From positions 1-64,000 of the forward strand of contig CAIUVX010000064.1 in assembly GCA_903902705.1 (NCBI GenBank): DNA of 64,000 nucleotides, read 5' to 3'. The notes beneath the pieces are model-generated. The model made no database searches and was not told the origin of the DNA. It was given only the letters and a program-made list of their open reading frames with translations. The stretch is from an uncultured Methylococcales bacterium. Lineage in GTDB: Bacteria; Pseudomonadota; Gammaproteobacteria; Methylococcales; Methylomonadaceae. Made by a program: the position numbers and the translations under genes. Positions 1 through 64,000 of the stretch are shown here, one piece after another (within the stretch, counting starts at the first letter, position 1; the number at the start of each line of letters is the position of its first letter).

Positions 1-45
1 AAGCAATCTTGAGGGCGTTAAACTGAAACCAACCGAGTGACATTA

Positions 46-91
46 CGCGTTAGAAAATCAATAAATGACTGACGTATGATTTTCTAACGCG
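46..91. repeat. Perfect 15-bp inverted repeat (CGCGTTAGAAAATCA ... TGATTTTCTAACGCG) with 16-nt spacer upstream of hemC; terminator of an upstream gene or regulatory structure
   Basis: Arms read directly at 46-60 and 77-91. Confidence 0.7.
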
Positions 92-271
92 CTTTCCAAA
101 TCATTGCTCTCATTCGTTGAGCAAGGTGAAAACAAAGAAAATTTTCAATGTTATCATTGATAAGCAGGGCAATTTTTCACACAGCGGCAAATTTTTAACT
201 TCCAATAACATACCGTTCACAAAATTAAGGGTACAATGGGCGAATTTTATTGTCGTTAATTAGGGTTTGTT

Positions 272-1201
272 TTGGCTAAAAAAATTATTCGTATCGCAAC
301 ACGGCAAAGCCCTTTGGCGTTATGGCAAGCAGAACACGTTGCTGAACGCTTAGAGAAGTATTTTCCTAATGTGCAAACAGAATTGGTTAAAATGGTCACG
401 CGGGGTGATAAAATTCTTGACGCACCCTTGGCTAAAGTAGGGGGCAAGGGTTTATTCGTTAAAGAACTGGAACAAGGAATGTTGGAAGGTATTGCCGATA
501 TTGCCGTACATTCCATGAAAGATGTGCCTGTTGAATTTCCAGAAGGATTGCATTTAGCGGCGATTTTAACTCGTGAAGACCCCAGTGATGCCTTTGTTTC
601 TAATCACTATGCGTCATTTGCCGATTTGCCCACTCACGCTAGAATCGGTACCTCTAGTTTGCGCCGCCAATGCCAAATCAAAGAGCTTTATCCAGATGCA
701 GAAATTATTTCTTTGCGCGGTAATGTCAATACTCGTTTAGCCAAGCTAGATGCAGGTGATTATGATGCCATTATTTTGGCTTCCGCAGGTTTGAAGCGAT
801 TAGGGATGGCAAACCGTATTACCCAATGTTTGCCTACATCGGTGAGTTTACCCGCCTGTGGACAAGGAGCTATCGGCATTGAATGCCGTATAAATGACAT
901 TGAAACCAATGAATTACTAAATGTGTTGCATGACAATGAAACGGGATTGTGCGTCCGTGCCGAACGGGCGATGAATGCACGTTTGAATGGCGGTTGCCAA
1001 GTACCCATCGCGGGCTTTGCCGAGTTGCGAGCTAATCAATTATTTATGCGTGGTTTGGTCGGTAATCCCGATGGTAGCGTGCTATATCGCAGTGAACGCT
1101 CAGGCACAGTAGAACAAGCGGATGAAGTAGGGCGATTAATTGCCGAGGATTTATTAGCACAAGGTGCAGACAAGATTCTGCAAGCATTGTTTGCTGAATG
1201 A
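272..1201 (+). CDS. hemC: Porphobilinogen deaminase (hydroxymethylbilane synthase)
   Basis: [19 protein letters not shown]-terminus, [13 protein letters not shown] cofactor-cysteine motif; followed by hemD/hemX/hemY. Start codon appears to be TTG. Confidence 0.97.
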
Positions 1202-1980
1202 TAGAATTAAAAGGAGCGCGGGTGTTAGTCACACGACCCTCGCATCAGGCTGAAAATCTAAGTCGGTTAATCGAACAGCACGGTGGTATAGCAGTTCGCT
1301 TACCAACAGTCGCGATTATTGAATGTGATAATTTATTGGCTATACAAAAAAAATTGGCTAATTTGGATGAATTTCAGTGGCTAATTTTTGTCAGTAGCAA
1401 TGCAGTAAATTTTGCACTCAAGGCGAATGGTGGCAAAATAGCCCAGCCAAAAAAGCTACGACTGGGGGCAATCGGCAAAGCAACGGCAAATGCCTTAGCG
1501 GTAGCTGGGCTATCAGTCGATTTACTACCTGAACACCCCTATAATAGCGAAGCCTTATTAGCCTTACCAGATATGCAGGACATAGAAGGGCAGCGGGTTT
1601 TAATTGTGCGTGGTGAAGGCGGACGCGAAGAATTAGCAAATATTTTGCGGCACAGAGGCGCGAGTGTGCATTATTTGAATGTTTATAAAAGAACAATACC
1701 CAGCATAACTAACGACGAACTTATTTCATTGTTGGAACAAAAAAAGTTGGATGTAATTACCGCAACCAGTGGTGAAATCTTGCAAAATTTATTAATCATA
1801 CTGGGTGTAGAGCATCATCGACAGTTGTTTGCCTTACCGCTAGTTGTTGTTAGTGATAGAATTAAACAATTAGCTGTCGAGATGGGATTTAAGCAAATTG
1901 CCGTGGCGAGCAGCCCTTCAGATGAAGCAATTCTTGAAACAGTAAACCAGAATAACAGGGGAATAGCGTGGCCGAATTGA
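1198..1980 (+). CDS. hemD: Uroporphyrinogen-III synthase
   Basis: [13 protein letters not shown] motif; 4-bp overlap with hemC. Confidence 0.93.
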
Positions 1981-3260
1981 ACGAACAACAAGCACAAGAC
2001 CAAGGCGATAACAAAAAATCCCACAGGTCACGGAGTGGATTCTGGTTTGGCATTATTATTCTGCTGGTTGTTATTGGCGTGGCAGGTGTCGGTTTTTATT
2101 TCTTGCAAAGCTTGCGTGATAAACAAAAAGATTTAGGCGGCGAAGTTAAAGATCAAGTATCCAAACAAATCAGTGAAAATCAAGCGCAAATTACTGCGAT
2201 TCGTGCGCAAATTGACCGAGTATCCGACAAAATAGACAGTAAAGACGAGCATTTCAACAAAGCTCTCGAAGATGTTAGCGCGTTACACAAAGAACAATTA
2301 ACTAGCACTCGCAAAGAACTGACCGAGTCTATTGAAAAAATGCAACGACAACTGGGCAAAACCCGCAGTGATTGGTTAATTGCTGATGCTGAATATCTAT
2401 TAGGTGTCGCAGGGGAGCGACTGAGTTTAGCTGGTGATAAAAATACTGCCCTAGAAGCATTAGAGGCCGCAGATCAACGCTTAATAGAAAGCGGCGACAC
2501 AGGTGTCGTTGAAGTACGCAAAGAAATTAGGGAAGAAATTAGATTAGTTAATGCGATTACCCCAATTGATATGTCAGGTAAGTACGTTGCCATTCAGGTA
2601 CAACAAGACCACATTGACGAATTGACCTTGTTACTGCCGCTGGCAGGTAAAAGCACACCCGCCAACACAACTGAGCAAACTGACACCACTAAAAATCAGA
2701 GTTTGTTGGATGTTATTGGTGTTAAGCAATCAGATCAGCCCATTGAGGGCGTATTAATGCAAGAAGAAGCCAAGTTTATTCATGAGCAACTGCGAATAAA
2801 ATTGGAAATGGTGAAAATCGCGTTGGTTCAGCGCAATGAAAAACTTTATCAAACCGCGTTAACTGATGCTAAGGCATGGCTAGAAAAGCATTTCGCTAAG
2901 AACGATGCTAGCCATAACTTTGCTGAAGAGTTAAATAAGTTTAGTGCCGTTGAAATTCAAAACCAGATTCCTGATATTAGCGCGTCTTTAAACAAGCTCA
3001 AAGGTATTAGTAATCGCCGTATAGAAGCCGATAAAGCAGCACAACAACCTAACGAAACCGCGCCTAAAGAGCCTGTTGAGCCGCTAAAACCCGTTGAAAA
3101 AACTGAGCTTCAAAAACCTACAGAAGTTACAAAACCAACTGAAAAAACTGAACTTAGCGTACCTGTTGACAGTGTGAAAGCACCCGAAAAAACTGAACCT
3201 AAAAAGCCTGTTGAAGATGTAAAATCAACCCAACCCGCACCCGCTATTAAAAAGAAATAA
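1968..3260 (+). CDS. hemX: HemX-like membrane protein (uroporphyrinogen-III C-methyltransferase family annotation)
   Basis: Single TM, coiled coil, hem operon position; C-terminal degenerate K/P/E/T repeats. Confidence 0.85.
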   Translation: MAELNEQQAQDQGDNKKSHRSRSGFWFGIIILLVVIGVAGVGFYFLQSLRDKQKDLGGEVKDQVSKQISENQAQITAIRAQIDRVSDKIDSKDEHFNKALEDVSALHKEQLTSTRKELTESIEKMQRQLGKTRSDWLIADAEYLLGVAGERLSLAGDKNTALEALEAADQRLIESGDTGVVEVRKEIREEIRLVNAITPIDMSGKYVAIQVQQDHIDELTLLLPLAGKSTPANTTEQTDTTKNQSLLDVIGVKQSDQPIEGVLMQEEAKFIHEQLRIKLEMVKIALVQRNEKLYQTALTDAKAWLEKHFAKNDASHNFAEELNKFSAVEIQNQIPDISASLNKLKGISNRRIEADKAAQQPNETAPKEPVEPLKPVEKTELQKPTEVTKPTEKTELSVPVDSVKAPEKTEPKKPVEDVKSTQPAPAIKKK

Positions 3261-3274
3261 GTTAAGAAAACATA

Positions 3275-4489
3275 ATGAAAAAATTATTTTATTTTTTGCT
3301 GCCTTTTGTTGGCGTAATAGCAATCGCTGTTTTGGCTTATTGGTGGTTGCGTAACTTGGGTGATCCTGGTTATGTCATTATCGGCATGAGTCATTGGTAT
3401 TTGGAAAAGACGCTGGTTGATTTTGTAGTCGGTCTGAGTATTGTTTTTTTTATCCTGTATATTGTTTTTAGATGGCTAGGCTGGCTGTATCGCATCCCCA
3501 GTCAATTAAAACGCCGTGGTATCCACATCAAATTTAATCGCTCTCCAGAAGCCTTGATTGCAGGCTTAGTCGATAGTGCGGAAGGTAATTTTGAAAGAGC
3601 GGAATCGTTGTTAATTAAACACGCTCCTCATAGTGGCGCACCGTTAATTCACTATTTAACTGCCGCAAGAGCTGCGCAATCGCGTGGCGCGTTAGATAAA
3701 AGAGATCAATACTTAAAACAAGCTGTCGATCAAGCCCCTGATTCCAGTATTACGATTGGACTCACTCAAGCAGAACTGTATTTATCTAGCAAAGAATTTG
3801 ATCAAGCACTGGGTACACTTACCCAATTGCATTCCATCGATCCCGCTCATGCCAATGTTTTAAAATTATTACATCAAACCTATCAGCATTTAGGTGACTG
3901 GGAAAGCCTACAAAAACTCATTCCATCCTTGCATAAAAATAAAGTGCTGATGGAAGTTGAGGTAAAGCTACTGGAAGCTAAAACTTTCTGTGAATTATTA
4001 AAGCAAGCAGCTAGTCAAGGCGATCTCGAAAAAATCGAGTTGTTATGGGCAGAAATGCCCAATTATATAAAAACCATGCACACTGTGTCAGCGGTTTATT
4101 TTACTGTGATGATTGAAGTGGGTGCGGGTGCAAAAATCGAAGGGGCTTTAACAAAAGCCTTATCGCAAAATTGGGATGAAAACTTGCTGGTGTTATTCGG
4201 CAATATTGTTTCCAACGATGTTGAAAAACAACTCAAAATGGCAGAATTATGGCTACCTTTTCATCCTGATAACGCGCTGTTGTTGATGATATTGGGCAAG
4301 CTAAGTGTTAAATGCAACGATAGTGACAAAGCTAAGTCCTATTTAACCCGCAGTATCACCGCCACGCCTAGCATTGAGGCTTATCATACACTAGGGGATT
4401 TAATGTTTGCACAAGGCGATAAAGACAGTGCCAGTCAATGTTATAAACAGGGCTTAGAGCTGGTGTTAGCCGCAGGACAAAGCGCGTAA
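3275..4489 (+). CDS. hemY: HemY-like TPR membrane protein
   Basis: Two N-terminal TMs, TPR-like body, hem operon position. Confidence 0.85.
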   Translation: MKKLFYFLLPFVGVIAIAVLAYWWLRNLGDPGYVIIGMSHWYLEKTLVDFVVGLSIVFFILYIVFRWLGWLYRIPSQLKRRGIHIKFNRSPEALIAGLVDSAEGNFERAESLLIKHAPHSGAPLIHYLTAARAAQSRGALDKRDQYLKQAVDQAPDSSITIGLTQAELYLSSKEFDQALGTLTQLHSIDPAHANVLKLLHQTYQHLGDWESLQKLIPSLHKNKVLMEVEVKLLEAKTFCELLKQAASQGDLEKIELLWAEMPNYIKTMHTVSAVYFTVMIEVGAGAKIEGALTKALSQNWDENLLVLFGNIVSNDVEKQLKMAELWLPFHPDNALLLMILGKLSVKCNDSDKAKSYLTRSITATPSIEAYHTLGDLMFAQGDKDSASQCYKQGLELVLAAGQSA

Positions 4490-4503
4490 AACAACTTCAA
4501 GCT

Positions 4504-4529
4504 TGGAGTCAAAACACGTTTTGACTCCA
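4504..4529. terminator. Hairpin between convergent hemY and dksA-like genes
   Basis: TGGAGTCAAAAC-AC-GTTTTGACTCCA. Confidence 0.75.
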
Positions 4530-4540
4530 GTTGCCAATGC

Positions 4541-4882
4541 TCAGTGCGAAGCCACACTCGCACATTTAACGCACATATTAGAATACGGGATAACCTTCAA
4601 ACGTTCGATATTGATAGGTTCACCGCACACTTGACACACTCCATATTCACCACTCTCTATACGAGACAGAGCCTGTTTTATCATTCCTATTTCCGTTCTG
4701 GCAGAATTACCTAAATAATCTTGAACTTCATTATTTTCATTTTGGGTTGCTTGTTCAGAAAAATCTTTTTCCGCAGGCTCATCCGTGTGTCTCACGTCGT
4801 CGGTAATTTTTGCTAGCCTATCATCCAGCTCTTCCAGCATTTCACACAGTACCAGCTTAACTTCTTCAAAGTTACTCATCAT
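4541..4882 (-). CDS. DksA/TraR C4-type zinc finger protein
   Basis: ALSRIESGEYGVCQVCGEPINIERLKVIPYSNMCVKCA zinc-finger motif. Confidence 0.9.
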   Translation of the reverse strand: MMSNFEEVKLVLCEMLEELDDRLAKITDDVRHTDEPAEKDFSEQATQNENNEVQDYLGNSARTEIGMIKQALSRIESGEYGVCQVCGEPINIERLKVIPYSNMCVKCASVASH

Positions 4883-4976
4883 CTATTCCTATATTTACTA
4901 ATAACAAGGCGTTTGTTTTATACTATCGCCCATACAACATCGATGTCTTCATAATCCAGCATCCTACCATCACCTC

Positions 4977-5882
4977 ATGCAAAAATATACACACCAACTA
5001 CTCGATTCAGCTAATCAAATTATTTTGGGTAAAGAACATAAAATTCGGCTGGCATTTTGCTGTTTACTGGCGCGGGGGCATTTACTGATTGAAGATATTC
5101 CTGGAGTAGGTAAAACCACGTTAGCGCATACTTTAGCAAAATTATTGGGCTTACATTATCAGCGCATTCAGTTTACCAGTGACATACTTCCCGCTGATAT
5201 TTTAGGTGCGTCAGTGTTTGATGGTAAAAGCCACGAATTTACTTTTCATCCAGGTCCTATCTTTAATCAAATGGTGTTAGCTGATGAAATTAACCGCGCC
5301 ACGCCTAAAGCACAAAGCGCGTTATTAGAAGCGATGGAAGAAGGTCAGGTAACGATTGAAAATAAAACCTATCCATTACCTAAACCATTTTTTGTCATTG
5401 CCACTCAAAACCCATCGCATCAAATCGGCACGTTTCCATTGCCCGAATCACAGCTAGATCGGTTTTTAATGCGCATTGAATTAGGTTATCCAGACCCTAA
5501 AGCAGAACGCGCCTTACTGACAGGACAAAGCCGCCATACTTTAATTGAATCCTTGTCTGTGCAGTTGCCGCCCGAACAGCTTCAACAAATGCAGGATTTA
5601 GTCACTAAAGTACATACCTCTGATGCCTTGCTGGATTATTGTCAGGCGATTATTACCTTTACGCGTGAATCATCAGAATACCATTGCGGGCTGTCACCCA
5701 GAGCAGGTTTAGCACTACTGAGTGCAGCAAAGGCATGGGCTTTTTTAGAACTGCGTGATGCAGTGATTCCCGAAGACATACAAACCGTACTAGCGGCTGT
5801 TGCGGGACACCGTTTACGCTCAGGAAACACCGATTCAGAGGCGATTGTTGCCCCAATATTAGCTAAAGTGGCAGTGTTTTGA
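4977..5882 (+). CDS. MoxR family AAA+ ATPase
   Basis: Walker A EDIPGVGKTTLA, LADEINRATPKAQSALLEAMEE, sensor ATQNPSHQIGTFPLPESQLDRF. Confidence 0.95.
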   Translation: MQKYTHQLLDSANQIILGKEHKIRLAFCCLLARGHLLIEDIPGVGKTTLAHTLAKLLGLHYQRIQFTSDILPADILGASVFDGKSHEFTFHPGPIFNQMVLADEINRATPKAQSALLEAMEEGQVTIENKTYPLPKPFFVIATQNPSHQIGTFPLPESQLDRFLMRIELGYPDPKAERALLTGQSRHTLIESLSVQLPPEQLQQMQDLVTKVHTSDALLDYCQAIITFTRESSEYHCGLSPRAGLALLSAAKAWAFLELRDAVIPEDIQTVLAAVAGHRLRSGNTDSEAIVAPILAKVAVF

Positions 5883-6829
5883 ATCGTCTGCTATTTAAAC
5901 TACGCTGGACAGTGCCGAATTTTTACACCAGCAAACCATTAAATTCTGAGTCAATTACCCTAACTGTTAGACGAATTGGCATTGTGCCATCCAAACGTGG
6001 TTTCGGTTTTGTATTGCTGATGATTTTGTTAGTGCTGATTGCCTTTGTTTATAACAATAACCTTGCTTACTTACTGACGTTTTTATTGGCGAGTGTATTT
6101 TTTATTACCATTTTACATACTTATAATTCTTTAGCGGGTCTGGTGTTAAAAGAGGGGAAATGCAAAAATGTTTTTTTAGGAGAAGCCGCAGGTTTTGATA
6201 TTCATATTCATAACCCAACAGCGGTTGAGCGTTTTAATCTACAGATTCAACTGGAAAAAACAGAAAACTTTACCCTAGCCGCACACAGTAAAATTGCAAT
6301 AACACTGTATGAAATCGCTCAAAAAAGAGGCTGGCAAACCATTGGTAAAGTAACGATTTCCACAAGCTATCCGCTTGGATTATTTTATGCGTGGTCGCCT
6401 ATTCGTTTTGACAGCAAAGCTCTGATTTATCCAAAACCCGCTACCATAGAAATTCCTTTTCCAGAAACGCCCTTAGCCGATGCCGAACAAGGGGTCAATC
6501 AAAAAAAAGGCGCGGATGATTTTTACGGCTTACACGAATATCAAGCAGGCGATTCCATCAAACATATACACTGGAAAGCCTTTGCCAAAGGACAAGGGCT
6601 ATACAGCAAACAATACAGCGGTGCGAACAACACAACCGAAGTCTGGCTGCATTACGACTACGCCGCAGGCTATGATACCGAACAACGCTTAAGTCAATTA
6701 TGTCGCTGGGTGATTGATGCCGAACGCGCCGATATTCGTTATGGATTGGTATTGCCAAATTTAAAAATTATGCCAGATCGGGGTTCAGCACATTACCGCC
6801 ACTGTTTGGAAGCTCTTGCCCTGTTATGA
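5879..6829 (+). CDS. DUF58 domain protein
   Basis: GADDFYGLHEYQAGDSIKHIHWKAFAKGQGLYSKQY motif; between MoxR and transglutaminase genes. Confidence 0.9.
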   Translation: MNRLLFKLRWTVPNFYTSKPLNSESITLTVRRIGIVPSKRGFGFVLLMILLVLIAFVYNNNLAYLLTFLLASVFFITILHTYNSLAGLVLKEGKCKNVFLGEAAGFDIHIHNPTAVERFNLQIQLEKTENFTLAAHSKIAITLYEIAQKRGWQTIGKVTISTSYPLGLFYAWSPIRFDSKALIYPKPATIEIPFPETPLADAEQGVNQKKGADDFYGLHEYQAGDSIKHIHWKAFAKGQGLYSKQYSGANNTTEVWLHYDYAAGYDTEQRLSQLCRWVIDAERADIRYGLVLPNLKIMPDRGSAHYRHCLEALALL

Positions 6830-8790
6830 ATTCACCCCATTTTAAAAAAATCCTCATTTTTTTACTGTCGTCCATTGGACTGATTGTCGCGCCACATATT
6901 GCCAATATTCCCATCGCACTGTTTGGTTTTTTTAGTTTGGTGCTAGGCTGGCGTTTTGTCGCTGTTTGGCGACCCCAGTATTTACCACGTTCACGGGTGC
7001 TGCTTTTCCTCACCCTGCTTGCGCTGACATTACTACTCAGTCAGCATAAACACCTACTTGGACGTGATGCAGGCACCAACTTATTCATACTCGCGCTGGG
7101 TTTAAAGCTACTGGAAATCAAAACCGAGCGTGATATTTACCTAGTCACTTATTTAGCGTTTATTGTTGCCGCTTCGTTATTTTTATATCAACAAAGCTTG
7201 TTCATGGCAGCGTATATTCTGGCAGTGTGCTGTGTGCTATTTGCCACCTTGGTTGCAATTAACAGCATTGAAATTCAAACCCGCGTGGCATTAAAAACAG
7301 CTACCCTAATTATTCTGCAAGCCATACCGATAGCGGTCGTTATCTTCATTTTGTTTCCCCGCGTAGAAGCTCCACGCTGGATGATATTTGAAGAAAAAAA
7401 TAAAGCTAAAATTGGCTTAAGCGATAGCATGGAACCTGGGTCTATCAGCGATTTAGGTACATCGGAAGAACTGGTGTTTCGCGTCAAATTTACAGGTGCG
7501 ATGCCACCACCCAAACAGCGTTATTGGCGCGGCCCTGTGTTAGCACACACCGATGGTAAACGCTGGTCACAGTTCAATACGCAACTATTCAAAGGACTAG
7601 CACTCACTAAGCCTATCTACACAGGTACAGCCTATCAGTACACGCTGTTGATGGAAGCACAAGAAAAAAATTGGGTGTTTGGATTGGATATGCCTGAACA
7701 ATTTTCCGCGCCGTTAGCACTCACAGGATATTACCAATTAGTTACCCAAGAAAATTCAAAAAAACGCGCAGAATACAAAATCACCTCCTATCCACAATAC
7801 AATACGGGCAAACTGACTCAAGTTGAATACCAAGATGCGACCCAACTACCGCGTGAACCGTCCGATAAAATTAAACAATTCGTCACTCAACTGCATGGTT
7901 TTGACACTAAGCCAGAAGATTTTATTAACCAGTTACTCAATCATTTTAGAAAAGAAGATTTTCATTACACGCTCACGCCGCCTTTGATGGAAGAAAACCC
8001 GATAGAAAGCTTTTTATTTACCACCAAGCGCGGTTTTTGCAGTCATTACGCCTCCGCATTTGTCTATTTAATGCGCGTTGCTCACATTCCAGCACGAGTC
8101 GTGACGGGTTATCAAGGCGGTGAATTTAATGGCGTTGGTAATTTCTTAGAAGTCCGTCAAGCCAATGCTCATGCGTGGGCAGAAGTATGGATAGAAAATC
8201 AAGGTTGGGCGCGGGTTGATCCAACTGCCGCTGTTGCACCAGAGCGCATTGAACAACAATTAAATCTCGATTTATTAGAACTCGGTGGTGAAATTCGCTT
8301 TGACCCAAACATGATTAATCAGCAACAAAACTGGCTAAAACAAATGGATCAGCTTTGGAATAATGCCGATTACCAGTGGCAACGCTGGGTAGTCAACTAT
8401 GACAGCGACAATCAAGCCAATTTTCTGTCTGAGTTTGGCATTCACGACTTCAAAGCCATGATGAAATGGTTAATGATCTTGGTTGCCTTAATCACCATCT
8501 TATTAAGCGCATTTTTATTGCGCAAAAAACAAAAATCCATAGCCCCCGTGTTGCGTCTTTATAATCGGTTTTGTACAAAGTTAAAACCAGCAGGATTAAT
8601 CAGAACCAACCGAGAAGGTGCTGTTGATTTTGCCCAACGCGCTAAAATAGCATTGCCAGAACAGGCAGACGCTATCGAACAAATTACCGCTGATTTTATT
8701 CAGCTACAGTATGGAAGGATTTCAACACGCGAGGATTTTGTCAGATTTGCTAAAGCAGTGGCTAAGTTTAAACTGACTGTCCATCGGTAA
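6826..8790 (+). CDS. Transglutaminase-like TgpA family membrane protein (DUF3488)
   Basis: N-terminal TMs, TTKRGFCSHYASAFVYLMRVAHIPARVVTGYQGGE, NAHAWAEVWIENQGWARVDPTAA. Confidence 0.93.
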   Translation: MNSPHFKKILIFLLSSIGLIVAPHIANIPIALFGFFSLVLGWRFVAVWRPQYLPRSRVLLFLTLLALTLLLSQHKHLLGRDAGTNLFILALGLKLLEIKTERDIYLVTYLAFIVAASLFLYQQSLFMAAYILAVCCVLFATLVAINSIEIQTRVALKTATLIILQAIPIAVVIFILFPRVEAPRWMIFEEKNKAKIGLSDSMEPGSISDLGTSEELVFRVKFTGAMPPPKQRYWRGPVLAHTDGKRWSQFNTQLFKGLALTKPIYTGTAYQYTLLMEAQEKNWVFGLDMPEQFSAPLALTGYYQLVTQENSKKRAEYKITSYPQYNTGKLTQVEYQDATQLPREPSDKIKQFVTQLHGFDTKPEDFINQLLNHFRKEDFHYTLTPPLMEENPIESFLFTTKRGFCSHYASAFVYLMRVAHIPARVVTGYQGGEFNGVGNFLEVRQANAHAWAEVWIENQGWARVDPTAAVAPERIEQQLNLDLLELGGEIRFDPNMINQQQNWLKQMDQLWNNADYQWQRWVVNYDSDNQANFLSEFGIHDFKAMMKWLMILVALITILLSAFLLRKKQKSIAPVLRLYNRFCTKLKPAGLIRTNREGAVDFAQRAKIALPEQADAIEQITADFIQLQYGRISTREDFVRFAKAVAKFKLTVHR

Positions 8791-8936
8791 GCATAAATGT
8801 AGCTTGGCTTAGGCGATAGCCTAATCAACCTACTTGGCTACGCTTATACAAGCTTTCCTGTGTTAATCATTGCCTTACCCGCCTAAACCTTATCCTCTCC
8901 AAAAAACAACGGTTACTTTATGGAATTCAGCCTTCA

Positions 8937-9265
8937 TGTCGCGTTCTCTTAATCCCTACATCGCTGGTAATCCAGTCGGCAATAGCAATGCGTTTACTGG
9001 TCGAGCGGATATTGTCCGTGAAGTGCTGCATATCTTTTCCCGTCCCGAAGAAAATGCCATTGTGCTTTATGGACAGCGGCGGATTGGCAAAACCTCAGTC
9101 TTACAATTTTTGAAAAAAACCTTGGCGCAAGAAACAGCCACTGGGCATTATTTTCCTGTGTATTTCGACTTGCAGGATAAAGCCACGTTTTCATTGGGTG
9201 ATGTGCTAAAAGATTTGGCTAACACCATTGCCAATGAATTGGGATTTCCCGCGCCGCCGTGCTAA
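8937..9265 (+). pseudogene. Truncated AAA/STAND-like ATPase; only the N-terminal P-loop region remains
   Basis: NPYIAGNPVGNSNAFTGRADIVREVL, Walker A YGQRRIGKTSVL; ORF stops shortly after Walker A although such ATPases are much longer. Confidence 0.65.
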
Positions 9266-9294
9266 AGCTATTACACCTTACGAGCTTGGTATTT

Positions 9295-10488
9295 TTAAAA
9301 TGTATAGGGAATGTTGATACCAAAACTTACATTTTTTGAGCTGGCATCATTCAATCCAAAACTTACAGTAGGTTCAATAAATAAGTTATCTGTTATCAAA
9401 GATGTCAATCCCAACTGTAAATCATATTTTTCAACAGAAGGTGTAGAAGAATTTGCAAAATGCGTAACCCTCCCTGAAATAGCTGTACTTAATGTTAATG
9501 TATCATTTAAAGCATACGCAATACCTACTGTACCATCAAAGATATTATCTATCTGCGAATATAAAGTAGTATCTGAATTGATTTCAGAGGTAGCATTCGT
9601 GTTTTTTTCTGAAAAACTATGTAAATAACGGAAGTTAGCAAACAACACAGCAGGGTCAATACTTTTAGTTAATGAAACACCGCCACCAATAGCATAATTA
9701 TTATGACTTGTTGGAATATGCCCTTCTAAACTAAAAATAACAGTTGGATAACCAACATTTTCTTTTAATATAACCTGACGTAATGTAAATGCGGCATCGC
9801 CCCAAAGAGTATCAGTGGTTTTTTCAGGAGACTGTAAAGTAGCAACACTATTCATGCGATGATATAAAGGAATGCTCGCTGAAAACTGTAAATCATCCCA
9901 CAATCCATAACGTACACTATAATTTGATGTAAATGTATCTGTTGAATTTAAACCAAATAATCCACCTTGTTCAAATTTAGAATAATATAAATCCGTTTCT
10001 ACCGTTACTTGGTTACGTTTTAATAAAACACCCTGATCACGCAAAAATACATCTTCTGATGTTTTTTGATTCGAGTTTTCACCTATTGGTTGAGTTGATT
10101 TATTCTCAGACGTTTTTTTATCTGATGGTTTATTTGAAGTTAATTCTGATATTTTTTGAGTTGATTTTTCATTTTGAGCCGATGTTATTTTTTTATCTTG
10201 ATTTGCCAAATTCTCAGAATTTAAATCAGACTTTGCTTGTTGTTTAGCATTTTGTGAATCATCGCCTTTTAACCATTCTAATAATAACGCATGACTAAAT
10301 CGCCATTGTGTTCCAATATGTCTAGCAGGAATTGCTTTATCTTGTGCTAACTTTTCTAACTCAGTAGGATTAAATTTTAAAAACTTAGCGGCTTCATTCA
10401 ACGTCATTACTTCAGTTTCTGCTTGAGAAACTGTCGTTAAACTGGAAATAAATATAATACAAACAATCTTGAATAAATAAGAACGCAT
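9295..10488 (-). CDS. Exported protein: signal peptide, excisionase/MerR-type HTH-like domain, low-complexity linker, outer-membrane beta-barrel
   Basis: Signal peptide ending SQAE; MTLNEAAKFLKFNPTELEKLAQDKAIPARHIGTQWRFSHALLLEWLKGD resembles HTH_17; C-terminal alternating strands ending in NIPYTF (terminal Phe). Confidence 0.75.
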   Translation of the reverse strand: MRSYLFKIVCIIFISSLTTVSQAETEVMTLNEAAKFLKFNPTELEKLAQDKAIPARHIGTQWRFSHALLLEWLKGDDSQNAKQQAKSDLNSENLANQDKKITSAQNEKSTQKISELTSNKPSDKKTSENKSTQPIGENSNQKTSEDVFLRDQGVLLKRNQVTVETDLYYSKFEQGGLFGLNSTDTFTSNYSVRYGLWDDLQFSASIPLYHRMNSVATLQSPEKTTDTLWGDAAFTLRQVILKENVGYPTVIFSLEGHIPTSHNNYAIGGGVSLTKSIDPAVLFANFRYLHSFSEKNTNATSEINSDTTLYSQIDNIFDGTVGIAYALNDTLTLSTAISGRVTHFANSSTPSVEKYDLQLGLTSLITDNLFIEPTVSFGLNDASSKNVSFGINIPYTF

Positions 10489-10492
10489 AAAA

Positions 10493-11200
10493 TTACCGAG
10501 TTAATAAAGGAAAACGAATATTAGGATTACCAACTTCTAACATTTGACGAATTGTTAACATTTCAGGATGTGTTAATGGATTAGAAGGCGTTTTGAGTGG
10601 GGAATTATTAATTAATTGTCCATCTTGTCTTTCTACAATAAAAATAATACCTTTAGTTTCATTCTCCTTAATCCACATATCTAAAAACTGATATAAAGGC
10701 ATTCGGACATTACCTGATGATGGGTCAGCGAGATAAACCCTATTGCCAACTATACCTTTTAAAACAGCGAAGTGTTCATGTCCTCGAGGTTTAATATAAA
10801 CAATTACTGGAGCTTTTAACTCTAGTAAATATTCTGGTAATAATTTCATTCCTTTTGTTTTATAACCATGACGCTCAGAAACCGTTTTTAAATCTAATAA
10901 GTTTAATCCTTCCTTTTGCCTTAGTTTTTCTTGGTCATTATTTAAAGAAGTTAGAATTTCTTGCAAAATAATTTCTTCACCAACAGGGTCATTAAAATAA
11001 TATGTCAATAATGTTGCTAATGCACCAGAACCACAAGAATAATCAAAACCTTGTTTAACTACACCAGCATCACGAAAATCTTTAATGGAATGCACTGAAC
11101 TGAAAATACGAGTATCCGTTCCAATATTGACAGTGACGGGCGCGGCTATTAACGTTGATGAAAAACTTAAAACAAAAATAAACCTCAAAAAATAATTCAT
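10493..11200 (-). CDS. Exported C39-like cysteine peptidase (FapD-like class); ORF track extends to 11284 but ATG at 11200 gives a clean signal peptide
   Basis: MNYFLRFIFVLSFSSTLIAAPV signal; VKQGFDYSCGSGALATLLTYYF (Cys), RGHEHFAVLKGI (His), YLADPSSGN (Asp). Confidence 0.85.
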   Translation of the reverse strand: MNYFLRFIFVLSFSSTLIAAPVTVNIGTDTRIFSSVHSIKDFRDAGVVKQGFDYSCGSGALATLLTYYFNDPVGEEIILQEILTSLNNDQEKLRQKEGLNLLDLKTVSERHGYKTKGMKLLPEYLLELKAPVIVYIKPRGHEHFAVLKGIVGNRVYLADPSSGNVRMPLYQFLDMWIKENETKGIIFIVERQDGQLINNSPLKTPSNPLTHPEMLTIRQMLEVGNPNIRFPLLTR

Positions 11201-11216
11201 ACAGACACTTAAAAGA

Positions 11217-11243
11217 AAGGCAGAATAACTACTATTCTGCCTT
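11217..11243 (-). terminator. Intercistronic hairpin between the CHAP gene and the C39 gene
   Basis: AAGGCAGAATA / TATTCTGCCTT arms; T-rich on the minus strand downstream. Confidence 0.65.
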
Positions 11244-11267
11244 ATTAAAGAGAATAAAGAGACAAAA

Positions 11268-11786
11268 TTATTTGCCGTAAACAAATCCTGCTATTTTTGC
11301 AGAATTTGTTACAATATTATCAGTTCTAGTACTCGCAACGTTCCAACCTTTTACATTCATTTCCCTTACAGTGAAGTTGTTACCACTAACACTTGTAACA
11401 TACGCAACATGACCATAGGTAGCAAAGAATTTTGTGTTATACACTACCACTGAACCCTGTGTAGGAGTTTTACCTGTTGAAAAACCTTTAGCTTTTGCAT
11501 TTGCAAGCCAATTAACCGCATTACCTTGCCAAGGTACACCGTTTGCTGCATATTTACTGCCCCAACCATTCAAACCGCCAATTTTTCCTCTCACTATTTG
11601 GTCAACAAACCAAGTACAATAGCCTTTATCAAAAACTCCTTTGGCTTCCACACTAGCTAGTTCATGGTCGTTCAAACTTTCACCAACCACGCCATTTAAT
11701 GTAGAAAAACTGCTTTCAGCATTAGCATTTAAGGCGGTAATTGCCAATAAAGCCAACACAACATGAGTTAAAATTTTCATAAACAC
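11268..11786 (-). CDS. Exported CHAP-domain protein (putative amidase/endopeptidase) with leader-like motif
   Basis: Signal peptide ending NANAE; LNDHELASVEAKG motif; CHAP signature GYCTWFVDQIVRGK ... GSVVVYNTKFFATYGHVAYVTSV ... VREMN. Confidence 0.88.
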   Translation of the reverse strand: MFMKILTHVVLALLAITALNANAESSFSTLNGVVGESLNDHELASVEAKGVFDKGYCTWFVDQIVRGKIGGLNGWGSKYAANGVPWQGNAVNWLANAKAKGFSTGKTPTQGSVVVYNTKFFATYGHVAYVTSVSGNNFTVREMNVKGWNVASTRTDNIVTNSAKIAGFVYGK

Positions 11787-12121
11787 CTCTCAATTAAAAT
11801 TGCTAATTTGCTATAATCCCTAAATAATTCGGGCTTAATGACTATGGCTAAAGCAATTTATTTACCAATATAATGAAATTGAGATACGATAGTGGTAAAA
11901 GAGTTTTTGACCTGATTTTACTGCTAATTTAGGGTTTAAAAGATGACTATAATTGTCATATATATCTATTTTTTGTCACAAACATACATTTTTTAGCATA
12001 ACGAAGCGCGACTGGATATGTTACCCCTCGTCACAATATTTTGATTGTAACGTTGTGCTGAATATCATATCAGAATCCAAACTGTTTGAGCGGGTTAAAT
12101 AACCTACCCCCCGCTCTAGCT

Positions 12122-12206
12122 GCGTAGGTTGGGTTGCCGTCTTTTTGGCAACCCAACATTCTCTGGTATTCGTTGGGTTGCGAAAGAGCCGCAACCCAAT
12201 CTACGC
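12122..12206. repeat. Double-hairpin dispersed repeat (GTTGGGTTGC family)
   Basis: gcgtaggttgggttgcc...ggcaacccaac and cgttgggttgcgaaagagccgcaaccca; related copy on opposite strand at 39375-39436. Confidence 0.8.
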
Positions 12207-12295
12207 GCTTTCTATTCATTTTTAAAAACAAAATCAACCTGTAAAACACATCATTAAGGACAATTTAAATCGCCCTTAATGAAAAACACTGTCTA

Positions 12296-13501
12296 TTAAA
12301 GATTACGCGGCACCAATAAATAATAATGCCCTTTGGATTTCATAGGGCCTGCCATAAGACTGGCTTTATCTCCCTGTCCCCAGTAAACATCGCCACGAAT
12401 TACGCCTTTAATCGCGCCGCCTGTGTCTTGTGCCATGAGTAAACATTGTAATCTTTTCCCTTGTATGGGATGTTCAGCATCTAACCAGACAGGAATGCCA
12501 TAGGGTAGATTTTTATGGTCGATGGCTAAGCTGTGTTGTGCGGTTAATGGTACTGCCATTGCACCTGTCGGCCCTACATTGGGGTCTACGGGGCTAAACT
12601 GAAAATACACATAAGAGGCATTGCTGAGCATAAGTTGCTCACCTTCTACGGGATGTTGTTCTATCCACGCACGGATGGTTTGCATGGAAATATCTTCTTT
12701 AGAAATTTCACCGTTATTGACTAGCGTTTTGCCGATTGCATAGTAGGCATGACCATTGCCGCCTGCAAAACTTAAGCCTCGAATACTACCATCTTCCATA
12801 ATTACGCGCCCTGAGCCTTGTATTTCCATAAAAAAGGCATCTATTTCATTATCAACCCAAAGTAGTTCTAGTCCTTTGTTGGCTAACGCGCCTGATTTAA
12901 TGGCTGCGCGGCTTTGAGAGCGTAAACTTGGATTGCTAGGTATCGGATAGATAGGCACGTTGTAACGGGCAGATTGTCGGTATGAGCCATGCAGTTCAGG
13001 CAAATAATAGCCTGTAAACATTCCATCAAACAAGCCGTTTTCACAGACGGCATAAGGCTTAAACCATTGTTCAAAAAATTGTCGTTCTTGTCCGCGTATC
13101 ACAGGTTTGGAACAAATTGCTTGCCAATCAGACATGCGACCTAATTGAAATGAGCCACTCAATACCTTATCGGCTGGCATGGTACGCCAACGCTTGCAAG
13201 AATGGTGAAAGGCTTTTAATGCGGCAACGTGATCGTCTTTTTCCCAACCAGGTAATAAATTAAAATCACTAGGATAAAGCTGAACATTGGACAATCGAGT
13301 GCCAATAGGTGCGCCTGTAATCACTGGCGGAGTTTCTTGAACAGGGGTGTTAGGATGTGTAATAGTGACAGGTGGTTTAGTCACGGTGTTGTTGTTAGGG
13401 TAGTAAACAATGGGCTGGTCGATTGGTGGTGTTTCGGAACAACCGCCGAGTAAAAATAATGCTGTCAAAACAGCACTATAGCGAATTAAAGAGAGTTTCA
13501 T
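12296..13501 (-). CDS. mltA: Membrane-bound lytic murein transglycosylase A (lipoprotein; ORF track begins at 13561)
   Basis: Lipobox LFLLGGCSE from ATG at 13501; GLELLWVDNEIDAFFMEIQGSGRVIMEDG; LMAQDTGGAIKGVIRGDVYWGQG. Confidence 0.95.
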   Translation of the reverse strand: MKLSLIRYSAVLTALFLLGGCSETPPIDQPIVYYPNNNTVTKPPVTITHPNTPVQETPPVITGAPIGTRLSNVQLYPSDFNLLPGWEKDDHVAALKAFHHSCKRWRTMPADKVLSGSFQLGRMSDWQAICSKPVIRGQERQFFEQWFKPYAVCENGLFDGMFTGYYLPELHGSYRQSARYNVPIYPIPSNPSLRSQSRAAIKSGALANKGLELLWVDNEIDAFFMEIQGSGRVIMEDGSIRGLSFAGGNGHAYYAIGKTLVNNGEISKEDISMQTIRAWIEQHPVEGEQLMLSNASYVYFQFSPVDPNVGPTGAMAVPLTAQHSLAIDHKNLPYGIPVWLDAEHPIQGKRLQCLLMAQDTGGAIKGVIRGDVYWGQGDKASLMAGPMKSKGHYYLLVPRNL

Positions 13502-13590
13502 AATGGGTTTCCTGATAAAAAAGCGTGTTATTGATGCCATACATTTGGGTGCATGAAACAACTGTTTTGTAATTATTAATGGGGGGGTTG

Positions 13591-13932
13591 TTAGCGCGAT
13601 ATAGTATGCACTGGTAAAAAACGTGTGACTTTTATTTGTAGCAAACGAATCAATGCACTGTCCATAAAATCATATTCATCAGGAATATCAAGACAGATGA
13701 GGCGTTTATTTAACAAATGCGCTTTGAATTTTGCCGTTAGTTTGTTTCGATGCGATTTTTCCATCACGAATATCAGTTCAGCCCAGTCAATAAGTTCTAA
13801 ACTCACAGGAATAACAGCATCGTGGTCTAAACCTGCTGACAAGCATTGAATGCCTGCATAAGTAGAAAATACTTGTTGCGCCGTTGGGCTACGCAAACGA
13901 TTTTGACTACAGATAAATAAAACATTGCGCAT
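13591..13932 (-). CDS. Low-molecular-weight protein tyrosine phosphatase-like protein (ORF track begins at 13962)
   Basis: MRNVLFICSQNRLRSPTAQQVF; start set at 13932 because the longer ORF start overlaps the mazG-distal hairpin. Confidence 0.85.
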   Translation of the reverse strand: MRNVLFICSQNRLRSPTAQQVFSTYAGIQCLSAGLDHDAVIPVSLELIDWAELIFVMEKSHRNKLTAKFKAHLLNKRLICLDIPDEYDFMDSALIRLLQIKVTRFLPVHTISR

Positions 13933-13953
13933 TGAAACTACCGACTTAAATGT

Positions 13954-13979
13954 GGCGTTCAAACCTAGGTTTGAACGCC
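13954..13979. terminator. Perfect palindrome downstream of mazG
   Basis: GGCGTTCAAACCTAGGTTTGAACGCC. Confidence 0.75.
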
Positions 13980-13989
13980 TGTGAATGAA

Positions 13990-14802
13990 CTACACGGTAT
14001 TGCTATTTCTCAATACTATTTTTGCTTCATGCCAAAGTGCATCTAATTCGTTTAGCGTGCAGTCTTTTAAATCGCGTCCTGACAGCCCCACTTTTAGTTC
14101 GATGTAATTGAAGCGTTTAGTAAATTTTTTGGTACTTTGTCGAAGTGCTACTTCAGGACTCACCTTTAAATGGCGGGCGAGATTAACAGCAACCAATAAT
14201 AAATCACCAATTTCTTCTTGAATATGCTCTTGGTTGCCTGATTCCCACGCTTCTTTAACCTCTGCCAATTCCTCTAATACTTTATCAAACACAGGCGGCA
14301 CATCAGGCCAATCAAAACCATGATGGGCAGCACGGTCTTGAATTTTTTCACATTCAATCAGGGCAGGCAGATTGCTCGCTACTCCTGATAGCACACTGCG
14401 CGAATCAGAAGCACTCGGGTGTTTTTCCTGACGCTCGTCAGCTTTGGATTGCTCCCATGCGTGATGACGCTGCGCATCGGTAGTAAACACGGTATCACCA
14501 AATATATGAGGATGTCGGCGAACAAGCTTGTCGCAAATACCTTCAGCCACTTGTTCAAAGGTAAATAAATCCCGCTCTTTGGCAATTTGCGAATGAAAGA
14601 CTACTTGGAGCAATAAATCACCCAGTTCTGAGCGCAAATCATCGTAATCATTACGGTCAATAGCATCAACGACTTCGTAAGCTTCTTCAATAAGGTAAGG
14701 AATTAAGCTGGTAAAATCTTGCTTAATGTCCCACGCACAACCCACTTTAGGCTGACGTAACCGAGACATGATGTTTAATAACCGTTGTGTGTGTGTTAGC
14801 AT
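13990..14802 (-). CDS. mazG: Nucleoside triphosphate pyrophosphohydrolase MazG
   Basis: Tandem MazG motifs EEAYEVVDAIDRNDYDDLRSELGDLLLQVVFHSQIA and EELAEVKEAWESGNQEHIQEEIGDLLLVAVN. Confidence 0.96.
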   Translation of the reverse strand: MLTHTQRLLNIMSRLRQPKVGCAWDIKQDFTSLIPYLIEEAYEVVDAIDRNDYDDLRSELGDLLLQVVFHSQIAKERDLFTFEQVAEGICDKLVRRHPHIFGDTVFTTDAQRHHAWEQSKADERQEKHPSASDSRSVLSGVASNLPALIECEKIQDRAAHHGFDWPDVPPVFDKVLEELAEVKEAWESGNQEHIQEEIGDLLLVAVNLARHLKVSPEVALRQSTKKFTKRFNYIELKVGLSGRDLKDCTLNELDALWHEAKIVLRNSNTV

Positions 14803-14821
14803 GATAAGCTACTGTAATGCC

Positions 14822-15757
14822 TTAGAAAGAATGCCCAAAGTTTTCATGATAGCGTTGTTTAAAGCTATCCATGTCGAAATGATGATTTTGCGTGCCGTGA
14901 TGTTCGATTTTAATCGCGCCCAATAAGGAAGCAATCCGCCCTGTGATTTCCCAATCCAATTCATTCATTAATCCGTATAACAAGCCAGCACGATACGCAT
15001 CACCGCAACCTGTCGGATCATTAAGACTATTCACTTGCGCGGCTGGAATATCAATGACTCGCCCTTGGGTATAAATTTTAGAACCTTTGCTGCCTAAGGT
15101 AATGATGAGAGCCTGCACACGTTCTGCCAGTTGCTCTAATGACAAGCCAGTACGCTCCTGCATTAATTCAGATTCATAGTCATTTAACGTCATCCAAGTC
15201 GCTTGATCGATAAATTTTAGCAGTTCCGCGCCATTGAACATGGGCATTCCTTGACCTGGATCAAAAATGAATGGAATGTCTAATTCAACAAACTGTTCTG
15301 CGTGTAACTGCATACCGTCTTTACCATCGGGTGAAACAATACCGATGCTGATGTCATTGTTGTTGGTAGGGACAGCATTCAAATGAGAAAAACTCATTGC
15401 GCCTGGGTGAAAAGCGGTAATTTGATTATCGTCTTCGTCGGTGGTGATATAGGCTTGCCCTGTATATTGATTATCCAGAACATGAATAAATTGGCTAGAC
15501 AGTCCGTTTTGATTTAGCCATTGACTGTATGGCTCAAAATCATGCCCAACCACCGCCATAATTAACGGTTCTTCGCCTAATAAATTCAGATTATAAGCAA
15601 TATTACCCGCACAACCGCCAAATTCACGACGCAATACTGGCACTAAGAAGGAAACGTTTAGAATATGAACTTTCTCTGGCAGAATGTGATGTTTAAATTT
15701 ATCATGAAACACCATGATGGTGTCGTAAGCCATAGAACCGCATATTAATGCACTCAT
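14822..15757 (-). CDS. PfkB-family carbohydrate/adenosine kinase
   Basis: FGGCAGNIAYNLNLLG; DPTGCGDAYRAGLLYGL. Confidence 0.93.
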   Translation of the reverse strand: MSALICGSMAYDTIMVFHDKFKHHILPEKVHILNVSFLVPVLRREFGGCAGNIAYNLNLLGEEPLIMAVVGHDFEPYSQWLNQNGLSSQFIHVLDNQYTGQAYITTDEDDNQITAFHPGAMSFSHLNAVPTNNNDISIGIVSPDGKDGMQLHAEQFVELDIPFIFDPGQGMPMFNGAELLKFIDQATWMTLNDYESELMQERTGLSLEQLAERVQALIITLGSKGSKIYTQGRVIDIPAAQVNSLNDPTGCGDAYRAGLLYGLMNELDWEITGRIASLLGAIKIEHHGTQNHHFDMDSFKQRYHENFGHSF

Positions 15758-15769
15758 TTATAATCCTCT

Positions 15770-16129
15770 TTATAATAAAATTAATGCCCATGTCACGCCC
15801 GCCCAAATAAGCGACAGCATAACAGCGGCTGAACCAATATCTTTGGCTCTACCTGATAATTCGTGATGATCTAAGCCGACACGGTCAACGACTGCTTCCA
15901 CGGCTGAATTTAATAATTCTACAAGTAACACCAATACGATACTACCAATAAGCAGCAATATTTCAATATTGGTTTTACCTAGCCAAATAGCTAAAGGTGT
16001 AGTAACTACAAATAAAGCCACTTCCTGTCTGAAAGCTTCTTCATGTGTCCACGTCGCTTTAAAGCCCGCCGCTGAAAAGAAACACGCGTTAATTAAACGT
16101 TTAAAGCCTTTTGCATTTTGATTTGCCAT
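15770..16129 (-). CDS. dgkA: Diacylglycerol kinase
   Basis: ELLNSAVEAVVDRVGLDHHELSGRAKDIGSAAV. Confidence 0.96.
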   Translation of the reverse strand: MANQNAKGFKRLINACFFSAAGFKATWTHEEAFRQEVALFVVTTPLAIWLGKTNIEILLLIGSIVLVLLVELLNSAVEAVVDRVGLDHHELSGRAKDIGSAAVMLSLIWAGVTWALILL

Positions 16130-16135
16130 AATAAG

Positions 16136-16519
16136 TTATTGGTTCATAAGTTGTTGGTAGGCATCTGCGTCTAGCAAATGATCCAAATCAGCAAGATCAT
16201 CAGCTTGAATACGAAATAGCCATGTTTGATAAGGCTTGTCGTTCACTTGTTCTGGTTCATCAGCCGCCGCTTCATTAATGGTAATAATTTCTCCAGCCAC
16301 AGGGCTAAATAAATCTGAGGCAGTTTTAACTGATTCTACGATGGCGCATTGCTCACGGACGGTTACTTTACGCCCTAGCTTAGGCAGTTCAATATAAACT
16401 AAATCGCCTAATTGCTGTTGCGCAAAATCGGTGATGCCTACTTGAACAATATTCCCTTCTTCTACTTTCACCCATTCATGGGACGTTGCATACTTTAAAT
16501 CTTTAGGTAACTCACTCAT
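16136..16519 (-). CDS. gcvH: Glycine cleavage system H protein
   Basis: ATSHEWVKVEEGNIVQVGITDFAQQQLGD; VESVKTASDLFSPVAGEI lipoyl site. Confidence 0.97.
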   Translation of the reverse strand: MSELPKDLKYATSHEWVKVEEGNIVQVGITDFAQQQLGDLVYIELPKLGRKVTVREQCAIVESVKTASDLFSPVAGEIITINEAAADEPEQVNDKPYQTWLFRIQADDLADLDHLLDADAYQQLMNQ

Positions 16520-16622
16520 TGTTAGCTCTCAAAAATAATTGATACAGGCGTAAAGTTCAAGGCAAATTGCCTAATCCTTCTGTTAAACTACAAGCTATTA
16601 TATTAGCAAACCTCAATAAACT

Positions 16623-16880
16623 ATGCCTAAAATACTCATTTATACCACCAAAATATGTCCTTATTGTGTAATGGCTAAGCGATTACTCGATCAAAAGGGT
16701 GCGAGTTATAGCGAAATTAATGTTGATAGCGAGCCACACTTAAGAGAAGAAATGATGCGTAAAACCAACCGCCGAACCGTGCCGCAAATTTATATCGGTG
16801 ATTTTCATGTCGGAGGTTTTGATGAGTTGTACGCGCTGAATCAACAAAAGAAATTGGATGAGCTACTCTCAGCTCCCTAA
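16623..16880 (+). CDS. grxC: Glutaredoxin 3
   Basis: CPYC motif, RRTVPQIYIGDFHVGGFDEL. Confidence 0.96.
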   Translation: MPKILIYTTKICPYCVMAKRLLDQKGASYSEINVDSEPHLREEMMRKTNRRTVPQIYIGDFHVGGFDELYALNQQKKLDELLSAP

Positions 16881-16958
16881 TTAACGCTTTTCGTTCAAGT
16901 ATACCGACAATCTGCTATTATTGCGCCCCTCATTACCCAACTTCAGTCAGGATAAATC

Positions 16959-17270
16959 ATGTCAGAATTTCATAACGTCACTGTGATTAAAAAAGCCAAC
17001 GTCTATTTTGGCGGTAATGTCAGTAGCCGTACCCTTAAATTTGCCGATGGCACCATGAAAACGCTAGGCTTTATGTTGGCGGGCGAATACACCTTTAATA
17101 CAGCCGATGCTGAATTGATGGAAATTATCGACGGCGAGCTTGAGGTGTTATTACCCGAAAGTGAGTGGCAAACTGTTAAAGGTGGCGAAGCGTTTAGTGT
17201 GCCTGCTAATGCCAAGTTCACTGTAAAAGTTAACACGCCTACCGATTATATTTGTTCGTTTCTCAAATAA
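16959..17270 (+). CDS. ppnP: Pyrimidine/purine nucleoside phosphorylase (DUF1255)
   Basis: KKANVYFGGNVSSRTLKFADGTMKTLGFMLAGEYTF. Confidence 0.93.
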   Translation: MSEFHNVTVIKKANVYFGGNVSSRTLKFADGTMKTLGFMLAGEYTFNTADAELMEIIDGELEVLLPESEWQTVKGGEAFSVPANAKFTVKVNTPTDYICSFLK

Positions 17271-17274
17271 CTGC

Positions 17275-17748
17275 GTGGAAAAAATTGCCCTGTTTGTCGA
17301 TGTGCAGAACATCTACTACACCACTAAACAAGCGTATCAGCGGCATTTTGATTACCAGCGGTTTTGGAATCAGGCGACCGCTAATCGTGAAGTAGTGGCG
17401 GCGTGTGCGTATGCCATCGACAAAGGCGACAGTAAACAACGGGGCTTTCAGGATATACTCAGATACATCGGTTTTGAGGTAAAGCTAAAGCCCTATATTC
17501 AACGGCGTGATGGTACTGCCAAAGGCGATTGGGATGTCGGTATCACCCTAGATGTCATGGAATTAGCGGAACAAGTCGATGTCATTACCCTGTTATCAGG
17601 CGATGGTGATTTTGATTTATTATTGGCTAAAGTGCATCAGCGTTATGGTGTAAGCACTGAAGTCTATGGTGTACCAGCCTTAACCGCCCCCTCACTTATT
17701 AATGCCTCTCAACGGTTTATTGCCATAGACGATAAGTTGCTGTTGTAG
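17275..17748 (+). CDS. NYN domain (LabA/DUF88-like) putative nuclease
   Basis: ALFVDVQNIYYT; KGDWDVGITLDVMEL; LLSGDGDFDLLLAKV. Confidence 0.9.
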   Translation: MEKIALFVDVQNIYYTTKQAYQRHFDYQRFWNQATANREVVAACAYAIDKGDSKQRGFQDILRYIGFEVKLKPYIQRRDGTAKGDWDVGITLDVMELAEQVDVITLLSGDGDFDLLLAKVHQRYGVSTEVYGVPALTAPSLINASQRFIAIDDKLLL

Positions 17749-17774
17749 TTTCTAGGCTTACTGCTCACAGGAAT

Positions 17775-17794
17775 AAAACAGCTTTAGCTGTTTT
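17775..17794. terminator. Hairpin AAAACAGCT-TT-AGCTGTTTT
   Basis: Perfect stem followed by TTTT. Confidence 0.6.
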
Positions 17795-17897
17795 CTAGCT
17801 AATAGCTGAGGCTATTGGACTCCTAACTGAATACGCTCAAAACCTGATAGAATGCCCATCTAATCCCTCTTATTAAAACTCACTCGGAAAACAAACT

Positions 17898-19484
17898 TTG
17901 ATTTCTACAGCTAATATCACCATGCAGTTTGGGGCAAAACCCCTGTTTGAAAACGTCTCTGTCAAATTTGGCGACGGCAATCGTTACGGCTTAATCGGCG
18001 CGAACGGCTGCGGCAAATCGACTTTTATGAAAATATTAAGCGGCGATTTAGAACCGTCCGCAGGCAATGTCAGTATCAGTCCTAATGAACGCCTAGGCGT
18101 ATTGCGTCAAGATCAATTCGCTTATGAAGAATTTACGGTACTTGATACCGTCATAATGGGTCATAAAGAACTATGGCACATTAAACAAGAACGCGACCGT
18201 ATTTATTCACTACCTGAAATGAGTGAAGAAGATGGAATGCAGGTTGCTGATTTAGAAGTGGAGTTTGCCGAATTAGATGGTTATACCGCTGAATCGCGTG
18301 CAGGTGAATTATTGTTGGGGCTAGATATTCCGCTAGAACAACACACTGGTTTAATGAGTGCAGTTGCACCTGGTTGGAAATTACGGGTGTTACTAGCGCA
18401 AGCGTTGTTCGCTAACCCAGACATCATGTTATTAGACGAACCGACTAACAACCTTGATATTAATACCATCCGCTGGCTGGAAGATATGCTGAATGCGCGT
18501 GATTGTACGATGGTCATTATCTCGCATGATCGCCATTTTTTAAACAGCGTTTGCACCCACATGGCAGACATGGATTATGGTGAATTGCGCGTTTATCCTG
18601 GCAACTATGATGATTACATGGTCGCTGTTAGTGAAGTTCGCGCCAGTTTATTGGCAGGTAATGCCAAGAAAAAAACTCAAATTGTTGAATTACAAGCCTT
18701 TGTACGTCGCTTTTCGGCGAATGCCTCAAAAGCAAAACAAGCGACTTCACGCGCCAAGCAATTAGATAAAATTAAACTCGATGAGGTAAAACCATCTAGC
18801 CGCGTCAATCCTTTTATACGCTTTGAGCAAACTAAAAAATTGCATCGTTTAGCCTTAGAAGTCGAAGGCTTGAGCAAAGGCTATGGTAGCGAACCATTAT
18901 TTAAAAATCTGAATTTAATGGTGGCAGTCGGTGAACGCATTGCGGTGATAGGACCTAATGGTATTGGTAAATCGACCTTGTTAAAAACGCTGGTCGGTGA
19001 ATTAACACCCGATACGGGCATCGTCAAATGGTCAGAAAATTCAGAAGTTGGTTATTTTGCTCAAGACCACGCCGATGATTTTGCTGAAGATTTAACGCTG
19101 ATTGAATGGATGGGGCAGTGGCGTAAAGAGTCCGATGACGATCAAACCATGCGCGGTACGCTGGGGCGTTTATTATTTACTTCGGATGATATTAATAAAC
19201 CAGTGAAAGTGCTATCAGGTGGTGAACAAGGTCGAATGTTATTTGGTAAATTAATCCTGCAAAAAAATAACATTATGGTATTGGATGAACCGACCAACCA
19301 TTTAGATATGGAGTCGATTGAGTCCTTAAATAACGCTTTAGAAAGTTATCCAGGCACGCTAATTTTTGTCAGTCATGATAGAGAATTTGTTTCCTCACTA
19401 GCAACACGCATTATCGAATTAACACCACACGGTATCGTTGATTTTAACGGTAATTATGAAGATTATTTAACTACTCAGGGTTAA
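17898..19484 (+). CDS. ABC-F family ATPase, YbiT-like
   Basis: Two Walker A motifs ([18 protein letters not shown]), [20 protein letters not shown]; YbiT-like N-terminus [20 protein letters not shown]. Confidence 0.95.
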
Positions 19485-19580
19485 ATTACTGGCTTAATTT
19501 ACGCATAAATAGCCACGTTAGCAGATAAAAACCCAAATCTTTGCTATATTTTGTTAGGTAGATAGAAAATATTAGGACAT

Positions 19581-19612
19581 CAAAGTAGGTGCGATAAGTC
19601 GCACCTACTTTG
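19581..19612. terminator. Hairpin downstream of the ABC-F gene, (A)AGTAGGTGCGA family
   Basis: CAAAGTAGGTGCGA-TAAG-TCGCACCTACTTTG. Confidence 0.7.
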
Positions 19613-19826
19613 TTTTAGTGAGTATGTTAAAATTTTTTCGTGACTACATCTAGCGATTGTAAAGCAATAAAAATAATGTTTCTGGTGCGATAAATGCTCT
19701 TTGATAACCCGTTAAGTCAACTGGAGTTGAAGTCTTAGCAAAAATCGACGCTGCCTCTGCCCTTTGATAGAGAGGTGATTTATTCATAAGTTATTATGGG
19801 TTACTTGACACCTGAAGTCAGGAGTT

Positions 19827-20303
19827 TTGATGATCATTATTTTAAAAAAAATACCTAGCACCACGTCGGATTATCATGTAGAAGCATTCATTAAGCCTGT
19901 ACTTAAGGGTGGGATGTTTACTGCCAGTGGTCGTATAGAAAGTATTTCATTTTGGCGGTATGAAATCGTCCAAACCAACACAATCGAATATTACGCATTG
20001 GTTGATATCGAGCCTGACTCTGTTGGTCGGCGCGTCATCAGACGATTGAATAAAAAACTAATCAATGGCAAATATATTGGTTTGCAAGAATTCCACGTTA
20101 GGCATTGGAGCAATGATAGACGAGTGTTTAAGTCTGTGGTTGATAGAGGAAAAAACAATAAACGCAAAGCTGAGCGCAGACGCAAAATTGTAAAAGTAGA
20201 AAGACGATTAAGAGTGGAGGATAGCAGAGCAGACAATGTAACTATTTCTACACATTCTGGTTTTTGGGCTGAGCCTCATGATACCAAAGGAAAAAAATTC
20301 TAA
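19827..20303 (+). CDS. Hypothetical basic protein, possibly RRM-like
   Basis: YYALVDIEPDSVGRRVIRRLNKKLINGKYIGLQEFHVRHWSNDRR resembles the RNP strand/helix layout; very basic tail. Confidence 0.55.
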   Translation: MMIIILKKIPSTTSDYHVEAFIKPVLKGGMFTASGRIESISFWRYEIVQTNTIEYYALVDIEPDSVGRRVIRRLNKKLINGKYIGLQEFHVRHWSNDRRVFKSVVDRGKNNKRKAERRRKIVKVERRLRVEDSRADNVTISTHSGFWAEPHDTKGKKF

Positions 20304-20459
20304 AACGTGCGTTATTTTGTCCACTGCACAGCGACAATATTCAAATAAATCCCCCCCACCTGTACACAATTTTAAGTGCTATTCAACAAGCTTAAGCTTG
20401 CCAGTTTGCTTTGTAGTAGGTATAACTAACCTCAGTTTTAAACTTCCTACTAAAGAACT

Positions 20460-21374
20460 ATGACAAACAAATATACCCCGCTAAAAGATCACGACACACC
20501 GCTAAAAGTATTATTTACAGGCTATCTCTGTACCGTAGCCGTAGGTTATCTTTTTGCCCTTATTCAAATATTATTCACGCACGGCATGGCAGACGGTAAA
20601 TTCGGCTTATCGGTTGATGATATTGTGTACAGCTATTATGGCAACCGTTCGGGTACAGCATTAGAAGTCAAACTAAATGGGTCAATGAAAGAGAACGCCT
20701 CTGAACAAGAGCGTTTTGCTATTATGAAATGGGTCAGAGATGGTGCAGATACTGATGACTACAAAGACGATGGTATCGATAAAATCATCGAAAAAAAGTG
20801 CGTCATGTGTCACAACAAAGATTCGGGTGGCTTACCAGATTTTACCAAGTTTGAGACACTAAAATCCTACACCACTCAAGATGAAGGGGCGACTTTTTCT
20901 TCATTAACGCGCGTGTCACATATTCACTTATTTGGCATTAGTTTTATCTTTATGTTTGTCGGCTATATTTTTAGCTTTGCCGAAACAACGACTACCCAAT
21001 ATAAATGTATTGCTATCGGTATGCCTTATGTATTTTTACTGACTGATATTTTGTCATGGTGGCTAACGAAAATTCACCCGATGTTTGCGTGGTTAGTCAT
21101 TTTTGCAGGTATGGGTATGGGTATCTCCTTCACCTTTATGTTGGTCACCTCTGTGTTAGAAATGTGGCTCTTTAAACCTGTCTTTATCGATGGTTTTGGT
21201 TCGCGTTATTTACAACAACGTGACAGCACAGATGCGTCTGTTGCAGATAGAGTCTGGGTAGTGATTAAAACCTTAGCCAGTTCGATTAAACCCGCTACTG
21301 TGTTTGTAGTGGAACAATGGTTAACGCGTGTTTGGCCATTAATTAATAACCTATTTAACTCCTTGAAAAAATAA
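20460..21374 (+). CDS. Multi-pass membrane protein with one CxxCH heme-binding motif
   Basis: TM near N-terminus, EKKCVMCHNKDSGGLPDF, then several TMs. Confidence 0.7.
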   Translation: MTNKYTPLKDHDTPLKVLFTGYLCTVAVGYLFALIQILFTHGMADGKFGLSVDDIVYSYYGNRSGTALEVKLNGSMKENASEQERFAIMKWVRDGADTDDYKDDGIDKIIEKKCVMCHNKDSGGLPDFTKFETLKSYTTQDEGATFSSLTRVSHIHLFGISFIFMFVGYIFSFAETTTTQYKCIAIGMPYVFLLTDILSWWLTKIHPMFAWLVIFAGMGMGISFTFMLVTSVLEMWLFKPVFIDGFGSRYLQQRDSTDASVADRVWVVIKTLASSIKPATVFVVEQWLTRVWPLINNLFNSLKK

Positions 21375-21400
21375 CCACGTTCTCACTAAAGAGCGATATT

Positions 21401-21436
21401 CATGACTGCCAGTCCTTTAAAGGACTGGCAGTCATG
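21401..21436. terminator. 36-bp perfect palindrome between convergent genes
   Basis: CATGACTGCCAGTCCTTTAAAGGACTGGCAGTCATG. Confidence 0.75.
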
Positions 21437-21500
21437 CCAAAAATAAAAACAATAGATTTAACCCACTACCAGTTTTTAATAGCGTTCAAAAAAACGTAGA

Positions 21501-23546
21501 TTAATAGCTCACTCGAATTCCGACTTCTCCACTACGCCCAGCCTCTGGTGCAAAATTACGCAGATAAGAGGTTGAATTACGGATATTTTCATTCAACAGA
21601 TTTTTAGCATTGGCAAATAGCATAATGTCAGCCTCGGCAATTGTGGCGATATGATATTGCGTACCAAGATTGAGCAATAAATAACTGGGAGTGCTGGTTT
21701 CATTCGCGCCTGTATGAGTTTGCGCTTCGCCGCGTGTTAAACGCACATTGCTAGTAAAGTTGTTTTTCTCATAACTTAGCTGCAAACCGTAACGCAGCGG
21801 TGGCATTCGAGGCACATCATTGCCTTTATTAAAGGTGCCGCGTGTGTAATCGCTGAACAAGCTTAAATCGACTAAGCCATAGTGATTTTCCATCAACGGG
21901 AATTTAAGCTGTGCTTCATAACCTTTAAACGTCGCACCTGCTTGTTGATTGATTTCGACAGGAATACAGGGTTCGCCTAATGCGCACGCATCGGTAAAAG
22001 CACCTGCATCAGTATTAAATAAATAATTTGCGCGTTGCTGATAAATGTAATTACTGACCCAGTTATGAAATACATTCACTTCCGCATTCATCCAATCGCT
22101 GTTAAAACGGTAGCCCAAGTCCAGATTATTGGAAAATTCTTTACTCAGTGTGGCATTGCCCAATTCATAGCTGCGTGAGGCTTCATGAACACCGTCATAA
22201 TAAAGCTCTTGGATTAACGGAGCGCGTTGCGAATGGGTGAACGCTAGACTGAGTTTGTGCTGTTTATTCACTTCCCATAAGGCAGAAGCTGAACCGCTAA
22301 TCGGTAAATACGTCAGGCTACTCGCGTTTTCGGGTGAAATTGTCACCCATTCACCGCGTCCACCTAGCTCATAAGTAACCGCGCCGTTTTTATAGGATTC
22401 AACGGCAAATAAACCGTAACTATCAATGTTGGATTTGGGGACTAACGGCGCAGAACCATCGGCATTAATCGCTGCAAACTCGCTGTTAGTCGATTGAAAA
22501 CCCAGTGAACCTGTTAATGCGCCGATAGCTTTTTGTTCTAATTCCAAACGGCTGGCGTAGGATTTGTTTAAAAACTGGGTCGCGGGTATACCACCATCTT
22601 TTTCTGTGTGTTGATAATCGGTATAGCCAAATTTCATTTTTAACTTTTCAGCGAAAGCAAATGGCTGATTGAGTTGGGCTTTAAAATCGTATTTGGTTTG
22701 TTTTAAATCGACCGTAACAGGTGCGCCGCCTGAACCATCAGTAGGAATGCCGTAGTTTTTTTCTAATTGATTAATTGATGCACCGACCAAGCCTGCCTCG
22801 CCTATCATGGAAACGCCGACTGAACCGCCGCGTGAACGGGCGTTACTGTTATTAATCACACCGTATGAATTTTCAGGCGCGGTAAAACTGGGATCATTAA
22901 TCTGTACTGCGGCTTCATCTATGGCTTGTCCGCCAATATGCGTGTTGCCTTGGTCACGATAAAAACCATCAACATGATACGCAAAGCCGTTGTGACTGCC
23001 TTCCACTTTCATCACGCTGGAGGTTTCATTGGTTGCTGAATCATAGCGTTGCTCTCCCGCCCCAGTGATTATTTTATCGAACGTTTTTTCAGGAATCCGA
23101 TTGTCTATTACATTGACGATACCGCCTATCGCACCATTACCGTATAACAAGGTAGATGGTCCGCGAAATACTTCAATGCGTTCAGCTAAAATGGGTTCAA
23201 CACCGTTGGCATGATCTGGACTCAATGAAGACATATCGTTATTGCCCATGCTATTTTGCAATACCTGTACGCGTGGCCCTGATTGTCCGCGTATCACAGG
23301 AGAACCAACACCCGCGCCAAACGATTGACTGGTCACTCCCAATTCATTTTTTAGGGTATCACCGATGGTCGTTCCCATTTTGGTATGCAGTGCATCACCT
23401 GTTAATACGGTGACAGGCATAGCCGATTTTGAAGTGCTTAGTGGCAAGGGCGAGCTAACCAGTATAGTATCTAATTCTTTAATTCCATTGTCAGCGGCTT
23501 GTGCTGTTGTGATGGATAGGAAAACAAGCGGGAGGATTTTTTGCAT
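21501..23546 (-). CDS. znuD: TonB-dependent receptor, ZnuD-like (zinc)
   Basis: QSFGAGVGSPVIRGQSGPRVQVLQNSMGNNDMSSLSPDHA plug motif; downstream of zur; Zur-like box upstream. Confidence 0.87.
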   Translation of the reverse strand: MQKILPLVFLSITTAQAADNGIKELDTILVSSPLPLSTSKSAMPVTVLTGDALHTKMGTTIGDTLKNELGVTSQSFGAGVGSPVIRGQSGPRVQVLQNSMGNNDMSSLSPDHANGVEPILAERIEVFRGPSTLLYGNGAIGGIVNVIDNRIPEKTFDKIITGAGEQRYDSATNETSSVMKVEGSHNGFAYHVDGFYRDQGNTHIGGQAIDEAAVQINDPSFTAPENSYGVINNSNARSRGGSVGVSMIGEAGLVGASINQLEKNYGIPTDGSGGAPVTVDLKQTKYDFKAQLNQPFAFAEKLKMKFGYTDYQHTEKDGGIPATQFLNKSYASRLELEQKAIGALTGSLGFQSTNSEFAAINADGSAPLVPKSNIDSYGLFAVESYKNGAVTYELGGRGEWVTISPENASSLTYLPISGSASALWEVNKQHKLSLAFTHSQRAPLIQELYYDGVHEASRSYELGNATLSKEFSNNLDLGYRFNSDWMNAEVNVFHNWVSNYIYQQRANYLFNTDAGAFTDACALGEPCIPVEINQQAGATFKGYEAQLKFPLMENHYGLVDLSLFSDYTRGTFNKGNDVPRMPPLRYGLQLSYEKNNFTSNVRLTRGEAQTHTGANETSTPSYLLLNLGTQYHIATIAEADIMLFANAKNLLNENIRNSTSYLRNFAPEAGRSGEVGIRVSY

Positions 23547-23585
23547 GGTTTTTCAAAATTTTTATGAGTAGAATAAATTTAATGA

Positions 23586-23601
23586 TATGTTATAACATAA
23601 C
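23586..23601. promoter_or_regulatory. Putative Zur box upstream of znuD-like receptor
   Basis: TATGTTATAACATAAC, containing perfect palindrome TATGTTATAACATA. Confidence 0.7.
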
Positions 23602-23708
23602 GCAATGCAACCACAGAAGCGCACAGAGTTTCCTCAATTATTTGGTAGGGCAATCCATTGTGGTTGCCCCGATGACATTCTATTGAAGGGCAGGCACAAG
23701 ACCATCCC

Positions 23709-24191
23709 CTACATTTGCGCCGCACATTGACTGCAAATTCCATGAATCTCAATGGCTTTACTATGCACAATAAATCCCGCATCATTGAACTCTTCCGACA
23801 ATGCTTGCATTACGTTAGGCGCGGTACGCTCCTCAACTTCCTGACAGTTTTTACAAATCAACAATAATTGCTCATGTGGCGCGTTTGAACAACGGCAACC
23901 AATAAACGCATTCAAACTTTCCACACGATGAATCAAGCCTTGTTCGCTCAAAAATTCTAAAGCACGGTAAATAGTCGGTGGTTTTGCTGCCATTTGTAGC
24001 GGCTTGATACGATCAAGTAATTCGTAAGCTTTGACCGCTTTGTGACTTTCCCAGATTAGTTCTAACACCTGATAACGAATCGACGTTAACTGCACGCCGC
24101 GTTCCAGACAAACCTGTTTAGCCATTGCGAGTGCGTTACTCACGCATTGTTTATGGTTGTGTTTTTGATTAGGTAAATCGTTTAGTGTCAT
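23709..24191 (-). CDS. zur: Fur-family regulator, Zur-like
   Basis: LTSIRYQVLELIWESHKAVKAYELLD; KPPTIYRALEFLSEQGLIHRVESLNAFIGC; CKNCQ and CSQC motifs. Confidence 0.92.
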   Translation of the reverse strand: MTLNDLPNQKHNHKQCVSNALAMAKQVCLERGVQLTSIRYQVLELIWESHKAVKAYELLDRIKPLQMAAKPPTIYRALEFLSEQGLIHRVESLNAFIGCRCSNAPHEQLLLICKNCQEVEERTAPNVMQALSEEFNDAGFIVHSKAIEIHGICSQCAAQM

Positions 24192-24215
24192 GATGATAGC
24201 AGTAGGATAGTGAGT

Positions 24216-24228
24216 GTTATAGTATAAC
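24216..24228. promoter_or_regulatory. Putative Zur box upstream of zur (autoregulation)
   Basis: GTTATAGTATAAC, near-perfect palindrome about 25 bp upstream of the zur start. Confidence 0.65.
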
Positions 24229-24465
24229 GTTCAATTATAAAGTGTGTGTTGTGCGATCAACTACCAATGATTTTTTTCAACATAAACCACATACTTGTTG
24301 AGCAGTGTAATATAAATTTTTTACACGATAAAAATAAAAAATACACTATTTTAAAAAAGGTTGAAGGCTTATTTTCTTACAAACTCTATAGCCTAGACTG
24401 TACAATACAATTTATTTACTATAAATAAAGACTGCGATACACGCAGCAGCTTAGTATTAAGGACA

Positions 24466-26559
24466 GTGATAATGACGAGTAAAAATCCACTTTTTATAAC
24501 TACTATTGGTAATCGCTCTCCCTCAGGGGCATCGTGGAGCCCAGAGATAACCAATTTTTCTATTTTTAGCCGTGAGGCTACCGCTGTTGAATTATTGCTA
24601 TACCAGACAGAAGACAGTGATGAACCTATGCAGGTTATGGTGCTTGATCTGGAGGTACAGCGAACATTTTTTTCATGGCATATCGCCGTTGAAAATCTGC
24701 CAGTGGGTACTTGTTATACTTGGCGCATACAAAAACCTGATGGCTCTTGGTGGGAAATATTGGATCCTTGGGCGCGAGCAGTTAGCAATAAAAAATGGAA
24801 TCGTAGTGAGGCAATTCACAAAGCGAATAACAGTGGCTTACGCGGGATTGTTAGTGATATACGCCTTGATTTTACTCATTTACCTTTTAAGCCAAAATCG
24901 TTAGACGGTGCAGTTATTTATGAGGTTCATGTCGGCGGTTTTACCCGCCATCCCACGTCGGGTGTGCAGTATCCAAATACTTTTAAGGGCTTGATCGAAA
25001 AAATACCCTATCTTAAAGCCTTAGGTATCACCCATATCGAATTATTGCCCGTTATGGCATTTGATGAACAAGATGTACCCGATGGTGTGGCAGAACTTGG
25101 TAATCTTAATTACTGGGGTTATAGTCCTTATGGCTTTTACGCACCACATCCTAATTTTTGTGCCACACCTGACCCCGTACACGAATTTAGAGAATTAGTC
25201 GATGCCTTGCATAATGCTGATCTGGGTATTCTTTTAGATGTGGTTTTCAATCACACCAGTGAAGGAAATGAAGGTGGTCCTACGATACATTTCAAAGCCT
25301 TGTTGGATGATATTTTTTATCATCGCTCGTCTGACCGTAAGCATTATCGTGATTACACAGGCTGTGGCAATACCATCAACTGCAATCATCCATTGGTTAC
25401 TCATTTTCTGGTTCACTGCTTAGAATACTGGGTTAATAAAATGGGGGTAGATGGTTTTCGCTTTGACTTAGCCAGCGTGTTCACACGCGGCGAAGATGGA
25501 ACACCATTAGCCAATCCATCACTGCCTTGGAGCATTGAGTTATCGCATTCATTGGTAAATGCGCCGATTATTGCCGAAGCGTGGGATGCAGCTGGACTGT
25601 ATCAAGTGGGTTCATTTCCAGGTACACGCTGGGCAGAGTGGAATGGGCGTTATCGGGATGTCATGCGCCGCTTTGTGCGTGGGGATCGTGGTTTAATAGG
25701 CGAAGTAGCGACTTGCATAACAGGGTGTAGTGACCTTTTCGCTGATGATCATCGCTTACCGTCCAGTAGTATTAATTTTATCACTTGTCATGATGGCTTC
25801 ACGCTATGGGATTTAGTCAGTCACAATGGCAAACATAATATGGCGAATGGTGAAAATAATCGTGATGGCACTAACGATAATTTAAGCTGGAACTGTGGTG
25901 CTGAAGGCGTGACGGATAATCCTCATGTTCTAGCACTGCGTAGACAACAAGCGCGTAATTTCATGGCACTGCTATTTTTAAGCCAAGGCGTACCGATGTT
26001 TTTAGCGGGTGATGAGTTTTTACATACCCAAGGTGGCAATAACAACGCATGGTGTCAAAACAATGAGATTTCATGGCTAAACTGGCAGCTGACTGAAACC
26101 AATAATGATATGTTGCGTTTTGTGCGCGAGTTGATTGCCTTTCGTCATCGCCATCCCTGTTTATCACGTCCACGTTATTTAACAGGTCGTACGGAAGTAT
26201 CGCGTGGCATTCCTGATATTACTTGGCATGGCTTTCGTTTGAACGAACCGCTTTGGAATGATTCAGACGCTCAGGTTTTGGCTTTTACACTTGCGGGTTG
26301 CTCTAGCGAAGAAGAAGATTTGCATGTGGTTATTAATATGGCTGACTATTCTATTGACGTGCCATTGCCTGTTATTGCTCAACGTCGTTGGTATCTTGCA
26401 TTAAACACTGCAGCAATGTCACCTTACGATATAATTGAACGCGACAACCAAAAATTAGTGACAAGACACAATCAAACTATACAAGCGCGTAGCATTGTAG
26501 TTTTTGAGGCACGCGAAACACCGCCTACTACCTTCAGGAATTTAATTAAATTTTTTTAA
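24466..26559 (+). CDS. glgX: Glycogen debranching enzyme (GlgX-type isoamylase)
   Basis: GH13 motifs LLDVVFNHTSEGNEGGP, VDGFRFDLASVF, IIAEAWD, FITCHDGFTLWDLVSHNGKHN. ORF track begins at 24466; ATG at 24472 also possible. Confidence 0.94.
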   Translation: MIMTSKNPLFITTIGNRSPSGASWSPEITNFSIFSREATAVELLLYQTEDSDEPMQVMVLDLEVQRTFFSWHIAVENLPVGTCYTWRIQKPDGSWWEILDPWARAVSNKKWNRSEAIHKANNSGLRGIVSDIRLDFTHLPFKPKSLDGAVIYEVHVGGFTRHPTSGVQYPNTFKGLIEKIPYLKALGITHIELLPVMAFDEQDVPDGVAELGNLNYWGYSPYGFYAPHPNFCATPDPVHEFRELVDALHNADLGILLDVVFNHTSEGNEGGPTIHFKALLDDIFYHRSSDRKHYRDYTGCGNTINCNHPLVTHFLVHCLEYWVNKMGVDGFRFDLASVFTRGEDGTPLANPSLPWSIELSHSLVNAPIIAEAWDAAGLYQVGSFPGTRWAEWNGRYRDVMRRFVRGDRGLIGEVATCITGCSDLFADDHRLPSSSINFITCHDGFTLWDLVSHNGKHNMANGENNRDGTNDNLSWNCGAEGVTDNPHVLALRRQQARNFMALLFLSQGVPMFLAGDEFLHTQGGNNNAWCQNNEISWLNWQLTETNNDMLRFVRELIAFRHRHPCLSRPRYLTGRTEVSRGIPDITWHGFRLNEPLWNDSDAQVLAFTLAGCSSEEEDLHVVINMADYSIDVPLPVIAQRRWYLALNTAAMSPYDIIERDNQKLVTRHNQTIQARSIVVFEARETPPTTFRNLIKFF

Positions 26560-26676
26560 CCGTTAGGCAGATGAACGAATAGTAATGTGTCAAAACTTTT
26601 CAGGACAGGTGATTGTTTAGTAGCAGTTAGCTCTATTAAGTTCTTAGCAGCGAGTATGGATGTATTACTTAACGTT

Positions 26677-26728
26677 GGAGGTCAGGCTTTGCCTGACTTG
26701 CAAGCTCTGCTTGCAAAGCCTGACCTCC
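26677..26728. terminator. Long nested hairpin between convergent glgX and hldD
   Basis: GGAGGTCAGGCTTTgcctgacttgcaagctctgcttgcAAAGCCTGACCTCC. Confidence 0.75.
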
Positions 26729-26743
26729 ATCACACAGTAATAC

Positions 26744-27709
26744 TTACCGCGTTGAAGCTATTGAACGCCTATTCAACCAATCCAAATAGTGGGTAACGCC
26801 TTGTTGAACGCTTAGAAATTCACGCTCATAACCAGCGGCTCTTAAGCCTGAAATATCCGCTTGGGTATAGCTTTGATACGCACCTTTTAAATGGTCTGGA
26901 AAAGGAATATAACGGATCTCCCCTGTTTTATGCCAATCTATCACCGCTTGCGCCATAGTATTAAAGGTTTCAGCGCGACCTGTGCCGACGTTAAAAATAC
27001 CGCGTTGGTCTGGATGATCTAAAAACCAACAATTGACCGCAACCACATCATCAACATGAATAAAATCCCGTTGTTGTTCACCATCGGAAAACCCATCACA
27101 GCCTGCAAATAAACGCACTTGTTGATGCTCAAGCACTTGTTGATTGAAGTGAAACGGGGTGCTACTCATCGCGCCTTTGTGCTGTTCTCTAGGGCCATAG
27201 ACATTAAAATAACGTAAGCCAACAATCGGGCTTTTGGTTTCTGGCAATATCGAACGCACATGTTGATCGAATTGAAATTTTGAATAGGCGTACATATTAA
27301 TCGGTTGTTCACACGCTCGATCTACTCGAAAACCCTGTTCACCATTGCCATAAACTGAGGCAGACGACGCATAAATAAAGGCGATATTTTTCGTAATACA
27401 GGCGTGTAGTAATCGCTTGGAATAGTCATAATTATTTTTCATCACATACTGCCCATTCCATTCGGTAGTTGCTGAACACGCGCCTTGATGAAAAACCGCT
27501 CTGACTTTGTTTAGAAATTTTGGCAGATTAATATTTTCCAAAAATTCTGCTTTATCCATGTAATCGGCGATATTCAAATCGGCAATATTAAGGATTTTAT
27601 GACCATTGGCTAGATTATCGACCAGCAGAATATTGTCGAGTCCACGCTCATTCAAAGCGCGAATTAAATTGCTACCGATAAAACCAGAACCCCCTGTGAC
27701 AACTATCAT
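26744..27709 (-). CDS. hldD: ADP-L-glycero-D-manno-heptose 6-epimerase
   Basis: MIVVTGGSGFIGSNLIRALNERG; YGNGEQGFR; YFNVYGPREQHKGAMSSTPFHF. Confidence 0.96.
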   Translation of the reverse strand: MIVVTGGSGFIGSNLIRALNERGLDNILLVDNLANGHKILNIADLNIADYMDKAEFLENINLPKFLNKVRAVFHQGACSATTEWNGQYVMKNNYDYSKRLLHACITKNIAFIYASSASVYGNGEQGFRVDRACEQPINMYAYSKFQFDQHVRSILPETKSPIVGLRYFNVYGPREQHKGAMSSTPFHFNQQVLEHQQVRLFAGCDGFSDGEQQRDFIHVDDVVAVNCWFLDHPDQRGIFNVGTGRAETFNTMAQAVIDWHKTGEIRYIPFPDHLKGAYQSYTQADISGLRAAGYEREFLSVQQGVTHYLDWLNRRSIASTR

Positions 27710-29130
27710 TCCCCAGCCCTCGCTTTGTTAATCATGCGTGTTGTTGATTGTCCATCGACAAACGATAAAATAATGACCTCGCCACCTGCGTTAAGTACGC
27801 ATTCACCACCTGCGACTTGATCGGGCGTGTAATCACCGCCTTTGACAATGACATCAGGTAATACCCGACAATACAAACGTTCGGGCGTGTCTTCGCTAAA
27901 ATCAACCACCCAATCGACACACGCTAACGCTGATAATACCGTCATGCGTTCTTGTAAGCCATTGATAGGACGAGTTTCACCTTTCAAGCGTTTTACTGAA
28001 TCATCAGAATTGACCGCAACAATTAATCTATCGCCCAAGGCTTTCGCTTGCTGTAAATAAGTGACGTGTCCTGCGTGAAGTAAATCAAAACACCCGTTAG
28101 TCATAATGACGCGTTCATCAGAGGCTCTTGCGGCGGCAATTATGTGGACTAATTGATCTTCGGAGACCACACCAAAAGACGAATCACGGTCGCCGTGCAT
28201 AGCGCGAGTCAATTCCAGTATGGAAACGGTAGATGTGCCTAGTTTTCCAACCACGACTCCAGCCGCTAAGTTTGCCAAATACATGGCTTCGGTGAGCGGC
28301 TTTTGAATGGCAACACTTAACGCCATTACGGCAATGACGGTATCACCAGCACCTGTGACATCAAATACATCTTTGGCTTGTGCGGGCAAAGAATGGCTTT
28401 GTTCGGACTGGATTAAGGTCATGCCCGCTTCGCCGCGTGTTAATAATAGGTTTGGAATTCGTTGTTGCTGTAATAATTGCCGCGTTTTTACCAGTAATTC
28501 AGCTTCATCGCTATACGAACCAATCACCGCGTTTAATTCGGCTAAGTTGGGCGTGAGTATATCAGCATGGGCGTAACGCTGATAATCAACGCCTTTAGGA
28601 TCGACCAGCGTTGTTAAACCTTGGCTTTTGGCGAGTTGAATATAATCAGCCACATCAGTTAATGTGCCTTTGCCATAATCAGAAAACACAATCACATCGT
28701 AATCGGGTAGATGGTTTTGCAAACGGCTTGATAATGTGGCGCGGTCAAAATATAGCGTCGGCTCTTCAAAATCCACGCGAATTAATTGCTGATGTTGCGC
28801 CATGATACGCAATTTACATATCGTGCGAATTGCATTCTCAACCACAAAGTCACAGACCACGCCGTTGCTTTCTAACAGTTGTTTAAGTGTATCGCCTTCC
28901 GCATCCGCACCGACTACGCCCAATAAAGTAACTTGACCGCCCAACTTGGCAATATTTAACGCCACGTTACCCGCACCACCCACACGCTCTTCGGTACTTT
29001 TAACTCGCACCACAGGCACGGGAGCTTCGGGTGAAATACGCGCCGCGTGTCCAGACCAATAACGATCCAGCATCAAATCGCCGATGACTAAAATCCGTGC
29101 TTTATTAAATTCAGGGCTTGTCGCTAACAC
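27706..29130 (-). CDS. hldE: Bifunctional heptose 7-phosphate kinase/heptose 1-phosphate adenyltransferase
   Basis: GDLMLDRYWSGHAARISPEAPVPVV; VTGAGDTVIAV; TNGCFDLLHAGHVTYLQQAKALGD. Confidence 0.97.
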   Translation of the reverse strand: MLATSPEFNKARILVIGDLMLDRYWSGHAARISPEAPVPVVRVKSTEERVGGAGNVALNIAKLGGQVTLLGVVGADAEGDTLKQLLESNGVVCDFVVENAIRTICKLRIMAQHQQLIRVDFEEPTLYFDRATLSSRLQNHLPDYDVIVFSDYGKGTLTDVADYIQLAKSQGLTTLVDPKGVDYQRYAHADILTPNLAELNAVIGSYSDEAELLVKTRQLLQQQRIPNLLLTRGEAGMTLIQSEQSHSLPAQAKDVFDVTGAGDTVIAVMALSVAIQKPLTEAMYLANLAAGVVVGKLGTSTVSILELTRAMHGDRDSSFGVVSEDQLVHIIAAARASDERVIMTNGCFDLLHAGHVTYLQQAKALGDRLIVAVNSDDSVKRLKGETRPINGLQERMTVLSALACVDWVVDFSEDTPERLYCRVLPDVIVKGGDYTPDQVAGGECVLNAGGEVIILSFVDGQSTTRMINKARAGE

Positions 29131-29686
29131 TTAATCTCTCCTCAACCGCACCACACCAATAGTGACCAATTAAAATATGGGCTTCTTGAATACGCGCTGT
29201 CACCCTAGAAGGCACAAGCACAGTTAAAGTCGCTTGTGCGCGTATCATGCCACCGCTCGCACCCGTTAACGCAATGACGGCCATGCCTTTATTGCGTGCT
29301 GCTATTGCTGCTTTTAACACATTATTACTGTTGCCCGATGTGGAAATGGCAATCAAACAATCGTTTGAATTACCAAGAGCTTCAACTTGACGGGAAAAAA
29401 CCGTTTCAAAATCAAAGTCATTGGCATGAGCGGTTAAAATTGAGCTATCAGTGGTTAACGCAATCGCCGCTAATGCACGACGTTTTTTTTCATAACGCAC
29501 CACAAATTCTGCCGCGATATGCTGACAATCTGCCGCACTACCACCATTACCGCACAGTAAAATTTTACCGCCTTGTTGTAAGGTGTTAATCAGCAACTCA
29601 GCGGCTGCTTCAATCACTCCATTACAACTGGCTAAGTTATTCATTGTTTCACGATGCTGTTCAAGCTCGTCTATAAAGAGTTTCAA
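29111..29686 (-). CDS. gmhA: Phosphoheptose isomerase / SIS-domain protein
   Basis: LLCGNGGSAADCQHIAAEFVVRYEKKR; STSGNSNNVLKA. Confidence 0.94.
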   Translation of the reverse strand: MKLFIDELEQHRETMNNLASCNGVIEAAAELLINTLQQGGKILLCGNGGSAADCQHIAAEFVVRYEKKRRALAAIALTTDSSILTAHANDFDFETVFSRQVEALGNSNDCLIAISTSGNSNNVLKAAIAARNKGMAVIALTGASGGMIRAQATLTVLVPSRVTARIQEAHILIGHYWCGAVEERLSVSDKP

Positions 29687-29938
29687 TACCTTGTCTCCGC
29701 TGTCGCATTTTTATAATGAGTTTATTTTATCATTACTAGCGGGGCTATGAGGGATGTTGTGTGTTATTGGTAAAACGACAAGTTTCAGTTTTGTAATTAT
29801 CATGCGGGGGCATTGGGTGACTCAGTGGGTTTTATAGTTTCCACGCCAGAGAGAGGGAACGATGTATGCTGAGTCATTATATCGTACAATGTACCCCATA
29901 AACTGCCACTACCCACTAGAACCCCTCATTAAACCTCC

Positions 29939-31822
29939 ATGCTAAATTTTAAAAATATCGCCTTGCGCCGTGGTGCGCGGGTTTTGTTTGCTAACTCTAC
30001 TTTCACGATACACAAAGGACAAAAAGTCGGTTTTACAGGCGCGAATGGCGCGGGTAAATCGAGTTTTTTCGCGCTGGTTAAAGACGAGCTGCATTTGGAT
30101 GAAGGTGAATTTACTTTGCCGCCCAATTTGGCGATTGCCCATGTTTCGCAGGAAATGCCCGCCACTGAACGCGCCGCGATTGATTATATTATCGATGGTG
30201 ATGCTGAATTAAGACGCTTGCAGCAACAACTTGCCCAAGCTGAACAAGCCGACAATGGTTTAAAACAAGCGGAACTACACGCGGCGTTAGATATTATTGG
30301 TGGCTATACTGCCCAAACTCGCGCCGCTCGATTAATGAATGGTTTGGGTTTTAACGATAGCCAACACCAAAATCCTGTTAGTTCCTTTTCAGGCGGTTGG
30401 CGTATGCGTTTGAATTTAGCGCAAGCCTTGATGTGTCGCTCCGATGTGTTGTTATTGGACGAACCGACTAACCATCTGGATTTAGACGCGGTTATCTGGT
30501 TACAGGACTGGCTGTGTAAATACGAAGGCACGTTGTTATTGGTTTCGCATGACAGGGATTTTTTGGACACGATTACTGACCACATCGTCCATATTGAACA
30601 AGGCAAAGCGGAAATCTACACTGGCAATTATTCAGCGTTTGAACGCATGAGAGCGGAAAAACTGGCACAACAACAATCTGCTTATCTCAAACAACAACGT
30701 GAAATCGCGCATATTCAAAGTTTTGTCACGCGCTTCAAAGCCCAAGCCACTAAAGCACGGCAAGCGCAAAGCCGTATTAAAGCCTTGGAGCGTATGGAAT
30801 TGATTGCCCTTGCCCATGTCGATTCACCGTTTGATTTTAGTTTTCCTGCGCCGTTAAAAATGCCTAATCCGCTATTGACGCTGGAAAAAGTTGATATTGG
30901 TTATGGCGATAAGTGCATTATTAAACAGGCAAGTTTAACGATTGCCGCGGGCGATAGAATCGGTTTATTAGGGCCAAACGGCGCGGGTAAATCCAGCTTA
31001 ATTAAAGTATTGGCGGGCGATATGTTGCCCTTATTAGGTACACGCCGCGAAGCGCAAGACTTAAAAATCGGTTATTTTGCCCAGCATCAACTGGAACAAT
31101 TACGGCTAGATGAAAGTCCGTTATGGCACGTTCAACAACTCGATAAAACCGCAACTGAAAAAGAGCTGCGCAATTTTTTAGGCGGCTTTGATTTTCGGGG
31201 CGATAAAGTATCGGAAGTGGTTCGACCGTTTTCGGGTGGTGAAAAAGCCCGTTTAGTGCTGGCGTTGTTGGTTTATCAAAATCCTAATTTATTATTATTG
31301 GACGAGCCAACCAACCATTTAGATTTAGAAATGCGCCATGCCTTAAGCGTTGCTTTGCAGGATTTTCAAGGTGCGATGGTGGTAGTGTCGCATGATCGGC
31401 ATTTATTGCGTTCGGTGACAGACCAATTATTATTGGTATCAGGCGGTAAAGTACAGCCGTTTGATGGTGATTTAGATGATTACCGACTCTGGTTGACTGA
31501 ACAGAAAAAAGCCGAAGAAAAACCTGCTGAAAACCTTGAACCGAGTGTGTCGCGTAAAGATCAGCGCAAGGTAGATGCTGAAAATCGCCGTAAATATAAA
31601 CCGCTCTACGATGCCTTGAAAAAAGCCGAAGACGCAGTGGAAAAATATCATGCGGAACAAAAACAGTTAGAGCAACAATTGGCTGATCCTGCTATTTATG
31701 AAGACGGCGAAAAACCCCGTTTGAAACAAGTGCTGGATCGTAAAGTGCAAGTCGATAAATTACTAGAAGAGGCAGAAATGGCGTGGATGGATGCCGAAGA
31801 ACAAGTGGCTGCGATACAATAA
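29939..31822 (+). CDS. ABC-F family ATPase, YheS-like
   Basis: MLNFKNIALRRGARVLFANSTFTIHKGQKVGFTGANGAGKSS; second GPNGAGKSS; C-terminal coiled coil. Confidence 0.95.
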   Translation: MLNFKNIALRRGARVLFANSTFTIHKGQKVGFTGANGAGKSSFFALVKDELHLDEGEFTLPPNLAIAHVSQEMPATERAAIDYIIDGDAELRRLQQQLAQAEQADNGLKQAELHAALDIIGGYTAQTRAARLMNGLGFNDSQHQNPVSSFSGGWRMRLNLAQALMCRSDVLLLDEPTNHLDLDAVIWLQDWLCKYEGTLLLVSHDRDFLDTITDHIVHIEQGKAEIYTGNYSAFERMRAEKLAQQQSAYLKQQREIAHIQSFVTRFKAQATKARQAQSRIKALERMELIALAHVDSPFDFSFPAPLKMPNPLLTLEKVDIGYGDKCIIKQASLTIAAGDRIGLLGPNGAGKSSLIKVLAGDMLPLLGTRREAQDLKIGYFAQHQLEQLRLDESPLWHVQQLDKTATEKELRNFLGGFDFRGDKVSEVVRPFSGGEKARLVLALLVYQNPNLLLLDEPTNHLDLEMRHALSVALQDFQGAMVVVSHDRHLLRSVTDQLLLVSGGKVQPFDGDLDDYRLWLTEQKKAEEKPAENLEPSVSRKDQRKVDAENRRKYKPLYDALKKAEDAVEKYHAEQKQLEQQLADPAIYEDGEKPRLKQVLDRKVQVDKLLEEAEMAWMDAEEQVAAIQ

Positions 31823-31871
31823 CGAAAACACTGCCATGCCTATACCTTCCCTGAGTTTTTTATAATCAATC

Positions 31872-33245
31872 ATGCCATTAGCTAAACGTCAACTTGCAAC
31901 GCTTCCTTACTTTACTGATAGTACCGCGCTTTTTTCTCAGCTTGCCAATAAACCGTGGTCAGTGTTTCTCGATAGCGGTTATCCACATAGTCAGCAAGGG
32001 CGTTATGATATTCTTGCCGCTGATCCTGTGTGTACCTTAGTGACACAGGGTGATATAACTGAAATAAATCAACGGGGTTGCGTGACACACTCTAGCGATA
32101 ATCCTTTTGATTTAGTCAAAGAGCAGTTACTTGCTCACGGTACGGGCGAGTTGTCTGATTTGCCGTTTAATGGCGGTGCTATCGGTTATTTTTCCTATGA
32201 TTTAGCTCGCCGTTTAGAGCATTTACCTGTGTTGGCAGAAGATGCAGAAGGCATTGCTGAAATGGCAGTGGGTATTTATGCGTGGGCGGTGATTGTTGAC
32301 CATCAACAACAACAAAGTTTTTTAATTGCTCATGCACTTGATGAAACCACTTGGCAGGATTTGCTTGCCCAGTTTAGCCAGTTACCGATTACGCCACTTT
32401 ATCAGCCATTTCAAGTGACTAGCCCCGTGCAGTCGAATATGGATAAAGCGGGTTATCGCAAAGCCTTTGAACGCATTAAGCATTATTTGAAAGAAGGCGA
32501 TTGTTATCAGGTTAATTTAACGCAACGCTTTTCTGCCAGTTGTTTAGGTAATCCGTGGACTGCGTATCAAACATTACGCGAGTTAAACGCTGCGCCATTC
32601 AGTGCGTATTTGAATTTGCCTGAGGTGCGAATACTCAGTTCTTCGCCTGAGCGTTTTTTGCATCTAGCCGATGGTATTGTGGAAACCAAACCCATTAAAG
32701 GTACTCGTCCGCGTAAAGCAGATGAAGCGGAAGATCAGCAACAAATACAACAGCTTATTGCCAGCAACAAAGATCGCGCTGAAAACCTGATGATTGTTGA
32801 TTTATTGCGTAATGATATTAGTAAAACCTGTACTAAGGTGAAAGTTCCCGTGATTTTTGATGTCGAAACCTATACAACCGTGCATCATTTGGTTAGTACG
32901 GTAACGGGCGTGTTAGGCGACAATCAACACGCGCTGGATGTATTAAAAAGTTGTTTCCCTGGTGGTTCAATTACAGGTGCGCCGAAAATTCGGGCAATGG
33001 AAGTGATTGAAGAACTTGAGCCACATCGGCGCGGCGTTTATTGCGGTTCTATCGGTTATATCGGTTTTAACGGTAATATGGACAGTAATATTGCAATAAG
33101 AACGCTGGTACATTCCAATAATACTATTCGTTTTTGGGCAGGTGGTGGTATTGTCAATGATTCAGTGGTGGAAGCAGAATATCAAGAATGTTTTGATAAA
33201 GCTGCCGCACTGTTGGATTTATTGCAACAATTCACGGTGTTATGA
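31872..33245 (+). CDS. pabB: Aminodeoxychorismate synthase component I
   Basis: GDCYQVNLTQRF; KPIKGTRPR; PGGSITGAPKIRAMEVIEELEP; WAGGGIVNDS. Confidence 0.94.
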   Translation: MPLAKRQLATLPYFTDSTALFSQLANKPWSVFLDSGYPHSQQGRYDILAADPVCTLVTQGDITEINQRGCVTHSSDNPFDLVKEQLLAHGTGELSDLPFNGGAIGYFSYDLARRLEHLPVLAEDAEGIAEMAVGIYAWAVIVDHQQQQSFLIAHALDETTWQDLLAQFSQLPITPLYQPFQVTSPVQSNMDKAGYRKAFERIKHYLKEGDCYQVNLTQRFSASCLGNPWTAYQTLRELNAAPFSAYLNLPEVRILSSSPERFLHLADGIVETKPIKGTRPRKADEAEDQQQIQQLIASNKDRAENLMIVDLLRNDISKTCTKVKVPVIFDVETYTTVHHLVSTVTGVLGDNQHALDVLKSCFPGGSITGAPKIRAMEVIEELEPHRRGVYCGSIGYIGFNGNMDSNIAIRTLVHSNNTIRFWAGGGIVNDSVVEAEYQECFDKAAALLDLLQQFTVL

Positions 33246-33793
33246 TTGTTATTAAACTTGGCGGTAGTTTAGCGGCGGCTAATACCTTGCTGGATTGTTT
33301 AAACCGACTGGAACAAAACTATCAGGGCAGGGCGGTAGTGATTGTTCCAGGTGGTGGTGTGTTTGCGGAGCAAGTTAGAATTGCTCAACAATACTGGCAG
33401 TTTGATGACTACAGCGCACACGCAATGGCAGTATTAGCCATGCAGCAAATGGCGTGGTTATTTAAAGGCTTGAAAGCTGATTTTGTGCTGGTGCATTCAG
33501 TCAGTGCGATTGCCCAACAGAGTGAACAAAAAATCCTTATTTGGTCGCCTAACCTTGATGAGCTTAATAATGCTGGCATTCCTGCAACGTGGGATATTAG
33601 CTCTGATAGTCTTGCCGCGTGGTTGGCTAAAACGTTATTAGCCGATGAATTAATTTTAGTAAAATCAGCGGCAATTGATTCCAAACTGAGCCTTGCACAA
33701 TTTGCCGACTACGGCATTATTGATAAGGCTTTTTGTGAATGCGTAGCGAATACTGGCTTTAGCATTCGTATAATTAATCAACAATATATCTAG
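33242..33793 (+). CDS. Amino-acid-kinase superfamily protein (uridylate/aspartokinase-like, MfnE-like?)
   Basis: MIVIKLGGSLAAANTLLDCLNRL; VVIVPGGGVFAEQVR; overlaps pabB stop. Confidence 0.8.
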   Translation: MIVIKLGGSLAAANTLLDCLNRLEQNYQGRAVVIVPGGGVFAEQVRIAQQYWQFDDYSAHAMAVLAMQQMAWLFKGLKADFVLVHSVSAIAQQSEQKILIWSPNLDELNNAGIPATWDISSDSLAAWLAKTLLADELILVKSAAIDSKLSLAQFADYGIIDKAFCECVANTGFSIRIINQQYI

Positions 33794-34284
33794 CTCAGAT
33801 TTTTTAATCGTTCACGACAATACTGCAAACCTTTCATAATATGTTTTTCAACACCGCTTTCTGATATACCAACAGTTTGTGCAACTTCGCAATAACTCAT
33901 ATCGTGTACTTTATTCAAAATAAATGTATCTCGACAACGCGGCGGTAATTCATCAATCACTTTTTTTATCGTGTCTACACATTGATTCTTTTCCAGCAGT
34001 TGTTCAATAGAGGGGGTTTCAATACTTGACTCTAGGATTGGATAGTGAGATTGGACATAATTGTCGGTTACTTTTTTATGTTTGAGATGATCGAATGCCA
34101 GATTTTTGGCAACACAAAATAAAAATGCTCTGGGATTTTCAATATTTTTCCGTTTAACTTCGCAGAATAACACCATAAAACTTTCTTGAGTAATATCTTC
34201 GGCAGATTCACGGCAGGCAGTGATTCGTGTTGTGTAGTGAATTAATTCGTTTTGATGTTGCCGATAAACCGTTGCTATATTCAA
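33790..34284 (-). CDS. ECF RNA polymerase sigma factor, FecI-like
   Basis: AEDITQESFMVLF region 2; IDELPPRCRDTFILNKVHDMSYCEVAQTVGISESGVEKHIMKGLQYCRERL region 4. Confidence 0.92.
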   Translation of the reverse strand: MNIATVYRQHQNELIHYTTRITACRESAEDITQESFMVLFCEVKRKNIENPRAFLFCVAKNLAFDHLKHKKVTDNYVQSHYPILESSIETPSIEQLLEKNQCVDTIKKVIDELPPRCRDTFILNKVHDMSYCEVAQTVGISESGVEKHIMKGLQYCRERLKNLS

Positions 34285-34581
34285 AATAGACTCCTTGTTT
34301 TTTTAAGTTAAGGTTGGTAAGACACTAAACATAGCACTTGGTGTGCCAAAAATATTGAGCGATATTTTTAATATAAAAATCAATTTGATACCAATAAATA
34401 ATTCAATAAACAAACGGTTTAACGCTGAATTAATTTATGTAAGTGCGGCATATAACACGGTTAGTGCGTGATATGCCTTATTTTTGAGTAGGCAAGGGAT
34501 GAGGTAAAGTAAGCGGTAAAACGTCTTAGTTCTTCGCTATCAACACAGCGTAAATTATTAGGCGTTGTGACTATATGTAGA

Positions 34582-34603
34582 AACGCCTGCAAAAGCAGGC
34601 GTT
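34582..34603. terminator. Hairpin AACGCCTGC-aaaa-GCAGGCGTT
   Basis: Perfect 9-bp stem followed by AAAAA (T-tract on the minus strand). Confidence 0.55.
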
Positions 34604-34762
34604 AAAAATCAGGTTGGTACAAAAATGCAGGAAGAAATACACAATATCAAATATCGATAAGCTCTTATCAATTAGTGCTGTGTAGGGAGAGTGCAAGCTC
34701 TGCCACACGGTAACACCAATACTTGTCGATTTATTATTAAGAGCTTACCAATACTATTTTAA

Positions 34763-35077
34763 TTAGATTTCAAACTCAGAACGTTGACGACCTGTATCCA
34801 ATAAAGCTTTTAACCATTTTGGCATAACACCACGTCCTGTCCATGTGTTTTCATAATTGTCAGGGTTACGATACTTAATTGCTACTTTAGCGGTTTCACG
34901 AACTGGTTTTTTATCATTTTCATGAATATCAACCGTTGCGTCTATAGATGCCGCTAATTCTTTAATCTGTGCTATTATTTCTTTGCGTTTATTAAGTTTA
35001 ATATCCTTTAATGCTTTTTCTGCATTGCTAATAATCGCTTTTAATTCAGGTGCTGAAAGACCATTTAAATCAGTCAT
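34763..35077 (-). CDS. H-NS family nucleoid protein
   Basis: C-terminal KVAIKYRNPDNYENTWTGRGVMPKWLKALLDTGR. Confidence 0.93.
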   Translation of the reverse strand: MTDLNGLSAPELKAIISNAEKALKDIKLNKRKEIIAQIKELAASIDATVDIHENDKKPVRETAKVAIKYRNPDNYENTWTGRGVMPKWLKALLDTGRQRSEFEI

Positions 35078-35349
35078 TGTTACTACTCTCTATATTATAA
35101 AAAAATGTTCAAGTGATAATATTTAAAAATATTAAGTTCTCTTTTTTAGTATACTACCAAATATTTTATTTGCATAGATTAAAAATTATAATTTATTGGA
35201 GAATTTATATTTATATCGTTAGAATGCGCCAGTTGGATGGCGAGATTACCGATGACTCAACTGCACATGAATATATTATTTACATACTTAGGCTTGAGCC
35301 ATTTGCCTCCTAGATCGATAAATTCTTAGAGAAAAGTCAGTATGTACAA

Positions 35350-35380
35350 CAGATAACATCCCTTCAAGGGATATTATCTG
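35350..35380. repeat. Inverted repeat in intergenic region
   Basis: CAGATAAcATCCCTTCAAGGGATaTTATCTG. Confidence 0.65.
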
Positions 35381-35746
35381 TAAAAATTTATAGGTTTTCT
35401 AATTAGGAAAAGATTAAGGGGTATTATCTGTGACGACTTGAATAACACCTGTCAATTATTATAAGAAACTCAAACCTTCAAGGTATTCGAAGACCACTGA
35501 GGTTTATTTATGCAGTTGAATTTATTGTGATGAATTTAGGTGTTGAGTGCTTGTGGATGGCTGTTTCGTCTTGGTTAAATACGCTCATACTAGGGTATAT
35601 GTTGGTGATGAAAAGTGAGTGCTAGTGGTCAAAAATAGCAATAACTTCACAGGCTATGATGGATTAAAAGCGAGCATTTAATGCCAGCAATTAGGCGAAT
35701 TAGTCAGTATTTACTATAATCAAACTTTTTATATTGTTATTCCATT

Positions 35747-36637
35747 ATGCAACGTTCTTTTAAAGCCATTGGTATTATAGGGAAACCTAGTGATCCCAGT
35801 ATTACTGAAACATTAGCAGTGCTGTGTGGTTATTTAAAACAGCAGCATTACACTGTATTGATCGATAGTGAAAGTGCGCATTTCATTCAAGATCTAAAAA
35901 TTACCGCCTGCTCGATAGACGCATTAGCACGACATTGTGATTTAGTGATTGCGGTGGGTGGTGATGGTACGTTTCTCGCTACTGCTAGGGCCATTGCTGA
36001 ATATGATATTCCATTAATTGGGATTAATTTAGGGCGATTAGGATTTTTAACCGATATATCACCTAACGACTTGCCCGATAAACTACACCGTATTTTGCAG
36101 GGGCATTATATCGAAGAAAAGCGTGATTTATTACGCACTAAAGTTATTCGTGACCATCAGGTGATACACGAAGAAACCGCACTTAATGAAGTGGCTGTGC
36201 ATCGGTGGGTCACACCCAGTATGATTGAAATTGTCACCAAAATTGATGGGGTGTTTTTAAACTCGCAACGTTCTGACGGCTTGATTGTGTCTACGCCTAC
36301 GGGTTCAACTGCATATTCGCTATCAGCAGGCGGACCTATTTTACATCCTACACTGAACGCGTTAATCTTAGTGCCGATCAATCCGCACGTCTTATCCAAT
36401 CGCCCCATCGTCATTCATGACACGGCGGAAATTGAAATTAGCTTTCCCCAAACCAAACAAATAAATGCTTTAGTGACGTGCGATCACATTCAAATTCCCG
36501 ACGTATTCATCAGCGATAAAATTTTAATTAAAAAAGATATAAAACCCATTAGAATTCTGCATCCAGAAGGGCATGACTTCTTTCATATTCTCAGACATAA
36601 ATTAAATTGGAGTAGCGGCTATCACACCGTCTCATAA
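35747..36637 (+). CDS. nadK: NAD kinase
   Basis: VIAVGGDGTFLATARAIAEYDIPLIGINLGRLGFLTDI; VSTPTGSTAYSLSAGGPILHP. Confidence 0.97.
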   Translation: MQRSFKAIGIIGKPSDPSITETLAVLCGYLKQQHYTVLIDSESAHFIQDLKITACSIDALARHCDLVIAVGGDGTFLATARAIAEYDIPLIGINLGRLGFLTDISPNDLPDKLHRILQGHYIEEKRDLLRTKVIRDHQVIHEETALNEVAVHRWVTPSMIEIVTKIDGVFLNSQRSDGLIVSTPTGSTAYSLSAGGPILHPTLNALILVPINPHVLSNRPIVIHDTAEIEISFPQTKQINALVTCDHIQIPDVFISDKILIKKDIKPIRILHPEGHDFFHILRHKLNWSSGYHTVS

Positions 36638-38302
36638 ATGTTACTAAATCTGACTATACTCGACCTCGCGGTCGTTAAATCATTAAATCTCGATCTCGCA
36701 CAAGGTATGTCGGTGTTAACTGGCGAAACAGGCGCGGGCAAGTCGATTTTATTAACTGCTTTGGGGCTGGCATTAGGTGATAGAGCGGATTCTGGCTATA
36801 TTCGCCCCGATTGTGCGCGTGCAGAAGTGAATCTGGAATTCGATTTAAGCGACGCGCCCCAAGCGCGTCAATGGTTACAGGAGCATGAATTAGATGATGA
36901 GCAATGTTTAATTAGGCGTGTGGTTAGTGCGGACGGACGTTCTAAAGCTTATATTAATAATCGCCCTGTCACCTTACAAGCATTGCAAGCGTTAAGTGAA
37001 AAACTGGTAGAAATTCACGGACAACACGCGCATTTAAGCTTGTTAAATACCGATGAGCAACGTCGCTTATTGGATGTGTTTGCCAAATCCCAAGATTTAC
37101 TGGATAAAGTGAATGACTGTTATAAAAAATGGCAATACGTCCATAAAGAATTAGCTTCGTTACAAAAAGCCAGTAGTGAAAAAAGCCAGCGCGAAGAATT
37201 ATTACGTTATCAACTCGAAGAATTGCAACAACTGGATTTTAGTCATTACGACTACGCGGCATTATCCGAAGAACATAATAAACTAGCCAATCTGGAACAG
37301 ATTTTAACGACAGGAACAATGCAGTTAGACGCGTTATATGAAAACGATCATTCCCTTCATGCTAGTTTTAATCAAAGCATCAAAGATTTAAACCATATTG
37401 CCCGTTTTGCACCTGAATTGACTGGCATTACTACTTTATTATCCGAAGCACAAATCCAAACCGAAGAAGCTGCCTTGCAATTGCGCAGTTTTCTAAAAGA
37501 TCAAGAAGCCGACCCGCAACACATGGCAGAAATTGAAAATCAGATTGCTGTCATTCAAAACTTTAGCCGTAAACATCATGTTAGCCCTAATAAACTACCC
37601 GAATTAGTGATGCAATTGGAAACGGAGTTAAGTGGTTTAACCCATAGTGGTGAGCGTATTGAACAGCTAACACAAGAAGCGGTATTATTGCTTAGCCAAT
37701 ACAATCAACTGGCTCAACAGCTGTCAGAAAAACGTCAGCAACAAGCTAAGAAGCTACAAAAACAGATTTCTGCTACCATAAAAGAACTGGGAATGCCGCA
37801 CGGTGAATTTATCGTTGAATTAACCCAGTCAAATCCTGATACGCCTAAACTAAACGGACTCGATATGGTTACTTTTTTAGTCAGTGCTAACGTTGGCTTG
37901 CCGCCCAAGCCTTTGGCAAAAGTCGCTTCGGGTGGTGAATTATCACGGATTAGTTTAGCAATACAAGTCACTACCGCTAGCGACAAATCCATACCGACTA
38001 TGATTTTTGACGAAGTCGATTCAGGTATAGGCGGTGGTATCGCAGAAATAGTCGGGCAAAAATTACGCCATCTGAGTCATAATCGACAAGTATTATGCGT
38101 GACTCACTTGCCCCAAGTCGCCGCTCAAGCGCATCAGCATTTATATGTTGAAAAAAATAATAAAACTGATATTACCGCGTCTACGGTTCGATTATTAACA
38201 GAACCACAACGCATCACCGAAGTAGCTAGAATGTTAGGTGGTGTAACCATTACTGCCAACACCATAGCTCATGCTCAAGAGATGTTATGCCAATCCTCGT
38301 AG
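36638..38302 (+). CDS. recN: DNA repair protein RecN
   Basis: MSVLTGETGAGKSILLTALGLALGDRAD; ASGGELSRISLAIQ; IFDEVDSGIGGGIAEIVG; CVTHLPQVAAQAHQH. Confidence 0.97.
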   Translation: MLLNLTILDLAVVKSLNLDLAQGMSVLTGETGAGKSILLTALGLALGDRADSGYIRPDCARAEVNLEFDLSDAPQARQWLQEHELDDEQCLIRRVVSADGRSKAYINNRPVTLQALQALSEKLVEIHGQHAHLSLLNTDEQRRLLDVFAKSQDLLDKVNDCYKKWQYVHKELASLQKASSEKSQREELLRYQLEELQQLDFSHYDYAALSEEHNKLANLEQILTTGTMQLDALYENDHSLHASFNQSIKDLNHIARFAPELTGITTLLSEAQIQTEEAALQLRSFLKDQEADPQHMAEIENQIAVIQNFSRKHHVSPNKLPELVMQLETELSGLTHSGERIEQLTQEAVLLLSQYNQLAQQLSEKRQQQAKKLQKQISATIKELGMPHGEFIVELTQSNPDTPKLNGLDMVTFLVSANVGLPPKPLAKVASGGELSRISLAIQVTTASDKSIPTMIFDEVDSGIGGGIAEIVGQKLRHLSHNRQVLCVTHLPQVAAQAHQHLYVEKNNKTDITASTVRLLTEPQRITEVARMLGGVTITANTIAHAQEMLCQSS

Positions 38303-38350
38303 CTTTTTCATGGCTACAACTTCATAAACATAATAATAAGGACAACACTT

Positions 38351-39364
38351 ATGAACCGATTTCCAGCTGAATGGGAAAAACAATCCGCCGTGTTAATCGC
38401 TTGGCCTCATGCCACAGGCGATTTTAGCAACCGTCTTGAATCCGTAGAGCAATCCTACAGCATCATTGCCGACACCATTACTCAATATCAACGTCTGATT
38501 ATTGTTTGTCGTGATGAGCAACATCAAAAACATATTGAAACGTTGGTTAGTCACAGAGAGGACATTGATTTTATTCACGCGCCTGTTAATGATATTTGGG
38601 TGCGTGATACCGCGTTTTTGAGTCTCGAAAAAGACGGTGTTATCAGTCACCTTAATTTTAAATTTAATGGTTGGGGAGAAAAATATAACCACGCCGATGA
38701 CAACGCACTGAATCATAAACTGGCGAATGCCAAACCCTTTAAAGGTAAAAGCCATCATGACATCGACTTTATTTTAGAAGGCGGCAGTATAGAAAGTGAT
38801 GGGCTGGGTACAATTCTTACCACCCGCCAATGCCTGTTAAACCCAAATAGAAATAACGGCTTAAGCCAACAAGACATCGAGCAGCAATTAGCCAAACACC
38901 TAGCTGCGAAACGGGTACTATGGATAGATCAAGCTAACCTATCAGGCGATGATACCGATGCTCACATCGACACGCTTGCGCGTTTCTGTTCAGCGAATAC
39001 TATCGCCTATACCAGTTGTGATGATACCCAAGACTCGCATTATGACAGCCTGAAAATCATGGAAATGCAGTTACAAGTATTGCGTACTCAAAGGGATGAG
39101 CCTTATAACTTAGTCGCTTTACCCTTACCTAAGGCTATTTTTGATGAAGAAGGCGAACAACTACCCGCCAATTATGCCAATTTTTTAATTGTCAATCATG
39201 CGGTGTTAGTCCCTGTGTATGGTGATGATAATGACGCAGTCGCTTTGGAACGGCTTGGCAAAGTATTTCCAACTCACCACATTATCGCCATTCCTTGCCG
39301 CCCCTTAGTGCATCAATACGGCAGTTTGCATTGTATGACTATGCAATTTCCTGAGGGGTATTAA
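38351..39364 (+). CDS. Agmatine deiminase / peptidyl-arginine deiminase family
   Basis: FPAEWEKQSAVLIAWPH; NDIWVRDTAFL; ILEGGSIESDGLGTILTTRQCLLNPNRN; HQYGSLHCMTMQFP. Confidence 0.94.
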   Translation: MNRFPAEWEKQSAVLIAWPHATGDFSNRLESVEQSYSIIADTITQYQRLIIVCRDEQHQKHIETLVSHREDIDFIHAPVNDIWVRDTAFLSLEKDGVISHLNFKFNGWGEKYNHADDNALNHKLANAKPFKGKSHHDIDFILEGGSIESDGLGTILTTRQCLLNPNRNNGLSQQDIEQQLAKHLAAKRVLWIDQANLSGDDTDAHIDTLARFCSANTIAYTSCDDTQDSHYDSLKIMEMQLQVLRTQRDEPYNLVALPLPKAIFDEEGEQLPANYANFLIVNHAVLVPVYGDDNDAVALERLGKVFPTHHIIAIPCRPLVHQYGSLHCMTMQFPEGY

Positions 39365-39374
39365 ACTGTAGTGC

Positions 39375-39436
39375 TTGGGTTGCGGCTCTGTCGCAACCCA
39401 ACAAATCTCAGAGAATGTTGGGTTGCCAAAATACGC
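39375..39436. repeat. Partial copy of the GTTGGGTTGC double-hairpin repeat
   Basis: ttgggttgcggctctgtcgcaacccaacaaatctcagagaatgttgggttgcc matches the reverse complement of the 12122-12206 element. Confidence 0.8.
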
Positions 39437-39570
39437 GACTATTTCGCATTACAGATTATTGTGGCAAGCGTTTTTTTTGCTTGCACACCGCTTATGTCTA
39501 TTCTGCGTGGGCAAACGATAGAGCTGTTCGTCCACCCTCTCGGCTTGCTCAAACTGCTATTTATAATGAG

Positions 39571-41664
39571 TTAAAATTTGGCAATCACACCGCCCATAAT
39601 CGTAAATCCTGGTGCCATGTAGCCTATACCTTGATATTTATTGTCACCAATATTCAGGAAATTTATCCGAGCGGTAACATCTTTTAGCTTAGCCACATCT
39701 TTTACCAGCGTTTTAGTCAGTCCTAAATCAAATGTGCTGTAATAACGATAAAAACTGCTATTGTTTTCTACCGAGAATCTATCTCCAACATAGTTATAAG
39801 CACCATAAGCTGTCATGTCGTACGGTAGCGTAAAATCTAAACGTAAATTGGCTTGATCGCGTGGCACGTTAGTTAGTTGCTTACCTACCAAGGTAGGATT
39901 TTGATTGAATTTGGTGATGACGGAATCATTTTTAGTATAGCTGGCGTATAAAGTGAGAAAATCAGTAGCGTGCCACATCCCTTCCATTTCAATGCCTTGC
40001 GCACGAACGCCGCCATAATTGACTTTATCCGTTGTCCCTACTGGCGAACCAACGCGCTGAATAGTGGAAATAAAATCTTCTGCGGTTGTGCGGTAAAGAG
40101 TGGTTTTTAAAAACGCGGTTTTGCCAAAGTAATAATCAAGACCAATATCACTGGACAATGCAGTTTCTGGTTTTAAAAACGGATTACCGTAAGCCACCGT
40201 TGTGCCACGCCGACTACTGCCATACATTTGTGACACATCGGGGGCATTAAAAGACAAACCAGCAGAGCCACGCAAAACCAGTTCATCCATTAATTTATAA
40301 GAAAAACCACCTTTGGGCGAGAAGAAATTTTTTGACCGCTCTGACCAATTGCCTTGACCTGGAAAAGCGGCTTTAGTGTCATAAAGGCTGCCGCTGGTTT
40401 GCCATAAGTCCCAACGCCCCGCTAAGTTAATATTGAGTGCGCCAAATTTAAGTTCATCCTGTAAAAAAATACCACTCAGTTTGACGGTGCCGTCAGTCAC
40501 CTGTTCACGTCCTGTCTCGTAGGGATAACTATTGGTCATAGTCATTTTACTGTCAGAATATTGACCGCCCAACGTGACTTTTTGATGTTCGCCCAGATTG
40601 TAGCTGGCTTGCGCTCTAACCCCTGTTTCCATATCGTCAAACTTACCGCGATAAGAAATCAGTGTTGCGCCGCGAATGCCACGAGCGGCGGGAAAAGTGA
40701 CATCGGGGCTGGTGGCATTGGGTGCATTGACACTATCGGCAGTCATTTTCCCAATTCGACTATAGGCAAGGACAGTTGCTTCAAGATTATCACCTAAATA
40801 ACGATAGCGAGCAGAACCAAGGTATTGTTCACGGTCTTGTGCAATATAATCAGGGATGTAATACAACCCCTTGGCGACATCATCTAAATAAGAGAAATTA
40901 AAATCAAGCAGATTGCGATCATTGATGTCATAAGAAAACTTAGCACCGACATTGAGTTTTTCAGTTCCCATTTTGGCTTGCTGAGACAGCGGCGTATTGG
41001 TCAAATTGGTATCTGCTCGCCACATATCGTAACCAGCACTGTCCAAGTAGTTGGCATAAACCAGTATTCCAGCGTTTTTACCACCATAAGAGCCAATCCC
41101 AGCAGTGTGCTTGGTGTCCATCGTACCGTAATCCGCTTCAATACGACCTTTAGCTCCTAGAGTGATAGCTTTGGAAATGACATTAATGACACCACCCATC
41201 GCGTGATTGCCATATAAACCAGAACCCGCTCCACGCACGACTTCAATACGTTGAACGTCGATAGTGCTAAGTTGTGACCAATCAACTTGACCGTCATAAG
41301 CGACATTCATAGGTACATCATCAATTAGCACCAAGCTACGCCCGTTGCCAGGTAGACCTCGCATATAAGTTTGGGCTATACGGTTGGGTGAGGATGCGTC
41401 CATACGCGCTGCATAAACACCTGGCACACCTCTTAGTAGCTGGTCTACCGTGGTTGCGGGGGATTTTTCAATACGCTCCGAATCAATGACAGTGACCGCT
41501 GAAGAAACCTCTTTAATGTTACGTTCAGTTTTTGTTGCTGTAGTCACCGTCATTTCTTCAAGGACAACCACTTCATTGTTGTCTTTTTTTTCTTTTTTCT
41601 CCGCCGCATTCACTTCGGTAATGAGACAACAGGCAATAAAACAGGGCAGTAAATGTTTGGACAT
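39571..41664 (-). CDS. TonB-dependent outer membrane receptor (siderophore/iron-type)
   Basis: Plug motifs QLLRGVPGVYAARMD, RGLPGNGRSLVLIDDVPMN, IEVVRGAGSGLYGNHAMGGVINVISK; terminal GGVIAKF. Confidence 0.92.
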   Translation of the reverse strand: MSKHLLPCFIACCLITEVNAAEKKEKKDNNEVVVLEEMTVTTATKTERNIKEVSSAVTVIDSERIEKSPATTVDQLLRGVPGVYAARMDASSPNRIAQTYMRGLPGNGRSLVLIDDVPMNVAYDGQVDWSQLSTIDVQRIEVVRGAGSGLYGNHAMGGVINVISKAITLGAKGRIEADYGTMDTKHTAGIGSYGGKNAGILVYANYLDSAGYDMWRADTNLTNTPLSQQAKMGTEKLNVGAKFSYDINDRNLLDFNFSYLDDVAKGLYYIPDYIAQDREQYLGSARYRYLGDNLEATVLAYSRIGKMTADSVNAPNATSPDVTFPAARGIRGATLISYRGKFDDMETGVRAQASYNLGEHQKVTLGGQYSDSKMTMTNSYPYETGREQVTDGTVKLSGIFLQDELKFGALNINLAGRWDLWQTSGSLYDTKAAFPGQGNWSERSKNFFSPKGGFSYKLMDELVLRGSAGLSFNAPDVSQMYGSSRRGTTVAYGNPFLKPETALSSDIGLDYYFGKTAFLKTTLYRTTAEDFISTIQRVGSPVGTTDKVNYGGVRAQGIEMEGMWHATDFLTLYASYTKNDSVITKFNQNPTLVGKQLTNVPRDQANLRLDFTLPYDMTAYGAYNYVGDRFSVENNSSFYRYYSTFDLGLTKTLVKDVAKLKDVTARINFLNIGDNKYQGIGYMAPGFTIMGGVIAKF

Positions 41665-41713
41665 AAGATGTATTTCTCTTGATTCGTTAAATTAAAGCGG
41701 CAGCAAGTCCGCT

Positions 41714-41744
41714 AAGGAGTCAAAAACTTGTTTTTTGACTCCTT
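41714..41744. terminator. Hairpin between PepSY and TonB receptor genes
   Basis: AAGGAGTCAAAAA-cttgt-TTTTTGACTCCTT. Confidence 0.65.
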
Positions 41745-41774
41745 GGTCTTTCCACTACCAAATGGGGAAGGTGG

Positions 41775-43019
41775 TTAAAGACGACTTAAACGAGTATTGT
41801 GAATTTGTTTGGCTTTGCGTTTTTTCAGCCAGTGAATAATGCCAGTGACCATTAAAATCAGCGGTGCGAAACCAACGATAATGACGAGGATACGTCCGAC
41901 TGTGCCGAGAATTTCGCCGTTATGTAAAGGTAATTGCAAATTGATAAAAGCATCACCTGCATTAAATTCATTGGGATCACGCACTTGAAGAATTTTCCCC
42001 GTGTATTGATCTACCCACACCATCGTCCCGCCTTTGTGACGTAGTTCATTGGCTTGGCGAGCAGATACCATATAACTGCCTTGTGGATTAGCGGGGAAAA
42101 ATACCCGTTGAATTTGCGCATCGGGAAAACGTGCGGCAACCGTACTCATCACCGCTTCTGGAGAAATGACCGTGCCGACAGCTTCGGATTTAACATTGCG
42201 CGGCATTTCAGTCAGTGGTGAGAAAAAACCGACGGCTGGTCTGAATATAAAAGGAAAGTTGAAATAAAAACCCGATAAAGCCACCGCAAACATAACAACG
42301 GCAGTATAAATACCGACGGTTTTATGAAGATCAAAATTAAAACGGGTAAAGCTGGCATTACGTTTAATAATGAAAGCCTGCTTAATCTTGCTTAATTTCG
42401 GCCACCATAAATAAATGCCCGACAGGGTCAGCACCAAGGTGAGCAGCGCGGTAATCCCCATCAACAATTGCCCCGTCTCACCTGCCAATAACTTGTAATG
42501 GATTTGCAGAATAAACGTCATCAAGGCATCATCCCGATCTCGACCGCCTAGCACCTGACCTGTGTAGGGGTTCATCATCACCTCGTAAAAATGATGATTC
42601 ATACCCTTGTGTCCCTCGCCGTGCATAGGAACTTGATAACGTACAATCAACGCGTCGTCCGCTTCTTTAGGTAACTCAAGATGGGCAGGCGGCGATTTAA
42701 TAAGTGACACTTGATTCGCCGCCGCAATTAAATCGAATAAAGGTTGTCGTTCTGTACCCACTTCTACACGCAGTAATTCGGGATTAAGCCAAGTATCCAG
42801 TTCGTGGGTATAAACCAGCAAACTACCTGTTAATCCTGCAATAACGAGAAACGCACCTAGCCACAGAGTGATATAAAGATGCAGTTTTAACAGCACCTTA
42901 CGCAAAGTGATTTTTTTTAGTCTACTCAAGACTTTTTCACTATAATTATCCGCACTGGGATAAGTCAAATCGGTCACTTTTGACTTATCCAATGATGATA
43001 AAGGGTCAACATTTGCCAT
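41775..43019 (-). CDS. PepSY-associated TM protein (iron-uptake associated)
   Basis: LHLYITLWLGAFLVIAGLTGSLLVYTHELD; FDLHKTVGIYTAVVMFAVALSGFYFNF; WVDQYTGKILQVRDP. Confidence 0.92.
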   Translation of the reverse strand: MANVDPLSSLDKSKVTDLTYPSADNYSEKVLSRLKKITLRKVLLKLHLYITLWLGAFLVIAGLTGSLLVYTHELDTWLNPELLRVEVGTERQPLFDLIAAANQVSLIKSPPAHLELPKEADDALIVRYQVPMHGEGHKGMNHHFYEVMMNPYTGQVLGGRDRDDALMTFILQIHYKLLAGETGQLLMGITALLTLVLTLSGIYLWWPKLSKIKQAFIIKRNASFTRFNFDLHKTVGIYTAVVMFAVALSGFYFNFPFIFRPAVGFFSPLTEMPRNVKSEAVGTVISPEAVMSTVAARFPDAQIQRVFFPANPQGSYMVSARQANELRHKGGTMVWVDQYTGKILQVRDPNEFNAGDAFINLQLPLHNGEILGTVGRILVIIVGFAPLILMVTGIIHWLKKRKAKQIHNTRLSRL

Positions 43020-43209
43020 AGCAGTTACTCCTTGAAACGGGTGATGTTTTTGATAAAAACTTATCCGTTTAAATTAGCAATAACAATGCCACAATTTAAA
43101 GTGTTGAGAATACTGGTTTCATGGAGGTAATCAGTAGATGCCATCTAAAAAACCGAGTTAAATAACCTATTTTTTTAATTTTTTATGGCAAATCACGCAA
43201 TGTTTTTGT

Positions 43210-43333
43210 TTGTATGGTGATAAGCATGAAGCGGTTGCGCTAGAACGACTGGACAAAATGTTTCCTCGCTGCCCATTCGCATCAATACGGCAGTTTGCAT
43301 TGTATGACTATGCAATTTCCTGAAGGTTTCTAA
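43210..43333 (+). pseudogene. Decayed duplicate of the agmatine deiminase gene 3' end
   Basis: LYGDKHEAVALERLDKMFP then an internal deletion/frameshift then HQYGSLHCMTMQFPEGF-stop; about 44 nt (catcaatacggcagtttgcattgtatgactatgcaatttcctga) identical to the end of the 38351-39364 gene. Confidence 0.85.
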
Positions 43334-43472
43334 CGGGGTATTTTGAATTACACGAGAATAGAAGTGTTCATAAAAGCACGGAGGTATCATAATTTTAATA
43401 TGAACACTTCAAAAAAAGTAGAAGCCAACAAAGTTTGCTTTTATACTAATAAACAAGTAATTTAAAGCCTAG

Positions 43473-43551
43473 CCAAGAAAAAGCCGAACCTATTGAAAGA
43501 TAGGAAACGGAAAGTCGTGGATCCTGAGAATGGAAAGCCAGACTGCCTTGA
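43473..43551 (+). ncRNA. Candidate GEMM-I-like (cyclic di-GMP-I) riboswitch
   Basis: CAAG...GCCGAACCUAU-UGAAAG-AUAGGAAACGGAAAGUCGUGGAUCCUGAG...AGCCAGACUGCCUUG: GAAA-capped stem, ACGxAAAG linker, GGAUCCUGAG and AGCCxGxxUGCC 3' segment, flanking CAAG/CUUG pairing. Confidence 0.62.
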
Positions 43552-43638
43552 AAAAACCCGACAAAAAGGTGGATTAGGGCGGTTTGGTTTTTTTTTGCCT
43601 TTTTCTAATTTTATTAATTTGTTAACTGGAATACTCTG

Positions 43639-46600
43639 ATGAACAAAAGTTTTTATATCCAATCAAGTTTTAAAAAATCCATGAGTTATTCTCAGTGTTT
43701 AGCATTAGAAAGCCGTATGGTATTTGATGGGGCAGGGGTTGCAACCGCAGTAGACGCACAACAGACTATTAGCGATCAACCCAGTGCTAATCCAGTCAGT
43801 GTGGCTGGTGTTCAGCCTAGTGATCCTGTTGCTAGTTTTTTGCCAGAAAATATTCCGCAAGCCATTGATTATTCGCCTAATGTAGATGCTGCAAATAACC
43901 AAGATCAGTTTTTTATCGCCCCTGATGTATCAAATTCAGTCGATACCTCTGTTGTCACGGGAGCAAACACAGGGCAGGCAACCGCCATTTTTATCGTTGA
44001 TCCGCGTACTGAAGAAGCTGCGTTATTATCATTAAACCCGCCCGTCAATGCTCAAGTTATTATTCTTGATCCTACGCGTGACGGTTTTTTGCAAGTCACC
44101 GAACAGTTACAAAATCGCCATGATGTGACAGAACTGCACATCATACCGTGGACTAAAGACAACCAGCAGTGGTTAGGTAGTCAATCAGTATCGGCAACAC
44201 TAGATCCCGCAGTCAGCAATAATTTAATAGCGTGGGATAACGCGCTTGTCGATAATGCCAAGCTGGTATTTCATGGACAAACTAGCATGGACGCAAGTTG
44301 GCTTGATCATGTCGGGGCAATAACCACTACTCAAACAAGCTGGTTGCTCGATAGCAAAACCGATAGCCTATCCTCTGAACAAGCTAAAACGGTTATTTTT
44401 ATTGATAGCGCGGTACAAAATGTAGCCGACATTATTAGTTCGATTGATTCGAGTACAGAAGTTGTTTATCTTGATGCGACAAAAGACGGTTTGACTCAAA
44501 TTGCTGATTATTTGGATGGACGCACGGGTATAGACAGTGTGCAAATTATTAGCCATGCCAATCAAGGGACACTGCAACTAGGCAACGAAATTTTAACGAA
44601 TGCTAATTTAGCCGATCACGCCGCTCAACTTGCTACCATTGGACACTCACTAACGATGAATGGCGATATTTTGCTTTATGGTTGCGACTTGGCAAAATCT
44701 ACTGAGGGTTCACAGTTTGTCGATAGTTTTTCTTATCTTACCAAAGCGGATGTAGCTGCCTCAACTGACATCACTGGCGCGGCTAGTAAAGGGGGTAACT
44801 GGACGCTGGAATATACAACGGGGACTATTGAAGCGAGCATTTTAGCGGCAAATCATTATCAAGATATACTTGCGTTGCCGACTTTTGATGTTGCAGGGGC
44901 AACTTTAGTGTTTGGTACTCCAGTCCTGAAAAGTGGCACTGGACTAAATGCAGGGAGTATTATTGTATTTGATCATGTCATCACCTTTGGCACTCAAGGG
45001 ATAGATGCCGTTGTAACAATTGTGAGTACTGACACTGGCGTAGCAATTTCTGCTCTCGATAGCTTACCTATACCACCTACACCTGGACCAGGATTGAGCA
45101 TTCCTCTTGACCCTAATTGGTTTGCGTTAGACACTCAGTCTACTCTTGCTGGTGCAGCAGCTAATGCAGCAGTAACTATCAAATTTGATTTTATCCTAAG
45201 TGGTACTTATAACGCTGCAATAGGAGATGGAACAGACGTATTATTGCAAAATGTCACAGTTAATTCCTACGATATCGATAATACACAATTTCAGGACTTT
45301 AGTGGCTTTTCTAGTTATTCATTAGCAGGAGGACTGGTAACACCAACTAACTTAACGGTATCGACAGGCAATGGTTTTACACATTTTGTTAATACCTTGG
45401 CTACAGATAATACTGGACTTAACCCAGCTACCTTTGACGTACCTCTACTTAATCAAGCCCGTGTCACAGCTACCTATGACGCAATTAACACTTTTCAAAT
45501 AAAAGTAGGATCAGGTAACGATAGTACTGCCCGTTTCTATTTGGATTTTGGTCAGGGTTATACTTTGACTAATCCGACTGACACTGTCATTGTCCATCCT
45601 CCAACTGCAGTTAATGATACTGGGATCGGTAGCACTGGCAATCCCGTTAGTGTCAATGTAACAGCCAATGATAGCGATCCAGACATTAATTCACCTTTAG
45701 ATCCAGCAAGCGTAAAAATCGTTGGTGCAGACCCAACGGGTAAGCTAACTACTAATGAAGGCACTTGGACAGTGGTTGCAGGGGCAATTATCTTTACCCC
45801 AGCTAGCGGCTTTACGGGTAATCCCACGCCGATTAGCTACACAGTCAAAGATACAGGCGGATTGGAATCAAACCCTGCCACAGTAACGATAACTTACCCA
45901 CCGATTGTCAGACCAGACACAGCGACAGGTATCACGGGTAATCCTGTCACACTCTCTGTACTAGGCAATGATGGCGATACGGGTGTTATATTGAATCCAG
46001 CCAGTGTGAAAATTGTGGGTACGACTACCGCAGGTGCGCCGCTAGATGTTCCAAATGAAGGCACTTGGACGGTAAATACCACCACAGGGGCAATTACCTT
46101 TACGCCTCTTTCTACCTTTACGGGTAATCCCACACCGATTCAATACACGGCTAAAGATACAGGTGGATTGGAATCAAACGTTACCACAGTAACGATAACT
46201 TACCCACCGATTGTCAGACCAGACACAGCGACAGGTATTACGGGTAATCCTGTCACACTCTCTGTACTAGGCAATGATGGCGATACGGGTGTTATATTAA
46301 ATCCAGCCAGTGTGAAAATTGTGGGTACGACTACCGCAGGTGCGCCGCTAGATGTTCCAAATGAAGGCACTTGGACGGTAAATACCACCACAGGGGCAAT
46401 TACCTTTACGCCTCTTTCTACCTTTACAGGTAATCCCACACCGATTCAATACACGGCTAAAGATACAGGTGGATTAGAATCCGTCGTTCCTGCCAGAGTA
46501 ACAGTGATAATGAATTCTCTGCCCCTTGCAAATCCCGACAGGAATACCGCTTCTGTGGGTGGTGCTACTGTGACAGGTGATCTGATTACTAATGACCAAC

Positions 46601-47469
46601 CAGGAGCTATACCAACCTTCGTAACATCTGCCAGCCAAGGTACAAACCCTATCATCATAGGTTCTGCATTCACGACAACAGCAGGCGGTATTTTACTACT
46701 TAAAGCGGATGGCAGTTACAATTATACGCCACCAAACAGCGTTGCATCCAGCGGCTTAACGGAACTTTTTAACTATACTATCACCGATTCTAATGGCAGC
46801 ACCAGTAGCTCGATACTGACTATAATTGTCGCACCCACTACTACTGGTGGTGGTTCATTAATACAATTAAGCAATCCGTCAGCATTTGTTTCAAGTGATC
46901 GGTCGATTTTCTTTGTCGCTAAACCACTTGAAGCAGTAAAGGTCTCAAACTTGGGATTATATATACCCTCAGCCAATGATATTATTTCGTTGACGGGTTC
47001 TTTGCGTGATCAAGTGGTATTAGAGCTTAAACGTTTTTCTTTTGATATTCCAAGCTGGTCATTTCGGCACACTAATCCGAATGCACAATTGGAATTTGAA
47101 GCAACTCGTCCCGACGGTTCAGCTTTACCTGAGTGGTTACAATTTAATCCCAAGCTGTTACGCTTTTCTGGTGTACCGCCTAAAGGTGCTCATCACGAAG
47201 AAGTGATGGTAACGGCAAGAGATGTTTACGGGAATGAGGTTCATGCGATATTTTATGTTCACGTTAACAAAGAAAGCGTCCGTCCTGAGCATAAATCATT
47301 GGCTGTTGATTTAAAGCTGATGGGCTTATCGAGTAAAGTGCTGGAAAAAAATACCCATAAAGAAAAAGTTATTGGTAAGCCTGCACTATCGGAACGAATG
47401 AACAAGATAGGTAAAATGGGCAAACTACAAGAAAGTCGTGCATTACTCGATAGTTTGAACGCTAGGTAA
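43639..47469 (+). CDS. Large surface protein/adhesin: LEPR-like N-terminus, DUF4347, CshA-type fibril-like repeats, cadherin/He_PIG-like domain
   Basis: LALESRMVFDGAG; VIFIDSAVQNVADI ... VQIISHANQGTLQLGNEILT ... DILLYGCDLAKSTEGSQFVDSFSYLTKADVAASTD; repeats GNPVTLSVLGNDGD ... NPASVKIVG ... GTWTVN ... ITFTP ... FTGNPTPIQYTAKDTGGLES. Confidence 0.9.
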   Translation: MNKSFYIQSSFKKSMSYSQCLALESRMVFDGAGVATAVDAQQTISDQPSANPVSVAGVQPSDPVASFLPENIPQAIDYSPNVDAANNQDQFFIAPDVSNSVDTSVVTGANTGQATAIFIVDPRTEEAALLSLNPPVNAQVIILDPTRDGFLQVTEQLQNRHDVTELHIIPWTKDNQQWLGSQSVSATLDPAVSNNLIAWDNALVDNAKLVFHGQTSMDASWLDHVGAITTTQTSWLLDSKTDSLSSEQAKTVIFIDSAVQNVADIISSIDSSTEVVYLDATKDGLTQIADYLDGRTGIDSVQIISHANQGTLQLGNEILTNANLADHAAQLATIGHSLTMNGDILLYGCDLAKSTEGSQFVDSFSYLTKADVAASTDITGAASKGGNWTLEYTTGTIEASILAANHYQDILALPTFDVAGATLVFGTPVLKSGTGLNAGSIIVFDHVITFGTQGIDAVVTIVSTDTGVAISALDSLPIPPTPGPGLSIPLDPNWFALDTQSTLAGAAANAAVTIKFDFILSGTYNAAIGDGTDVLLQNVTVNSYDIDNTQFQDFSGFSSYSLAGGLVTPTNLTVSTGNGFTHFVNTLATDNTGLNPATFDVPLLNQARVTATYDAINTFQIKVGSGNDSTARFYLDFGQGYTLTNPTDTVIVHPPTAVNDTGIGSTGNPVSVNVTANDSDPDINSPLDPASVKIVGADPTGKLTTNEGTWTVVAGAIIFTPASGFTGNPTPISYTVKDTGGLESNPATVTITYPPIVRPDTATGITGNPVTLSVLGNDGDTGVILNPASVKIVGTTTAGAPLDVPNEGTWTVNTTTGAITFTPLSTFTGNPTPIQYTAKDTGGLESNVTTVTITYPPIVRPDTATGITGNPVTLSVLGNDGDTGVILNPASVKIVGTTTAGAPLDVPNEGTWTVNTTTGAITFTPLSTFTGNPTPIQYTAKDTGGLESVVPARVTVIMNSLPLANPDRNTASVGGATVTGDLITNDQPGAIPTFVTSASQGTNPIIIGSAFTTTAGGILLLKADGSYNYTPPNSVASSGLTELFNYTITDSNGSTSSSILTIIVAPTTTGGGSLIQLSNPSAFVSSDRSIFFVAKPLEAVKVSNLGLYIPSANDIISLTGSLRDQVVLELKRFSFDIPSWSFRHTNPNAQLEFEATRPDGSALPEWLQFNPKLLRFSGVPPKGAHHEEVMVTARDVYGNEVHAIFYVHVNKESVRPEHKSLAVDLKLMGLSSKVLEKNTHKEKVIGKPALSERMNKIGKMGKLQESRALLDSLNAR
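45880..46490 (+). repeat. Two nearly identical 306-bp (102-aa) coding repeats inside the adhesin gene
   Basis: Only a few nucleotide differences between copies beginning at about 45894 and 46200. Confidence 0.92.
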
Positions 47470-47475
47470 GCTTAG

Positions 47476-47505
47476 AAGTAGGCGCGAATGAATTCGCGCC
47501 TACTT
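47476..47505. terminator. Hairpin between convergent adhesin and rpe, AGTAGG(T/C)GCGA family
   Basis: AAGTAGGCGCGAA-tgaa-TTCGCGCCTACTT. Confidence 0.75.
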
Positions 47506-47524
47506 AAGTTGTCGTGAAATGGGC

Positions 47525-48193
47525 TTATGCTAACGCCAATTCCGCACGCATTTCATCAATAACTTTTTTGTAGTCAGGCTGACTAAAAATAGCTGACCCA
47601 GCAACAAAAGTATCTGCACCAGCCGCTTTAATTGAACGGATGTTGTCAGTTTTAACACCGCCGTCAATTTCTAAACGAATGTTACGACCACTGGCATCAA
47701 TCATTTTTCTGACCTGACGTAATTTATCCAACGCCGACGGAATAAATGATTGACCACCAAAACCAGGATTGACTGACATCAATAAAATGATATCAATTTT
47801 GTCCATCACATAATCCAAATGGCTTAACGGTGTCGCTGGGTTAAATACTAAACCCGCTTGACAGCCATTATCTTTAATCAACTGCAAGGTGCGATCGATA
47901 TGGACTGAGGCTTCAGGATGGAAAGTGATAATACTCGCGCCTGCTTTAGCAAAATCAGGAATCAATCTATCCACTGGAGCAACCATTAAATGCACATCAA
48001 TCGGTGCAGTTACGCCGTGTTTTCTTAAGGCTTCACAAACCAATGGACCAATAGTTAAGTTGGGTACAAAATGATTGTCCATGACATCAAAATGCACAAC
48101 ATCCGCACCAGCGGCTAACACGTTATCAACCTCTTCGCCCAATTTAGCAAAGTTAGCAGACAGGATGGAAGGTGCTATCCAATTTTTATTCAT
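47525..48193 (-). CDS. rpe: Ribulose-phosphate 3-epimerase
   Basis: [47 protein letters not shown]. Confidence 0.97.
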
Positions 48194-48257
48194 ATTTTTA
48201 TCCTCTTGAGTGTTAAAAGTTCGCCATTATATCTTTTTTGTACGCGTGCTGTTGCGT

Positions 48258-49355
48258 TTACATTGGCTTAGTTTGATTGGTTTGTATCTTGCGTAACTCA
48301 CTGAGCATAATGTCACCCAGATATAAAAAACCATTGGTGCTTAAATGGGTATCATTGGGCATATAAAAATCTTTAATGATTCGACTTTTTTGGATAAATA
48401 GCCCACCCAAATCGGGTGTGATAAGTTCGGGGTATTGGGCAAATAACTGCCAGATATTTTGATACGGGTATTGATTTAATGCGCCATAGCCTAAATAAAC
48501 TGTTGATTTATTTGGTACAATCGCCCATATCGGTTTAATGCCCGCCGCTTGCAGATTTTTATTAACCGTTAGTACGTTGGCAATCGAATTGAAGGTTTTT
48601 TGCTCAAACTCCACATCAGTAAAGAGGCTATAGTTGCATAATCGATGCGAAAAAAACTGACAGCCATTAAATTTAATGGCTCGAATATTACCTGATGAAT
48701 AGATTTCAGAGGAGTTAAAAAACAACTTGATTTTATTGCATAATGCTTTAACCCCCCAATCGACACCATTAAGTTTACTCAATGATATATGTTCACGCCG
48801 TGTAAATGGATATAAAGGGAATGATGTATTAATAACAACCTCATGCTTAACAATTGGATTGCTTTCCTTAGAAAGTGATTTCATGCGCTCTTGAAAAAGC
48901 CACTCTACACTTTCAATGATAACGTAACGACCTTTAAAACCAGCGGTACGCAAAGCATCACCCAAATCACTACGCAAAGGGTTGGCAAGGTTGGCAAGAC
49001 CACCAAGCAAAATTTGAGACGGTGACCTTAGGTCTTGCCAGTGCATAGTGCCAACTTTTAAACCATTGGCAGCCAGTTTAGTTTGCCAGACATGTGACAT
49101 GGAAAATGAATCACCAATCACTAAGACATCAGCCTCAGCGAGCGAATAGTCCTTAAGGTCTTCTGAAGAAATGGCTGGTCGTTGTATTTGCCAACCAAAA
49201 TCACGTTCAGTAAAACTACCAGCTCGTGTTAAATCTCCAGACAGTTTTTCAAAATAAAATTCCATGAACCACGCAATAATTGCCATGATGAAAAATGAAT
49301 AAATGAGTATTACGCTATATTTTCTGAGACTAACAGGTTTTAAGTGGATGTTCAT
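48258..49355 (-). CDS. SGNH-like/AlgJ-AlgX-type acetyltransferase-associated membrane protein
   Basis: N-terminal TM; ADVLVIGDSFSMSHVWQ; FYMPNDTHLSTNGFLYLG; next to MBOAT gene. Confidence 0.72.
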   Translation of the reverse strand: MNIHLKPVSLRKYSVILIYSFFIMAIIAWFMEFYFEKLSGDLTRAGSFTERDFGWQIQRPAISSEDLKDYSLAEADVLVIGDSFSMSHVWQTKLAANGLKVGTMHWQDLRSPSQILLGGLANLANPLRSDLGDALRTAGFKGRYVIIESVEWLFQERMKSLSKESNPIVKHEVVINTSFPLYPFTRREHISLSKLNGVDWGVKALCNKIKLFFNSSEIYSSGNIRAIKFNGCQFFSHRLCNYSLFTDVEFEQKTFNSIANVLTVNKNLQAAGIKPIWAIVPNKSTVYLGYGALNQYPYQNIWQLFAQYPELITPDLGGLFIQKSRIIKDFYMPNDTHLSTNGFLYLGDIMLSELRKIQTNQTKPM

Positions 49356-49371
49356 TATTTTTGAATTGTAC

Positions 49372-50928
49372 TTAGAATTGAAAGTATAAAAAGGTCGATT
49401 GTTTGTTTAGGTTAATTAGCACAAAGTAAGCAATTAACACGATAATAACAGCATCAACTAATGAGGGTTGCCACGCAAAATTGCTTGGCTTTTTCAATAC
49501 GGTTTCCATATTTAAAGTGGGTGCATAATTTGCCATAATTTGCTGAATATTGGGCATTTTAAATACAATGAATAGCCCGATAATTAACAGCTTGATAATT
49601 CCACTAGAGCCTAAATTGGCTAACGTAAACGTACCATTAAACTGTGCGCCAAACCCTTGCATCGCTTGCCAAAAGGCACTGAGTTCACCGTGTTGTTTAG
49701 CAAACGAACAGCCATTCAATCCCACCATACCACTCAGCATTTCCGTGGCAACGGTGAAATTATCGGCACGAAAAAATACCCAACCGACCACTACCGCTAA
49801 AAATGTTAGCAATCCCGCGCCAAATCGCGCCAAGCGACCACCTTCTTGCCAGTCCATGCGTTGTTTTAAGCCCCGCCAACCATGATTAATGACTAAATAC
49901 ACGCCATGCAAGCCGCCCCAGATGACAAACGTCCAGCCCGCACCATGCCATAAGCCGCCTAGCAACATGGTAATCATCAAATTTACATAGCGTCTAATTT
50001 TACCATCGCGACTACCACCGAGCGGAATGTATAAATAATCACGCAAAAAACGCGACAGAGTGATATGCCAGCATCGCCAAAATTCGATAATGCTCAATGA
50101 TTTATACGGCGAATTAAAATTGATAGGTAAACGCACATTGAACATTAATGACAAACCAATTGCCATATCGGAATACCCAGAAAAATCAAAATACAATTGT
50201 AGTGAGTACGATAACGCGCCAAACCACGCTTCAAACAGCATTGGCTGTCCGCCTGCTTGCACGGCATTAAAAATAGGTGTGGCATACTCGCCCAAGCTAT
50301 CCGCCAGTAATACTTTTTTAGCTAAACCCAGTACAAAGATGGTCAAACCTACCGCGATATGTTCCCACTGCACTCGACAGGTATCGGGTTTGCCAAATTG
50401 CGGCATCATTTCCTTATGATGCAACACAGGACCTGCGATTAAATGCGGAAAATAAGTCACAAACAGCGTGTAATGCACGAAGTTATACTCTTTGACTTTA
50501 CCTTGATAGGTATCGACTAAAAATGCTAGCTGGGTAAAAGTGAAAAACGAAATACCTAAGGGCAAAAACACCTTCGCCATCGTAATGGCTGAACCCGTCA
50601 AGCTGTTGAGATTATCAACGAAAAAATTCGCATATTTGAAATAGCCCAACAAACTCAAATTGGCAATAATTGACGTGATTAATAGTAGTTTTGCACGACG
50701 ATTGCTGTGCGTAAGGCTATGCCCTATGAGATAACCAGCACCATAATTAAAGACGATAGAGCCTAGCAGTAAGCCAACAAAACGCGCATCCCACCAACCG
50801 TAAAAAAATAATGAAGCGGCAGCCAACCAGAGCATCGCTAAATGATGACTGTAACGACCTAGCCCATAAAATCCTAATATAACAATGGGTAGAAAGGCAA
50901 AAATAAAAACGTAAGAATTGAATATCAT
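49372..50928 (-). CDS. MBOAT family O-acyltransferase (AlgI-like)
   Basis: FLPLGISFFTFTQLAFLVD; FDFSGYSDMAIGLSLMF; FWRCWHITLSRFLRDYLYIPLGG; LLGGLWHGAGWTFVIWGGLHG. Confidence 0.95.
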   Translation of the reverse strand: MIFNSYVFIFAFLPIVILGFYGLGRYSHHLAMLWLAAASLFFYGWWDARFVGLLLGSIVFNYGAGYLIGHSLTHSNRRAKLLLITSIIANLSLLGYFKYANFFVDNLNSLTGSAITMAKVFLPLGISFFTFTQLAFLVDTYQGKVKEYNFVHYTLFVTYFPHLIAGPVLHHKEMMPQFGKPDTCRVQWEHIAVGLTIFVLGLAKKVLLADSLGEYATPIFNAVQAGGQPMLFEAWFGALSYSLQLYFDFSGYSDMAIGLSLMFNVRLPINFNSPYKSLSIIEFWRCWHITLSRFLRDYLYIPLGGSRDGKIRRYVNLMITMLLGGLWHGAGWTFVIWGGLHGVYLVINHGWRGLKQRMDWQEGGRLARFGAGLLTFLAVVVGWVFFRADNFTVATEMLSGMVGLNGCSFAKQHGELSAFWQAMQGFGAQFNGTFTLANLGSSGIIKLLIIGLFIVFKMPNIQQIMANYAPTLNMETVLKKPSNFAWQPSLVDAVIIVLIAYFVLINLNKQSTFLYFQF

Positions 50929-51021
50929 AAATAGGTTTAACGGTTATTTTTAGAGTAAGACTGCCGAGGTTTTAAAAAAAATCAGCGGTCTCTATGCTGA
51001 AATTATAACTTTAAAATGCTA

Positions 51022-53769
51022 TTAGACTTCATTGATTAGCTTTAATCCAGGTGGCAGGGCTTCACCAAATAATTGTTTTTCTTCTTTTTCATCTAACTCT
51101 TTAATTTGCTCAACCATCTCTAACCATGATGTTGGGGCTTTGCTGAGCTTTAGTTTTTCGCTGATTTGTAGCCGTAAAGTGCCGTCAATATCTCGCGCTC
51201 TATCGCCACTCATACGCGCCATTAAAGTAGCTGCAAAACCAATATGGGGATTTTTGCGCCAATCTTCGCTGAGCATAGCGGTCAACCAGCCACTGACTAT
51301 CTCTACTGAGACCACGTTATGGCTGCTACCATGAAACGGTACACGCGCTCCGAGTCGCCCGACTGCCCACCATGTTTGACTGGGTTCACTCGTTTTTTTG
51401 CAGGCGTTTGTGAACCATTCACCTAGCTGGATTTTTTTGTCAACGGGTAGACGCTCCAAAGTTGCCGATAGACGCACCATATCATCATAACCTCGTGACT
51501 TAATTTGCTTAGCAACACCCGCCTGTCTGGCAGCGGCGGGATTAAGGTATTTGGCAATATCGACAAAAATTTGTTCTTGGGCATTCGCATTTAAACCACC
51601 TGCAATACGCCGCCAGACTATCCACCACTCCGTCCAGTTTTGGGTTTCGTTGACGAACTGTAAACCCTGTGGGTAGAGCTTCCACAGTTGTTCCACGCGC
51701 CAATCATCCAAGGGATAACCAAAACCTGGTCGTAAACAAAAACCGATGAGACTGAGCCAAACACGCTCATGAGCTTCGGATCGGCGGCGAAATTTCGCGC
51801 CGTCCAATAAGGTGGTGAACATAGCTCTTAATAATGGCGTAGCCCATTCACTACGATCACAGGCTAATAATTTTTCTAACTCAGCGCGTAGGTTTTTAAC
51901 CGCCTTCGGGTCGATTTGTTTGGATTTAGAGCCGAACACTGCCTGTATTTTTTCCACCACTGCGGGAAACTGTGTCGGTAAGGTCGCATCGAATGTAGCG
52001 CGGGCTTTTTTTCTAATTTGAAATTCGACATCCCAGCGTTGAGCAGGATTTTCCACTGATACGCATTGAATTTTTAACGTGCCGATTTCGGTTTGAGTGA
52101 CACCTAATTGTACAATCGCTTCCGCTTGCAAATTATTGCTGGCAAAGGCAACGGCTAACGGCGGCAAGGAATGGAATTCATCGCTTATGTCGGTCACGTC
52201 ACCCGATTTAAACTCGTTGTCGCCTGTGGTGGAGGCTAAATGAAAACGGACAGGTGTGCCTAAACGCAAGGCAAAGCGGTGATTTGTTAGAATGACTTCC
52301 TCACCTTCTTCACTACCTCTGGGTAAAATACATATCCCTTGCTGATTAGCTGAATCATCGGTATCGACTAATAGAAAATAACTCCGCGCCGCGCCGCCAC
52401 CAATTTTTAATTTTTTATCACGTCTAGCAATCGCATAACTGACTGCACCAAACGCTACCGCCAACTCAGGGTGGCTGTTTTCCAGCAGGGTAGGGGAGGC
52501 ATCGCCCCATGAAGCCAATAAGCCTAGTGTTCTTTCAGTAATAGGTTGACTACGAAATACGCCACCGTTTAATAACAGTGCGTCAGGAACTACGCCTTGT
52601 CCACCTAGCGCGTCTTGTGCGGCGACTCGATGCAAATTTAAAAATGCCGCGATATGTTTACTAATGGCGGGGTCGGCAGTGTATGGCAAGCCAAATTCCA
52701 CCACGCCACTGCGTTTTTTATCGGGTAAATCATGCAAACCTGACAGCGGGAAAAAACCATCTAACGCTAGTGTTCTCACTTCTTCACGGCTTAATGTCAC
52801 TGAACGCGAACCGCCGATTAATTTTGAACCACCGCCCAATAACGTGACGGTCATGGATTCAGGCGCGTCTTCTGCCAATAAGCGTTCTTTAACTAAGCGA
52901 CACTGTTCAATTAATTGCGATAATTCTGCTGCTGATAAGCGTTTTTCGCCATTGTTTAAACGGTTTTCTGTGAGTCGGGCTAAGGCTAAATCAATATTGT
53001 CGCCGCCTAGCATTAAATGATTGCCGACACCGATACGCGTCAGTTTGGGTTCGATGTCACCTTGTTCGACTTTAATTAGCGTTAAATCAGTGGTGCCGCC
53101 GCCCACATCACAGACCAGCAATAAATGCACGTTCGCCAATTTTTGTTTTAGCTGTCCCGCATTACGCCGTAACCAGTCATAACACACGGCTTGCGGCTCT
53201 TCCAGCAAGCGCACATTATGCAAGCCAACGCTACGCGCCGCTTCCAAGGTCAGAGAACGCGCCCCTTCATCAAATGACGCAGGAACGGTAATGACTAAAT
53301 CCTGATTTTCTAACGGTGCATCGGGGAATTTATGTCCCCATACGGTACGAATATGGGCTAAATAACTGGCACTGGCATCAATCGGCGATACTTTGGCTAT
53401 TTCATCGCTACTACCCCACGGCAAAATTTCCGCGCTATGATCGACAGACGGATGCGATAACCAACTTTTCGCGCTGGTTACTAAGCGTCCTGTGGTTTTC
53501 GCGCCTAATAAACGTGCCGCTTCACCAATAATAGCATTATCACCTTCGGTAGAAAAAACTAGGTCTGTCGCCGATAATTCACCTTCGGCAGGATGATAGC
53601 GCACCGAGGGTAATAACGGTCTAGCCGCTACTTGCCCTAAATCAACTAACTGCTCAACCTGAAAAAGTTGAATGTCTCGATTGCTATTATCGGCTTTGGT
53701 GTATGCCACAACCGTATGCGTTGTTCCTAAGTCGATACCGACTAAATAATGTGGAGTTTGTTTATGCAC
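51022..53769 (-). CDS. Hsp70 family protein with long C-terminal extension (DUF3731-like)
   Basis: VGIDLGTTHTVVAYT; LLVCDVGGGTTDLTLIKVEQG; RLLEEPQAVCYDWL. Confidence 0.9.
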   Translation of the reverse strand: MHKQTPHYLVGIDLGTTHTVVAYTKADNSNRDIQLFQVEQLVDLGQVAARPLLPSVRYHPAEGELSATDLVFSTEGDNAIIGEAARLLGAKTTGRLVTSAKSWLSHPSVDHSAEILPWGSSDEIAKVSPIDASASYLAHIRTVWGHKFPDAPLENQDLVITVPASFDEGARSLTLEAARSVGLHNVRLLEEPQAVCYDWLRRNAGQLKQKLANVHLLLVCDVGGGTTDLTLIKVEQGDIEPKLTRIGVGNHLMLGGDNIDLALARLTENRLNNGEKRLSAAELSQLIEQCRLVKERLLAEDAPESMTVTLLGGGSKLIGGSRSVTLSREEVRTLALDGFFPLSGLHDLPDKKRSGVVEFGLPYTADPAISKHIAAFLNLHRVAAQDALGGQGVVPDALLLNGGVFRSQPITERTLGLLASWGDASPTLLENSHPELAVAFGAVSYAIARRDKKLKIGGGAARSYFLLVDTDDSANQQGICILPRGSEEGEEVILTNHRFALRLGTPVRFHLASTTGDNEFKSGDVTDISDEFHSLPPLAVAFASNNLQAEAIVQLGVTQTEIGTLKIQCVSVENPAQRWDVEFQIRKKARATFDATLPTQFPAVVEKIQAVFGSKSKQIDPKAVKNLRAELEKLLACDRSEWATPLLRAMFTTLLDGAKFRRRSEAHERVWLSLIGFCLRPGFGYPLDDWRVEQLWKLYPQGLQFVNETQNWTEWWIVWRRIAGGLNANAQEQIFVDIAKYLNPAAARQAGVAKQIKSRGYDDMVRLSATLERLPVDKKIQLGEWFTNACKKTSEPSQTWWAVGRLGARVPFHGSSHNVVSVEIVSGWLTAMLSEDWRKNPHIGFAATLMARMSGDRARDIDGTLRLQISEKLKLSKAPTSWLEMVEQIKELDEKEEKQLFGEALPPGLKLINEV

Positions 53770-54101
53770 GACGTTCTTTTCAAAAAGTTTTCTATTTATT
53801 GTTATTGTCCCGCTATGGTCTCAAAACTGCTTGCTTTGGTAAAGTATTTAATCTCGTTAGATTTCTTGGCTATTTTTACCTGTTTTAGCGAACTCGCCCA
53901 TGCACTTACCCTCGTATTCGTAAGGCTGACGTGTAGTTTTGTCAGCACTATTTCGTACTCACGCCGTAAAATACGCTGTCAATTAGCTGGACTCAATTCT
54001 TGCAATCACTCACGCTATACAGGATGATGTTTAGAAATGTGAGCATTTTTTTTCACATTATTCTACTATGTACGGATTTATCCTTTAGTGACAGCCATAA
54101 A

Positions 54102-56021
54102 GTGACCATATTAACTGCATTTTTTAGCCATCATGGCGCGTTAGCGAAAATCATCAAGGGTTATCAGCCGCGAACTGCACAGCTTGAGATGGCTGAAGCA
54201 ATTAATAGCGCGATAGAAAACCAACAACATTTAATTGCCGAAGCGGGTACGGGGACGGGCAAAACCTTTGCCTATTTAGTGCCTGCAATTTTGTCGGGCA
54301 AGAAAGTAATTATCTCGACAGGCACAAAAAATTTACAAGACCAGTTATTTAATAAAGATTTACCGTTGATTCGTAAGGCAATTAAGCATCCGTTTGTTGC
54401 CACGCTATTAAAAGGACGGGCTAATTATTTATGCACTTATCGTTTAGAAAATTCACTCACTTCGCATATCGGTTTTAGTAAAGAAGATGCCAAATCGTTG
54501 GCAAAAATTAACACTTGGGCTAAACGCACTGAAACAGGCGATATTGCTGAAATGGGCAGTGTTGCTGATACTGATCCTGTTTGGTATCAAGCGACCTCTA
54601 CATTGGACAATTGTTTAGGGCAGGATTGTGATGATTATGGCGATTGTTTTTTAGTCAAAGCGCGTAAAAAAGCCAGAGAAGCCGATATTTTGGTGGTTAA
54701 CCATCATGTATTATGCGCGGATTGGTCATTGCGTGATGGTGGTTTTGGTGAATTGTTGCCCAATGCCGATGTGGTGATTATTGATGAAGCTCATCAACTT
54801 GCGGAAACTGCCTCGAATTTTTTAGGTATCACAGTGGGTGCGAAACAACTCAGTGATTTGGCAGAAGACGCGCTGATGGAATATTTTAAAGATGCCAGTG
54901 ATATTCCTGCACTACGCACCGCCGCTGAAGCCTTGGAACATCAAGTCAAAAACTTACGTCTCGCTTTTGGTGTGGAACAAAAACGTGGCGATTGGCAAGA
55001 AATCACCAACACACCTGATACAGTGAAGTCCTTGAATGGATTGCAAACCCAATTACACCAGCTTGGCGAGCAATTAACCCGTGCATCTGTTAAAAGTAAA
55101 GCCTTGGAAGCCTGTAGTAAACGCTGTGATGAGTTAAGCCAACATTTAAAATTGTTGTTAGACGCGCCCGATGGCAAATGGATACGCTGGTTTGAAACCC
55201 ATAAAAAAACCTTTAGCCTTAACCGCACGCCGTTGAATATTGCTAATGAATTCCAAGGCTTTATGCAGCAACACCCAGCAACGTGGATTTTTACCTCTGC
55301 AACCTTAAGCGTGGCTAATCGCTTCGATCATTTTGTGCATAATCTGGGTTTAACTAGCGCGACCAGCGAACGCTGGGAAAGCCCGTTTGATTATGCAACA
55401 CAAGCGTTGTTTTATCATCCCAAAGACTTGCCACAACCTAACGATTTTGATTTTATTCCGCGTGTTGTTGAATTTGCCATTCCCGTATTACAAGCCAGTC
55501 GCGGGCGTGCATTTTTTCTATTTACCAGTCATCGTGCCTTGAAACAAGCGGCTGAATTGTTGGAAGATCAATTAGATTATCCCTTATTAGTCCAAGGCAC
55601 GGTGTCAAAAAATAGATTATTAGAGCAATTTCAAAAAGCGGGCAATGCAGTGTTATTAGGCACGGCGAGTTTTTGGGAAGGTGTAGACGTGCGTGGCGAA
55701 GCCTTGTCCTGCGTCATTATTGATAAATTGCCGTTTGCTTCTCCAGGTGATCCTGTTTTAAAAGCCCGATTAGATGCGATGACCCAACAAGGTAAAAATG
55801 CGTTTATGGATTATCAAGTTCCCGCCGCTGTGTTGTCTTTACGGCAAGGCATAGGGCGATTATTGCGCGATGTGACCGACAGAGGTGTGTTGATGATTTG
55901 TGATCCACGGTTATTAAAAAAATCTTACGGACAAACTTTTTTAGATAGCATACCGCCTATGCGCCGCACGCGCGATATTGCCGATGTGCAAGCCTTTTTC
56001 CAATCAGAGACGAAACAATGA
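54102..56021 (+). CDS. DinG/YoaA-type ATP-dependent DNA helicase (ORF track begins at 54000; GTG at 54102 is a more likely start)
   Basis: LIAEAGTGTGKTFAYLVPAIL; VIIDEAHQLAE; GTASFWEGVDVRGEALSCVIIDKLPF; LRQGIGRLLRD; cysteines for a 4Fe-4S cluster. Confidence 0.93.
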   Translation: MTILTAFFSHHGALAKIIKGYQPRTAQLEMAEAINSAIENQQHLIAEAGTGTGKTFAYLVPAILSGKKVIISTGTKNLQDQLFNKDLPLIRKAIKHPFVATLLKGRANYLCTYRLENSLTSHIGFSKEDAKSLAKINTWAKRTETGDIAEMGSVADTDPVWYQATSTLDNCLGQDCDDYGDCFLVKARKKAREADILVVNHHVLCADWSLRDGGFGELLPNADVVIIDEAHQLAETASNFLGITVGAKQLSDLAEDALMEYFKDASDIPALRTAAEALEHQVKNLRLAFGVEQKRGDWQEITNTPDTVKSLNGLQTQLHQLGEQLTRASVKSKALEACSKRCDELSQHLKLLLDAPDGKWIRWFETHKKTFSLNRTPLNIANEFQGFMQQHPATWIFTSATLSVANRFDHFVHNLGLTSATSERWESPFDYATQALFYHPKDLPQPNDFDFIPRVVEFAIPVLQASRGRAFFLFTSHRALKQAAELLEDQLDYPLLVQGTVSKNRLLEQFQKAGNAVLLGTASFWEGVDVRGEALSCVIIDKLPFASPGDPVLKARLDAMTQQGKNAFMDYQVPAAVLSLRQGIGRLLRDVTDRGVLMICDPRLLKKSYGQTFLDSIPPMRRTRDIADVQAFFQSETKQ

Positions 56022-56713
56022 AATTATTAGCCGTAGAAACCGCGACTGAAGCTTGCTCGGCGGCGTTATCTATCGATGGTGTGATTAGCGAACGCTTTGA
56101 ACTCGCACCTAGACACCACACGAAACTGATTTTACCGATGATTGATGAACTGATGCGGGAAGCGGGTTTAAAGCCTACCGAGCTAGACGCGCTGGCGTTT
56201 GGTTGTGGACCTGGTTCATTTACAGGCATACGCATTGCAACAGGTGTTATTCAAGGTCTGGCGTTTGGTTTGGATTTACCCGTGGTGCGGGTGTCAACAC
56301 TGGCAGCAATGGCACAAGAATTTTTTGACCGTAGCGAACAGTCGCTTGCTTTCACTGCTATGGATGCGCGTATGGAAGAAATTTTTTGGGGCGTGTATCA
56401 ACGTGATGAACAAGGCTTTGCTAAGTTGATTGGCAATGAAGCGGTGATTGCGGCTGAATTAGTGGATTGTCCCATTGAAAGTTTAGGTGTGGGTATTGGT
56501 TCAGCATGGGGTGTTTATGCGGACAAACTAATCAGTCGATTAGCGGAGCAAGTTAGCCACTATGAAAGTGATAATCTACCTAGAGCCGCGTTGATTGCCC
56601 GTTTAGGGGGGCAGGGTTTTATGCAAGGCTTAGCTGTTCCTGTTGAGCTGGCTATGCCAGTGTATTTACGCGATAAGGTGGCAAAAACAGAAGCGGAAAG
56701 AGCCGCACAATGA
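56018..56713 (+). CDS. tsaB: tRNA threonylcarbamoyladenosine biosynthesis protein TsaB
   Basis: MKLLAVETATEACSAAL; FGCGPGSFTGIRIATGVIQGLAFG. Confidence 0.96.
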   Translation: MKLLAVETATEACSAALSIDGVISERFELAPRHHTKLILPMIDELMREAGLKPTELDALAFGCGPGSFTGIRIATGVIQGLAFGLDLPVVRVSTLAAMAQEFFDRSEQSLAFTAMDARMEEIFWGVYQRDEQGFAKLIGNEAVIAAELVDCPIESLGVGIGSAWGVYADKLISRLAEQVSHYESDNLPRAALIARLGGQGFMQGLAVPVELAMPVYLRDKVAKTEAERAAQ

Positions 56714-57186
56714 ACTACTGGCTAATGAAATCCGAACCCGATACCTTTAGTATTGATGATTTAATGCACCGCCCCCAACAAACTGAACCGTGGGATGGGG
56801 TGCGTAATTATCAGGCACGAAATATGATGCGTGATGATATGAAATTAGGCGATAAAGTGTTTTTTTATCATTCTAATTGCGCCGAAGTGGGGATAGTTGG
56901 CATTATGGAGGTGGCTAAAGAAGGTTATCCCGATGGTTCAGCATTTAATCCTGATGACAAACATTTTGATCCAAAAAGCGATCCCGCTAAGCCGCGCTGG
57001 ATAAGAGTAGATGTGAAATATATCAGGCGATTATCGCGTACTATTACCCTTAAAGAACTCAAAACCAAAGTAGAGTTGGCAGATTTTACCCTGTTAAGAG
57101 CAGGTAATCGCTTATCCATTATGCCTGTCAGCAAAACGCAATGGGATTTTATTTTGTCATTGGAATCTTCTACAAATGAACGCTAA
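56710..57186 (+). CDS. EVE domain protein
   Basis: NYWLMKSEPDTFSIDDL; WDGVRNYQARNMMRDDMKLGDKVFFYHSN. Confidence 0.95.
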   Translation: MNYWLMKSEPDTFSIDDLMHRPQQTEPWDGVRNYQARNMMRDDMKLGDKVFFYHSNCAEVGIVGIMEVAKEGYPDGSAFNPDDKHFDPKSDPAKPRWIRVDVKYIRRLSRTITLKELKTKVELADFTLLRAGNRLSIMPVSKTQWDFILSLESSTNER

Positions 57187-57733
57187 CACAGAATTAGATC
57201 AAGCCTACATCAGTGGGACACAAATGTGGTTGAACTCGGTTATTATCGGCTACAATCTTTGCCCTTTCGCAAGACATGAACAAGAACGTGGTAGTATTCA
57301 TTTTAGCGTCGATCAGCACGCAAAGATTGAAAACTGCTTGCTGGCTATGATGACTGAAATTGAACGGTTAGATAGTGATACTGATATTGAAACTACCTTG
57401 CTAATTTATGCACGAGCGTTTAGTAATTTTGATGATTATCTGGATTTTTTGGCATTAGCAGAAGCCTTATTAGATGAACAAGGTTACGAAGGCGTTTATC
57501 AACTGGCAAGTTTTCATCCTAATTATTGTTTTGAAGGGGCGACCCAAGATGACCCTGCCAATTATACTAACCGTTCACCTTATCCCATGTTGCATTTATT
57601 GCGAGAAAGCAGTATCGAAGAAGCGGTTCGTCATTACCCTAACCCTGATAATATTCCGCAACATAATATTGAATTAACTCGACGTTTAGGTTTGGCTAAG
57701 TTACAAAGCTTATTGGCTGCTTGTTATTCATAA
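57176..57733 (+). CDS. DUF1415 family protein
   Basis: VIGYNLCPFARHE; YQLASFHPNYCFEGATQDDPANYTNRSPYPMLHLLRE. Confidence 0.92.
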   Translation: MNANTELDQAYISGTQMWLNSVIIGYNLCPFARHEQERGSIHFSVDQHAKIENCLLAMMTEIERLDSDTDIETTLLIYARAFSNFDDYLDFLALAEALLDEQGYEGVYQLASFHPNYCFEGATQDDPANYTNRSPYPMLHLLRESSIEEAVRHYPNPDNIPQHNIELTRRLGLAKLQSLLAACYS

Positions 57734-57815
57734 ATTATGATGGTTTTTGCAGTAAAATACGACAGTCATTCTTTAAAGTTTAGTTTGCTCCACACTGTTA
57801 TGAGAAAACAATCAC

Positions 57816-58415
57816 ATGAACCCATTTAAAAAATTTTTTCGCGATGAGCGTTTTGACATGGATTGGCGACGCTTGGTCGCACAGGGCATTGTCATTATGC
57901 TAATAGGTGTCGGGCTAGTGTTAATCGGTACCGTGCGCTCTAATGTTGTTGTTTTGTCAGCAAAAGAACTGTCTTGGCTGCCTATTAGTGGCATGGTTAT
58001 TTTGGCGTTAGGCGTGGTTGAATGTCTTGATGCCTTCCTTGCCAAAGAAACCCGCGACTTTTTACAAAATCTGCAAGTTGGGGTGTTAGACACTGTTATC
58101 GGTGCCTTAATTGTTTTTAGCGTCGCAGAAGAACCCGCTCGTTTTAGTTTAATGATTGCCAGCTATCTTATTGCACGCGGTATTGTGCGCATTACTCTGA
58201 TTTATGCCATGCAGTTGCCGAATGCCGCTTTTTCTTCTATTGGCGGTTTTGCAGCGATTATTATGGGTTTTATGATATGGATGGGCTGGCCATCGACAGG
58301 TGGTTGGTTTCTGTCTTTGTGTTTGAATATCGAAATTGCGATACGCGGCTGGGCGATTATTATTTTCGCACTGTGGGTAAGAAAACAAAAAGACGATAAT
58401 CTATTTCAGCTTTGA
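57816..58415 (+). CDS. Multi-pass membrane protein, HdeD/DUF308-like
   Basis: Six hydrophobic segments, GVVECLDAFL, YLIARGIVRITLIYAM. Confidence 0.65.
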   Translation: MNPFKKFFRDERFDMDWRRLVAQGIVIMLIGVGLVLIGTVRSNVVVLSAKELSWLPISGMVILALGVVECLDAFLAKETRDFLQNLQVGVLDTVIGALIVFSVAEEPARFSLMIASYLIARGIVRITLIYAMQLPNAAFSSIGGFAAIIMGFMIWMGWPSTGGWFLSLCLNIEIAIRGWAIIIFALWVRKQKDDNLFQL

Positions 58416-58421
58416 CCCGAG

Positions 58422-58455
58422 TGTGGCTATCGAATATTGAATACCGATAGCCACA
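58422..58455. terminator. Hairpin TGTGGCTATCG ... CGATAGCCACA between convergent genes
   Basis: 11-bp perfect arms. Confidence 0.7.
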
Positions 58456-58523
58456 ACAATTTTTAGCAAATAGCTTTTATTCGCTTATTCCGCATTAACA
58501 GTGTTTTTGTCGTTGATAGCTTT

Positions 58524-59195
58524 TTAGAGTTCTTTGGGTTCTACTGGCTCGCTTACAAGCTGGGTGTTTTCAGCGACAATAGTTTCCGATTTTTCATTCA
58601 ATGCCGCTAAAAATGCCACAAACCAAGGCTGGTCTTTAACCTTATCCAAGTCAGGATCGTTAACAATGCTATCAACGTCGGGTAAGCTGCCTTTGCTTTT
58701 AGATTCTTGTAAAGCCGCTAAACAGGCTTCACCTTCATCGCGTAAGCCATAAATACAGGCAAGATTATAAGAAGCCGTGCCTGCCTGAATGGCATTGCCT
58801 TGTTCAAAATTAATTCGTGCGGCTTCGTATAATTCATCATTAAAATCAACGGCTTTTAATCTGGCTAAATCCATATAAGCCACACCGCCATCAATCGCCG
58901 CACCTAAATATGAGGGGTTTAGCAGTAAGCAAAAAGAAAATTTAGCAATCGCCTCTTGAGTCAGCTTAATGGCTTCATCACCTGTTTTAGTTTTTGCTTG
59001 ATGTAACAACGCAAAGCCCCAGTTATACAATGTGTCAGAACGCAGTGGATCACCCACTAACACTTCGGCATAATCGTGATAAGCCCCTTTATACAAATGG
59101 TCGGCAGCTGTGCCTTCGCTACTACGCGCTTTTGCAGTTTGATTAATGGCGGCACTCAGTTTTTTTTTCTTAGTAAACGTCTCTAATAGTGACAT
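58524..59195 (-). CDS. TPR-like repeat protein
   Basis: YAEVLVGDPLRSDTLYNWGFALLHQA, ASYNLACIYGLRDEGEACLAALQ. Confidence 0.72.
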   Translation of the reverse strand: MSLLETFTKKKKLSAAINQTAKARSSEGTAADHLYKGAYHDYAEVLVGDPLRSDTLYNWGFALLHQAKTKTGDEAIKLTQEAIAKFSFCLLLNPSYLGAAIDGGVAYMDLARLKAVDFNDELYEAARINFEQGNAIQAGTASYNLACIYGLRDEGEACLAALQESKSKGSLPDVDSIVNDPDLDKVKDQPWFVAFLAALNEKSETIVAENTQLVSEPVEPKEL

Positions 59196-59218
59196 AGTTT
59201 ATTTTCCCCCTCAGATTG

Positions 59219-59545
59219 CTATTTAATAGCGAAGCTATGTACCCACGCGTGACCTTCGTCATCCCAACTCATACCTGCGTGCATTTTTAAAATAATATCT
59301 TTGTACAGTGCTAAGGTAGGATAACCCTCTGCTTGTGCGTGTTGGTCAGTCATATCACCTAAACGCTCATATTGTAAATCAGTGATGACAAAAGTTACGC
59401 CGTCTAAATCAAACTCTTCTTCAGGATAGCCATAGACACCATTACGGCGTTGCTGGGTTTTTAACCCTGCTTTGGCGGATGCAACTGATTTTGGATGCGT
59501 AATTAAGCGTTCTATTGAACAGGTTTTTTCTGGGTAATTTGCCAT
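59219..59545 (-). CDS. Conserved hypothetical protein, possibly ASCH/PUA-like
   Basis: LKTQQRRNGVYGYPEEEFDLDGVTFVITDLQYERLGDMTDQHAQAEGYPTL. Confidence 0.6.
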   Translation of the reverse strand: MANYPEKTCSIERLITHPKSVASAKAGLKTQQRRNGVYGYPEEEFDLDGVTFVITDLQYERLGDMTDQHAQAEGYPTLALYKDIILKMHAGMSWDDEGHAWVHSFAIK

Positions 59546-59816
59546 GACGAACTCTATCTAAGTTAAAAGTAGGCATTGTATAGCACAATCGTTTAAAGCT
59601 AAGAAATTTAAAAATAACGCGTAGGATGATATTATGAAAACTTAAAATTGAATTGTTATTTCGTTTGAGGGTAATAGGAAATTATGTATAATTGGCGGGG
59701 TTAGCTATAAATTTGTAACGCCGTTCACGCTCTGATAACTCATTCAGTCAAATGAATAAGCTACTAGCTTAGTTGGCTAAGCGTTCTTTGTTTTAATATT
59801 TCTTTGGGGTATTTTT

Positions 59817-60452
59817 ATGAAAACACAACACCTGTTATTTTGTCTGTTTGGCGTAATGATTTTAACCAATGTCGCTTATGCTGACGTTAATTTTGGTAAA
59901 AAAGTACCATCAGCCAATGACGTAATTAACGCTCTCGATCCTTCTAATGTTAATCCAAGTGCTACACCCGAAGATGCTGATTATGAAGGCGATGTTAAAA
60001 AAGACAACAGTCGCTCTATTGATATGAGTAAACTGGATGCCAGACCTTCGTCAACCAAACCAAGACCTAGCAAACCAAAACCCATTCCAATGCCCGCCTC
60101 AAGTAACAATGAGGCAGCGTTGTCTATGGAAATTATCTTTGGTTACAACTCCGCAGAGTTGACTGCGACTGCCAAGGAACAACTCAGACCTGTGGGTGAA
60201 GCATTGGCTTCTGGAAAATTATCAAACCTGAGTTTTGTCGTTGAAGGTCATACTGATGGTGTGGGTGGTCAAGCGTATAACAAAACCTTGTCTGAAGAAC
60301 GTGCCGCATCGGTAAAAAGTTTTTTAGTGACGGCTTTCAACCTGCCATCTACTAATATTCAGATTGTTGGTAAAGGAAAAAGTGACTTACTTGATCCTAA
60401 TAATCCAAGTAGCGAAGTCAATCGCCGAGTACGCATTATTGCTAGAAAGTAA
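59817..60452 (+). CDS. OmpA-domain protein
   Basis: Signal peptide; FVVEGHTDGVGGQAYNKTLSEERAASVKSFLV; VNRRVRIIARK. Confidence 0.93.
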   Translation: MKTQHLLFCLFGVMILTNVAYADVNFGKKVPSANDVINALDPSNVNPSATPEDADYEGDVKKDNSRSIDMSKLDARPSSTKPRPSKPKPIPMPASSNNEAALSMEIIFGYNSAELTATAKEQLRPVGEALASGKLSNLSFVVEGHTDGVGGQAYNKTLSEERAASVKSFLVTAFNLPSTNIQIVGKGKSDLLDPNNPSSEVNRRVRIIARK

Positions 60453-60631
60453 AGCTATTGGCACGCGCTGTTTGCTATAGAATTGCGATGCTATGTTCGA
60501 GGCTAAGAGGATTTATGTATAATTGCGGTGTTAGTAGGTTAATAAATTTATGCCGCTGTTAACTCATTCAACCAAATGGATAAGCCACTGGCGTAGCGTT
60601 CTTTGTTTTAATATTTCTTTGGGGTATTTTT

Positions 60632-61171
60632 ATGAAAACACAACATCTATTATTTTGTCTGTTTGGCATAATTGCACTGACAAACGTTGCTGGTGCTGAT
60701 GAAAAGAATGTTGGTAAGGGGAAGATAACAGCCGAAGAAGTTAAAGCTTTTTTTAAGCCTAAAGTTGTTGAGTTGGATGCAAATGGCAAACCCATAAAAA
60801 GCCGTAAAATAGCTCCAATAACAGAAGATCTGCCAGCAATATCTATGGAAATTGTCTTTGACTATAAGTCAGCAAAACTGACTGACGCTGCGAAGGAACA
60901 GCTTACACCTGTCGGGCAAGCATTGATTTCTGAAGACTTAAAAGATCAAAGTTTTATCGTTGAAGGTCATACCGATGCTGTTGGTAGTCAACCTTACAAC
61001 AAAACGCTATCTGAACAGCGAGCTGCGTCTGTAAAGGATTTTTTGGTTAATAATTTTAGTGTTCAACCTGACCATATTCAAATTGTTGGTAAAGGTAAAG
61101 AGGGTCTGCTCGACCCTAAGCATCCAGACAGTGAAGTTAATCGGCGAGTACGCTTTATTGCTAAACAGTGA
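60632..61171 (+). CDS. OmpA-domain protein, tandem paralog of 59817-60452
   Basis: FIVEGHTDAVGSQPYNKTLSEQRAASVKDFLV; near-identical first ~17 codons and upstream region. Confidence 0.93.
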   Translation: MKTQHLLFCLFGIIALTNVAGADEKNVGKGKITAEEVKAFFKPKVVELDANGKPIKSRKIAPITEDLPAISMEIVFDYKSAKLTDAAKEQLTPVGQALISEDLKDQSFIVEGHTDAVGSQPYNKTLSEQRAASVKDFLVNNFSVQPDHIQIVGKGKEGLLDPKHPDSEVNRRVRFIAKQ

Positions 61172-61303
61172 GAATATTGGCACTGTTGTTTGTCATAAAA
61201 CGCCGTTAGCCTAGTAAAATATCGTACTGAATTATTTGAATAATATTATCGCCCACCTTATTGTTGGAGGGCGAACAAGGATGCGTAGAGCTACTCCCCT
61301 CGC

Positions 61304-61344
61304 AAAAATCATCGCCAATTTTAAAAAATGGGCGATGATTTTTT
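61304..61344 (+). terminator. Hairpin with T-tract between ompA paralog 2 and kinase gene
   Basis: AAAAATCATCGCC ... GGCGATGATTTTTT. Confidence 0.65.
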
Positions 61345-61376
61345 GTCAAAGTTAATTTTTAAGGCTTGATTCTTTT

Positions 61377-63164
61377 ATGTCGGAAAAATCGCACACCGAT
61401 TCAAATGATACTGATGTTACCCGTGTTAAAAATGATACGGATGTTACGCTTGTTCAATCAGTAGACCTCAATGAAGAACAGACAATACTAAATTCAAATC
61501 CGTCTGCCAATTCTTCAACAGAGCAAACGACCAATGAACGGCGTGTTCAATCCAGTACAAGCGTAAGTAGCTACTCCAATACAGGTTCATTTCCTACCAT
61601 GCCGCTAGAAATAGGTAGCGTAGTAAAAAACACCTATGAACTGGTTCAGGTATTGGGTGAAGGTGGTATGGGTAGCGTTTTTAAAGCACTGAATAAAGAC
61701 TGGGAGGAAGTCGGCGCACGAGATCCTTATGTGGCTCTCAAAGTATTAAAATCAGAGTTGTCTGGTAACAAAGAGCTGGTCATGGGTTTATTCAGAGAGT
61801 TTGATCGTATCAAAATGCTCTCCGACTGTCCGAACAATATTAAAGTTCACGACTTTGGTCGAGACGGCGCAAATGTTTTCATGACCATGGAATACCTTAC
61901 TGGGCAAACATTGAGCGAATACATCAACCATCAACCAACGACCTTGGCTCACGCTTGGTTCATTATTGAAGGCGTTGGCAATGCCCTCGCTTTTGCGCAT
62001 GAACACAACATCGTCCATCGTGACATTAAACCTGGAAATATTTTCATCACTGAGAAAGGTGTGGTGAAGGTATTGGATTTTGGCATTGCATCTAAGATAA
62101 ACGAAAACGAAGACGATAGAACCAAATTTAATGGCGATGATCTTGGTGCATTTACACTAGCCTATGCGTCTCCTGACACCCGACTGGGTGATCCTCCCGA
62201 TTGCCGTGATGATATTTATTCATTTGCCTGTGTTATTTACGAAATACTAACGGGCAAAAAGTTTTTTGATCCAAAAAGAAGAAGTAAAAAAGCCGAACCG
62301 ATTCATGGTTTAAACACTAAGCAAATGGAAGCGTTAAACAAAGCCTTAGCGTTTGAAAGAGACTTACGCACCCCTAATATTCGTGAATTACTGGATAAAT
62401 TACGCCCTGTTAAAACACCTTGGTTAAAATACGGCAGCATTGGTGGTGGCGTAGTGCTTATTATTATAGGCTTGCTGGTAGTGTTCAAACCCGCTCCCGT
62501 TCCACCTCCTATTAATTATACAAAGCAAATTGAAAGCAAAGTGGACTCAGCTGAAAATGCCAAAAAAGAGGCTGATAGAATCGTGGCTGAAAATGCCAAA
62601 AAAGAGGCTGATAGAATCGTGGCTGAAAATGCCAAAAAAGAGGCTGATAGAATCGCGGCTGAAAATGCTAAAAAAGAAGCTGATAGAATCGCGGCTGAAA
62701 ATGCTAAAAAAGAAGCTGATAGAATCGCGGCTGAAAATGATAAAAAAGAAGCTGGTCAATTAACTCCCCCCTTTCAATTTGGAACAAGTAGTGATGGTGT
62801 TATACAGCTACAAACCTCAAAACTTGAGTATAAAAATGGCGAGTCATTTCATTTGAGTTTTACCCTAACACAGCCTAGTTATGTTCGAGTGAACGACCAT
62901 GATACTAAAGGTGAAATAACAACCTTACGTCCTAATCCCCGTCAGCCAGATAAATTACTCCCTGCCGATAGAGAGCAGCTTTTTCCACCTAAAGGCATTG
63001 ATCTTCCTATAGAAGGTAATTCTGGTGACGGTACTATAACTGTGGTAGCAAGCTCACAAGCTTTTTCAAAATCTGACCAATTACTTAATGCCGATGGCAG
63101 TATTTCTGAACAAGTGAAAAATGGCGCGTATTCATGGGTGCAAGTCCACTATAAGCTACGTTAA
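61377..63164 (+). CDS. Membrane Ser/Thr protein kinase with periplasmic repeat region and DUF4384-like domain
   Basis: LGEGGMGSVFKAL; HRDIKPGNIFITEKGVVKVLDFGIAS; TM YGSIGGGVVLIIIGLLVVF; AENAKKEADRI repeats; FQFGTSSDGVIQLQTSKLEYKNGESFHLSFTLTQPSYVRV. Confidence 0.92.
   Translation: MSEKSHTDSNDTDVTRVKNDTDVTLVQSVDLNEEQTILNSNPSANSSTEQTTNERRVQSSTSVSSYSNTGSFPTMPLEIGSVVKNTYELVQVLGEGGMGSVFKALNKDWEEVGARDPYVALKVLKSELSGNKELVMGLFREFDRIKMLSDCPNNIKVHDFGRDGANVFMTMEYLTGQTLSEYINHQPTTLAHAWFIIEGVGNALAFAHEHNIVHRDIKPGNIFITEKGVVKVLDFGIASKINENEDDRTKFNGDDLGAFTLAYASPDTRLGDPPDCRDDIYSFACVIYEILTGKKFFDPKRRSKKAEPIHGLNTKQMEALNKALAFERDLRTPNIRELLDKLRPVKTPWLKYGSIGGGVVLIIIGLLVVFKPAPVPPPINYTKQIESKVDSAENAKKEADRIVAENAKKEADRIVAENAKKEADRIAAENAKKEADRIAAENAKKEADRIAAENDKKEAGQLTPPFQFGTSSDGVIQLQTSKLEYKNGESFHLSFTLTQPSYVRVNDHDTKGEITTLRPNPRQPDKLLPADREQLFPPKGIDLPIEGNSGDGTITVVASSQAFSKSDQLLNADGSISEQVKNGAYSWVQVHYKLR
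62550..62765 (+). repeat. Six 36-bp coding repeats (AENAKKEADRI[V/A]), last one degenerate
   Basis: gctgaaaatgccaaaaaagaggctgatagaatcgtg repeated with gcc/gct, gag/gaa and gtg/gcg variants. Confidence 0.95.
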
Positions 63165-63215
63165 CACACGCTATATTCAATTAAATCGTGTGTGTTTTTC
63201 TGGGTTATACAGATT

Positions 63216-63986
63216 TCACTCACTGCCCGCCGCCGCAACCAAATCAATAATTTGGTCGAATTGATAATGAGCTGCCAATTGTTGCAAACCATCGGCAATG
63301 GCGGGAGCGATGAGGCGAATTTGAGCGAGTACCGCGTCGGTTTCTTCAATATCCAGATTTAACGCGGCTTCGTGTAATTGTTGTCGCAGTGCAATAGGTA
63401 GCGTGGTTAGCATTTCAGCGGTTATTTCCACAACAGGCGATGATGCGGATTCTAAGGCATCTTCATAAATAAAGTTAACCCCTAGCAGGTTTGCCAGTGC
63501 GGTAAAAATCTCTGGAATGTGAAACGGTTTGTGTAGCACTGCATCACAGCCCGCATTAATGATGCTATCGTGTTGATCTATAAAAGCACTGGCAGTCAAG
63601 GCAATGATTTTAACCGCCTTGCCTCCGTTCAATTGGCGAATGTTAGCCGTAGCTTGATAACCATCCATCACAGGCATACGCATATCCATCCAGATTAAAT
63701 GCGGTTGCCATTGTTCAAACGCGCTAATGCGGTATTCGCAGTCAAAGGCTAAATGCTGCTCGATAATGAACTTGAGATAATCCGCCATACTTTGGCGTGA
63801 CTCAGGCACAACCAGTGCTAACCAGTGTGCAGTGTCACGCAAATAATCGAGGGGGATACCAAAAATATCATCGAGAATAGCGGAACTTGTCCATAAATCA
63901 TGGCTTATGTCATAGTGATAGTTGCCCAGTTTGGCGAGCCTCTGAGCGTCATAGAGTGCTTGCTGATTGATTTTCAGCAACTCCAT
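63216..63986 (-). CDS. PAS/response-regulator/Hpt-like protein, probably an internally deleted hybrid histidine kinase (may continue past the window edge)
   Basis: PAS-like start ... FDCEYRIS joined to AFEQWQPHLIWMDMRMPVMDGYQATANIRQL ... IIALTASAF ... GCDAVLHKPFHIPEIF. Confidence 0.75.
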   Translation of the reverse strand: MELLKINQQALYDAQRLAKLGNYHYDISHDLWTSSAILDDIFGIPLDYLRDTAHWLALVVPESRQSMADYLKFIIEQHLAFDCEYRISAFEQWQPHLIWMDMRMPVMDGYQATANIRQLNGGKAVKIIALTASAFIDQHDSIINAGCDAVLHKPFHIPEIFTALANLLGVNFIYEDALESASSPVVEITAEMLTTLPIALRQQLHEAALNLDIEETDAVLAQIRLIAPAIADGLQQLAAHYQFDQIIDLVAAAGSE

Positions 63987-64000
63987 ATCGTGTTCTTGGC

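Follow-up and report, generated by a model that had tools for sequence, protein, structure and literature searches.

A predicted c-di-GMP-I riboswitch sharing a strand with its terminator in the leader of a Methylococcales surface-protein gene

The leader of a gene encoding a DUF4347/CshA-repeat surface protein in an uncultured methane-oxidising bacterium of the Methylococcales carries a real, standard GEMM-I element. It lies in a stretch of 64,000 nucleotides, the whole of which was analysed and is called here the window. Because the folds of the aptamer and of a terminator exclude each other, this c-di-GMP-I riboswitch is predicted, with a probability of about 0.9, to switch on transcription of the downstream gene at high levels of the second messenger c-di-GMP. 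This reading is directly supported by the match to the aptamer model, by the conservation of the two mutually exclusive folds and by the conserved association with the gene. Nothing tested separates this riboswitch from the known GEMM-I class, in which it counts as a well-made, ordinary member, and its regulatory logic is standard.

Scanning the whole 64 kb with cmscan against the 4227 families of Rfam 15 gave a single match above threshold, to RF01051 (c-di-GMP-I/GEMM-I), at positions 43473-43550 of the + strand. It covers the full model (1-87) and reaches 44.6 bits for a gathering score of 35, with a whole-window E of 1.8e-5. A GEMM-I riboswitch had been proposed in this leader from the letters alone, with a cmsearch against RF01051 as the way to check it, and the Rfam scan bears the proposal out. 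The segments on which this sequence-only reading relied are all present and in the right order, namely the GAAA-capped stem, ACGGAAAG, GTGGATCCTGAG, AGCCAGACTGCC and the flanking CAAG/CTTG pairing (Table 1). The extent that it gave to the element (43473-43638) holds for the aptamer part, but this ends at 43550, and positions 43551-43638 correspond to the platform and the remainder of the leader.

Table 1. Coordinates of the leader features, of the gene and of GEMM-I clusters in related genomes (window positions unless a genome and contig are given)
Feature	Position	Strand	Basis
c-di-GMP-I (GEMM-I) riboswitch aptamer	43473-43550	+	RF01051 score; covarying pairs in orthologs
P1 5' strand (CAAG), partner 43547-43550 (CUUG)	43474-43477	+	fold of the 78-nt transcript
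G20 equivalent (Vc2), ligand-selectivity base; a G, shared with c-di-GMP switches	43483	+	model alignment
CC of P1b, paired with GG 43509-43510; flipped pair gives ACGGAAAG	43484-43485	+	model alignment; alignment of copies
Stem with GAAA tetraloop cap (43495-43498)	43489-43504	+	model alignment; folding; two varying pairs
ACGGAAAG segment	43507-43514	+	sequence
A47 equivalent (Vc2), stacks between the two ligand bases	43511	+	model alignment; alignment of copies
P3 arm, tetraloop-receptor region and shortened distal loop	43513-43544	+	model alignment; folding; ortholog alignment
GTGGATCCTGAG segment	43518-43529	+	sequence
Terminator 5' arm (aptamer 3' strand)	43532-43551	+	MFE folds
AGCCAGACTGCC segment	43536-43547	+	sequence
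C92 equivalent (Vc2), Watson-Crick partner of the ligand	43546	+	invariant, 59/59 copies
Small inner hairpin (ACC/GGU) inside the terminator loop	43556-43570	+	folding; ortholog alignment
Terminator 3' arm, complement of 43532-43551	43574-43593	+	duplex -24.8 kcal/mol; shuffles; orthologs
U9 tract of the intrinsic terminator	43588-43596	+	sequence; nine T in five orthologous leaders
1276-aa DUF4347/Big_9/CshA-repeat surface protein, adhesin-like; predicted regulated gene	43639-47469	+	Pfam
GEMM-I cluster	G032:C100 18268-21158	-	
GEMM-I cluster	G045:C145 110752-115707	-	
GEMM-I cluster	G008:C65 13150-20281	-	
GEMM-I cluster	G021:C27 65532-72863	-	

The known members of the class include Vc2 of Vibrio cholerae and Cd1 of Clostridioides difficile. 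Like these, the element of the window combines a full-length aptamer, a GNRA-capped stem and canonical contact bases, and is found in a 5' leader, ahead of a gene with a surface or lifestyle role. Unlike them, it has a C-G pair in place of G-C in P1b, a change that is compensated and common among its relatives, and a short distal P3 loop. Its own genome contains five RF01051 elements, among which the window's copy scores lowest.

At least one GEMM-I match (E <= 0.001) is found in 56 of 121 related genomes, and in seven of the eight genomes of the genus. Full-length orthologs of the downstream protein, with 54-81% identity, are encoded by four other genomes (G002, G003, G004 and G006), and in all four loci the riboswitch element lies directly upstream on the same strand; aptamer, terminator and DUF4347/CshA-repeat gene are kept together in all five genus genomes that possess a full-length ortholog. 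Since the aptamer is retained in the orthologous leaders of four other genomes, with covarying pairs, it is more than a chance match. The five orthologous leaders, whose covariation backs the RF01051 secondary structure, keep 98.2% of the aptamer pair cells intact and include three doubly changed (covarying) pairs, above slid controls. The end pair of P1, for its part, is C-G in two of these genomes and U-A in three. As the window's own leader and that of G006 are almost identical, these figures amount to about four effective independent comparisons.

The ligand contacts of solved GEMM-I aptamers, G20, A47 and C92 in Vc2 numbering, presumably map to G43483, A43511 and C43546, which are the bases expected of an RF01051 member. 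Among homologous copies, the G20 position is a G in 57 of 59. An A is found at the A47 position in 59 of 59, a circular count as the site was found by its AAA, and the evidence there is the alignment. The genome contains 37 GGDEF matches, 30 of which were fetched and 28 of which could be read by a motif pattern. The position taken to determine cGAMP selectivity is an aspartate in 27 of these domains and an asparagine in a single, degenerate one; none of the 28 carries the serine that we take to be typical of the Hypr enzymes making cGAMP. Because the three reading positions are canonical and no readable GGDEF domain has this serine, c-di-GMP is predicted to be the expected ligand of the aptamer.

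The aptamer could instead be of the GEMM-Ib kind, reading 3',3'-cGAMP or being promiscuous. Such variants are hidden inside the GEMM-I collection (PMC7266159), and one of them, the pilM riboswitch of Geobacter metallireducens, has the same aptamer-strand terminator architecture (PMC9262584). However, cGAMP-reading GEMM-Ib switches have a changed base at the selectivity position (PMC9481103; PMC9262584), whereas base 43483 is the G of c-di-GMP switches and not an A. The GGDEF survey points the same way, and the riboswitch precedes a surface-protein gene, a context other than exoelectrogenesis. A cGAMP-reading aptamer is thus very unlikely and was rejected on the selectivity base and the survey.

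A change of ligand had also been suggested on the ground that the second base of the usual ACGCAAAG is altered. The altered base is in fact the fourth. In the model alignment, the change from ACGCAAAG to ACGGAAAG sits on the 3' side (ACGG) of a two-pair helix, the 5' partner of the altered base is changed as well (GGC to GCC), and the pair is C-G instead of G-C. Of 59 GEMM-I copies from the own and related genomes, 40 have C-G and 19 have G-C as the outer P1b pair, which is never broken; the inner pair is C-G, U-A, U-G or A-U, with no mismatch in any of the 59. As the altered base is paired and compensated, in a pair intact in every copy, and as the ligand contacts are canonical, a different ligand by way of ACGGAAAG was discarded; the change reflects compensatory evolution of the stem and touches no ligand contact. 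The C-G swap and the short P3 of the genus's aptamers do bring the raw score closer to that of the GGC variant family. It is nevertheless highly improbable that these two traits define a subclass whose affinity is changed or which prefers a cyclic dinucleotide other than c-di-GMP.

Membership of that variant family itself, c-di-GMP-I-GGC (RF03167), whose ligand may differ, would at first sight agree with the scores. RF03167 belongs to the same clan and has the same scaffold. The window's aptamer reaches a raw score of 48.2 bits with it, more than with RF01051 (44.6 bits), and the RF03167 cut-off is exceeded by L032, a further GEMM-I leader of the genus. But 48.2 bits is below the gathering score of 59, and the G that distinguishes the RF03167 consensus (GACGCGAAG, at the A47 position) is an A in the window's aptamer (A43511) as well as in L032. 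The "GGC" of the family name is taken here, on our own interpretation, to spell out the bases found at positions 20, 47 and 92. With a score under the cut-off and an A at the A47 position, this assignment is hardly credible and was not retained.

The sequence-only reading had further suggested an expression platform with a T tract. This is supported by a predicted terminator built on the aptamer strand, with unusual complementarity compared with shuffles and with pairs kept in orthologs. In the lowest-energy fold of the leader, the aptamer 3' strand (43532-43551) is paired with 43574-43593, and C43546 with G43579. When the downstream 60 nt were dinucleotide-shuffled 5000 times, a single shuffle gave a complement as strong as the real one. 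Among 4264 60-mers of the window, 2 reach the score of the real duplex; they are presumably the platform and the antisense of the arm. The A-rich 5' side of the stem is a possible pairing partner for the first part of the U9 tract. In the five orthologous leaders, 92.2% of the terminator pair cells are kept and the nine-T tract is always present; the outer-stem pairs vary one-sidedly and stay paired, no compensatory double change being seen in this stem, whose 5' arm is in any case under constraint from the aptamer. A simple terminator scan found nothing in the window's leader because its loop limit of 8 leaves this hairpin out. The bglG-cis-reg match to the hairpin (23 bits for a cut-off of 80) was put down to chance, the feature being a long hairpin that ends in a T tail. 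The window's own leader shows no clear sigma-70 promoter; TTGATA-N17-TATATT occurs just 5' of the aptamer in two orthologs, such hits being near the shuffle expectation.

When the growing transcript is folded, the aptamer is the MFE structure from 43550 to about 43568 and the terminator is better thereafter, being ahead of the aptamer-locked fold by 15-16 kcal/mol at 43588-43596. As the terminator overtakes the aptamer in this way, the ligand would have to act within a few tens of nucleotides. A short co-transcriptional decision period has also been described for pilM, in which aptamer and terminator are mutually exclusive and the terminator captures the ligand-pairing C75 (PMC9262584). The leader studied here shares with pilM the ON architecture, the inclusion of the aptamer 3' strand in the terminator and the sequestration of the ligand-pairing C. 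It differs from pilM, which senses cGAMP, by the G at its selectivity base, for which c-di-GMP is predicted.

According to the mechanism proposed, the aptamer would fold first during transcription of the leader, and bound c-di-GMP would hold P1 and P3 and allow the polymerase to read through. Without c-di-GMP, the 3' arm would capture the aptamer 3' strand, including C43546, and the resulting intrinsic terminator with its U9 tract would end transcription about 40 nt 5' of the start codon. Both ligand binding and the direction of switching are inferred, the latter from the modelled architecture, which makes ON the most likely direction. A comparable case is Bc2 of Bacillus thuringiensis, through which c-di-GMP turns on a collagen adhesion protein (PMC4933901). 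The window's element is likewise predicted to turn its gene on with c-di-GMP, by means of an intrinsic terminator 5' of a surface adhesion-type gene; unlike this prediction, Bc2 was shown experimentally, in a Firmicute and for an unrelated protein.

The low score of the window's copy within its genome could also mean that the aptamer is a decayed relic, the hairpin being a constitutive terminator or an attenuator that does not respond to a ligand. Against this, the aptamer persists in orthologs with 54-55% protein identity, complete with covarying pairs and every ligand-contact position. Furthermore, the first substantial gene met 5' of the leader on the + strand stops near 39.7 kb, which leaves no obvious other transcript for the hairpin to terminate. 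A relic is thus extremely unlikely, and the ON switch remains the preferred reading.

The 1276-aa surface protein announced downstream is indeed encoded there, with Pfam matches to DUF4347 (5.9e-64), CshA repeats (1.1e-34) and bacterial Ig-like domains (Big_9, 4e-25). This make-up looks typical of large secreted surface proteins. The description as a "giant adhesin" stands for the surface protein; "giant" is generous for 1276 aa and "adhesin" is a deduction from the domains, which suggest an adhesive function. The closest named ortholog comes from the Methylococcales isolate LacPavin, whose name points to Lake Pavin. If the prediction holds, c-di-GMP would be directly linked to a cell-surface protein in methane-oxidising bacteria. 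Its value lies in a testable prediction on attachment in this group and in a clean example of an aptamer-strand terminator. In the part of the literature covered, no paper on c-di-GMP riboswitches in methanotrophs was found beyond one incidental co-mention.

Other GEMM-I leaders of the genus show different arrangements. In the leader L002 of the same genome (aptamer at 1501-1586 of the leader, C7:34813-34898, + strand), the G20 position is occupied by an A (AAGACTAAACC), as in cGAMP-reading variants, and this aptamer may respond to cGAMP or be promiscuous. At this position L032, probably its counterpart within the genus, has a G, and L013 an A. Comparison of 24 non-orthologous genus leaders (L001, L003, L004, L036-L054, plus L002 and L032) reveals a conserved hairpin immediately 3' of the aptamer, roughly GTGAC-TTCGTTAAT-GTCAC, this pattern being present in 22 of the 24. 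In most of them the outer terminator stem (AAAGTC/GGCTTT) is weak or decayed, and a long T tract is absent. The loop of the TTCGTTAAT hairpin is strongly conserved, which suggests that the expression platform is of another kind; in the leaders scanned, this hairpin has no Rfam match above threshold. L002, L032, L034, L038 and L049 combine an inner hairpin with a strong aptamer-strand terminator followed by a T tract (duplex of -19 to -26 kcal/mol), an architecture identical to that of the window's element but with another inner hairpin.

Three to four GEMM-I elements are clustered on one strand, about 0.7-5 kb apart, in several genomes of the family (Table 1), as if a switch-plus-gene unit had been duplicated in tandem. 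In two genomes, two divergent elements about 1 kb apart (G002:C120 24765-25860 and G003:C86 778-1873) each lead an apparent surface-protein gene, one of which is the ortholog of the window's gene (G002) or a fragment like it (G003). GEMM-I elements also lie 5' of more distant surface proteins (L046, G007:C29 8160-8239, and L039, G004:C248 927-1006, both on the - strand). These proteins share the N-terminal LESRLVFDGA motif with that of the window, and their leaders carry the other platform.
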